Notes under the pieces: generated by a model
Databases searched by the model: none
Told to the model about the DNA's origin: nothing
Seen by the model: only the letters and a program-made list of their open reading frames with translations
IMG/VR virus record: IMGVR_UViG_3300044608_001836
Location: 1 to 32,654 of that record
Reading direction: 5' to 3' (one strand)
DNA length: 32,654 nt
Source of the DNA: a virus
Part shown: one piece after another, positions 1 to 32,654 of the stretch
How the letters are laid out: every line of letters starts with the position of its first letter
Numbering within the stretch: the stretch's first letter is position 1
Translations under genes and position numbers: made by a program

Positions 1-78
1 AGGATCTTGTACGATAAGCTGAGCAACGCGTGATACTTCTTGCTGGTATGCACGTTCGGCGGCAAAAGAATAAGAACC
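1..78 (-). CDS. Partial reading frame at left edge, possibly the continuation of the next gene
   Basis: These 26 codons on the minus strand are open to the window edge and read like protein (a stretch including AAERAYQQEVSRV). They are in the same frame as the gene at 79-420 and separated from it only by its TAA stop at 79-81. The stretch has no ATG, GTG or TTG in that frame, so either the stop is read through or mutated, or another start further left is used. The other two minus frames are also open over this short distance, so the frame choice rests only on amino acid character. Confidence 0.3.
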
Positions 79-420
79 TTACTGACCTTGGGTAGGAGCA
101 ACTGAATAACCGGCATTACCGCCACTGCCACCACGGTTCCCTAAACGCAGCTCAGCGTCACGGTAAGACTCACCTCGCTTATCTTTGGGAGGGATTGCAC
201 CCCACTGTGGTTTTTGTGCTGTATCTCCACCAAGAGATAACGCAGTGCCGAGGGCTCCAAGGATACCGCCACCAGCAAGTTGAGCCGCAGACATGCCTCG
301 ATTAAGTAAGGCACCGGCAGCAGGTGTAGCCTGTCGTAAGGTAAGCCCTGCAGCACTACCACCAAAACGACTTGCTAATCCTGGAATAGCAGAAATACCG
401 CGAAGAAGTGCCGGGTTCAT
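79..420 (-). CDS. Small Gly/Ala-rich virion-block protein with a hydrophobic segment
   Basis: A 113-residue protein of unknown function. I chose ATG 420 because a GGAGGT Shine-Dalgarno sequence lies just upstream (about 425-431). A TTG four codons earlier is in frame but would lie within that site. The N-terminal half is rich in Gly and Ala, with a hydrophobic run near residues 45-65 (including AGGGILGALGTALSLGG) that could be one membrane segment. The C-terminus is charged, then Gly-rich. It is the last complete gene of the minus-strand virion block, two bases beyond the stop of the gene at 423-884. Several proteins in this block have the same kind of segment. A virion or ejection protein is an inference from position. 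Confidence 0.7.
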   Translation of the reverse strand: MNPALLRGISAIPGLASRFGGSAAGLTLRQATPAAGALLNRGMSAAQLAGGGILGALGTALSLGGDTAQKPQWGAIPPKDKRGESYRDAELRLGNRGGSGGNAGYSVAPTQGQ

Positions 421-422
421 AA

Positions 423-884
423 TTACCTCCAAACCTCATGTAAATAAAGACGTGAGCCAACAGCTGTGTCGGCAGGGCCAGGTAATGCCTGGATAAATTC
501 AGCACCAGAGCGTTCGTAACGGTAACGAGCCTGGAACGGATCCTTGTAGTTAGGGACGTAAAGAATGCCAGCCAAACGATTTGTTTCGTAGAGATAAATC
601 TCATCCCAAACTTTTAACGCTTCCTTGGCATTACTCGACCGAATAGTACGGTCAACGTCGCCAGCAATACTTTCAAGTCGAGTAGAAGGCGAGGTGGCAA
701 CCTCAGTCTTTTTCTCGGCGGTATCACAACGGCCAATTTGAATTGTGATTTTATCGTAGAAGTACGAATCCGGGACAGTGTTCAGGGCCTCTTCCAGACG
801 TGCGTAATCGCCCGCCGGAACAGAGACCGTGAAATAGCCCAGGTGATACCTGACCCTACTTTTGTCAAAGTCAGATAACTGCAC
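423..884 (-). CDS. Putative head-tail connector (neck) protein
   Basis: A 153-residue soluble protein. The N-terminal half (VRYHLGYFTVSVPAGDYARL, then a stretch ending IQIGRCDTAEKK) resembles, from memory, a family of short phage connector/adaptor proteins encoded after capsid genes in marine podovirus-like genomes. I cannot confirm this without a search. The start is GTG 884; no in-frame ATG or TTG lies between it and the upstream stop. The C-terminal half has aromatic residues (YLYETNRLAGILYVPNYKDPF). It lies downstream of the capsid, HhH and M23 genes in the same operon. A role in closing the head or joining head to tail is inferred from position and size. Confidence 0.55.
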   Translation of the reverse strand: MQLSDFDKSRVRYHLGYFTVSVPAGDYARLEEALNTVPDSYFYDKITIQIGRCDTAEKKTEVATSPSTRLESIAGDVDRTIRSSNAKEALKVWDEIYLYETNRLAGILYVPNYKDPFQARYRYERSGAEFIQALPGPADTAVGSRLYLHEVWR

Positions 885-933
885 TTCTAACTTGCGTATC
901 TTTCAATTATAAATGCAAAGAATCCCTTAAAAC

Positions 934-1608
934 TTAACCTTGGTAGGGATTTGAGTTGATGTATTGTTCCAACATTTCTTGAGCCAAGCTACGTCTAGGG
1001 GCCATGGCAGAAGCTGCCATTTGTTCAAACATTGATTGTTGTAAAGTCTTTTGTTTGGGTTGTACCAGGGATGCCCCATACATCATGGCTTGCACAAAAG
1101 AATCCATATTGGATCCAGTGTTTTGTGCGTTGGACGTTGGCGTTTGATTACTTGCAAATTCGGCAGCCTTGCCAAGGCTTGCCATGTGTCCAATACCAAC
1201 TTCGTATTTGTTATCTCCCGTTTTAAATGTTGCCAGATTTCCGTAACCCCCTTGGTTAGCAAGAGGTGTAAATTTGCCTGCACCTTCCATGTATACAGGC
1301 GTTCCTTCGGGAAGGGCCCAGTCTTCCCCTTGGTGGAAAGAAGATGCCCCAGCAGTAGGTGCGGTGCGAGGACCAAATTTAGATGTAACAGCTACGTTGG
1401 AAGCTGGATTTAAAACTAATTGCCCTTTCTCATTTTTGATAATTGCAGGAACCCTTTGCTCGCCAATACGTAAACCAGTTAATGCACTGCGAATAGTACT
1501 TGGGTCAATGTGTTTTCCCGTACCAAGATCTCTTACGTATATATGACCATGGGGACCAGTGGAGGTTCCGGTACTGCCAATATTTCCTAAGAATGAAATG
1601 CCTGCCAT
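934..1608 (-). CDS. M23-type zinc peptidase with motifs in permuted order
   Basis: A 224-residue protein with the hallmarks of an M23 (LytM) metallopeptidase, which cuts peptidoglycan cross-links. An HxxxD motif lies at H92-D96 (FHQGEDWALPEGTPV), a central His at H141 (GIGHMAS) and an HxH at H20/H22 (STGPHGHIYV). In ordinary M23 enzymes the STGPHLHFE motif comes last; here it is at the N-terminus, ahead of the HxxxD part, so the domain appears circularly permuted. The last third (residues 150-224) is Gln/Met/Ala-rich and not part of the fold. There is no signal peptide. The location among capsid genes suggests a virion-associated lysin acting during entry, though an endolysin is possible. The ATG start has only a weak Shine-Dalgarno site. 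Confidence 0.82.
   Translation of the reverse strand: MAGISFLGNIGSTGTSTGPHGHIYVRDLGTGKHIDPSTIRSALTGLRIGEQRVPAIIKNEKGQLVLNPASNVAVTSKFGPRTAPTAGASSFHQGEDWALPEGTPVYMEGAGKFTPLANQGGYGNLATFKTGDNKYEVGIGHMASLGKAAEFASNQTPTSNAQNTGSNMDSFVQAMMYGASLVQPKQKTLQQSMFEQMAASAMAPRRSLAQEMLEQYINSNPYQG
1511..1532. repeat. 22-base exact repeat, copy 1
   Basis: This stretch, beginning TGTTTTCCCG and ending CAAGATCTC on the plus strand, occurs again exactly at 17721-17742. Here it lies inside the M23 peptidase gene, where it encodes the DLGTGKH region. In the other gene it is read in a different frame. Allowing a two-base gap, the match extends a few bases further (CAATG) on the left. Confidence 0.85.
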
Positions 1609-1635
1609 TATTCTTTTATTTTTAATTTTAAGACT

Positions 1636-1659
1636 AAAAAACCCCTGGTTTCCCAGGGG
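1636..1659 (-). terminator. Rho-independent terminator, minus strand
   Basis: On the minus strand a 7-bp stem (CCCCTGG/CCAGGGG) with a four-base loop is followed at once by six T residues, the textbook form of an intrinsic terminator. It lies between the HhH-protein gene and the M23 gene and would end the capsid-region transcript or reduce read-through to the peptidase and connector genes. Confidence 0.88.
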
Positions 1660-1674
1660 CTAATAGGAGATAAG

Positions 1675-2088
1675 TTAAACGCGGACTAGGTCGGCAGCAA
1701 GTACGGAATCCCAGTCAACCCTTTTGATTTGCTTTAACTGCTCGAGGCTGTTAAATCTCTCACCCGATAAGGACATCTGTAGATCTTTGATCTCTCGGGC
1801 AGTCTTCAGTCCAATGCCTTTAATATGATCTGCGATCATTTGGGCGGTGGCCGAGTTGATATTCAAACGGTGGTCTGGGGGGAAGGTCCGTGGCTCTTCT
1901 TGTGCCGCCTTATCTTTGACTTGAAGAGCAGTCACTTTTTTAGTAGCCTGCTCGTCAGGGATAAGTTCGGTTTTGTAAGCAGTGTAAAGGCGACCGTCCT
2001 GATCTTCGACCATGAACCAATCGCCATTGTCCCATTCACTTACAATCTTGACGCGAGCGCCTGTTTTTTTATGCTGATGAAGAATCAT
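1675..2088 (-). CDS. SH3-like plus helix-hairpin-helix (ComEA-type) protein
   Basis: A 137-residue protein in two parts. Residues 8-45 look like a small SH3-like beta barrel (RVKIVSEWDNGDWFMVEDQDG). Residues 74-125 match the helix-hairpin-helix pattern of ComEA-like DNA-binding domains: LNINSATAQMIADHIKGIG, then KTAREI and a second repeat FNSLEQLKQI. HhH domains bind duplex DNA through the backbone without sequence specificity, and the GIG hairpin is at residues 91-93. The gene sits just downstream of the two main capsid-type genes and is bracketed by hairpins on both sides. A role with packaged or entering DNA is inferred. The family assignment is firm, the specific role is not. Confidence 0.78.
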   Translation of the reverse strand: MILHQHKKTGARVKIVSEWDNGDWFMVEDQDGRLYTAYKTELIPDEQATKKVTALQVKDKAAQEEPRTFPPDHRLNINSATAQMIADHIKGIGLKTAREIKDLQMSLSGERFNSLEQLKQIKRVDWDSVLAADLVRV

Positions 2089-2089
2089 A

Positions 2090-2114
2090 AAGACCAGATT
2101 TTCTCTCTGGTCTT
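2090..2114 (-). terminator. Hairpin between capsid-type gene and HhH gene
   Basis: A perfect 9-bp inverted repeat (AAGACCAGA/TCTGGTCTT, 7-base loop) lies between the stop of the 2127-2924 gene and the start of the HhH gene; its base abuts that ATG. It has no good T run (TCTTTATG follows), so it may be a weak terminator, an mRNA 3-prime stabiliser for the abundant capsid message, or a block on ribosome access to the next start. Confidence 0.6.
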
Positions 2115-2126
2115 ATATTAACCTAA

Positions 2127-2924
2127 TCAGCTAACAGTGCGGCCAGTCAGGTAGCCATCGATGTCCTCATAACCAGGGGCATCATCAGGCTGGATGTAGC
2201 ACACTTCCACAACCAGATAACCAGTGCGGCCAGCAGCAGCATCAGCGGTCGAGATGTAGAAACCACCGGAAGTAGAGGTGTCGTTAGCAGCACCTTTGGC
2301 AAACACTTTCAGAGTGACGCCAGTGGTAGCAGCGTAGTAGCACACACCACCGGAGACGCCAGGAGCGCCGGTAGTAGTGATGAACGGATTGGTACCAAAG
2401 GCTTGGTTACCACCAGCGAAGTAAATCTTGGTGGCGGCGTCACCAGACACAGTGGAGGTCAGGTTGGCTTGAATCACGCCTTCGCCAACGCCAGAAGCGG
2501 CAGTGGGGCCGCTGGAGTCGCGACCGAAGGAGATGATGTTACCAGTGGCGGCATACACACCGGAAGCCACGCGACCATCACCCCAGCCAGAAGCAACGGA
2601 GATGGCGGTGCGATACACAAAAGAAGGCTGGACGGTGGTACCAGAGATCACCATGCCAGTGATGTCGGTACGGGTGTCATCCTGGCGGTAAGGCGAAGGA
2701 ATGATCACGTTGCCGGTAGCAACAGGAGTGCCAGAGGTGGCGGTAACGGCCACGTAACCACGCTGCTGGAAATAACGGTAGCCAGGGGTAGCCAGCACCG
2801 AAGTGGGGCCGCCCTTGGAACCATCATTGACGCCATCAGCAGAAGCATCAATGTTCTTGTACCAACCGTTCAGAGGCTCTGCCCAGTTACCCGGGTAGAT
2901 TTTTTTGGAAGATAAATAGGTCAT
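2127..2924 (-). CDS. Putative second capsid (decoration) or abundant virion protein
   Basis: A 265-residue protein rich in Gly, Thr, Ser, Ala and Val, with alternating hydrophobic/polar stretches typical of beta-structured virion proteins and little charge. It directly follows the major capsid gene (31-base gap). A good AGGAG Shine-Dalgarno site lies six bases before ATG 2924. Codons end often in C or G and the GC content is raised as in the capsid gene, which suggests high expression. Position and composition fit a decoration or cement protein, but no family motif is recognisable. A tail or fibre component is the alternative. Confidence 0.7.
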   Translation of the reverse strand: MTYLSSKKIYPGNWAEPLNGWYKNIDASADGVNDGSKGGPTSVLATPGYRYFQQRGYVAVTATSGTPVATGNVIIPSPYRQDDTRTDITGMVISGTTVQPSFVYRTAISVASGWGDGRVASGVYAATGNIISFGRDSSGPTAASGVGEGVIQANLTSTVSGDAATKIYFAGGNQAFGTNPFITTTGAPGVSGGVCYYAATTGVTLKVFAKGAANDTSTSGGFYISTADAAAGRTGYLVVEVCYIQPDDAPGYEDIDGYLTGRTVS

Positions 2925-2955
2925 TTATTTCTCCTAAGTAATTTATTTATTGTTA

Positions 2956-4125
2956 TCAGATGATGCCGTCGTCTTGCAGGAAGCTGAAGGCGGTGGTCAC
3001 GAAATCTTTGTTCAGGATCTCGAAGCCAGCGTACAGTTGCCAAATCAGGATGATAAAACGGCTGAAGTCGTCGTTGTTGTTAATCAGCACCTGAGCATTG
3101 GGGCCGCCGATACCCACGCCAATGGCCTGAGGACCGAAGAAGTAACCCTGAGCAACTTCGTAAGAAGTGTAGTTGGAGCTACCGCCAATGTTAAGGTCAG
3201 CAGTGATGCTCTTGGTCGGGAAGTTGGTCGACTCGAAGAACTTGACGCCTTCAAACTGCACGCCGGTGGGCATGACAGGTTCACCAGCCAGGAAGTAACC
3301 TTGGCCGGCTTGGGGGCCCTGGTAGAAGCTGGCGTTGTTAGGCAGCATGGGGTTGCCCATGTACATGCCTTGGCCGGGGTTACCAGAGTAACGAGCGATC
3401 TCACGGAAGTCGGGGTCACGACGCAGGTGCATCATGAAAGTAGGATCGCAAATGCAACGATACAGACCATCAGCGAAGGTCGGCACGTTGCGCTTACGCA
3501 GATCCTTAACAACGGTCAGCAGGTCGGTACGCACCTGGAACTGTTGCACTTGAGCTTCGTACTGAGCCTGGGTGTAGGATACACGACCAGAGGCGTCCTT
3601 AACTTTACCGCCGGGGAAGTAGTAACCACCTTGGGTAGAGGAAGCAACACCGTTAGCTTCGGCTTTGGCCAGTTCGTCAATAAAGACGCGGTCGCGCCAA
3701 CGACGGTAGTCATCAAGCAGCGTCAGGCTACCGATGGACTGGTGGAACATGTTAAGGTTCCCAGAGTCCAGCAGCAGGCGCTGAGCGGTGATCAACGTCT
3801 CCCGAGCAATTTTAAAAGTGCTGGGCTGGGTGGGATCGCCGGGGTCCGCAGGACCGGTGTATTCCTTAAGCACCACCAGAACTTTTTCCTTGGTGATGTT
3901 ACGGCTATTAGCGGTACCGATGGTTTGGTCGGCAATACGCTCACGGCTGTCCTTAGTACCAGGGGTACCCCAGAACTTGTAGCGGTCTAACTGGACGGTT
4001 TGACCAGGCTGACGAGTGAAGTCGTGGACAACCACAGGCTCCACTGCCATCTCAGCGATGTACGCAGGGTGGGGACGGTAGAGTTCCGCGCCCAAAATCT
4101 TTGGAAAGTCGTTATCAATGAACAC
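2956..4125 (-). CDS. Major capsid protein
   Basis: A 389-residue protein. I call it the capsid subunit from length, position (after portal and scaffold-like genes) and a region (GLYRCICDPTFMMHLRRDPD, then FREIARYSGNPG) that resembles the P-domain/late region of N4 gp56-type HK97-fold capsid proteins. It has an aromatic-rich C-terminus and no long coiled coil. The start is GTG 4125, with GGAGG ten bases upstream. No in-frame ATG lies near the N-terminus (MFIDNDFPK). Codon use is GC-richer than most of the window, as expected for the most abundant virion protein. An unusual proline-rich loop near residues 90-100 (TGPADPGDPTQPS) may be surface exposed. Confidence in capsid identity is good; the subfamily is less certain. 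Confidence 0.85.
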   Translation of the reverse strand: MFIDNDFPKILGAELYRPHPAYIAEMAVEPVVVHDFTRQPGQTVQLDRYKFWGTPGTKDSRERIADQTIGTANSRNITKEKVLVVLKEYTGPADPGDPTQPSTFKIARETLITAQRLLLDSGNLNMFHQSIGSLTLLDDYRRWRDRVFIDELAKAEANGVASSTQGGYYFPGGKVKDASGRVSYTQAQYEAQVQQFQVRTDLLTVVKDLRKRNVPTFADGLYRCICDPTFMMHLRRDPDFREIARYSGNPGQGMYMGNPMLPNNASFYQGPQAGQGYFLAGEPVMPTGVQFEGVKFFESTNFPTKSITADLNIGGSSNYTSYEVAQGYFFGPQAIGVGIGGPNAQVLINNNDDFSRFIILIWQLYAGFEILNKDFVTTAFSFLQDDGII

Positions 4126-4172
4126 TTTACTTTATCCTCCAGTGTCGCAGGAATTTATCGGGTGAAAGATTC

Positions 4173-4188
4173 AGACATTTATATGTCT
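4173..4188 (-). promoter_or_regulatory. Hairpin in the capsid gene leader
   Basis: A perfect 6-bp inverted repeat (AGACAT/ATGTCT, loop of four) lies in the 101-base gap upstream of the major capsid gene, about 48 bases before its GTG. The surrounding DNA is AT-rich (minus strand includes TTGTGTTAGATAAGACATAT). This is the longest gap in this part of the virion block, so a late promoter or mRNA processing site feeding the capsid gene is plausible. No consensus promoter can be asserted. Confidence 0.4.
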
Positions 4189-4226
4189 TATCTAACACAA
4201 ATTTTAGCAGGCCGTAATTTATTCAA

Positions 4227-4769
4227 TTACATGTACTGCGCTGTAGTCGTGGATGCACGTGCACCCATCGTGTTACTTGAGCCATATTGTTCAGGATCCA
4301 CGTACTGTTGTTGCTGGAAACCAGGGATACCCATTGCGCCAGGGATAGCACCAAGCGCAGTGCCACCTAGGCCAGCAGCAAGTGCAGAAGCCGGTACTAA
4401 ACCTGCAGCGGCAATCTTACCTGCCATCCTTTCTTGAGATGGCTTCAAAACAACATTTGCAGCTCTTTCGACAGGAGTGAAAGCTGCCTGCATTAGACCA
4501 GAGCGAATTCCTGATTTACTAGGAATTCGTTCAGCCGCTTGCTCCATTTTTTCAGCCAAAGGAAGCAATGCGGAATCTTGAACCTTGGAAACCAGTCCAG
4601 GGGAATATTTACCAGCTAGACGAGCTCCAAGTAAGCCAGCCGCACCGCCAAGAGCACCGGCACCTGCGGCGAGTACAGCAGAGCCTGGATCTTCACCTTG
4701 AGAAAGGGCGTACCCACCAGTTGCTAAACCAGCAGCGGCAGGCACACCGTACTTAAGAAGAGGGCGCAT
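4227..4769 (-). CDS. Gly/Ala-rich membrane-type virion-block protein
   Basis: A 180-residue protein with three small-residue hydrophobic stretches at about residues 10-24, 28-54 (AVLAAGAGALGGAAGLLGARL) and 118-150 (ALAAGLGGTALGAIPGAMG), separated by an amphipathic charged helix (residues 60-110). The C-terminus is Gln/Tyr/Ser-rich. ATG 4769 has GAGG two bases upstream of the CA before it and lies four bases after the scaffold-like gene. Placed between a scaffold-like gene and the capsid gene, it is probably packaged in the head. Small-residue helices of this kind are typical of internal proteins that insert into the host membrane at ejection. This is an inference; no family is recognised. Confidence 0.7.
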   Translation of the reverse strand: MRPLLKYGVPAAAGLATGGYALSQGEDPGSAVLAAGAGALGGAAGLLGARLAGKYSPGLVSKVQDSALLPLAEKMEQAAERIPSKSGIRSGLMQAAFTPVERAANVVLKPSQERMAGKIAAAGLVPASALAAGLGGTALGAIPGAMGIPGFQQQQYVDPEQYGSSNTMGARASTTTAQYM

Positions 4770-4773
4770 TGCC

Positions 4774-5778
4774 TCACTCCATCACAAACAGTTTGTTTGC
4801 AACCACGTTGGGCTGGGCGTAGTTCAGAAGACGCCAAGCATTTTCAGGGCTCGTATCCATTTGTTGCTTAAAGCTGCCCCAGAAGTTTTCAGGTTGCTGA
4901 GGAGCAGCAGCAGAAGGAGGAGCGGGGACGTTGCCGTAGTTAGCTTGAACCGGAGCGGTGGGATAACCACGGGTTGCCAGTTGAGCTTCATTTTCGTACA
5001 CGGGGTACGGACCCTCAGGACCAAAGAACTTCAGCGTGTAATCGCTAAGAACGTCAGGGTTGGTCAGGATTTCGTTGTAAGCCAGATTTTCGGTATGCTC
5101 AGCAACTGCAAAGTCGGCATAACCGGCAAGCAGGTTGTGTGCGTTGACTGCATAGTCGGCATAACCAGCAATCAGATTTTGTGCGCGGTGGCCCCAGGCT
5201 ACGGCGCTATCGAGCATTCCTTCGAGTTGAAGGGCGTACTGGTTTAGCAGGGCCGGAGCTTCCACCCCGTACGCGTCGATCACTACTCGGCTTTCCTGGC
5301 TCAGACCCAGGTAGTCCGCCACGTCCGCTAAGGAAGGACTCGACGAAGTTTGGGAATAGCTGGGCGATGAGGCCGGGCTGGTTAATGAGGTCGGGGCTGC
5401 CGAGTTCCAAGTAGCCGGGCTTTGGGCTTGTCCGTAATTGGCCGGGGTATAGGTCGTCGGAGCTGACGGTTGACCCTGGAACGGGGATTGAACTGGTGCG
5501 CTCAGCAGGTTCACCACCTTGTTGAACGCCGATTCCCAAGGATTCCCCGCCGGTGCTTCCGCCGGTTGGGATTGGGGGGCGTACTGAATAGGGGCGGATT
5601 GGTAGCTGATATTCGCTTGAGGAATCGCTTGGGGGTAAGCGGTCCCCACTTGGTACGCCACCGGAGCCGCTTGGTAGCTGCTGGGCGCCGGAGCCGCTGC
5701 TGTCACGTAGCTGCTCGGGGCTACTGACGGCTGTGCGGGGCTCATCTGTGGGATCGACTGGACGGTAGCGTCCTGCAT
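4774..5778 (-). CDS. Scaffold-like Pro/Gln/Ala-rich protein, N-terminus overlapping the portal gene
   Basis: A 334-residue protein whose first 150 residues are low complexity (Pro, Gln, Ala, Ser, Tyr; degenerate SYQ-AP units), followed by a helical part (from about LADVADYLGLSQESRVV). That part has a tandem 14-residue repeat near residues 199-225 (NLIAGYADYAV / NLLAGYADFAV). The last part is again Pro-rich. ATG 5778 has a strong AAAGGAGA site upstream. The gene lies between portal and capsid, where phages keep the scaffolding protein. The first 572 bases are also read in another frame as the C-terminus of the portal. Codons in this frame prefer C and G endings, like the capsid gene. Scaffold is a positional guess; an internal head protein is also possible. 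Confidence 0.7.
   Translation of the reverse strand: MQDATVQSIPQMSPAQPSVAPSSYVTAAAPAPSSYQAAPVAYQVGTAYPQAIPQANISYQSAPIQYAPQSQPAEAPAGNPWESAFNKVVNLLSAPVQSPFQGQPSAPTTYTPANYGQAQSPATWNSAAPTSLTSPASSPSYSQTSSSPSLADVADYLGLSQESRVVIDAYGVEAPALLNQYALQLEGMLDSAVAWGHRAQNLIAGYADYAVNAHNLLAGYADFAVAEHTENLAYNEILTNPDVLSDYTLKFFGPEGPYPVYENEAQLATRGYPTAPVQANYGNVPAPPSAAAPQQPENFWGSFKQQMDTSPENAWRLLNYAQPNVVANKLFVME
5112..5185 (-). repeat. Two-copy 42-base tandem repeat in the scaffold-like gene
   Basis: About 32 bases beginning AGTCGGCATAACC on the plus strand recur 42 bases further on with few changes, giving two 14-residue units (LIAGYADYAV and LLAGYADFAV). It is in frame, so the duplication changed protein length without disrupting it. 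Confidence 0.8.
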
Positions 5779-7525
5779 AACTCATCTCCTTTTGTAAAGC
5801 TTCTAACGTTCGATACAGATACGGGGTTAAATCCAATCTTGGATCCGCAGCCATCGGAAGATCCGGTGATTGCGGGTGGGGCGTCTGCATCATTCCCCCC
5901 ACTAGCTTGGCAAACTGAGAGTAAGCACTCTGCAATTCGTTAACCATCCTGAACGGGAACCCAGATAACATCTCGGCCCGTTCCTCATCCGTCTTAGACG
6001 GGAAGAGGTATTTCAGTGCTTCAATGCTATCAACACCTAATTCTTGCAGATTTCGTACCACGATGGAGTTGTTGAGAATATCTTGTGTCGAATCTTCGTA
6101 CACAGGACCTAACCAGCGCCACAACATTGTGACATCCCCGTCAGGAATCAAGCCCATAACTCCAGGCGGAATCTGTTGAGCCTGAACACAAGCCATCATT
6201 AACTGTTTAACTTTATCGTTGTGCTGCTTAAGTGCATCTTCATATGCAGCAACTTCTTCTTCAGATGAGTCTTTGGAAGGTGAAACAGGCTTCTCAAGTC
6301 CGGCTGCTTGTGCCAGGGTGTTTTTGAAAAGTTGCTCTTCTTGATAAATAATTAATTCAAGGCAACGACAAATGCCATGAGTATAAATAGCATTTGCTTT
6401 TTTCTTTGAAGTTGCAGAAACACGTCCAAACAACGACTTGTATTCAGTTGCCGTTACACCAGCAGAAATTGAAAGTTCATCAACACCGCCAAGAGCAGTA
6501 CGAATCTCTTCTCGGTACTGACGTGCAAATGCATTTTGGTCACCAGTGATAGCATCTGGGACGATGTACCCAACACGGTCATTTGGCTCCAGGTTGGCAA
6601 TGACGCGTGGTACGCGGATGGTACCGTCAACTCCACGACTAATTGGATCAGACTTAAACGTCGACCGGCTTAATGCACTGGGACTATTGAAGCCAGAGTT
6701 TGCTGCAATAGATGGACGCTGAATAGTGGTATCACCTCCAGCTTCCATAAGGTCCGTCTTAGGACGTGACGAAAGCAATGTTGGGTTACCAAAGAACTGT
6801 ACGTTCTTACGCATCGTACGAACCATTTCATCGTGAATGATGATATGGTTGGCCATTGAATCAAAGTCGCCAACGCCTTCCGTAGAGAAACCTTTTGGGT
6901 TATTAAAGATCTCAACGCAAGGAATAAAACCTAATGTATTTTTAAACGTTTTAGTTTTCCCTGGTACCGCATAGGAGGGCATGTCAAATGACATTTCACC
7001 TTCCGAATGGGTTTCTTCAATTTCGTCGGCTTTAATGGAAAGTCTAATGTAGCGCTTTGCACCCTGATCGCCTGTTACAGCCGAGCCAGTGATGCTCTTA
7101 ATGTTGATCGTGTCATTCAACCCAAAGCCCTTGCGGACTTTATAGCTGTAGATGATGACCACTTCATCTAGCTCACCATCTACGTTGTAATACGAGCGAT
7201 ATTCGTGAGCGCGGAAGTAATAGAGACGGTAGTTAAATTTGGTGGGACGGATGTAAAAAAGACCCTTTCCGTCACACAAAAAGTATTCCCAAATGGAATC
7301 CAGGCGGATATCCATCTTGTTGTACTTCAGTACGCGGTCGATAAAATCTTTGCGTTGTGCACCAAAGTTATCTTGAGATGGGAAAAATTCAACCCCTTGG
7401 CGAATGCCAAAAAGTTTCATCTGCGCAATATGAGAAGCAATGATACCTGTGTCGACGCCAACGCTCCCATCTTTTTCAAGATAAGAATTAATGATTTCCT
7501 TAAGTCGACTTACAGCGTCAGCCAC
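5207..7525 (-). CDS. Portal protein with a long overlapping C-terminal tail
   Basis: A 772-residue protein, the length of large podovirus portals. The call rests on its place between terminase and capsid and on portal-like helical stretches (DEMVRTMRKNVQFFGNPTLL; then ALGGVDELSISAGVTATEY followed by KKKANAIYTHGICRCLELI). The portal ring at one capsid vertex is the DNA channel. The start is GTG 7525 with AGAGGAG five bases before it. The conserved body ends near residue 580 (AGRYRPVDPTDEP). The remaining 190 residues are Pro/Gly/Ser-rich and read through the start of the scaffold-like gene in a different frame. Since no earlier stop exists, ribosomes must translate this tail. Confidence 0.87.
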   Translation of the reverse strand: MADAVSRLKEIINSYLEKDGSVGVDTGIIASHIAQMKLFGIRQGVEFFPSQDNFGAQRKDFIDRVLKYNKMDIRLDSIWEYFLCDGKGLFYIRPTKFNYRLYYFRAHEYRSYYNVDGELDEVVIIYSYKVRKGFGLNDTINIKSITGSAVTGDQGAKRYIRLSIKADEIEETHSEGEMSFDMPSYAVPGKTKTFKNTLGFIPCVEIFNNPKGFSTEGVGDFDSMANHIIIHDEMVRTMRKNVQFFGNPTLLSSRPKTDLMEAGGDTTIQRPSIAANSGFNSPSALSRSTFKSDPISRGVDGTIRVPRVIANLEPNDRVGYIVPDAITGDQNAFARQYREEIRTALGGVDELSISAGVTATEYKSLFGRVSATSKKKANAIYTHGICRCLELIIYQEEQLFKNTLAQAAGLEKPVSPSKDSSEEEVAAYEDALKQHNDKVKQLMMACVQAQQIPPGVMGLIPDGDVTMLWRWLGPVYEDSTQDILNNSIVVRNLQELGVDSIEALKYLFPSKTDEERAEMLSGFPFRMVNELQSAYSQFAKLVGGMMQTPHPQSPDLPMAADPRLDLTPYLYRTLEALQKEMSYAGRYRPVDPTDEPRTAVSSPEQLRDSSGSGAQQLPSGSGGVPSGDRLPPSDSSSEYQLPIRPYSVRPPIPTGGSTGGESLGIGVQQGGEPAERTSSIPVPGSTVSSDDLYPGQLRTSPKPGYLELGSPDLINQPGLIAQLFPNFVESFLSGRGGLPGSEPGKPSSDRRVRGGSSGPAKPVRPSTRRNAR

Positions 7526-7560
7526 TATTGCTCCTCTGTTTTAGTAATACTAACAATAAA

Positions 7561-7911
7561 TCAAGAAACTGTTTTGTTCTGGAACCCAGCAGGTGGTGTC
7601 ATTTGCCCAAGCTGAGGGCCCATGTAAAAACCAGCATTACCCATAGGCGTTCCTCCCCCTCCAGGCATGGAAGCACCGGGGACACCTTGCCGCATTATCT
7701 CGTGAAATCGCTGAAGGCCCCGCTGCTCTTGAATGGGTCCCAGAAGACGGTCTAGTTTTACTCCGCCCATATAATGCTGAAAATCTGCCTGGGACATGGG
7801 AAGGCGCGGGTCTTGTCCAACGGGAATACCAGCTGCCAGTAAGCCGCCGGGCCTTAAGTTACCAGCTGCCCCGGGAACGTTACTTTCGCCTTTTACCACT
7901 TGATAAGACAT
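7561..7911 (-). CDS. Small Gly/Pro/Met-rich protein upstream of the portal
   Basis: A 116-residue protein of unknown function with a Gly/Pro-rich N-terminus (GAAGNLRPGGLLAAGIPVG), a short helical centre (LDRLLGPIQEQRGLQRFHEI) and a Gly/Met/Pro-rich C-terminus. ATG 7911 is preceded by a purine-rich AGAGAGA. It lies 35 bases before the portal gene in the same operon. Its composition resembles the other unassigned virion-block proteins, so a minor structural role is likely but unproven. Confidence 0.65.
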   Translation of the reverse strand: MSYQVVKGESNVPGAAGNLRPGGLLAAGIPVGQDPRLPMSQADFQHYMGGVKLDRLLGPIQEQRGLQRFHEIMRQGVPGASMPGGGGTPMGNAGFYMGPQLGQMTPPAGFQNKTVS

Positions 7912-7934
7912 CTGAATCTCTCTTTGCTTCTATT

Positions 7935-8117
7935 TTACTCTTCTATTACTTCGTAACCAGAGCAATCGTTGACTTTATGCAGAATGATTCCATTTCCTTT
8001 TACGTCCCAGTTGAGAATATCCCCTTCCTGCCAGCCAAGCTCGTCAACAACCTCATCGGGTAGCGTGATGTATTGATCTCCGTTTTCGTCCTCCTGGACC
8101 TCCAAGATGTAACTCAT
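7935..8117 (-). CDS. AbrB/MazE-like swapped-hairpin DNA-binding protein
   Basis: A 60-residue protein that matches the SpoVT/AbrB fold over nearly its whole length: GDQYITLPDEVVDELGWQEG, then D-ILNW and GNGIILHK. Such proteins are dimeric DNA-binding regulators or antitoxin DNA-binding halves. Similar small proteins occur, from memory, in marine cyanophages. ATG 8117 overlaps the stop of the upstream gene by four bases (ATGA), so the two are translationally coupled. No toxin partner is visible next to it. A transcription regulator within the virion block is the likely reading. It could also be a structural relic of the fold. Confidence 0.78.
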   Translation of the reverse strand: MSYILEVQEDENGDQYITLPDEVVDELGWQEGDILNWDVKGNGIILHKVNDCSGYEVIEE

Positions 8118-8407
8118 TTTTCCAAAAGCTTTTCCATTAGCTTATCAAGCTTATTGTTGATCTGCTTAAAGTTATCATGCATTTCTTTGATTTCTCTGAG
8201 GAAGTCAACTTTCAATACATACTCCAAAGGCATGCGATTGATTTGATCTTCCAAAATATCAATCCTTCTTTTTTGTGAACCGATATAGTCGTGAGCACCT
8301 TGAAGACGCTCTTGTTGACGGTCTAGTATTTTATTGGCCACCCAGCTACCCCCGGTAAATGCGGAGACAAGAGCTGTTAGGCCAAGGGCGAGATATTCAG
8401 GACCCAC
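8114..8407 (-). CDS. Membrane-anchored coiled-coil protein, holin/spanin candidate
   Basis: A 97-residue protein with one N-terminal transmembrane segment (about residues 5-26, LALGLTALVSAFTGGSWVA). A charged helix follows to the end, with heptad-like spacing (LEDQINR, then FKQINNKLDKLMEKLLEK). This layout suits small phage holins or inner-membrane spanins. It lies between the terminase and portal, not beside a clear endolysin. The start is GTG 8407 (MGPEYL) with no strong Shine-Dalgarno site. A membrane-tethered assembly factor cannot be excluded. Confidence 0.68.
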   Translation of the reverse strand: MGPEYLALGLTALVSAFTGGSWVANKILDRQQERLQGAHDYIGSQKRRIDILEDQINRMPLEYVLKVDFLREIKEMHDNFKQINNKLDKLMEKLLEK

Positions 8408-8445
8408 TGGTATAAAGTTTTGATTTTTCTTTATTTATTTTAGAA

Positions 8446-9972
8446 TTAGTAATCAAGTTGCAATTGACCTTTGCGTGCAAGACCTGTGACCAGCCACACT
8501 AACGCATCAACACAGTCATCGTGACTACTAACGCCAAAGTTAGTTAGCTCTTCAAACATTGCAGTGAAATTACGGTAGCGATTAAAGATAATCTTTCGGT
8601 CTTCAAACATACCAATAATCCCACGGAAACGTGCCAACTTATCTGCGCGGAATCCTTTGACGGGGTGCCAGATTAAGTTATACAGTCCTTCATTGCTTAA
8701 GCAAACACGTTTGAAATCTGCTTCTAGCGATGCTTGGTATTGAACAGCTTCGGACCATATATCGCAAGTTGAATAAGTAGGGAAGTAATTGCCACCGTCA
8801 TCACGACCAAGAATAGACCAATCATTGAGAAGCTCCTTCATAGCATCTAGTTTTTCCAAATTACCCATTACGCGAATACGTCGGTAATCAATAATATGGA
8901 TGCGGTCGCCAATGCGACCACCAAGAATCATAACTGTGTAATCGTTCTTTTCCTTGATGCCAGCAGACAAGTCAACGCCAATACCAAGAGCATCAAACTC
9001 TGTAGAGATTTCAGCCTTGACAATCAATTCAGGTGCCAACGACAGTTCGTTTTGCCTGATAATTTGATTCATGTACTGGAAGGAAAAAGCAATAGGTGCC
9101 TGTCGTTTCTTCTCTTTTAGATACTCCAATGACCACATCTCTGGCCAATAGGACATCTCCTCACCAGTCTTGGGATCATTGTGAATTGCAGACAGAATAA
9201 TCTGCTGCCAATTGTTTTGTTCGTTGAACGTGGTGGAGTGAATGTCATCATGTCTGAAGCGAGTACCAAGGCAGATGGCGCGTGCCCCTTCAAACATCGT
9301 TGGTGCAATCACCGCGTTCCAGTTGTCCTGCATCATTTTTCTGATGTCAGGGTTTGCAATATCAGCGGCTGATTTGATGGCGTCATCAATCATCACCAGG
9401 TGCGAACGCTTAGAGGTCACTGAACCTTTCAAGCCTGCCGCACAGAGTGTGAATTGCTCGTCACCCGTTACGTCAATACCAGCAAACTTATGGTCAATAG
9501 ACCAATACTCATTACTGGTTACGTTTTTAAGAAGGCGTACTGTTGGAAAAACTTCTTGATATCGCTTACTTTCAATGATTCGTTTGATGGTTGCAGACTT
9601 AGAACGTGCAATATCAACGGTGTAAGAAAGGTAAAGAATCTGAAGAGGAAGCTTGGCAGTTGTATGGATCCCAATGGCCCAGGCTGTCAACAGGCCGAGC
9701 ACTGTACTTTTTGCTGAGCCACGAGGAGCAAGCAGGTCAACGTTAGGGCCAGCAATCTTGATTAGACAGGAGCTATCTTGATCTGTTACAAACTTGCGGT
9801 GCCACTCCTTGTGATGTTCCGCTGGAGGTTTATCGGCTACGTACTCGCAAAAGTAACCGAAGTCATCCCGTGCACGCTGGAGTGAATCCTCGTTCTTATT
9901 TTCTCTTACTTTGTAATTCTTGGAGGCAACACGTGCGTTACGCCTGTAAGCAAGATGAAGATAAGAAGGCAC
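8446..9972 (-). CDS. terL: Terminase large subunit
   Basis: A 508-residue protein: the ATPase-nuclease motor that packages DNA through the portal. Walker A is at residues 82-90 (APRGSAKST), Walker B near 193-197 (VMIDD) and the coupling motif near 233-237 (ICLGTR). The RNase H-like nuclease domain starts around 330, with the first acidic residue in GVDLSAG (D334) and a late acidic cluster HDDCVDAL near 485. The order and full length are normal for the family. The start is GTG 9972; no in-frame ATG is near. The neighbours fit a packaging module: the candidate small subunit lies upstream at 10354-10896. Confidence 0.96.
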   Translation of the reverse strand: MPSYLHLAYRRNARVASKNYKVRENKNEDSLQRARDDFGYFCEYVADKPPAEHHKEWHRKFVTDQDSSCLIKIAGPNVDLLAPRGSAKSTVLGLLTAWAIGIHTTAKLPLQILYLSYTVDIARSKSATIKRIIESKRYQEVFPTVRLLKNVTSNEYWSIDHKFAGIDVTGDEQFTLCAAGLKGSVTSKRSHLVMIDDAIKSAADIANPDIRKMMQDNWNAVIAPTMFEGARAICLGTRFRHDDIHSTTFNEQNNWQQIILSAIHNDPKTGEEMSYWPEMWSLEYLKEKKRQAPIAFSFQYMNQIIRQNELSLAPELIVKAEISTEFDALGIGVDLSAGIKEKNDYTVMILGGRIGDRIHIIDYRRIRVMGNLEKLDAMKELLNDWSILGRDDGGNYFPTYSTCDIWSEAVQYQASLEADFKRVCLSNEGLYNLIWHPVKGFRADKLARFRGIIGMFEDRKIIFNRYRNFTAMFEELTNFGVSSHDDCVDALVWLVTGLARKGQLQLDY

Positions 9973-10029
9973 TCTATGTCTGCAGTTAAGTTAATACTAA
10001 CTTATTTATTGGAGCGTGACTCTTTAAAC

Positions 10030-10323
10030 TTACGCGCCTTTTCCAAAGCGGCCTTGTGTTTTTCCTTGTCGTTCATTTGCGAGCCGTCCGCTTTCTTCGC
10101 TTCCGTCTTTTTGAAGTGCGCCAGGAGCTGCGGGGGCATTTTGTTTGCCATTTACCTCAGTATTTGGGGGAGTGGTACCAAACATTGCTTTTGCTGTACT
10201 GGCGATATCACTCGCACCAGCAACGTTTTGACTAGGGCCAAGGCCCATGCGGGTACGCTGAAGCTCGCGGACAATGTTTGGCATCCGTCCAGCAAGTTCA
10301 GGGATATCTGTAGAAGCAGACAT
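10030..10323 (-). CDS. Small unstructured protein upstream of the terminase
   Basis: A 97-residue protein of unknown function. The N-terminus has a short helical stretch (ELAGRMPNIVRELQRTRMG). The rest is Ala/Pro/Gly/Lys-rich and probably disordered, ending in a basic RFGKGA. It lies 57 bases upstream of the large terminase and 30 bases after the 10354-10896 gene. A packaging or structural accessory role is possible from position alone. Confidence 0.65.
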   Translation of the reverse strand: MSASTDIPELAGRMPNIVRELQRTRMGLGPSQNVAGASDIASTAKAMFGTTPPNTEVNGKQNAPAAPGALQKDGSEESGRLANERQGKTQGRFGKGA

Positions 10324-10353
10324 TGTTTTGATCTTTTGTTTATTTTATGATTA

Positions 10354-10896
10354 CTATTCTTCTAGCTGCATGCGAGCCCAAACACTCATCGAAGCTTCAT
10401 GCAGTGGAATCTCAATAGGATCATCTTTAAAAATGAAAACTAACTCACGAATTGCACGATCAGCTCCAGCCATTAGCAAGCCTTTGCGGTCCCTAGAAGA
10501 AGTGAAAAGATCTAATTGAGCAATAGTTCCACGAAGTTCTTTTTGCATGCTGGCAATCCTGGCGACTCCCGCATCTCGCTTGACGATATCATCCTCGACA
10601 GCTTGGCGTAACTTGCGAATATCTTCCTGCATCTCCTCAATTTCATTGAGAAGAACTTTTCTATGATCAGGTTTTTCAAATTCGCTGTTTACCCATAGGT
10701 CACACGCCACAATGCTTCCTTCATAACCAAGAAACCTGGCATAAAGGAAACATTCAATAACAGAGTTGTTGTCTTTACAAAAGGAGAGGTAAGCTTCTTC
10801 AGCTGCACTATCCAGATTATCGATCCAGGTTTTAAAAACCTCAATATCGATAAGCTCGCTGGGCCTGGGAGTAATCGCGTGATTCGTCCCTCTCAC
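10354..10896 (-). CDS. Coiled-coil protein, candidate terminase small subunit
   Basis: A 180-residue protein starting at GTG 10896, chosen because an AGGAG Shine-Dalgarno site lies four bases upstream. A longer in-frame extension would run through the upstream gene and reads as Arg/Lys/Ser-rich shadow. The N-terminal half (FKTWIDNLDSAAEEAYLSFC, then FLYARFLGYEGSIVACDLWV) could contain a helix-turn-helix. The middle is a clear coiled coil (LLNEIEEMQEDIRKLRQAVE, then ARIASMQKELRGTIAQL). DNA-binding plus coiled coil just upstream of terL is the usual arrangement of TerS, but no TerS motif is recognised. It overlaps the previous gene by 56 bases. Confidence 0.62.
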   Translation of the reverse strand: MRGTNHAITPRPSELIDIEVFKTWIDNLDSAAEEAYLSFCKDNNSVIECFLYARFLGYEGSIVACDLWVNSEFEKPDHRKVLLNEIEEMQEDIRKLRQAVEDDIVKRDAGVARIASMQKELRGTIAQLDLFTSSRDRKGLLMAGADRAIRELVFIFKDDPIEIPLHEASMSVWARMQLEE

Positions 10897-11122
10897 CGAA
10901 CTCCTGGGCCTGCTCTGCGGACTTGCGTTGCTCTTCTGCGCCGAGCGCGATGGTTTCACGTTCTTGTTCTCCTTGCTCTTGCATTTTCTCCTTGGAAGAG
11001 CCAACGGAGACATCTTGATAGATCTTAGCAACTCCAGCGGCTTTCGTGGCTTTATCTTCGTCGAAAAGCCACGAAAACGGATCTTCGGAATAATCCGAAT
11101 CAGTGTTAGCAGAATTAGACAT
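10841..11122 (-). CDS. Small acidic Glu/Gln-rich protein
   Basis: A 93-residue protein of unknown function. The N-terminus is acidic (DSDYSEDPFSWLFDED). The C-terminal half is a charged Glu/Gln/Arg helix (EKMQEQGEQERETIALGAEE) likely to form a coiled coil, ending YSQAQRAYRY. Its ATG overlaps the upstream gene stop by eight bases, and its own end overlaps the start of the coiled-coil gene at 10354-10896, so all three are probably translationally coupled. Confidence 0.65.
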   Translation of the reverse strand: MSNSANTDSDYSEDPFSWLFDEDKATKAAGVAKIYQDVSVGSSKEKMQEQGEQERETIALGAEEQRKSAEQAQEFGERDESRDYSQAQRAYRY

Positions 11123-11297
11123 TTAAACTACTGTCCCGGTTCTTTTTTTCATCTGAGCCAAAAGATTCCTCAGTGGTATCAAGTTCTTTTTCGGAACGTT
11201 TTTTGGCAAATTGATAAGCAACTTCTGCCGCTTTTTTATATAAGTTAAGATCTGAACTTTCAGTGGGCTCAGTCTTTGGCGCGGCAGAAGCTTGCAT
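11115..11297 (-). CDS. Small charged protein
   Basis: A 60-residue protein of unknown function, rich in Lys, Glu and Ser (NLYKKAAEVAYQFAKKRSEK). It starts at ATG 11297, immediately after the stop of the 11300-11605 gene, and overlaps the next gene by eight bases. The tight packing supports real coding despite its size. Confidence 0.55.
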   Translation of the reverse strand: MQASAAPKTEPTESSDLNLYKKAAEVAYQFAKKRSEKELDTTEESFGSDEKKNRDSSLNV

Positions 11298-11299
11298 TA

Positions 11300-11605
11300 T
11301 CAGAAGTTCGTCATCATGCTAGCAAGACCTTGCGTCATGGTGCCACGGCGACCTTCAACGCTTTCTTGACGCTTTTGACGCATCTTGGAACCTTCCAGGC
11401 GGCTCAGGAGACCTTCGAACTCACCAATATCAAAAGACTTGGGACCATATTGAGATTGATATTGTTCTTTATCAATATCATTTAATTCTTTAATAGCTGC
11501 AGCTTTTACAGCCGGATCTTCAGACTTAGATTGAGTAACTAATTGCTGGTAGTACGCACCAGAGGTATACCCGCTTGTAGGGGTAGCAGTAGGAGTCTTG
11601 GACAT
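11300..11605 (-). CDS. Small virion-block protein with charged C-terminus
   Basis: A 101-residue protein of unknown function. ATG 11605 is preceded by GAGG at a suitable distance; the GTG two codons earlier would lie at that site. A Thr/Ser/Tyr-rich N-terminus is followed by helical charged sequence (AVKAAAIKELNDIDKEQYQS, then LLSRLEGSKMRQKRQESVEG) and a Met-rich end. It probably belongs to the internal or structural set of this operon. Confidence 0.62.
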   Translation of the reverse strand: MSKTPTATPTSGYTSGAYYQQLVTQSKSEDPAVKAAAIKELNDIDKEQYQSQYGPKSFDIGEFEGLLSRLEGSKMRQKRQESVEGRRGTMTQGLASMMTNF

Positions 11606-11660
11606 GAGCACCTCAAAGGTTTCTTAAAGTATAGCAAAAGCTATTTTTAAATTATATCAA

Positions 11661-12359
11661 TTAAAAATTAAATGCACCCAGCAAGCCTTGGTAAATACCT
11701 GCTTCACCGCCAATGCGTGCAATGTCACGAGAACCTCGCTGGCGTGTTTCCTCTTGTTTGACGCCAAATTCACCACGTGTTTTTTCTACATCACGTGATG
11801 TTTCGCCTTGGATTTTTGCAACGTCTTGCAGGCCTGCATTAACAATTGCCTGAAGATTGATATTGTTTTGTGCCTGTATATTTGCAACATCTTTTGCGGA
11901 TTCACCTGCTTTATCTGCTACGTATTTTTGCGCATTAGCTTGCGTGGTATAACCATACATCTGCGCGTTAGCGGAAATATTTGCAACATTAGCACTGCCT
12001 TGGTTTATTAAAGTTTGTAAATTTGATTGAATTTGTCCGTTGAGTTCGCTAAGGCCATACGCAGCCTTATAATTAAACTCATCCTGTGACATGAACTGGC
12101 CGTCAAAGCTATACAGGCCATCTGTATTTCCACTAGGAGGTGGAGCAGCCGCAGCAGCCGCAGTCGTAGCAGCCCCAGCGGCGCCACCTGCAGAATAATA
12201 CGTTTGAGCGTTAGAGTTAAAACTTACGCCACCGGTATTCTTGGCATAGTTTTTTGCTTTATCAATGTCATAGCCGGCGTTTTCAAATTGTTCCAGCTCG
12301 TTTTGGGTAATTGTACCTCCAAAGCTTTGGAGGAGTTGTTGTGCTGTTTTTTTTGGCAT
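11661..12359 (-). CDS. Coiled-coil virion-block protein with repeated VA-IQ units
   Basis: A 232-residue protein. The N-terminal 45 residues look like a small helical domain (TAQQLLQSFGGTITQNELEQ). An Ala/Gly/Pro-rich linker with a run of Ala follows near residues 58-75. From about residue 105 to 225 it is one long helical region with a recurring unit of about 20 residues (VANISANAQ, VANIQAQNN, VAKIQGETS, IARIGGEAG), then a hydrophobic end YQGLLGAFNF. Such Gln/Asn/Ala helical repeats suit fibrous or internal ejection proteins. No family is recognised. There is no visible Shine-Dalgarno site before ATG 12359. Confidence 0.68.
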   Translation of the reverse strand: MPKKTAQQLLQSFGGTITQNELEQFENAGYDIDKAKNYAKNTGGVSFNSNAQTYYSAGGAAGAATTAAAAAAPPPSGNTDGLYSFDGQFMSQDEFNYKAAYGLSELNGQIQSNLQTLINQGSANVANISANAQMYGYTTQANAQKYVADKAGESAKDVANIQAQNNINLQAIVNAGLQDVAKIQGETSRDVEKTRGEFGVKQEETRQRGSRDIARIGGEAGIYQGLLGAFNF

Positions 12360-12390
12360 GGCTATTTTTTTATATTATAAAATTAAAAAT

Positions 12391-13044
12391 TCACATTGCA
12401 AGATTCAAATTAGGCGTTCTGTCGAATAGCCCTTTACTCACAACTACTTCACGACTGCGTGCTTCTGGAGTACTCAAAAGCATATTACCAAAAGCAGCAG
12501 AAACATCTGCAGGCTTGGAAATACCCATGCCACGGAATGCTTCTGTATAAGCATTTAACTCGCCTTCACTCAGGTTGCGTCCCAAAAGCTGTTGGGCATT
12601 TAACTGCATAAAGGGTTGATACCTTTGATACTTAGAAGGATCAACAAAGCCTTGATCCATTGTGGCAAGTTTTTCCGCTTTGCTAAAAGCGTTTTTAACG
12701 TTGCCAAATCTTGCGGCATTTAAATATTCTTCTGCTGCTAAATCAGTGGAAATGGCACCGCGTCTAATTTGAGACTCTAAGGTTCCAAACAAATCTGCTG
12801 CATCTTGTTTTCCAAACCGTCCGTATCCTTTTGTGATGTCTTGTAGTGCTTTTCTACCCGCTTGGATTCCAAGCATTGAACCAGCGCCTGCGCTTGAGCC
12901 AGTACCAAAACTACCTCCGTATGGCGAGGATCGGTTTAATAACTGTTCAAATTGATCACTAGATAGGTTTACTCCTGGCCCAGTGTTTTGCCCTGCATTA
13001 AGAATGCTTTCATAAATATTTTTGTCAGGTTTATTTTTTGCCAT
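12391..13044 (-). CDS. Virion-block protein of unknown function
   Basis: A 217-residue soluble protein. The first 60 residues are Gly/Ser/Asn-rich. The rest is largely helical (DAADLFGTLESQIRRG, then AAEEYLNAARFGNVKNAFSK and LSEGELNAYTEAFRG). It ends in LNLNLAM-like sequence at the C-terminus. It is spaced 30 bases from both neighbours. No motif is recognised; a structural or ejection protein is inferred from the operon. Confidence 0.65.
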   Translation of the reverse strand: MAKNKPDKNIYESILNAGQNTGPGVNLSSDQFEQLLNRSSPYGGSFGTGSSAGAGSMLGIQAGRKALQDITKGYGRFGKQDAADLFGTLESQIRRGAISTDLAAEEYLNAARFGNVKNAFSKAEKLATMDQGFVDPSKYQRYQPFMQLNAQQLLGRNLSEGELNAYTEAFRGMGISKPADVSAAFGNMLLSTPEARSREVVVSKGLFDRTPNLNLAM

Positions 13045-13073
13045 TCTATTTAGTGCGTTGAATTTATTTTAGA

Positions 13074-13536
13074 TTACACAAACCTGTTAAAGGCGGCTCC
13101 ATAGCCAGGGGTGCGTGCACCAAAAAGTTCTACATTTCGACGCAATGCATCTCTGCGCGCATCAATTGAGCCATAAGAACCTGGGTTTGTTACCAAGGCG
13201 CCTTGCAGTGCGGTATCTTGAGCAAGATTAAAGCGGTCCGCTGGACCACCAAATAAAGTATCAAATTTTTTACCAGCTACATCAAAACCAAAATTAGCAA
13301 TGGGCGCCTCACGTCCGGCTTGCTGAACTGCTAAAGCTTGTTCTCGTGCAGCAGCCCTTGCTTGATTACCTGCATTCTTACCGCCAGCCGCGCCGATTCC
13401 GCTACCAAGTAGGGAAGCTCCTCCTGCAATTACTGTAGCTGTTCCGGGATCTATCATGGCACCTGCGGGTTTAGTGAGCGGCAAAAAAAGAAGACGTGGT
13501 CGGCGTAAGATAATTTGCCGGATTAGAAATTGCCAT
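13074..13536 (-). CDS. Gly/Ala-rich virion-block protein with an apparent frameshift near its start
   Basis: The main frame (stop at 13074) has its first ATG at 13457. A better-placed ATG at 13536, with AAGGGAA upstream and 20 bases after the previous stop, opens a frame reading MAISNPANYLTPTTSSF that reaches a run of seven T residues (plus-strand A run 13483-13489). It stops soon after in its own frame. Moving by +1 at the run joins it smoothly to LPLTKPAGAMIDPGTATVIA. The joined protein has about 153 residues: a hydrophobic Gly/Ala segment (AGGASLLGSGIGAAGG), then an Ala/Arg helix and an aromatic C-terminus. The cause could be a sequencing or assembly error, a true mutation, or programmed +1 slippage. 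Confidence 0.6.
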
Positions 13537-13556
13537 TGCCTATTCCCTTATTATAC

Positions 13557-14030
13557 CTAGCTGATATATTTTCTACGCGCACCAGCTAGATCTTGGGCGT
13601 AGATGTTGGCAAGCAAGCCAGGAGTCCTAGATGTGATTTCAACACTAGCCGGATTGTATAAAGTTGTTGCAAGAGCTTGTCCCGTAGACTGAATTGCATT
13701 TAAGCCTTGTCCTAACATTTTCCAGCCAAAGGCTTCACGCGCTTCTTGTTGACGCTGCTTGGAAATCTTGTCATACAAAGTATTGTATTTGAGATCACCA
13801 CGCTCTTCGGTATCTCTTTGCATTTTATTCATCATCCACAACATGCTTTCGTTGCTTCCCTGTGGATAAGGATTAGTTGCTCCTGGTTGTGTGCCAGTAA
13901 AACTCGGAGTCAGTGGTGCCACATTCAACATCCCACCAAAAGCAGAATCAGTGGTTCCTGTAGAGCCAGGGGGATTAAGGCCTGCAATTCCACCTAGGAA
14001 AGGCAGTTTGGGATCGAAGGAATATGCCAT
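13557..14030 (-). CDS. Virion-block protein of unknown function
   Basis: A 157-residue protein starting at ATG 14030, directly after the TGA of the upstream gene (TGATCATG). The N-terminal 60 residues are Pro/Gly/Thr-rich and probably extended. Then come a charged helix (WMMNKMQRDTEERGDLKYNT, then KISKQRQQEAREAF) and a C-terminal part with NPASVEITSRTPGLLANIYA. There is no recognised domain. It is probably a minor virion component. Confidence 0.64.
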   Translation of the reverse strand: MAYSFDPKLPFLGGIAGLNPPGSTGTTDSAFGGMLNVAPLTPSFTGTQPGATNPYPQGSNESMLWMMNKMQRDTEERGDLKYNTLYDKISKQRQQEAREAFGWKMLGQGLNAIQSTGQALATTLYNPASVEITSRTPGLLANIYAQDLAGARRKYIS

Positions 14031-14032
14031 GA

Positions 14033-14878
14033 TCAACCAATCGAAACGTTGGGAGCCGCTAGTACTACGTTGTAGGGGCTAGAAGCGATGTATTGACGGG
14101 CAAGAGCACCACGCTCCCGCTGGGCATCTAAGACAAGGTTGCTGGCCGTCCCAAGGACCATCTGCTGCATGTAAGCATTGTTCTGGGAGTTAAGCATCGA
14201 CTGAGAACGAATTAACTCGTCGTTCTTCATTTTTGCAAGAATTGGATATTCAGCTTTTTGTTGTTCAATATCAACTTGATTTAAACGTTGAGTTAAATCA
14301 ACGATATTATTTGTGCGCATTGCAAGTTCATTGCGCCCTAACTCAAGGCCCACACCAGCGAGTTGCTTCATGCGTGCAACTTCGGTCTGAAAGTCACCTT
14401 TGCCTTCCGTTGGACGATCAGTTACTTCTTGACGGATAGCTTCTGCGCCACTAGCGACCATACCAGGGATAACAGTGCCGCCAAGCATTAACGCACCACC
14501 AGCAAGTTTTGCTAGAGGATTATTTGTTTTCAGTAGAGCGGTACCCAGACCAGATGTGAGGGCTCCTGCACCAAGAGCAACGCCTGCTCCTAGTGAACGC
14601 CCTGCGGCGGCTTCAGAAGCAGCGGTCATAGCCCCGGGGACCATACCTCCAATGAAAGCGGCGCGACCAAGGCCAGGGCGATTGGCAAGTCCCTGGAGAA
14701 GCTCGCCACCTTGTTGAACAGCACCTTCTAAAACTTTTTTACCACCACGCATTTTTTCTGTTACTTTTTCGCGTGCCCTGGCGAGAAAATCTTGCGAAGT
14801 AGGCGTAGAAGTATTGTAATTTAACGTACTGTAAGGTGCCTGTACAGGCGACGACCAGGGATCTGAATATACAGCCAT
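14033..14878 (-). CDS. Multi-segment Gly/Ala-rich membrane-type virion-block protein
   Basis: A 281-residue protein. After a polar N-terminus and a basic helix (residues 30-50), residues 72-145 hold three closely spaced small-residue hydrophobic stretches (AAFIGGMVPGAMTAA; LGAGVALGAGALTSGLGTAL; LAGGALMLGGTVIPGMVASG). The C-terminal half is a charged, Gln/Asn-rich helix (VDLTQRLNQVDIEQQKAEYP). A membrane-inserting block joined to a long helix resembles pore-forming ejection proteins in general design. No homology is claimed. There is no Shine-Dalgarno site before ATG 14878. Confidence 0.68.
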   Translation of the reverse strand: MAVYSDPWSSPVQAPYSTLNYNTSTPTSQDFLARAREKVTEKMRGGKKVLEGAVQQGGELLQGLANRPGLGRAAFIGGMVPGAMTAASEAAAGRSLGAGVALGAGALTSGLGTALLKTNNPLAKLAGGALMLGGTVIPGMVASGAEAIRQEVTDRPTEGKGDFQTEVARMKQLAGVGLELGRNELAMRTNNIVDLTQRLNQVDIEQQKAEYPILAKMKNDELIRSQSMLNSQNNAYMQQMVLGTASNLVLDAQRERGALARQYIASSPYNVVLAAPNVSIG

Positions 14879-14910
14879 TATTAAAAATGTTTCTTATAAA
14901 ATAGATTCTA

Positions 14911-15816
14911 TCAGTACTGCATACTTTCGTATTCAGCAGTCGTTGGCAGCCTTGGGCGATTACCGGCGGCAACAACTTCGTTGGCTACATTACCTGCAAG
15001 AATGCCACCAAGAGAACCAGCAAGTCCTGCAATAGCTGATTTACGGAAGCGCCCAGGACCTTGAGTGGAACGTGCTGCTACACCAGCAGCGGCAGCACCA
15101 CCAAGAACACCAAGAGCAGAAGGAATAGTAACGGGATAGTTCATCAAACGAACTTCCGGTACTCCTTGGAGATTTTCAGGAGTTGCTTTAATGATGCCAA
15201 AAAGACCGTTGTCTTGATAATAAGAACGCATGTAGTTACCATAACGTTCGGGTGTAAGGCTAGGAATATCTTGTTTGGCAGTTTCGTATTTCAAAGGCTG
15301 GCCTGTGCGCCCCAGGAACAACCGTTCAAATCCTTCTTGTACTGGCTGCTCTGTTTGCCGGCGATCATCAGCTCCTTCTGGTGAATAATTCTGAGCAAAG
15401 CCTTTGGGGCGGAACATTTCACCAACATTAGTCAGGTCATATGCACCAGCAACGGCAATGCCAGGGCCAAGGGCTGCAAGGTTAATAAGACCAGTTTTAA
15501 GTGGTCCCATTTCTTTTGCTGCTTGTTTACCAATAGCAGCGCCGCCTACCATATCAGCAATTGCGTTGGGATGGTTGCTACGCCACAACAGCATCCGCGT
15601 GCCGTCGTTGGTAAGGTCAGTAACTACGCGAGCTGCATAGGCTCCTGCAAATTGAGCCGGAGTTTGACGTGCACTAATTCCTTCTGCTTGAATCCCCTCA
15701 CGAAAAGATTTAGCCCCTCTTGTTCCAGGGACAATTGAAAGACTATCTATTTCAAACTCACGCTGAAGACGTTCAGTTGTCTTGGCACCTTTTGCTAACG
15801 CCTGTAATACGTTCAT
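14911..15816 (-). CDS. Membrane-type virion-block protein with C-terminal glycine-rich segments
   Basis: A 301-residue protein. The N-terminal 70 residues are charged and helical. A hydrophobic stretch lies at about residues 108-127 (TGLINLAALGPGIAVAGAY). Two small-residue stretches lie near the C-terminus (SALGVLGGAAAAGVAA and SAIAGLAGSLGGILAGNVA). The middle is polar and aromatic (FLGRTGQPLKYETAKQ). Its ATG overlaps the stop of the 15813-16400 gene (ATGA), so the pair is coupled and likely works together. No family is recognised. Confidence 0.68.
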   Translation of the reverse strand: MNVLQALAKGAKTTERLQREFEIDSLSIVPGTRGAKSFREGIQAEGISARQTPAQFAGAYAARVVTDLTNDGTRMLLWRSNHPNAIADMVGGAAIGKQAAKEMGPLKTGLINLAALGPGIAVAGAYDLTNVGEMFRPKGFAQNYSPEGADDRRQTEQPVQEGFERLFLGRTGQPLKYETAKQDIPSLTPERYGNYMRSYYQDNGLFGIIKATPENLQGVPEVRLMNYPVTIPSALGVLGGAAAAGVAARSTQGPGRFRKSAIAGLAGSLGGILAGNVANEVVAAGNRPRLPTTAEYESMQY

Positions 15817-16400
15817 AGTCCCAGCTCCAGGCCAGTACGTTGTAATGCACGTTTTACAGCATCAGGAAGTTCAACTTCTGTACCCGCTACAGGCGGGTAA
15901 ATGTAGTTGTTGAGAAATTGATTGCGATTAGGTAAGCCGGCGGTTTGATATTGAGTATAAGGAGCAACTTCTTGGGGAACTTCCATGCCATTTACGGCGG
16001 CACGTTGCATCATTTGATGCATGATCGTTTGATCTTGTGACATGGCCGTAGGTTCTACTTGTCGTGCCATCCCGCCACCCATTACAAGATCAGCAGCAAC
16101 AGGAGAAATAATAGAACCAATTAAGTTTGCTGCTCCTTCTAATCTTGAAGGAACATGTTCGGTAACTTGTTTTCCGGTTTCGTTAATTACGGTCCGATAT
16201 TTACCAGGTCTTGCAGCCCTTGCAGCCAGGGTCAATGGATAGGCCAGGGCAAAATCAGTTGCAGCAGATGCAACACCTAAGGCTGGCCCACCTGCCATCA
16301 AACCAAAACCACCAGCAAGTGCACTGCCAGCACCAACGCTACCGGCAACCGATTTAAGGTCTGCCTTGGTTAACCCTTTAGCAACGCCAGCTAATCTCAC
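15813..16400 (-). CDS. Membrane-type virion-block protein
   Basis: A 195-residue protein starting at GTG 16400 (MRLAGVAKGL). A long small-residue hydrophobic region spans about residues 18-62 (SVGAGSALAGGFGLMAGGPA, then ALGVASAATDFALAYPL), with a second near 90-110 (ANLIGSIISPVAADLVMG). The C-terminal third is polar with Gln/Asn/Pro. The start codon is the least certain part, as no Shine-Dalgarno site is visible. Coupling to the next gene by ATGA and the shared segment type suggest a common role at the host membrane or inside the capsid. Confidence 0.65.
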   Translation of the reverse strand: MRLAGVAKGLTKADLKSVAGSVGAGSALAGGFGLMAGGPALGVASAATDFALAYPLTLAARAARPGKYRTVINETGKQVTEHVPSRLEGAANLIGSIISPVAADLVMGGGMARQVEPTAMSQDQTIMHQMMQRAAVNGMEVPQEVAPYTQYQTAGLPNRNQFLNNYIYPPVAGTEVELPDAVKRALQRTGLELGL

Positions 16401-16430
16401 TGTATTGTCAAATTCTTTTCTTTATTGTAC

Positions 16431-16994
16431 TCAACCTACGTTTAACTTTCTTACGTCTGAATGTCCAGGCGTTTTTGATTTACTAAGCAATTCCGCAACA
16501 GAAGTATTTCCCTTGACTTCGTTATCTACGCGGCGCTCTGCTGCTTTCATGAGCAAGCCTTTGGGATCTGGGTTAGAAGCACGTGGCATTGGATTTTTTG
16601 CTTTTTTTTCTCCAGGGATGGTAGGACTGAGTTGGTAAACACTCAACCAAAGGGCGTCATAGCCAGGTTGATCTTCTGGGCGTTGCGACGTTAATGCCCT
16701 GCCGTTTTGAAAATCATAGTCTTCAACACGTTTAAATCTACCTATATTGGCAAAGACTTCGTACTCTTCTGCAGTTTCTCCAACAAAATTCAAACCTGGA
16801 TTAAGTTGAAGCTTGCGCGTCATCATCTTGCGCAATAGATCGCTTTGTGTAAAGCGCGATGGATTCCAGGGATATTGCCCTTCGCTGGCCTGTGATTGAA
16901 ACAGCTCATCAAAGTTAAGCTGCCGTTTTTTTGTAAACGGGTCTTTTGCGTAATTAATATATCGGCCTAGGTCCAGGCGTGAATCTTTAGCCAT
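16431..16994 (-). CDS. Basic virion-block protein of unknown function
   Basis: A 187-residue soluble protein with many charged and aromatic residues (RYINYAKDPFTKKRQLNFDE; NIGRFKRVEDYDFQNGR; GYDALWLSVYQLSPT) and a basic C-terminus. There is no membrane segment, which sets it apart from its neighbours. Its start shares a base with the upstream stop (TAATG), so the two are coupled. No family is recognised. Confidence 0.66.
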   Translation of the reverse strand: MAKDSRLDLGRYINYAKDPFTKKRQLNFDELFQSQASEGQYPWNPSRFTQSDLLRKMMTRKLQLNPGLNFVGETAEEYEVFANIGRFKRVEDYDFQNGRALTSQRPEDQPGYDALWLSVYQLSPTIPGEKKAKNPMPRASNPDPKGLLMKAAERRVDNEVKGNTSVAELLSKSKTPGHSDVRKLNVG

Positions 16995-17221
16995 TAACCC
17001 TCAGTTTGTTTTTCTTTTTTCTTCTTGTGTAATCCTACCAAGGTTTGACGCAGCCGTGCTTGCTTGACGGTTTTCTCATCGTACTTATCTGGATCAGACA
17101 ATACGTTTTCTTGAAGCTGAGCAGAGGTAATACCTTTACGCTTAGCTTTGGCAGTGAAGGCGCCTTCTTTAATATCAGCGCCTTGAATCCATTTTTTATC
17201 TTTCTTTTTTTCTTTGGTCAT
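16994..17221 (-). CDS. Very basic small protein
   Basis: A 75-residue protein with Lys-rich ends (TKEKKKDKKW; GLHKKKKEKQTEG) and a helical centre (AKRKGITSAQLQENVLSD). ATG 17221 overlaps the previous stop (TGATG); the GTG before it is less likely. The charge suggests nucleic-acid binding, for example a DNA-associated internal protein, but this is inference. Confidence 0.6.
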   Translation of the reverse strand: MTKEKKKDKKWIQGADIKEGAFTAKAKRKGITSAQLQENVLSDPDKYDEKTVKQARLRQTLVGLHKKKKEKQTEG

Positions 17222-19038
17222 CACAGTAAGTTTTGCTTGAAACGAGTAAGGAAACCTTCTGCTTCCTTAGGTTTATTTGATAATTGTAGCGTTCTCAATT
17301 TGCTTGACACATCTATCGATGCACGTTTGGTAAGTTGCCGTTGTGCATTGTAGGCATCGGTCTCGTTGCCGTACATAGACAACTCTCCGAGTTGTTCGTT
17401 GGACAGCGTTGAGTACGGATCACGTAAATTTTCTAAGTCTGTTTTACTTACCAACTCGGTAGGGCGACGTTCAGCAGCAGAAGAATATTCGTATCCCAAC
17501 TCGCCATATTCAGACTCACCAAACTCACCACGTTTACGCACGGCGCCAGAAGCATATTTAGGTTCTAAGCCATAAACACCTAAACCACCACCTTCTGGTT
17601 CAATGTCTTCCCGGGTAATGCGTCCCATGCCACGGATACCACCCGAATAACCAGCTTGTTGTGAGGCTGGTTTACTTACACGTTCTGGATCGCCTTGACG
17701 CAGGGGCTCCACAGAACCAATGTTTTCCCGTACCAAGATCTCACTTGGCATTCCCACACGGTTAATGCGTGCAGTTTGTTCTTTTAAAGGTTGCATTACT
17801 GCCTGACCTTCTGGGAAGTTACCGCGCATATTTTGGAGAAGTTGACGTTCTAGTGCTTCTCCTGCAAAGCCTTGTGCGTTGAGTTGAGCGCGTTGATTAC
17901 TTGAGACCTCACGTGCCGTGTCAATTAACGAAGGTCCACTTACCTCTTGTTGAAGGATGCGCTCGGCGGTATTTTTTAAAGCTGTTGCACGTGCAATTCG
18001 ATCATTAACTTGTCTTGTTTGCGCCAGGTTCTCAGTTGTGTAGTCGTAATCAAGATCAACTTCCTGAGCGCGCAAGTAACGTTTACCTTGTTCAACTAAA
18101 GCGTCAATCCGTCCGCCACCTTCAGCTTGATCCAAGGGCAAACCATCTGGCATACTAGCGGCAACAGTATTGATTGCATGGTCTGGTACGTAGCCAGCGG
18201 CTTGGGGAGGAGTTGCCTGCTCTAATGGAATACCTTGCCGTACTTTGACTTGGTCTTCTGCAAAATCAATACGACCAATATCAATATCTTCGTTTCGTTG
18301 TAACGCATTCTTGATGCGTCCTGTCATTTGGTCTTCGCCTGACTGCAAAGCACCTAATGCCTGGTTTGTTAAACCAAAATCTTCTTGTCGTTGTTTGGCA
18401 GCGTTAAGCAAGCGTTGGGTTGCGTCTACACGACGAGCTTCCGCAAGTTCTTGGGATACAGGTCCAAGGATTCTTTCGTTAATATCTTTTGGATCAGGAC
18501 GATATGTTTTACCGTACCCAAAACGTGGAGATCCTTGCGTATAGCGGGAAGGTGCGTTGCTGAAATCAATTTCTTGCGCAGTTGGTTCTGGAATTGCTTG
18601 TTGTAATTGACGATTGAACACTTCAAAAGATTCTTGCTCAGTAGGCATGACGCTACGAGCAACAACTTTGGAAGGAGCAGGTTCGGAAGCGGCAAATTTT
18701 AAAGGTACAGCTGCAGCTTCTCGCACACCCTGCGCCATTTCCGAAAGATCACCTTGGCGGACGCCAGCAGTTGCAGATTTATTAGGACCTTTAGGAATTT
18801 GTGCTCCACGACGCATCAAATTACGCGCGCCCAACACACCACCAGCTAAAGCACCAAGGCCCAGGGCGGCTGTACCAATGGAGGCAAGTAGATTTGACTC
18901 TTGTTGCGGGGCTTTGAGTTGATTGCGGCGAAATTCAAGTACAGCAGGCGCCATCTGCGCCCTTTCTTCAGGATCTTCTGGGACTGGAGTTCCAGTGGCA
19001 CGGCTATATGCGTAAAAATCGGCCGGTGCTAACGCCAT
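17221..19038 (-). CDS. Large virion-block protein with one N-terminal membrane segment
   Basis: A 605-residue protein, the first gene of the minus-strand block. One small-residue transmembrane segment lies at about residues 50-72 (LLASIGTAALGLGALAGGVL), followed by a basic stretch. The remaining 530 residues are hydrophilic and mostly helical, rich in Gln, Glu, Arg and Ala, without recognised domains. Near residues 480-540 it becomes Gly/Tyr/Glu-rich (GEFGESEYGELGYEYSS). The size and layout suit an internal ejection or tail-associated protein. ATG 19038 lies 129 bases from the divergent plus-strand gene, so the block promoter should be in that gap. Confidence 0.7.
   Translation of the reverse strand: MALAPADFYAYSRATGTPVPEDPEERAQMAPAVLEFRRNQLKAPQQESNLLASIGTAALGLGALAGGVLGARNLMRRGAQIPKGPNKSATAGVRQGDLSEMAQGVREAAAVPLKFAASEPAPSKVVARSVMPTEQESFEVFNRQLQQAIPEPTAQEIDFSNAPSRYTQGSPRFGYGKTYRPDPKDINERILGPVSQELAEARRVDATQRLLNAAKQRQEDFGLTNQALGALQSGEDQMTGRIKNALQRNEDIDIGRIDFAEDQVKVRQGIPLEQATPPQAAGYVPDHAINTVAASMPDGLPLDQAEGGGRIDALVEQGKRYLRAQEVDLDYDYTTENLAQTRQVNDRIARATALKNTAERILQQEVSGPSLIDTAREVSSNQRAQLNAQGFAGEALERQLLQNMRGNFPEGQAVMQPLKEQTARINRVGMPSEILVRENIGSVEPLRQGDPERVSKPASQQAGYSGGIRGMGRITREDIEPEGGGLGVYGLEPKYASGAVRKRGEFGESEYGELGYEYSSAAERRPTELVSKTDLENLRDPYSTLSNEQLGELSMYGNETDAYNAQRQLTKRASIDVSSKLRTLQLSNKPKEAEGFLTRFKQNLL
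17721..17742. repeat. 22-base exact repeat, copy 2
   Basis: This is identical to 1511-1532 and in the same orientation, but inside the 605-residue virion protein gene, where it encodes EILVRENI rather than DLGTGKH. The different reading frames argue that DNA or RNA sequence, not protein, is shared. Confidence 0.85.
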
Positions 19039-19167
19039 TAGAAACTATTTGCTTACTAAATTCTTGATATTTGTATTTTACGTGGTGTTATGCGAAAAAT
19101 AGATGCTATAGACTAAGAACATTGCTGAAGTTTAACGTCCAATTAGGGCAAAAACTAATTTTTTACA
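19039..19167. promoter_or_regulatory. Divergent intergenic region between late and early blocks
   Basis: 129 AT-rich bases separate the first minus-strand virion gene from the first plus-strand gene and should hold both promoters. Candidates such as TATAGA near 19109 (plus) and TAAAAT (minus) are visible, but neither has a convincing partner box. A 6-bp inverted repeat AATTAG/CTAATT at 19141-19160, followed by TTTT, sits just before the plus-strand ATG and could be an operator or a leader hairpin. Confidence 0.45.
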
Positions 19168-19374
19168 ATGGAAGCAAACGATAGAGCCCAACGAATTGTT
19201 GCTTTAAAGGCAATTAAAGCCAAAGCAGAGGAAATGGTTGACTCGGGAGCCAGTCCAATTGAAGTACGTACTTTTATTCAGGGTTCCAGGGGGGAATTAG
19301 CCCGCCAAAAACCCGATTGGGAGCAATATGCCAAAGCTATTAATGCTGCAGAAGCTGCAAGAAATACTTTTTAA
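19168..19374 (+). CDS. Small helical protein, first plus-strand gene
   Basis: A 68-residue, highly helical, charged protein (AQRIVALKAIKAKAEEMVDS; then IEVRTFIQGSRGELARQ) of unknown function. ATG 19168 follows the divergent region. A strong terminator begins 25 bases after the stop, so it forms its own transcription unit. That isolation next to the late/early divide suggests a regulator or an early product. Confidence 0.7.
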   Translation: MEANDRAQRIVALKAIKAKAEEMVDSGASPIEVRTFIQGSRGELARQKPDWEQYAKAINAAEAARNTF

Positions 19375-19399
19375 AGCTAAGAAGAACATAAGTTGATAT

Positions 19400-19425
19400 G
19401 CCGAGGATAACACCTCGGCTTTTTT
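19400..19425 (+). terminator. Rho-independent terminator
   Basis: A perfect 7-bp stem (GCCGAGG/CCTCGGC, six-base loop) is followed directly by six T residues. It ends the transcript of the 68-residue gene at 19168-19374 and isolates it from the early cluster. Confidence 0.93.
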
Positions 19426-19495
19426 GTGTAAAAACTTGGGCTAACTAGGTAAAACCATCACAAAGATTGAATATTACTTAATTTTTTGCTTCGAA

Positions 19496-19731
19496 ATGGC
19501 CCCTTATAGGACCAAAAAGGTAAATGATTTTCCTGAGCCTTCTCCAATACTCCCTCCGAGATTGATTGTGGGAAGAAAAAAAGAAAGGTGGGGTACCTTG
19601 AAATTTACCTAGCAATAAGCGAGGAGGATAAGAGTATATTGCGCCAAGAAATTAATGAAACAATCGTAGGTATGTTTACTTATTGTTCTTTTGAACGGAA
19701 TAAGGACATTTACCTACTGTTTTATGTGTAA
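19496..19731 (+). CDS. Possible small gene in two frames joined at an A7 slippery run
   Basis: ATG 19496 opens a 38-codon frame (MAPYRTKKVNDFPEPSPILP, then PRLIVGRKKERWG) ending at TAG 19612. A second frame, open from GTG 19588 to TAA 19731, reads like protein too (YLEIYLAISEEDKSILRQEI). The second is in the -1 frame of the first. The run A AAA AAA at 19576-19582, in phase for -1 slippage, lies just before the overlap. A 5-bp hairpin (AAGGT/ACCTT, 19585-19599) follows it. Slippage would give a 78-residue protein. Alternatively there is one missing base, or two tiny genes, or no gene at all. No Shine-Dalgarno site is seen before ATG 19496. Confidence 0.35.
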
Positions 19732-19904
19732 ATCCACACATTTCGGGCGCTATTTAGGGTCAAACCCCTTGCTACTACACGGTTCAAATAGGACAGTGAT
19801 CTGATTGTGATCAGATAAGACTGTTTAATTCCGATGAATTAGCTCGGGATTACACGTCAAGCTGGACGTTAAACGTAGCATCAAACCCACATCAACTCAA
19901 CGCC
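19732..19904 (+). promoter_or_regulatory. Leader/control region of the early cluster with three hairpins
   Basis: No gene is visible here. Three inverted repeats are packed together. The first, ATCTGAT/ATCAGAT at 19799-19816, is flanked by ACAGT/ACTGT. The second is a 9-bp stem TAATTCCGA/TCGGGATTA (one T-G pair) at 19826-19852. The third is the repeated leader hairpin ACGTC/GACGT at 19854-19869. The first could be an operator (a perfect 7-bp dyad with a 4-base gap). Together they could fold into a structured 5-prime untranslated region for the gene at 19905. Confidence 0.5.
19854..19875 (+). promoter_or_regulatory. Leader hairpin element, copy 1
   Basis: Stem ACGTC/GACGT with loop AAGCTG, followed by TAAACG. 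The ATG of the next gene is 36 bases after the stem. It shares layout, though not stem sequence, with copies at 22002, 22445, 25209 and 25713. Confidence 0.6.
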
Positions 19905-20096
19905 ATGCGTTATCAATTCCCCAACGTAGCTCCAGTCATCTGTGGCTTTGCAGTCCTCATTGGTATCGGTACGCAAGTAACCGTACACCAATTGGACAAA
20001 GCAACAGCACAGCAATGTGCGAACCACGACTGGCCCAAGGAAGCACACGATGTCCACATGGACTGGTGTGCTGCCAACAGCTACCCAACCAACTGA
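19905..20096 (+). CDS. Small membrane-anchored protein with Cys pair and HDWP motif
   Basis: A 63-residue protein with one N-terminal transmembrane segment (residues 8-26, VAPVICGFAVLIGIGTQVTV) and a short C-terminal domain with two Cys (QCANHDWPKEAHDVHMDWCA). From memory, similar small proteins with a THDWP-like motif occur in marine cyanophages and cyanobacteria, with no known role. The Cys would face the periplasm or the cytoplasm depending on orientation. The leader is C/A-rich without a Shine-Dalgarno site. The stop lies inside the tRNA-like element. Confidence 0.78.
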   Translation: MRYQFPNVAPVICGFAVLIGIGTQVTVHQLDKATAQQCANHDWPKEAHDVHMDWCAANSYPTN

Positions 20097-20137
20097 GTAA
20101 CAGGCGTGATGCCGAGGGATCGAATCCCTCACTCAGT
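20092..20137 (+). ncRNA. tRNA-like acceptor/T-arm element A
   Basis: A 7-bp outer stem (ACTGAGT/ACTCAGT) is stacked without gap on a 5-bp stem (GAGGG/CCCTC) with a seven-base loop ATCGAAT, one base from the tRNA T-loop consensus. The 15 bases in place of the D and anticodon arms hold only a 3-bp hairpin (GGC/GCC). There is no CCA after the stem (ATTGCC follows). The element begins in the last codon of the 63-residue gene. A similar element lies at 20457. It could be an mRNA 3-prime end or processing signal; its function is unknown. Confidence 0.55.
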
Positions 20138-20168
20138 ATTGCCTCCAGCGGAGATAGGCACCGCACAC

Positions 20169-20462
20169 ATGGAGATATCCATGGACCTGACAACAGGTTG
20201 GCAGAAGCATTCCAATGTACCTGGTGGTTATCACCTGGTGTACCACGACACCTGGATTGGTGAAGTATCCATTGTCACTGGACCGAAAGGTTCAGGGCTA
20301 ATGGCAGCTAACGATCCAGGTCAAGAACCCACTTACGAAGTGTGGTTCCCAGGAATGGTGAATCCAACCGGTCACTTAACCCTTGATGAGATCAAAGGAA
20401 TCATCAAGTACATGCGTCAACACGAGGAAGAACGCATGATGTATGCCGACGAAGACAACTGA
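20169..20462 (+). CDS. Hypothetical early protein
   Basis: A 97-residue soluble protein of unknown function, starting at ATG 20169 (MEISMDLTTG) or four codons later at 20181. The earlier in-frame ATG near 20109 lies in the tRNA-like element and is less likely. The first part is beta-like (GGYHLVYHDTWIGEVSIVTG). A C-terminal helix reads LDEIKGIIKYMRQHEEERMM. The stop lies inside the second tRNA-like element. Confidence 0.7.
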   Translation: MEISMDLTTGWQKHSNVPGGYHLVYHDTWIGEVSIVTGPKGSGLMAANDPGQEPTYEVWFPGMVNPTGHLTLDEIKGIIKYMRQHEEERMMYADEDN

Positions 20463-20503
20463 TCCGTCTAAGCGGGAGGCAGGGTGCAAACCCCTGCCCA
20501 GTT
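20457..20503 (+). ncRNA. tRNA-like acceptor/T-arm element B
   Basis: This has the same layout as the element at 20092. An outer 5-bp stem AACTG/CAGTT stacks directly on a 7-bp stem (GGCAGGG/CCCTGCC), 12 pairs in all, as in a tRNA acceptor plus T arm. The seven-base loop TGCAAAC is one base from a T-loop. A 3-bp CCG/CGG hairpin sits in the place of the missing arms. It also starts in the last sense codon before a stop and is followed by ATTGCC. The two copies share little primary sequence, so structure is what is kept. Confidence 0.55.
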
Positions 20504-20538
20504 ATTGCCACAATGCCGTGGCATCTACACTACACAAC

Positions 20539-20712
20539 ATGGGTATCCGCAAAGGACTAGCCAATGCACTCATCTCAACAGCAGCAATGCTGGAGAGTGA
20601 CAAATCTAAGGAGTATGTCAGCACCAAGCTGAATGAATACCGTATACGTGCAGCAGCACTGCTGATGCCTAACGATATGGCATTCGTCATTACTCCCAAG
20701 ACTGAACTCTGA
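20539..20712 (+). CDS. Small helical early protein
   Basis: A 57-residue protein (MGIRKGLANALISTAAMLES, then KEYVSTKLNEYRIRAAALLM) of unknown function, mostly one amphipathic helix. I chose ATG 20539, after a C/A-rich leader (CTACACTACACAAC). A longer frame upstream would run through the tRNA-like element. A double-hairpin terminator-like repeat follows the stop. Confidence 0.62.
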   Translation: MGIRKGLANALISTAAMLESDKSKEYVSTKLNEYRIRAAALLMPNDMAFVITPKTEL

Positions 20713-20717
20713 CTTCT

Positions 20718-20763
20718 GCACTAAGGGCTTACGGGCCTTTACTGCAGGACTCAACATCCTGTC
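20718..20763 (+). terminator. Double-hairpin terminator-like repeat, copy 1
   Basis: GCACTAAGGGC leads into a hairpin (AAGGGC...GCCTT, 20723-20739) followed by TTTA. A second hairpin CAGGA/TCCTG with a seven-base loop follows at 20745-20761. The element follows a CTCTGA stop exactly as does the copy at 21301, and about 30 of 46 positions match it. It is probably a weak terminator or mRNA end-protecting structure between small genes. Confidence 0.6.
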
Positions 20764-20786
20764 ATCAACACTACCTCAATTCAACA

Positions 20787-21059
20787 GTGACAACACCTGC
20801 ACTAGTCTACAAACCATCCGCCGAACAACAGTACCGCGTCACATGGTATGGCGGCGAATCAACCCAGTTTCACTTTGAGAAGCTGTGGAATACATTCGAC
20901 CCAGACACCGATGCCGAATGGCAAGAGTGGCTAGACCGTGACGTACGTACACTTGGCGGTGGTGTACCAACAAGTATGAAGGAGATGCTCATGGAAATGG
21001 AGGACTACTATCATTACTCCATTGACATGGAACTAGAGCGCAAGCTTCAACACATGTGA
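20787..21059 (+). CDS. Hypothetical early protein
   Basis: A 90-residue acidic, aromatic-rich protein (QYRVTWYGGESTQFHFEKLW, then DPDTDAEWQEWLDRDV) of unknown function. The start is GTG 20787 after a C/A-rich leader (CTCAATTCAACA); the next ATG is much further in. The C-terminal helix is Met/Glu-rich. The next gene follows after 35 bases. Confidence 0.68.
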   Translation: MTTPALVYKPSAEQQYRVTWYGGESTQFHFEKLWNTFDPDTDAEWQEWLDRDVRTLGGGVPTSMKEMLMEMEDYYHYSIDMELERKLQHM

Positions 21060-21094
21060 TCCTTCTCAACACACTCAACTCAACTCAACTGATC

Positions 21095-21295
21095 ATGAAA
21101 GACAACTACCTCTCTAACGCTGTGCTGGCCATTGTTATGGGCGTAGGAGCAGGCATGCTCTTATCCGTAGGAGCACAGAAGTTACTCAACAACTATCACG
21201 TCAAGCATTGCCCAGCGAAAGCAGGGCATCAACTGATATACATGCATAGCTTTCTAGGCGATGCATACTATTGCCTGGATAAGCGTACACTCTGA
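21095..21295 (+). CDS. Small membrane-anchored protein with Cys pair
   Basis: A 66-residue protein with an N-terminal transmembrane segment (residues 8-28, NAVLAIVMGVGAGMLLSVGA) and a short tail with two Cys (KHCPAKAGH ... AYYCLDKR). The layout is the same as the 19905-20096 protein, though the sequences differ. ATG 21095 follows CTCAACTCAACTCAACTG; the upstream in-frame start would lie in this leader. The function is unknown; an envelope-modifying early protein is a guess. Confidence 0.72.
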   Translation: MKDNYLSNAVLAIVMGVGAGMLLSVGAQKLLNNYHVKHCPAKAGHQLIYMHSFLGDAYYCLDKRTL

Positions 21296-21300
21296 CGTTT

Positions 21301-21346
21301 GCACTAAGGGCCTTCGGGCCCTTTCTGCAGACCTCATCGTCTGCAC
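21301..21346 (+). terminator. Double-hairpin terminator-like repeat, copy 2
   Basis: A strong first hairpin AAGGGCC/GGCCCTT closes a TTCG loop through C-G (the very stable cUUCGg type) at 21306-21323 and is followed by TTTCT. The second hairpin is a 7-bp stem TGCAGAC/GTCTGCA at 21326-21345. It starts six bases after the stop of the 66-residue gene. It is homologous to the copy at 20718. Confidence 0.7.
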
Positions 21347-21370
21347 ACACTCAACCTAATTACAGACTGA

Positions 21371-21568
21371 ATGAAACACACGGTCCGATTATCACCAGGG
21401 CGATTCGTCCACCTAGATTCTTACCATGTGTCTCATGAGACTCGCTTTAGTAAGATCTGCGTGGTAGCCCTATCATTTATCATGTCCGCAATCACAGTAT
21501 CTGCTGTGGTCGGCATTGATATCACCAACCCAACTCCTACTCAACACCATGACAACACTCAGCGCTAA
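21371..21568 (+). CDS. Small membrane protein
   Basis: A 65-residue protein. A basic, His-rich N-terminus is followed by one transmembrane segment at about residues 29-49 (ICVVALSFIMSAITVSAVVG) and a short Thr/Pro/His tail. It is the third small single-span membrane protein in this stretch. The last 20 bases overlap the start of the next gene. The function is unknown. Confidence 0.65.
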   Translation: MKHTVRLSPGRFVHLDSYHVSHETRFSKICVVALSFIMSAITVSAVVGIDITNPTPTQHHDNTQR

Positions 21569-21890
21569 CACCAAACTTATCGAGGATCGCATTCAACAAC
21601 TCTGCGAGACTCTCCAAGATAAGTTCTACAAACAGTACAACAACCCCGTAGCTTTCGAAGTTAAGCGCGGGGTTAAGTACTACAAGATCATCCATGTCTC
21701 TAGTCCTGGTACCAAGTATGAAGGCAGATCAGTCCATGCATTTGTCGCAAGACAGACAGGGACTGTGTATAAGCCTGCATCATGGAAGGCACCAGCGGAA
21801 CATGCACGGTACCAACTACTAGATGACCAATCATTTGAAACCTGCCTACACAATTGTGACTGGGCGGGTTCATACCTTTATATGAGGTAA
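21549..21890 (+). CDS. Conserved phage protein with KPASWKAPA ... WAGSYLY motifs
   Basis: A 113-residue soluble protein. Residues 28-110 contain FEVKRGVKYYKIIHV, SVHAFVARQTGTVYKPASWK and WAGSYLYMR. From memory this pattern is frequent in small proteins of marine cyanophages and other phages, all without known function. ATG 21549 was chosen because it follows the usual C/A-rich leader (CCTACTCAACACC) and the family begins with a helix such as TKLIEDRIQQLCETL. It overlaps the membrane protein gene by 20 bases. Confidence 0.78.
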   Translation: MTTLSANTKLIEDRIQQLCETLQDKFYKQYNNPVAFEVKRGVKYYKIIHVSSPGTKYEGRSVHAFVARQTGTVYKPASWKAPAEHARYQLLDDQSFETCLHNCDWAGSYLYMR

Positions 21891-21920
21891 GTATAGGGGT
21901 CACCCCCTGACTCCCACCTG

Positions 21921-21988
21921 AACAGCCAGCACCAAAGTAATGGCTGTTTAGTTATTAAGATTTTTGATAAACAACGGTTATTAAGATT
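21921..21988 (+). promoter_or_regulatory. Hairpin plus 12-base direct repeat in intergenic gap
   Basis: An 8-bp inverted repeat AACAGCCA/TGGCTGTT (21921-21948) is followed by two copies of GTTATTAAGATT at 21951-21962 and 21977-21988. The hairpin with TTTA after it may end the upstream transcript. The repeats, 26 bases apart and AT-rich, could be paired protein-binding sites or part of a promoter for the helix-turn-helix gene at 22052. Confidence 0.5.
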
Positions 21989-22001
21989 CCAAGTATTAGA
22001 T

Positions 22002-22030
22002 GGACCTGAGTATGTCCTTAAACTACTCAC
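22002..22030 (+). promoter_or_regulatory. Leader hairpin element, copy 2
   Basis: Stem GGAC/GTCC with loop CTGAGTAT, then TTAAACTACTCACC. The ATG lies 35 bases after the stem. It is nearly identical to copy 3 except for a compensated pair change in the stem. Confidence 0.75.
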
Positions 22031-22051
22031 CATCCACTCCACTTGACTCCA

Positions 22052-22426
22052 ATGAAATCACGCATCTCCGTCCTTAAAGAAGACCAGATCTGGGAACTGC
22101 GTTGCAAAGGTTATCGCTACGATCTGATCGCTAGCATTGTCAACTGCAGTCCCATATCCATGACTAAGGTCCTCCGCAGGGTGAGGCAACGTCCTCCCCT
22201 CAAGGAAGACCCAATCAAACGTGGACGCTACCGTGGCTTCTTAAGTGATGCCCAGGTAAATGACATTCGTAACCGTGCTAAGTACAATGAATCCATTGGG
22301 TTTATTGCCAGGGCTTACGACATGACGCCAGCGGCCATCTATGCAATCGTAACGAACAAGACCTATAAGGAACCTTGTCGTGATGATGCATTCATCCCCA
22401 ACTTTACCAATAGACTCATGCGTTAG
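22052..22426 (+). CDS. Double helix-turn-helix protein
   Basis: A 124-residue basic protein with two helix-turn-helix units: residues 8-44 (LKEDQIWELRCKGYRYDLIA, then SMTKVLRRV) and 64-106 (LSDAQVNDIRN, IGFIARAYDMTPAAIYAIV, TNKTY). The second matches the HTH in the zinc-ribbon protein at 28884 (DIR...IA..Y...I..IV..K). This HTH is often found as the DNA-binding tail of phage HNH endonucleases; here there is no nuclease domain. It is probably a site-specific DNA-binding regulator. ATG 22052 follows the leader hairpin; the TTG upstream is unlikely. Confidence 0.75.
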   Translation: MKSRISVLKEDQIWELRCKGYRYDLIASIVNCSPISMTKVLRRVRQRPPLKEDPIKRGRYRGFLSDAQVNDIRNRAKYNESIGFIARAYDMTPAAIYAIVTNKTYKEPCRDDAFIPNFTNRLMR

Positions 22427-22444
22427 TACATAAGTACTACGTAT

Positions 22445-22473
22445 GGTCCTGAGTATGACCTTAAACTACTCAC
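22445..22473 (+). promoter_or_regulatory. Leader hairpin element, copy 3
   Basis: Stem GGTC/GACC with loop CTGAGTAT, followed by TTAAACTACTCACC. The ATG is 35 bases after the stem, the same distance as copy 2. The A-T pair of copy 2 has become T-A here, keeping the stem intact. Confidence 0.75.
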
Positions 22474-22494
22474 CGTTCCAACTCAATTCAAACC

Positions 22495-22701
22495 ATGAGA
22501 GACCTTGCATTCATTGATGAGCAACGTAATGCAGACTTGCTTGATGCCATGGCAGACATTGCCTATGAGCAGGAGCAAGCCATGCGTGAGTCCAATCAAT
22601 CTGATTGGGATGGCATTGACGAGATCTCTGTAGAGGAACGTTATGCCTGCGATCATTACAATGAAAGGTTTGCTTACCCATCCATTTACCACGGTGACTG
22701 A
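22495..22701 (+). CDS. Small acidic early protein
   Basis: A 68-residue acidic protein (DEQRNADLLDAMADIAYEQE, then DWDGIDEISVEERY) of unknown function. ATG 22495 follows leader hairpin copy 3 and a C/A-rich stretch (CCAACTCAATTCAAACC). The next ATG is only two bases after its stop. Confidence 0.68.
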   Translation: MRDLAFIDEQRNADLLDAMADIAYEQEQAMRESNQSDWDGIDEISVEERYACDHYNERFAYPSIYHGD

Positions 22702-22703
22702 CC

Positions 22704-23162
22704 ATGACTAAAGCAACTCAACGTACTCAAGTGTGGGATGAGGATCCAGTGATCCTCTTCATCACACTAATTTCAATCTCAATCACACTCATCGGAGATC
22801 TCATCTCATGTCTCTTCAACCTGAACAACTGCTCATCGCAGACGCACTCGGCTACGAACCCTTCGACCAAGAAGAAGGTGAGCAGCAGTTCCAAGCAGAG
22901 ACAGACTTCCAGGACGCACCCAAAGGCGCCATCGCCTGCACTGGTAACGTCTACAGAACCAAGCGAGGAGTCCTCAGGTGCTACTGGATCCCAGCCGGTG
23001 GCAACTACTCAGCCCAGGACAAGGAGGATCTCGAAGGATGGTACGACATCCCAAGCAACGAAGACATCGAGACGTGGACGTTCGACAGTTGCTGTCCTAC
23101 CCCAGCAGGAGATGAAGTCGAACCAGACCACCCAGATTCCTGGCTTAGGATTCTCGGCTTGA
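22704..23162 (+). CDS. Membrane-anchored protein overprinted on the next gene
   Basis: A 152-residue frame starting two bases after the previous stop. The first 35 residues lie in otherwise non-coding DNA and contain a convincing transmembrane segment (residues 15-38, DPVILFITLISISITLIGDL). The remaining 118 residues overlap the 22808-23218 gene in another frame and are Ser/Thr/Lys/Arg/Pro-rich, typical of sequence forced by an overlapping frame. Since no stop comes earlier, translation from ATG 22704 must run into the overlap. The alternative is that 22704-22807 is only a leader for the next gene. Confidence 0.45.
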   Translation: MTKATQRTQVWDEDPVILFITLISISITLIGDLISCLFNLNNCSSQTHSATNPSTKKKVSSSSKQRQTSRTHPKAPSPALVTSTEPSEESSGATGSQPVATTQPRTRRISKDGTTSQATKTSRRGRSTVAVLPQQEMKSNQTTQIPGLGFSA

Positions 23163-23218
23163 TCCAACCTATCTCACATAACACTAGCGTTATGATGACA
23201 TTCGCTATTCGCGAATAG
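22808..23218 (+). CDS. Acidic early protein
   Basis: A 136-residue acidic protein (LLIADALGYEPFDQEEGEQQ; then GVLRCYWIPAGGNYSAQDKE and WYDIPSNEDIETWTF) of unknown function. A compact beta-rich domain is likely at residues 40-100. ATG 22808 follows CTCATCGGAGATCTCATCTC, which has a GGAG at longer than normal distance. Codon choice looks natural here, so this is the main frame of the overlap with 22704-23162. The stop lies within a 14-base palindrome. Confidence 0.75.
   Translation: MSLQPEQLLIADALGYEPFDQEEGEQQFQAETDFQDAPKGAIACTGNVYRTKRGVLRCYWIPAGGNYSAQDKEDLEGWYDIPSNEDIETWTFDSCCPTPAGDEVEPDHPDSWLRILGLIQPISHNTSVMMTFAIRE
23205..23218. promoter_or_regulatory. 14-base perfect palindrome
   Basis: CTATTCGCGAATAG reads the same on both strands and is extended by ATTC/GAAT one mismatch further out. 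It ends at the TAG stop of the upstream gene and lies six bases before a possible small gene. A homodimer operator is the likely reading; a near-palindrome also lies at 23178-23193. Confidence 0.5.
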
Positions 23219-23223
23219 AGAAT

Positions 23224-23397
23224 ATGATTTCAACCATGTGCACTACACTCCTGTGCCTGGCTCAATACTTTGGGTCGGGCACAACATATACACAGTCATA
23301 CAATGCAGTTGCATTCAAAGTCCAAGATACTTTTTACTTCTGTACCAAGGCATCTGGACTATATAACTGCGTAACTAATCAAGGTCGATACCACTGA
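23224..23397 (+). CDS. Possible 57-residue small protein
   Basis: A frame from ATG 23224 (or 23236) to TGA 23397 with a hydrophobic, Cys-containing N-terminus (MISTMCTTLLCLAQYFGSGT) and an aromatic C-terminal part (FKVQDTFYFCTKASGLYNCV). It could be a short secreted or membrane-associated peptide. It fills an otherwise empty gap and overlaps the convergent gene at 23379-23810 by 19 bases. There is no Shine-Dalgarno site or usual C/A leader, so the evidence is modest. Confidence 0.4.
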   Translation: MISTMCTTLLCLAQYFGSGTTYTQSYNAVAFKVQDTFYFCTKASGLYNCVTNQGRYH

Positions 23398-23810
23398 GGA
23401 TTCGACTGTTGATAATTGTATATAGTCTCTTCTCTTAGCTGTTGCGCAGGTGAGAGAGGAGACATCACATCATAAGTATCCCCGCCAGGCCCAAGGATTG
23501 CATTACTTTGTTGCATCACTTGAGGCTTGGCACCAAACCTAAATCTTGCTTCGATTGACGGATCGTTTACTCCGACATTCAAGCCAAAGTTATTACCCAT
23601 TACACCAAATTGTCCAGTCATTGGATTCAAGTTGACTGATCCAGTATCATCTTTGAATTCCATTGACCCACGATTAAATAATGAGCCAAATACATTGCCT
23701 AACTGCTGCACATCCGCAGGTGCAGACGGGTTATTAAACTGCGTTGACAACAACGTATCTTTTAACGCAGGGCCCCAAGCACCTGCTAAGCGTGTACCAA
23801 AGTTAGGCAT
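23379..23810 (-). CDS. Lone minus-strand virion-like protein in the early region
   Basis: A 143-residue protein of unknown function starting at ATG 23810 (MPNFGTRLAGAWGPALKD). It is rich in Gly, Asn, Gln and Pro (NNFGLNVGVNDPSIEARFRF), with a polar Gln/Tyr C-terminus. In composition and strand it resembles the virion genes left of 19038, not the small charged early proteins around it. It is probably a minor structural gene expressed late from its own promoter. The plus-strand 102-codon frame opposite it looks like a shadow. Confidence 0.7.
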   Translation of the reverse strand: MPNFGTRLAGAWGPALKDTLLSTQFNNPSAPADVQQLGNVFGSLFNRGSMEFKDDTGSVNLNPMTGQFGVMGNNFGLNVGVNDPSIEARFRFGAKPQVMQQSNAILGPGGDTYDVMSPLSPAQQLREETIYNYQQSNPQWYRP

Positions 23811-23890
23811 CAATCTAAAGTTGTTTTTACAATAATAAGACAGGGGTATTGCCAGATAACTACTGGCCTACCCCCCACACCCCCACTAGA

Positions 23891-23944
23891 AGTACCAGAG
23901 GCACACTTTAATCTATAAGAGTTACCTCTGTACTGCACACCATT
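23891..23944 (+). promoter_or_regulatory. Leader hairpin before the 149-residue gene
   Basis: A 10-bp stem (AGTAC-AGAGG/CCTCTGTACT) with one bulged C and a 33-base loop ends 17 bases before ATG 23961. It could also serve as a bidirectional control element, since the minus-strand gene starts about 80 bases to its left. Confidence 0.5.
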
Positions 23945-23960
23945 CACTCACTTACAAACC

Positions 23961-24410
23961 ATGACTAAGCACTACTCCTTCACAGAGACAGACATCACCT
24001 TCATCCATGATGCTCTCTGCTCACTAGCAGAAGTACTCACTGCAGATGATGTGGTACACCAGCATAAAGACTTGGTTATTGCCAGGCTTGCTGAGGTAAC
24101 TGACATCATTGATTCTCAGATCAATGCTCCGTTTAAACCTACATCATTCCTCAATGAATACTACAAGCTTGCTGAAGTTCTCGAAGAACTGAAAGCTATC
24201 TCTCAACGTGAGAGCAAGCGTCACGAAGTGGATCAACATCTCACTCCCTCCATGCTTGCCATGGTGGATGATGAAATTATCCCCATGCTTGAGAACGAGA
24301 TGGACTACGACCCATCAGATGAAGACCTTGGCTATGGCGGTGAGCCGCCTATGACAGCAGACGAAATGCACACAGCTGCATGGCGTCAGCACCAGGAGCT
24401 TCACAGCTAA
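23961..24410 (+). CDS. Acidic helical early protein
   Basis: A 149-residue acidic protein of unknown function. The N-terminal 85 residues are mainly helical (FTETDITFIHDALCSLAEVL; LNEYYKLAEVLEELKAI). The C-terminal part has an acidic stretch (ENEMDYDPSDEDLGYGGEPP) and a short His/Gln-rich end. ATG 23961 follows the C/A-rich CATTCACTCACTTACAAACC. Highly acidic proteins of this kind in early regions are sometimes DNA mimics or host-takeover factors, but nothing specific supports that here. Confidence 0.72.
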   Translation: MTKHYSFTETDITFIHDALCSLAEVLTADDVVHQHKDLVIARLAEVTDIIDSQINAPFKPTSFLNEYYKLAEVLEELKAISQRESKRHEVDQHLTPSMLAMVDDEIIPMLENEMDYDPSDEDLGYGGEPPMTADEMHTAAWRQHQELHS

Positions 24411-24441
24411 CAGCCCTACCGCAAGGTTAAGGAAACATTAA

Positions 24442-24487
24442 GACCATTGGTCATGGCTTGACTGCCCTGGTAGACTTGCCATGACCA
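24442..24487 (+). promoter_or_regulatory. Two mutually exclusive hairpins before the 67-residue gene
   Basis: GACC at 24442-24445 can pair with GGTC at 24449-24452. The same GGTC is part of a perfect 10-bp stem TGGTCATGGC/GCCATGACCA at 24448-24487. Only one of the two can form at a time. The arrangement could act as an attenuator-like or ribosome-controlled switch in the 105-base gap, which also holds CCGCAAGG, seen again at 28109. Confidence 0.45.
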
Positions 24488-24515
24488 CACTCAACTCACA
24501 CTACGTACCAATCAA

Positions 24516-24719
24516 ATGTCTGACAGCTTGCGCATCCCAGACTCAATTGATCTTCAACGACTCCAAGCTATGCAGCTTGTAGCCAAGATGAAAGAATCAG
24601 CTGACAAACATGGTATTGGTTTCATCGGGGGCTTTGTTGCCCCCGATGGACAAAAGTTCATCATGACAAATATGGATGATGATGACACTCAAGCACTCCT
24701 ACCTGACAACCTGAAATGA
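24516..24719 (+). CDS. Small phage protein with a strong internal hairpin
   Basis: A 67-residue protein of unknown function. A helical N-terminus (SIDLQRLQAMQLVAKMKESA) leads to a beta part (GIGFIGGFVAPDGQKFIMTN) and an acidic end. Codons 36-44 contain a perfect 10-bp inverted repeat in the DNA. ATG 24516 lies 28 bases after the hairpin region, in a C/A-rich leader. The next gene starts within its stop (ATGA), so the two are coupled. Confidence 0.7.
   Translation: MSDSLRIPDSIDLQRLQAMQLVAKMKESADKHGIGFIGGFVAPDGQKFIMTNMDDDDTQALLPDNLK
24623..24648. repeat. Perfect 10-bp inverted repeat inside a gene
   Basis: CATCGGGGGC and GCCCCCGATG flank a six-base loop. The stem is GC-rich and would be very stable in RNA. 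There is no T run, so it is not a standard terminator. It encodes IGGFVAPD, so it was kept in spite of codon constraints. Confidence 0.8.
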
Positions 24720-25015
24720 ACACGACTCACAAATTGATGATCGACGGAATCATTGATACCTTCAACTTTGAAAAAGTTCATGTTGCCATGACAGTACTTG
24801 ACTGGCAATGGGCATCAAGAGAAGGTAGGGGTTATGCAGTACCAACAATTGCAGAACTCAAAGCAAAGGCCTATTACTTACTACAAGAATCCATTACAGA
24901 AACATGTGTTTCATCTGGTGGATTTGAAGCTAAGTATCAGCCTGCAGACAATAGCGATTCGGAGTATTTCGAATTGAAATTCATTCTTTGCCACGAGGAT
25001 TCCTACGATGACTGA
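24716..25015 (+). CDS. Widespread phage protein of unknown function
   Basis: A 99-residue protein. The pattern FNFEKVHVAMTVLDWQWA, VPTIAELKAKAYYLLQES, SSGGFEAKY and FELKFILC matches, from memory, a small protein common in phages of many hosts, whose role is unknown. ATG 24716 overlaps the upstream stop and its own stop overlaps the next start (ATGACTGA), so three genes are translated as a chain. Length is normal for the family. Confidence 0.78.
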   Translation: MNTTHKLMIDGIIDTFNFEKVHVAMTVLDWQWASREGRGYAVPTIAELKAKAYYLLQESITETCVSSGGFEAKYQPADNSDSEYFELKFILCHEDSYDD

Positions 25016-25205
25016 CAAGTCACCTATCAACTTTGACAAGACAATTGCTGGATTCAATGTCACTGAACATGGAATCAAATCGTTTACTAAGTCGATTAAA
25101 CTTGGGCCATTCCGGGTAACACTTAACGCTAGAGAATCTGGTGTACGTGGATCTATCTCATTACCTGGCACAGGCTTGAGTAAACGCAACATCAAGTTGT
25201 TCTGA
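25008..25205 (+). CDS. DUF4236-like small protein
   Basis: A 65-residue protein. The central region (FTKSIKLGPFRVTLNARESG, then SISLPGTGLSKRN) matches the signature of DUF4236, whose members have a KS.KLGPFR..LS..G start and a GLPGTGLSYR end. The function of that domain is unknown. Here the middle glycine-rich part is shortened. ATG 25008 is coupled to the previous gene. A leader hairpin follows the stop by three bases. Confidence 0.75.
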   Translation: MTDKSPINFDKTIAGFNVTEHGIKSFTKSIKLGPFRVTLNARESGVRGSISLPGTGLSKRNIKLF

Positions 25206-25208
25206 TCC

Positions 25209-25236
25209 AAGGACCTGGGATGTCCTTAAACTCATC
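25209..25236 (+). promoter_or_regulatory. Leader hairpin element, copy 4
   Basis: Stem AAGGAC/GTCCTT with loop CTGGGAT, followed by AAACTC. The ATG is 32 bases after the stem. Here the TT of the TTAAAC tail takes part in the stem. Confidence 0.7.
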
Positions 25237-25258
25237 CACTCCACCTCAACATAATCTC

Positions 25259-25450
25259 ATGAACAGCACTGAACTACACGCCATGATTGCCCGCATGGAC
25301 AGCTATGGCGGATCATTCGTCTCATCTATTGCACAAGCATTGCGCTTTGCTGATCCAACGAATCGGCAGCGTTTGCTTGATGCATTCCCTGACCTCGTCC
25401 AACAGTATGGACCTGAAGGCCGGTTTGCCAAAGCCAAGCAACTCACATAG
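25259..25450 (+). CDS. Small early protein
   Basis: A 63-residue protein (ELHAMIARMDSYGGSFVSSI, then LRFADPTNRQRLLDAFPDLV) of unknown function, mainly helical. It resembles, from memory, small phage proteins beginning with a similar MIARMDSYGGSFV pattern. ATG 25259 was chosen because the earlier in-frame ATG at 25220 lies inside the leader hairpin. Confidence 0.68.
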   Translation: MNSTELHAMIARMDSYGGSFVSSIAQALRFADPTNRQRLLDAFPDLVQQYGPEGRFAKAKQLT

Positions 25451-25459
25451 GTGTAACTC

Positions 25460-25708
25460 ATGATTGTTTTGTTAATCGAAGACACATTCATTGATGGCAA
25501 CGATGTCACAGTTACAGCAGTGGTTGACGACATGCGTCTCATCCATCGGTCAACTTACCTTGACCCTGAAGAATATGCTCCTGCGTTATGCAGGGCTAGC
25601 TTCGAACTGGATGAGGGAGAACAAATCCCTCTTGACGAAGATGGCTTCTGCAGTTATCTTACTCACCTCGAGCCTAACTGGGAACTACTTCCAGTAGACA
25701 ACGACTAA
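25460..25708 (+). CDS. Acidic early protein
   Basis: An 82-residue acidic protein of unknown function. A beta-like N-terminal half (LIEDTFIDGNDVTVTAVVDD) is followed by PEEYAPALCRASFELDEGEQ and a C-terminus ending WELLPVDND. It starts nine bases after the previous stop, probably in the same transcript, with no Shine-Dalgarno site. Confidence 0.68.
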   Translation: MIVLLIEDTFIDGNDVTVTAVVDDMRLIHRSTYLDPEEYAPALCRASFELDEGEQIPLDEDGFCSYLTHLEPNWELLPVDND

Positions 25709-25712
25709 CCGT

Positions 25713-25740
25713 ACGTCCTGGACATGACGTTAAACTGTCC
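25713..25740 (+). promoter_or_regulatory. Leader hairpin element, copy 5
   Basis: Stem ACGTC/GACGT with loop CTGGACAT, followed by TAAACTGTCC. The ATG of the PcfJ-like gene is 40 bases after the stem. The stem bases equal those of copy 1 while the loop resembles copies 2-4. Confidence 0.72.
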
Positions 25741-25769
25741 ACTCACTACGAACTCACTACGAACTTACC

Positions 25770-27515
25770 ATGGAATTCCGTCTTCCTTCTAACCTCCAAT
25801 CAGAACTACTGGCTTACGATCCCAAGTTTAAACAACTGCACCAGGAACAGAACCCTAAGGTTACTAAGGCTAAGCCTAAGTTTCCACTTGGCGCTGTATT
25901 TGATTTGATTCCTGCTGATGTCATCAGACCTGCAGCAGTAGAAGAAGCAGTAACTAGCATCAACTCCAGGGGTATAGAAAATCGTCACCATCGATTTACC
26001 AAGGTGGTAAATATTGCTACACCTACTGCACGTACTATCACACATGCTGTCATCTATCACTATGAGAAAGTGTGGTATGCAGCATGGCTACCACCTAAAG
26101 GACACGAAGATGACTATGTGTATGGCTATGCTTACGCTTATAAGAATCTAGATTCAGTACGCAAGTCTTTGCTTCATATCTTGATTGAGAACAACAGCAA
26201 GCGTACTGTTGAATACGTTAAGTATGGACGGAGTGAATTCTGTGTTGTACGTCACAATGTAACCAAGCAAGACATTGCTAATGGCATGACTGCAAAGATG
26301 TGGAACCCAGGATATATTTCGTACGGCAAAGGCGTTTACATTAGAGACGCTGCTAATGCTTTTGAATCTACGCTGTCTGAAACAATACCTAAATGGCATG
26401 ATTCACGTGGCTTCTTTGATCGCATTGCTATCAACGACTGGGCCACCATCCTTCAGCTCAAAGGATATGCACGTTATTGGGATCAGTTTGATGATGCAGC
26501 ACAAGCCAAGCGTGATCTACTTCCTTCTGCTGATCTTATCTATAATCTTGCAGCTACTTACCCAAGTAATAACTCATTGCATGAGCATGATACTTATCTT
26601 GCAAGTCGCGTTATTCATATCATTGGCAAACCATACTTCCGCAAATGGATGCAATCACAATGTGATGAGGCCATTGCAATGTTCCAGGATCCAGATAATA
26701 ACTTGTTTTACAAGATAACTCAACCATGGAAACGTATTCACAAGCTAATCAAGTCTATTGATTACGTTAATAAGATTTGGCCTGACTGTCCCATTGATTT
26801 CTATCAATCACACGTGCAAGAACTATTGGGCTTGCATCTTGACCGTAGGACAACAGACAAAGCAATTACCTGGTTGCGTGCCAACATGCAGCCATCTTCT
26901 TTCTTTAATATGATTGCATTGCATTATGCAAAGCAAGCAGAAGATGTAGCTCTTGCTCATCGGCATACCTGTTACATAGCTACCGAGACTGGAGTCAATA
27001 CATTCTTCATAAGTGAATGGCATGACACCTTGTCAATGCTTGGCGACGTACTAGACCATGGCATGCCTATGCCTACACCAAAGCGTTGGCGTCTCACTGA
27101 GTTCCATGATCATGTGCAAGCAGAAGCATGGAAGATCAAGCATCCAAACGTTAGCCTGCCCCAGGATCTATTCCCTGCTCCTGTCAAGGTAGAGGTGGGT
27201 GATGAGCGTTGGTCATTCTTCCAGCCTCATGACACACATCAATTGTCAGCATGGGGCCAGGCTGTACGTAACTGCGTCGGCAATGCCAAGGACTATGCTA
27301 ATGGCGTACGCAAGAAGAAACATTTCATTGTGCTTTGTATGGTTGACAACAAGCCTCAGTTCACTGTTCAACTTAAGGTTGACATGGGTATGATGACAGT
27401 CAGCCAGATTGTTGGCATCTCTAACCAAAGGTTGACGGATGAGCAAAAGGATGCCTACACACAAGCCTTTAGCAAGGCGTTGCATTCCCGCAATGATGAG
27501 CTAGAGTCTGCGTAG
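25770..27515 (+). CDS. PcfJ-like protein
   Basis: A 581-residue protein, the largest in the early region. The C-terminal 100 residues match the PcfJ-like domain first seen in a conjugative plasmid gene: AWGQAVRNCVGNAKDYANGV (Cys near 502), an FIVLCMVDNKPQFTVQL strand pair and SQIVGISNQ. The domain is common in phages and mobile elements; its biochemical role is unknown. Residues 1-470 are soluble and rich in His, Tyr and Trp, without a recognised fold. ATG 25770 follows leader hairpin copy 5 and a C/A-rich leader. A long inverted repeat follows the stop. No plasmid-transfer genes are nearby, so a role in transfer is not implied. Confidence 0.82.
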   Translation: MEFRLPSNLQSELLAYDPKFKQLHQEQNPKVTKAKPKFPLGAVFDLIPADVIRPAAVEEAVTSINSRGIENRHHRFTKVVNIATPTARTITHAVIYHYEKVWYAAWLPPKGHEDDYVYGYAYAYKNLDSVRKSLLHILIENNSKRTVEYVKYGRSEFCVVRHNVTKQDIANGMTAKMWNPGYISYGKGVYIRDAANAFESTLSETIPKWHDSRGFFDRIAINDWATILQLKGYARYWDQFDDAAQAKRDLLPSADLIYNLAATYPSNNSLHEHDTYLASRVIHIIGKPYFRKWMQSQCDEAIAMFQDPDNNLFYKITQPWKRIHKLIKSIDYVNKIWPDCPIDFYQSHVQELLGLHLDRRTTDKAITWLRANMQPSSFFNMIALHYAKQAEDVALAHRHTCYIATETGVNTFFISEWHDTLSMLGDVLDHGMPMPTPKRWRLTEFHDHVQAEAWKIKHPNVSLPQDLFPAPVKVEVGDERWSFFQPHDTHQLSAWGQAVRNCVGNAKDYANGVRKKKHFIVLCMVDNKPQFTVQLKVDMGMMTVSQIVGISNQRLTDEQKDAYTQAFSKALHSRNDELESA

Positions 27516-27528
27516 CCCGCACAGGCTT

Positions 27529-27558
27529 GCCAGCCTTAGCCTCGATACTAGGGCTGGC
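27529..27558 (+). terminator. Hairpin after the PcfJ-like gene
   Basis: An 11-bp stem GCCAGCCTTAG/CTAGGGCTGGC (one G-T pair, eight-base loop) fills the 51-base gap between genes and ends eight bases before the next ATG. There is no T run, so it may stabilise the mRNA end or limit translation of the next gene rather than terminate transcription. Confidence 0.55.
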
Positions 27559-27566
27559 ATTCATCC

Positions 27567-27791
27567 ATGACTGAGTACACCGACGACCAACTGCTGGCAC
27601 AAGCACTTGCCAATCTTGGTGAGTACATACATACTCATGGTACGCCTGACTATGTATTGATTGATGCAGACGATCCTCGTAACGAGGAAGACTATGACAC
27701 ATGGAGTTATGGTACTGAGCCATTACCCCATGACCACACTTGGCAGCATACATCAATTGATGTATGCATAAGTCCAAGTGAGCCCGAGTAG
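27567..27791 (+). CDS. Small acidic protein whose end overlaps the tRNA gene
   Basis: A 74-residue acidic protein (YTDDQLLAQALANLGEYIHT, then DYVLIDADDPRNEEDYDTWS) of unknown function. The last ten bases, including the TAG stop, form the 5-prime acceptor strand of the tRNA-Leu gene. Processing of the tRNA would therefore cut this mRNA before its stop codon. Confidence 0.68.
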   Translation: MTEYTDDQLLAQALANLGEYIHTHGTPDYVLIDADDPRNEEDYDTWSYGTEPLPHDHTWQHTSIDVCISPSEPE

Positions 27792-27857
27792 CCCAGCGGA
27801 AGAGGCAAGCGACTTAAAATCGCTCCAGCGTGAGTTCGAATCTCACCTCGGGTACCA
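27782..27857 (+). tRNA. tRNA-Leu (anticodon UAA) with short variable region
   Basis: A 76-base tRNA with encoded CCA. The acceptor stem GCCCGAG/CTCGGGT has discriminator A. The D stem is GCC/GGC, the anticodon stem AGCGA/TCGCT with loop CTTAAAA (anticodon TAA) and the T arm GTGAG/CTCAC with loop TTCGAAT. The variable region is only five bases (CCAGC), whereas bacterial tRNA-Leu normally has a long variable arm. The anticodon region (ACTTAAAAT) is otherwise like bacterial tRNA-Leu(UAA). There is no group I intron, unlike many cyanobacterial copies. It would read UUA codons. Confidence 0.9.
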
Positions 27858-27881
27858 AACTACACATTGCACATTTGAATT

Positions 27882-28094
27882 ATGTCAGCTCAAAACAATT
27901 ATCTTGACATCATTGCTGCTTGCATAGGAGATGTTTCAGACTCCATTGATGCAATTGATACAAAAGACATTGTACTTTCAATCAGTGAACTAGCCAATGT
28001 CTTGAAAGAGACTAATAAACTATTGAAAGAAGTAGCTGATAGCAATAAAGCTATTGCTATGAATGCTTATCAATATGTAGCAAACAAAGTTTGA
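27882..28094 (+). CDS. Small helical protein
   Basis: A 70-residue protein, almost entirely amphipathic helix (YLDIIAACIGDVSDSIDAID, then ELANVLKETNKLLKEVADSN), probably an oligomerising coiled coil. The function is unknown. It starts 25 bases after the tRNA 3-prime end, so tRNA processing would create its mRNA 5-prime end. Confidence 0.66.
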   Translation: MSAQNNYLDIIAACIGDVSDSIDAIDTKDIVLSISELANVLKETNKLLKEVADSNKAIAMNAYQYVANKV

Positions 28095-28098
28095 TTAA

Positions 28099-28130
28099 AC
28101 TTGGGCATCCGCAAGGTATAAGTCCCAAGT
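28099..28130 (+). promoter_or_regulatory. Leader hairpin before the 120-residue gene
   Basis: A 7-bp stem ACTTGGG/CCCAAGT encloses an 18-base loop, inside which CC-GCAA-GG can form a small GNRA-capped stem. The ATG lies 28 bases later after CATCTACTCAACTCAAACACA. TTAAAC overlaps the 5-prime side rather than following the stem as in the five-copy element. Confidence 0.55.
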
Positions 28131-28157
28131 ATCACCCATCTACTCAACTCAAACACA

Positions 28158-28520
28158 ATGAACATCTTTGCCTGCTTCAAGCACATCATCCCTGAGTTCC
28201 ATGCATACTCAGATGCCGACCAGCGTTACAACATTGGTGCTACCTGGACAGCACAGGATGGTCTCCATGACTACCACAACTTAGAGATCAAGTACGTCCA
28301 CAACTCTGAGCGGCTTGCGCTCCAGGGCGATCCACAGCCTGATGGCAGCTGGCGGTACGTAGCTCCTGATGGTGGCATCCATGTCATGTCAGCAGAGCGT
28401 GCACGTGCCTTCATGGAGCAGACCCATGCCCATGCCAACATCATGTGCGGCATGCTTGACCGTCTTAAGGAAAACGGAATGCTAGATCAGGTGGTAGACA
28501 CGCAGGCCCAAGCAGCGTAG
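28158..28520 (+). CDS. Hypothetical early protein
   Basis: A 120-residue protein of unknown function: a beta-rich first half (YNIGATWTAQDGLHDYHNLE, then GSWRYVAPDGGIHVMSAERA) and a helical C-terminus (RAFMEQTHAHANIMCGMLDR). Codons are GC-richer than in neighbouring genes. A terminator follows the stop after about 20 bases. Confidence 0.7.
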   Translation: MNIFACFKHIIPEFHAYSDADQRYNIGATWTAQDGLHDYHNLEIKYVHNSERLALQGDPQPDGSWRYVAPDGGIHVMSAERARAFMEQTHAHANIMCGMLDRLKENGMLDQVVDTQAQAA

Positions 28521-28541
28521 AATTCATCCGGAAATATCTGG

Positions 28542-28570
28542 GACCCCTGCGCAAGCGGGGGTCTTTCTCT
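28542..28570 (+). terminator. Rho-independent terminator abutting the next ATG
   Basis: A 9-bp stem (GACCCCTGC/GCGGGGGTC, one G-T pair) with a GCAA loop is followed by TTTCTCT and then immediately by ATG 28571. It ends the upstream transcript. Because the next start codon is the first base after the T run, it would also hide the leader of that gene in a read-through RNA. Confidence 0.85.
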
Positions 28571-28912
28571 ATGAATCAACCCAGTCCAATTGATACTGAT
28601 CTCATTGATCAAATTGTTGCACACATACCTGACTGGGCATGGGATCCTGTATGTCAAGTACTTGTGCCTGCAATTGTTGACAACATGACTGGTTTTGTTA
28701 TTGAAAAACTAACTGGACAGTATGACAACTTTGATCGAGCAGAGGAAATTCTGTTTGATTATTACAAACCATTGGACAAGAAACATGCTTTAATTGTTGA
28801 TTGTTTTAAATTGTTAAGCCCGCATGTAACTGTCGACATGCTTGATGCCCTTAACTTAGATCAACTTAAATCCAACGAAACAAATGAAATGCCATCAGTG
28901 TCAATCAACTAA
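28571..28912 (+). CDS. Hypothetical early protein
   Basis: A 113-residue acidic protein (LIDQIVAHIPDWAWDPVCQV, then FDRAEEILFDYYKPLDKKHA) of unknown function, mostly helical. It is the first of a chain of eight genes whose starts and stops overlap or nearly touch up to 31485. The ATG lies directly after a terminator, so there is no room for a normal ribosome site. Confidence 0.68.
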   Translation: MNQPSPIDTDLIDQIVAHIPDWAWDPVCQVLVPAIVDNMTGFVIEKLTGQYDNFDRAEEILFDYYKPLDKKHALIVDCFKLLSPHVTVDMLDALNLDQLKSNETNEMPSVSIN

Positions 28913-29222
28913 CACACGTGTCACGTGTACTGATCATCACGAGACATTAACCAAGCGCTACATCCGTTGCTTGGATTGCGGTTGTAAGTTTCGTACTATT
29001 GAAAAGTATGAAGTGTACAAGCGTGGTCCTAAGAAAAGCGGTAAGCTTCCTGATACACAAGGATCTAAGAATGGATTCTCAGTATTGACTGAGCAAAACA
29101 TCTTGGATATCCGCAAGTTGAAACAAGATGGCAAAACTAATTTTGCTATCTCAGTTATCTACGGTATCAACCGTGGACACGTTTCAAAAATTGTCAATCG
29201 CAAAGTCTGGACTCACATCTGA
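28884..29222 (+). CDS. NrdR-type zinc ribbon fused to a helix-turn-helix
   Basis: A 112-residue protein. Residues 1-42 match the zinc-ribbon half of NrdR: MKCHQCQSTNTRV, then YIRCLDCGCKFRTIEKYEV, with Cys3, Cys6, Cys29 and Cys32 as likely zinc ligands. The NrdR ATP-cone is absent. Instead residues 68-112 carry the HTH also found at 22052 (LTEQNILDIRKLKQDGK ... RGHVSKIVNRKVW). It is probably a DNA-binding regulator. A link to ribonucleotide reductase promoters is only suggested by the ribbon. ATG 28884 overlaps the previous gene by 29 bases. Confidence 0.78.
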   Translation: MKCHQCQSTNTRVTCTDHHETLTKRYIRCLDCGCKFRTIEKYEVYKRGPKKSGKLPDTQGSKNGFSVLTEQNILDIRKLKQDGKTNFAISVIYGINRGHVSKIVNRKVWTHI

Positions 29223-29518
29223 TGTCAAACAGAACCAATCGAATCTTTCAAGTTGGTGATCGTGTTGCCGAACGTCCCAAGACTCATGGCATGGTTGCAG
29301 TACGTGCTGAAGCCAAGGAACAAGTAGCTAAGTATCGCAGTCAACGGTACGGAACAGTGGTTGACTTTACTTCCAAGAAGATTAAGTCTGGTGGTTACCA
29401 AAAGTTTCTTGTGATCCAATGGGATCATCTGCAAACACCATGCGAACATGCACGTGGTCGCATCTGTCACCTTGATGAGTTTCCGAAACTCATGCGTGAA
29501 ACAACTGTTGTTTACTGA
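29222..29518 (+). CDS. Basic small-barrel-like early protein
   Basis: A 98-residue basic protein (FQVGDRVAERP ... QRYGTVVDFTSKKIKSGGYQ, then KFLVIQWDHLQTPCEHARGR). The VGDRV and GTVV-type strands suggest a small SH3/KOW-like barrel, as in nucleic-acid-binding or ribosome-associated proteins. From memory, similar proteins occur in marine cyanophages. ATG 29222 shares its first base with the previous TGA. Confidence 0.68.
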   Translation: MSNRTNRIFQVGDRVAERPKTHGMVAVRAEAKEQVAKYRSQRYGTVVDFTSKKIKSGGYQKFLVIQWDHLQTPCEHARGRICHLDEFPKLMRETTVVY

Positions 29519-29523
29519 TTACC

Positions 29524-29871
29524 ATGACTGAACACCCGATTACACCGCCGCCTGAGCTGGTAAAGCAGTGGCGCTCTGAGCCCGAATACTCAGACGGTCA
29601 CCACAAGATCACAATGGTAACCATGTCGCAAGATCGCCTAATGGAGATTTGCGAAAAGTCCGCTTTACACGGCGCCGACCAGGAGCTGGAGGCGTGCTGC
29701 GTATTGATGGACAAATGGGACCTCGGCGGCCCAGACCTGCGTGAATGCCGCCGCCCAAAACCTCCGAGTTTGAAGGAACAGGCACTAGAAACGCTGAAAT
29801 ATCCAAAAGATTTTTGGAGTGAAGCTGAGGTGGACACCATTCGTTTAGCACTGGAGCAACTTGATGACTGA
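29524..29871 (+). CDS. Conserved cyanophage-type early protein
   Basis: A 115-residue protein beginning MTEHPITPPPELVKQW, an N-terminus I recall from many small hypothetical proteins of marine cyanophages. The middle is charged (MEICEKSALHGADQELEACC) and the end has a short Pro-rich and helical part (KPPSLKEQALETLK). The function is unknown. GC content is higher than in the neighbours. Its stop overlaps the next start. Confidence 0.7.
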   Translation: MTEHPITPPPELVKQWRSEPEYSDGHHKITMVTMSQDRLMEICEKSALHGADQELEACCVLMDKWDLGGPDLRECRRPKPPSLKEQALETLKYPKDFWSEAEVDTIRLALEQLDD

Positions 29872-30055
29872 TCTTTCCCCTGCTAGTCAAGCAATCCTTG
29901 ATGCTATTGCTGAATGGGAAGTAGAACCTGATTCGTATTCCCATCAAATTGTTATTGCTACTCTCTATGCATTAGCATCACGCATTAAAGGAGCCGACCA
30001 TATTCGGCAAGACATTTTAGACATTGCCAACGAACTGGAGAACATCAATGGTTAG
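29864..30055 (+). CDS. Small early protein
   Basis: A 63-residue helical protein (SPASQAILDAIAEWEVEPDS, then YALASRIKGADHIRQDILDI) of unknown function. ATG 29864 overlaps the previous stop by eight bases, and its own last eight bases overlap the AP2 gene. The arrangement shows translation coupling. Confidence 0.65.
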   Translation: MTDLSPASQAILDAIAEWEVEPDSYSHQIVIATLYALASRIKGADHIRQDILDIANELENING

Positions 30056-30323
30056 CTATCTCACCAGGAAGATGACTGATAAAGACTTCTATCTTTCTCA
30101 GGCATCTAGGCCAAGACCAGCTACTGCCTTCAGTCAATACCGTGGTGTAAGCCGAGGTAACAAAGGTATGTACAGGGCAATGCTGACCTTCAAAGGGAAG
30201 CGCTACTACCTTGGTAATCATGTCAATGAGATTGATGCAGCACGTGCCTATAACAAAGCAGCGCTTGCAATCATTGGTGACTATGCTTTACTAAACGAAA
30301 TTCCAAGTGATGACAATGTCTAA
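30048..30323 (+). CDS. Stand-alone AP2 domain protein
   Basis: A 91-residue protein. Residues 31-83 match the AP2/ERF DNA-binding fold: YRGVSRGNKGMYRAMLTFKG, YYLGNHVNEIDAARAYNKAA and GDYALLN. In phages this domain usually sits beside an HNH nuclease in homing endonucleases; no nuclease residues are present here. The first 30 residues are charged and Lys/Arg-rich. ATG 30048 fits the overlap with the previous gene. It could be a regulator or a leftover of a homing endonuclease that lost its catalytic part. Confidence 0.85.
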   Translation: MVSYLTRKMTDKDFYLSQASRPRPATAFSQYRGVSRGNKGMYRAMLTFKGKRYYLGNHVNEIDAARAYNKAALAIIGDYALLNEIPSDDNV

Positions 30324-30951
30324 TGCCAAGCTGGTTTGGGTAACTCCCAATGCAGAAGAAATGATTGTGAAGATGGCACGCGTAAGTGCGCCATCAAACC
30401 AAGGCAACATGGATACAGCGCCACGCCTGTTGAAGTACTTGATTAATCACAAGCATCATTCACCATTTGAGATGGCCAATCTTTGTGTTGAAATCGAAAC
30501 AACTCGTGGTATTTCAGCGCAGATCCTGAGGCACCGTTCATTCTCGTTCCAAGAATTCAGTCAGCGTTATGCAGACGTAGGTGAACTAGGCTCATCTGTT
30601 ATCCCACATCTGCGCAGGCAAGACCTCAAGAATCGTCAGAACAGTATTGACGATCTGTCTCCTGATGTAATTGCTGGGTACTACCGACGCATTGGCCATC
30701 TGTTTGAAGATGCAGAACATCTGTACCGCGAGATGGTTAGCAGTGGTGTTGCCAAGGAATGTGCACGTGCTGTACTTCCTATTGCAACCAAGACAAAGAT
30801 GTATATGAACGGAACGCTCCGTTCATGGATCCACTATCTGCAACTGCGTTGTGATGTAAGTACTCAGCTTGAGCATCGGCAAATTGCAGAAGAGATTAAA
30901 GAGATTTTCTGCGAACAATTCCCCATCATTGGCGAGGCTGTATTCGAATGA
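30310..30951 (+). CDS. thyX: Flavin-dependent thymidylate synthase
   Basis: A 213-residue protein (ATG 30310; ATG 30316 is also possible). ThyX makes dTMP from dUMP using methylene-tetrahydrofolate, FAD and NADPH, for phage DNA synthesis. The family signature RHRx7S is at residues 74-84 (RHRSFSFQEFS). The conserved Arg-rich C-terminal part (LRSWIHYLQLRCDVSTQLEH, then RQIAEEI) is intact, so the enzyme should be active as a tetramer. Length is normal. The start overlaps the end of the AP2 gene by 14 bases and the stop overlaps the next ATG. Confidence 0.97.
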   Translation: MTMSNAKLVWVTPNAEEMIVKMARVSAPSNQGNMDTAPRLLKYLINHKHHSPFEMANLCVEIETTRGISAQILRHRSFSFQEFSQRYADVGELGSSVIPHLRRQDLKNRQNSIDDLSPDVIAGYYRRIGHLFEDAEHLYREMVSSGVAKECARAVLPIATKTKMYMNGTLRSWIHYLQLRCDVSTQLEHRQIAEEIKEIFCEQFPIIGEAVFE

Positions 30952-31277
30952 CTGACAAACCTTCTAAGAAATGGATTCGTGATTACGACTATGCAATGTT
31001 TGAAGTGGAATACGATCAAACATTAAATGAGTATATAGATTACATAAAAGAATTAATCAATGAAGGATGGGAAGGTATTGAAATGGTGCCCCGGGGATAT
31101 GACAATTGTTATTATCCATTCCTTTATAAAACACGTATGGAAACAGATGTTGAATTCCAAGCTCGTTTAGAACTTGCAGAAAAAGAACAGAAAAAGAAAA
31201 TTAAAGCTGCGGAAAGGAAACGTAGACAGTACGAAAAACTTAAAAAGGAATTTGAACCCAATGGAATACCCAATTAA
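30948..31277 (+). CDS. Charged helical protein after thyX
   Basis: A 109-residue protein. The first 60 residues are acidic and aromatic (WIRDYDYAMFEVEYDQTLNE). The last 45 form a Lys/Glu/Arg-rich helix, probably a coiled coil (LELAEKEQKKKIKAAERKRR). The function is unknown. ATG 30948 overlaps the thyX stop. The gene is AT-richer than thyX. Confidence 0.68.
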   Translation: MTDKPSKKWIRDYDYAMFEVEYDQTLNEYIDYIKELINEGWEGIEMVPRGYDNCYYPFLYKTRMETDVEFQARLELAEKEQKKKIKAAERKRRQYEKLKKEFEPNGIPN

Positions 31278-31485
31278 AGAGCTTGCCATTCAACACTGGG
31301 AAGCTCTTGTACTAGGTGGATTGGATGGACGTGAGTACACAGACTCAATGCTCTACATCCGCAATGCCTTGAACTTTGTGCCAGATGATTTGATGTCTGG
31401 TGTGGTTAAGGTGGTGGATGGTGAGCACTCTCTCGTACTGACCTGCCCGCCGTCCACCGGCGACGGAATGCCTAGTGACTCCTGA
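31261..31485 (+). CDS. Small early protein
   Basis: A 74-residue protein (IKELAIQHWEALVLGGLDGR, then LNFVPDDLMSGVVKVVDGEH) of unknown function. I chose ATG 31261, which overlaps the end of the previous gene by 17 bases. The longer frame from 31174 is Lys/Arg-rich shadow of that gene. It ends the overlapping gene chain; a terminator follows. Confidence 0.68.
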   Translation: MEYPIKELAIQHWEALVLGGLDGREYTDSMLYIRNALNFVPDDLMSGVVKVVDGEHSLVLTCPPSTGDGMPSDS

Positions 31486-31513
31486 AAAACTACGAACAGA
31501 TCGTAGCACCAAA

Positions 31514-31553
31514 TCCCCTGCGCTGCAGGGGACCTGGTCAAATATATTTTTTT
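31514..31553 (+). terminator. Probable terminator at the end of the thyX gene chain
   Basis: A perfect 8-bp stem TCCCCTGC/GCAGGGGA with loop GCT is followed after 14 bases by a run of seven T. The gap before the T run makes it weaker than a standard intrinsic terminator, but position and stem strength support the call. The SET-domain gene after it should have its own promoter. Confidence 0.7.
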
Positions 31554-31588
31554 ATGGCTACAATGACAATGAATTAACTTTCACGTAA

Positions 31589-32654
31589 ATGCATCCCGAA
31601 GAAGCCAGGAAACTTTTCTTTAAAGAAGTTGACAATTGTTATTGGAATCCAAAGCTAAGTATCAAAGTTGCTCCTAACGGAGATCGTACTATTGTTACGT
31701 CAGCTGCATTGCAAAAAGATGAACCACTTGTTGTTTTAAATAAAAACGCGTCTTTTAGTGCAGCCAAATGCATTGAGCATTCCAAGGAAAACATTTCTAC
31801 TATTCCTAAATCAATAATTATTCCTGCATATCTTTATCAGGTTTATACAAAGCATGGCGCTAATGTGCCAGATGGTTATTCGTATTATTTTGATTCGTTG
31901 CCAACATATGAATGGTACGCACAAAACCATGAGCTGCTTAAAGTTTATTTACAATTAACTGAATCACGAAAAGAAGAATTAAAAGAATCTTGTTTTTTGT
32001 TTGATCAAATTAATTCTCTTAGCGAGTGGGCAAAGCAACTGCCTGAACATCAACTAGACAAAGAGCAAGCTATTCGCAGTGTTCTTATAACCATGACTAG
32101 GTGCTGGCCTTCTTCTATTGGGTTGGTACCATGGCTTGACTTTTCTAATCATCATTACGATGGAAGTGTTTTAAAGAACGAAGGAACTACGATTACAGCT
32201 TCTCATGAATACGAAGAAAATGAAGAGGTCAATGTAAGTTATGGCTTGAAAGATAGTCTTCAGCTATTAAATATCTATGGTTATGAAACAAAAGAGAAAA
32301 CGGTTGGGATTAAATTTCCTTCAATTTCTACTTTTGCTTTAGCTTCTGATCCATCGCTTAAAGCTTATGCTCACGCTTCGGCCTCTGCCACATGTTTACT
32401 TGGAAAGAACTTAAGGAATTTTGATTTCTTTATTTCACACATGAGGCTTTGTGTGTTTAATAAATTTGATGCTCTTGCGGTTTCCGATTTAGGAACAGAA
32501 TATAAAACTTTTTTAAATGAGCGTAATGAGCTAGAAGCTTTAAAACTTTCTTTGAGTATTATTCAATCTACGCGTAAAGATATTGAAGAACTAAAAACTA
32601 AAACCAAAGAATTTATGCAAACATTTCCTGAATCTTTTGAAAATGATTTCAAAG
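31589..32654 (+). CDS. SET-domain protein lysine methyltransferase (cut by window end)
   Basis: At least 355 codons open from ATG 31589 to the window edge. The order of motifs matches the SETD3/SETD6/Rubisco large-subunit methyltransferase group: RTIVTSAALQKDEPLVVL near 33-50, YYFDSLPTYEW near 99-109, GLVPWLDFSNHH at 178-189 (NH at 187-188 for S-adenosylmethionine) and NEEVNVSYGLKDSLQLLNIY at 211-230 with the catalytic Tyr at 218. The C-terminal helices from about 310 resemble the substrate-binding domain (NELEALKLSLSIIQSTRK). The enzyme would methylate protein lysine (or histidine). Sampled lines are AT-rich (32-48 percent GC), suggesting recent transfer. The substrate is unknown. Confidence 0.85.
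   Translation, partial: MHPEEARKLFFKEVDNCYWNPKLSIKVAPNGDRTIVTSAALQKDEPLVVLNKNASFSAAKCIEHSKENISTIPKSIIIPAYLYQVYTKHGANVPDGYSYYFDSLPTYEWYAQNHELLKVYLQLTESRKEELKESCFLFDQINSLSEWAKQLPEHQLDKEQAIRSVLITMTRCWPSSIGLVPWLDFSNHHYDGSVLKNEGTTITASHEYEENEEVNVSYGLKDSLQLLNIYGYETKEKTVGIKFPSISTFALASDPSLKAYAHASASATCLLGKNLRNFDFFISHMRLCVFNKFDALAVSDLGTEYKTFLNERNELEALKLSLSIIQSTRKDIEELKTKTKEFMQTFPESFENDFK

What the first reader, a model, noticed from the sequence alone, without database searches (positions are those of the whole stretch)
19854..25740. Five-copy leader hairpin with compensated stem changes at a fixed distance from the ATG
Hairpins at 19854, 22002, 22445, 25209 and 25713 share a 4-6 bp stem, a 6-8 base loop (mostly CTGRRTAT-like), a TTAAAC tail and a start codon 32-40 bases after the stem. 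Stem bases differ but stay paired: ACGTC/GACGT, GGAC/GTCC, GGTC/GACC, AAGGAC/GTCCTT. This is the pattern of a conserved RNA structure rather than a promoter. It could be a 5-prime mRNA stabiliser, a cleavage site (AU-rich tail after a stem), a binding site for a phage RNA-binding protein, or a short attenuator controlling a set of early genes together.
Basis: partly seen in the sequence, partly recalled or inferred. Interest (0 to 1): 0.8.

Follow-up and report, generated by a model that had tools for sequence, protein, structure and literature searches.

The report
Phage leader pseudoknots resembling nuclease-blocking RNA
The five hairpins are one half of a tiny knotted RNA that recurs in hundreds of DNA-phage sequences and shares its core with a plant-virus RNA known to stop RNA-chewing enzymes, so these phages probably use it to shield the messages downstream; the shielding itself has not been tested.

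Summary
The five sites are real, but each hairpin is only stem 1 of an H-type pseudoknot. The loop pairs with the bases just after TTAAAC (TGAGTA/TACTCA, TGGACA/TGTCCA). In IMG/VR the same 28-nt element occurs in at least 119 contigs. On 103 distinct copies both stems covary (95.6% and 94.7% of cells paired, 85 and 67 double changes, 0 of 2000 shuffles as good). Conservation stops at the pseudoknot edges; copies are intergenic and on the sense strand. Stem 1 plus spacer (GUC-C...AU-GAC-GUUAAACU) match coremin, an Xrn1-resistant RNA of plant viruses. A second phage class carries coremin itself (GTCCGNNATGACGTTAAACTA, about 110 copies), mostly with the loop and spacer bases needed for Xrn1 resistance in vitro. 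Both classes occupy the gap before the scaffold gene in related siphophages. Best explanation: a coremin-like exonuclease-resistant RNA that stalls a host 5'-3' exonuclease (RNase J; essential in cyanobacteria, absent from E. coli) and protects the downstream cistron. Structure is close to certain; function is inferred (0.6). Against: some bins with the element lack RNase J. Copies 19854 and 25209 are divergent. Rfam 15 has no match, and no held paper reports it. New variant of a known kind.

The parts
22002..22029 (+). Class 1 pseudoknot: S1 GGAC 22002-22005 / GTCC 22014-22017; L1 C 22006; S2 TGAGTA 22007-22012 / TACTCA 22024-22029; L2 T 22013; L3 TTAAAC 22018-22023. ATG 22052.
   Evidence: covariation; ortholog in L020
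22445..22472 (+). Class 1 pseudoknot: S1 GGTC 22445-22448 / GACC 22457-22460; S2 TGAGTA 22450-22455 / TACTCA 22467-22472; TTAAAC 22461-22466. ATG 22495.
   Evidence: L020 ortholog changed in both stems with pairing kept
25713..25741 (+). Class 1 pseudoknot: S1 ACGTC 25713-25717 / GACGT 25726-25730; S2 TGGACA 25719-25724 / TGTCCA 25736-25741; TTAAAC 25730-25735. 4 nt after the stop at 25708; ATG 25770 (PcfJ-like gene).
25209..25238 (+). Divergent copy: S1 AAGGAC 25209-25214 / GTCCTT 25222-25227, 7-base loop CTGGGAT, TTAAAC 25226-25231 then TCATCCA; possible shifted S2 GGAT 25218-25221 / ATCC 25234-25237. 3 nt after the stop at 25205; ATG 25259.
   Evidence: conserved in L020
19854..19879 (+). 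Class 3 copy: S1 ACGTC 19854-19858 / GACGT 19865-19869, loop AAGCTG, TTAAAC 19869-19874, GTAGC 19875-19879; S2 GCTG 19861-19864 / TAGC 19876-19879. Upstream of the first + strand ORF of the early region, ATG 19905.
   Evidence: same subtype in L006, L008, L010, L011, L012, L019, L020 with GTC/GAC to GCC/GGC compensation
22052..22426 (+). ORF downstream of the 22002 element, weak HTH DNA-binding match (phrog_517)
22495..22701 (+). 68-aa ORF downstream of the 22445 element, no family
25259..25450 (+). 63-aa ORF downstream of the 25209 element (phrog_15317, unknown function)
25770..27515 (+). 581-aa ORF downstream of the 25713 element, PcfJ-like C-terminal part
19905..20096 (+). 63-aa ORF downstream of the 19854 element, no family

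Best explanation
Each copy encodes a compact H-type RNA pseudoknot in the untranslated leader or gap before a gene: S1 (N)GWC/GWC(N'), one C, S2 TGRRYA paired with TRYYCA, one T, and a TTAAAC spacer across stem 1. [Shown by covariation.] It is a pseudoknotted version of coremin (xrRNA-C). [Shown: same hp1, loop edges and spacer; a canonical coremin class in phages; both classes at one syntenic place. That the folds are equivalent is inferred.] It probably works as a mechanical block. When a phage polycistronic mRNA is cut or loses its 5' triphosphate, the host 5'-3' exonuclease (RNase J where the host has it, as in cyanobacteria and Firmicutes) degrades up to the knot and stalls. The next cistron survives with a trimmed leader of about 20-30 nt before its start codon. 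[Inferred.]
For: Both stems covary in the same molecules, with no conservation outside the knot. 7 of 204 octaloop copies lie inside an ORF of 80 aa or more, against 385 of 600 random positions; S1 most often starts 5-6 nt after the upstream stop. Coremin is GUCCGAAGACGUUAAACUAC with loop rule YGAD/YGNNAD and crucial spacer nt 18-19 (PMC10520033). In phages, 110 of 119 matches to a pattern with a 0-5 nt gap have exactly the hexaloop gap, and the commonest loops CGAAAU and CGCAAU are ones shown Xrn1-resistant. U18A19 63/63, spacer AAA 63/65, loop G 73/79, loop A 90/91. Class 1 precedes the scaffold gene in Staphylococcus B166, Lactobacillus phiEF-1.1 and phig1e, and Oenococcus phiS11 (divergent copy); class 2 is there in Enterococcus SEsuP-1. 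A flaviviral xrRNA blocks bacterial RNase J1 in vitro (PMC5760640). RNase J is present and reported essential in cyanobacteria and absent from E. coli (PMC10989914). Class 1: 0 of 5426 E. coli genomes; class 2: 7.
Against: No nuclease assay and no mapped 5' ends. Class 1 lacks the hp2 hairpin required in BNYVV coremin (the second helix is a pseudoknot instead), has an 8-nt loop and mostly G at position 19. RNase J was over the family cut-off in only 11 of 20 genomes or bins with class 1; Bacteroidales and Omnitrophota bins lacked it, and two Acinetobacter plasmids carry class-1-like copies. 11 hexaloops end in C, which fails in the BNYVV context in vitro. Copies 25209 and 19854 break the position-18/19 rule. 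Coremin also slows scanning eukaryotic ribosomes, so an effect on translation is possible. Sequence identity over about 20 nt may be convergence.
Confidence: 0.6

Rival explanations
1. A pseudoknot that binds a phage or host protein to control translation of the downstream gene, as the T4 gene 32 leader pseudoknot does with its single-stranded DNA-binding protein.
For: Same H-type topology as the T4 gene 32 leader (from memory). One S-EIV1 copy lies about 30 nt upstream of its ssDNA-binding protein gene. In the window group the knot sits near the start codon.
Against: Downstream genes are unrelated: scaffold, primase, glutaredoxin, PcfJ-like and tRNA genes. Eight class 1 copies lie within 80 nt upstream of a tRNA gene, where translation control is meaningless. 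Distance to the start codon varies between phage groups.
Confidence: 0.16
2. A general 5'-end shield or processing boundary for endonucleases (RNase E, RNase Y, RNase III) rather than a block to a 5'-3' exonuclease.
For: Some hosts with the element seem to lack RNase J, and copies occur in Acinetobacter plasmids. Position between cistrons and next to tRNAs fits RNA processing.
Against: Class 2 follows most of the sequence rule measured for exonuclease (Xrn1) resistance. No conserved cleavage sequence lies next to the knot. The element is nearly absent from E. coli, which has RNase E but no RNase J.
Confidence: 0.14
3. A DNA element: promoter or operator with inverted repeats.
For: Repeated, partly palindromic sites upstream of genes; one Staphylococcus copy was annotated as a BPROM promoter.
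Against: Two interleaved stems covary base by base, which DNA recognition would not demand. Orientation follows the downstream gene. No conserved -35/-10 flanks; the window scan finds no promoter-like site at the copies and fewer sites than shuffles.
Confidence: 0.02
4. Metabolite riboswitch or transcription attenuator.
For: Compact pseudoknots are used by small riboswitches (general knowledge).
Against: Several copies per genome before unrelated genes; no Rfam match; no terminator after the window copies and only 4 of 204 class 1 copies have one within 90 nt.
Confidence: 0.03

Closest known systems
Coremin (xrRNA-C) of Benyvirus, Cucumovirus and other RNA viruses (PMC10520033, PMC5869530)
   Same: hp1 GUC/GAC (or swapped), loop beginning with C and ending A-U, spacer (G)UUAAACU; short; also found in intergenic regions. 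Canonical hexaloop form present in DNA phages.
   Different: The window copies have an octaloop whose middle six bases pair with the six bases after the spacer instead of a separate hp2 hairpin; position 19 is mostly G; carried by DNA phages in gaps before genes and tRNAs; nuclease resistance untested.
Flavivirus and tombus-like exoribonuclease-resistant RNAs
   Same: Proposed role: a knotted RNA that mechanically stops 5'-3' exonucleases, shown for one flaviviral xrRNA against RNase J1 (PMC5760640).
   Different: Much smaller, no shared sequence, no ring around the 5' end demonstrated.
T4 gene 32 mRNA leader pseudoknot
   Same: H-type pseudoknot in a phage leader upstream of a start codon (from memory); one S-EIV1 copy is before a ssDNA-binding protein gene.
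   Different: Different sequence, many copies per genome before unrelated genes and tRNAs.
Leader elements of Synechococcus phage S-EIV1 (KJ410740)
   Same: At least three copies of the same element before genes; nearest isolate to the window by its portal-like protein (75% identity).
   Different: Not annotated in the record.

Membership tests
Coremin / xrRNA-C | hp1 of GUC/GAC type directly followed by a (G)UUAAAC spacer | tested here: met
   All five window copies have GWC/GWC stems before TTAAAC; G-C and C-G core pairs in 103/103 distinct copies
Coremin / xrRNA-C | Loop YGAD or YGNNAD | tested here: not met
   Window class 1 has the octaloop C-TGRRYA-T (keeps first C and final A-U); met by the separate phage class 2
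Coremin / xrRNA-C | U18 A19 after UUAAAC | tested here: inconclusive
   22002 and 22445 have TA; 25713 has TG; 25209 has TC; 19854 has GT. Class 1: T fixed by the search, R at 19 (G 80%). Class 2: TA 63/63
Coremin / xrRNA-C | Second hairpin hp2 after the spacer | tested here: not met
   In class 1 the segment after the spacer pairs back with the loop
Coremin / xrRNA-C | Stalls a 5'-3' exoribonuclease | not testable with these tools
   Needs an in vitro digestion assay
Any Rfam 15 family | Covariance-model match | tested here: not met
   No match over the copies at E up to 5 (window) or 2 (six other loci)
T4 gene 32 autoregulatory pseudoknot | Sits in the leader of a single-stranded DNA-binding protein gene | tested here: not met
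   No window copy; one of three S-EIV1 copies does
sigma-70 promoter | -35/-10 hexamers at a fixed place | tested here: not met

The most novel reading that the evidence does not exclude
DNA phages across several bacterial phyla carry a large undescribed class of exonuclease-resistant RNAs. Those with long loops are true pseudoknots, which suggests the hidden fold of the plant-virus coremin. They protect individual cistrons and tRNAs from 5'-3' decay in bacteria, the same solution reached by RNA viruses against Xrn1 and by DNA phages against RNase J or a functional equivalent.
Probability: 0.5. Interest if true: 0.9.

Novelty: new variant of a known kind. Interest (0 to 1): 0.8.

Why it matters
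Exonuclease-resistant RNAs are known from RNA viruses of eukaryotes; the papers read here mention none in bacteria or DNA phages, and one states that xrRNAs never naturally meet RNase J1 (PMC5760640). A widespread phage version would give bacteria and phages a portable, protein-free mRNA stabiliser, explain how single cistrons and tRNAs in long phage transcripts are kept, and supply a well-covarying pseudoknot model for coremin, whose structure was unsolved in the 2023 paper. It is directly testable with purified RNase J.

Tried and rejected
Simple hairpin: rejected, because the loop pairs with the 3' segment. Nested folding cannot show this (S1 is predicted in two copies, S2 in three). Terminator/attenuator: no terminator at the copies. 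T4 gene 32-like autoregulation: lead from S-EIV1, not general. RNase J as the only target: weakened. Sampling genomes by class with the class 2 pattern was uninformative (0 of 200 Bacilli). Minus-strand TTAAAC near 19130 and the CAAAC/GTTTG hairpin near 28085 lack the core and were dropped. Prior art: full-text searches for coremin, xrRNA, RNase J with phage, and for the sequence strings gave nothing relevant; bioRxiv and most subscription journals are not held, and the 2019 coremin paper was not available.
Full report
WHAT WAS CLAIMED AND WHAT IS THERE. All five exist on the + strand of the window, which is a whole 32,654-base IMG/VR virus record, probably a fragment. The nearest isolate is the freshwater cyanophage Synechococcus phage S-EIV1 (portal-like protein 75% identical).

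THE HAIRPIN IS HALF OF A PSEUDOKNOT. In 22002, 22445 and 25713 the bases after TTAAAC are the reverse complement of the loop: TGAGTA/TACTCA, TGAGTA/TACTCA, TGGACA/TGTCCA. The layout is S1 (4-6 bp), C, S2 (6 bp), T, S1', TTAAAC, S2': 28 nt in all with a 4-bp S1. The relative L020 (downstream protein 78% identical) keeps all five copies. At 22445 both helices changed and stayed paired: GGTC/GACC to GGAC/GTCC, and TGAGTA/TACTCA to TGAGCA/TGCTCA. Standard nested folding shows S1 in two copies and S2 in three.

HOW COMMON AND HOW CERTAIN. On 103 distinct 28-mers, S1 cells are paired in 95.6% (19-55% when slid) and S2 in 94.7% (24-37% when slid), with 85 and 67 double changes; none of 2000 shuffles did as well. 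The tool's own count on 46 of these sequences, chosen by hand, agrees: 95.7% paired against 80.0% shuffled and 27-44% slid, covariation score 0.542 against 0.233. A stricter descriptor found 214 octaloop and 113 hexaloop copies in held sequence and one on reversed sequence; copies in related contigs are not independent.

WHERE IT SITS. 7 of 204 octaloop copies lie inside an ORF of 80 aa or more, against 385 of 600 random positions. S1 starts 5 or 6 nt after the upstream stop codon in 67 of 204. Positional conservation begins and ends with the knot, with no fixed promoter or ribosome-binding site around it. Neighbours in annotated phages vary: scaffold genes (Staphylococcus B166, Lactobacillus phiEF-1.1 and phig1e), primase (crAss-like cr7_1), glutaredoxin after ribonucleotide reductase (Celeribacter P12053L), and tRNAs (Nostoc NMeng1, Arthrobacter Molivia, Mycobacterium Labelle). 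Several of these isolates vary in the spacer (AAAAAC, CTAAAC, TTGTAAAAC).

THE LINK TO COREMIN. Coremin of BNYVV is GUCCGAAGACGUUAAACUAC: hp1 GUC/GAC, loop YGAD or YGNNAD, spacer with nucleotides 18 and 19 crucial, then a small hairpin; it stops Xrn1 just before hp1 (PMC10520033). The phage element has the same hp1, the same first and last loop bases and the same spacer. I then searched IMG/VR for coremin itself with any loop extension of 0-5 nt: at least 120 contigs, 110 of 119 copies with exactly the hexaloop, one with the tetraloop. The loops CGAAAU, CGCAAU, CGAGAU and CGGAAA are ones reported Xrn1-resistant. The two classes also replace one another: class 1 before the scaffold gene in Staphylococcus and Lactobacillus siphophages (a divergent copy in Oenococcus phiS11), class 2 at the same place in Enterococcus phage SEsuP-1, with scaffold and capsid genes confirmed by family search. 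A natural reading is that the single loop A that may contact U18 in coremin is extended in class 1 to a six-pair helix; this is inference.

MECHANISM. A flaviviral xrRNA stops bacterial RNase J1 in vitro without specific contacts (PMC5760640). RNase J is a 5'-3' exonuclease of Firmicutes and cyanobacteria, reported essential in cyanobacteria, and missing from E. coli (PMC10989914). The class 1 query found no copy in 5426 E. coli genomes, and class 2 was found in 7. I therefore favour a cistron-by-cistron shield against 5'-3' decay. Limits: 9 of 20 genomes or bins with the element had no RNase J over the family cut-off, among them Bacteroidales and Omnitrophota (bins can be incomplete or hold stray phage contigs), and two Acinetobacter plasmids carry class-1-like copies. 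The enzyme it faces may differ between hosts, or the role may be broader 5'-end protection.

THE TWO ODD COPIES. 25209 has a seven-base loop and TTAAACTC. 19854 belongs to a third subtype, GTC-RAGCTG-GAC-GTTAAAC-GYAGC, found in the window and seven other contigs, with one compensated S1 pair. They may be variants of the same fold or may have drifted; I give them less weight.

NOVELTY. No Rfam 15 family matches and no held paper describes it. The functional kind (exonuclease-resistant RNA) is known; the pseudoknotted form and its presence throughout DNA phages appear new. Membership in coremin proper is not claimed for the window copies, because the loop rule and the hp2 feature are not met.

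Noticed in passing
L180-L298 (e.g. L181:10740, L203:7471, L241:4641): Canonical hexaloop coremin (GTCCGNNATGACGTTAAACTA) in DNA phages/prophages; 31 of 80 unique copies are followed by a terminator-like hairpin within 90 nt (mostly 11-29 nt on), and 7 start 0-18 nt after a tRNA gene. This could yield a small stable RNA like a viral subgenomic RNA.
   Followed up: partly
L301:2501-2528 (S-CRM01): A coremin hexaloop forms nearly the whole spacer between an annotated tRNA-Glu (ends 2499) and a tRNA-like sequence starting near 2528 (Rfam tRNA just below cut-off).
   Followed up: no
204 class 1 copies in held loci: Sharp peak of the distance from the upstream stop codon to S1 at 5-6 nt, inside the expected footprint of a terminating ribosome; reason unknown.
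   Followed up: partly
L172:4712-7694 and L163: One Bacteroidetes-bin contig (WAS_Bin_9) carries at least seven class 1 copies, two with a 9-base loop CTTGGGCAT, although no RNase J over cut-off was found in that bin.
   Followed up: no
L339:1501 and L340:1501: Class-1-like elements in non-coding stretches near replication genes of small Acinetobacter plasmids.
   Followed up: partly
window 20706-20758 and 21289-21341: 53-nt repeat (81%) at two stop codons containing a G+C-rich hairpin (AAGGGC..GGGCCT / AAGGGCC..GGGCCC); looks like a 3' end or processing signal without a T-run.
   Followed up: no
window 27782-27857: tRNA-Leu (TAA) gene on the + strand in the early region.
   Followed up: no
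window around 19100-19165, minus strand; L008 near 6559: Hairpin AATTAG..CTAATT followed by GGACGTTAAAC upstream of the 605-aa minus-strand ORF; a similar hairpin occurs at the equivalent place in L008, but it lacks the pseudoknot core.
   Followed up: no
L140 (S-EIV1) 30513 minus: Class 1 element about 30 nt upstream of the ssDNA-binding protein gene, recalling the T4 gene 32 leader pseudoknot.
   Followed up: partly
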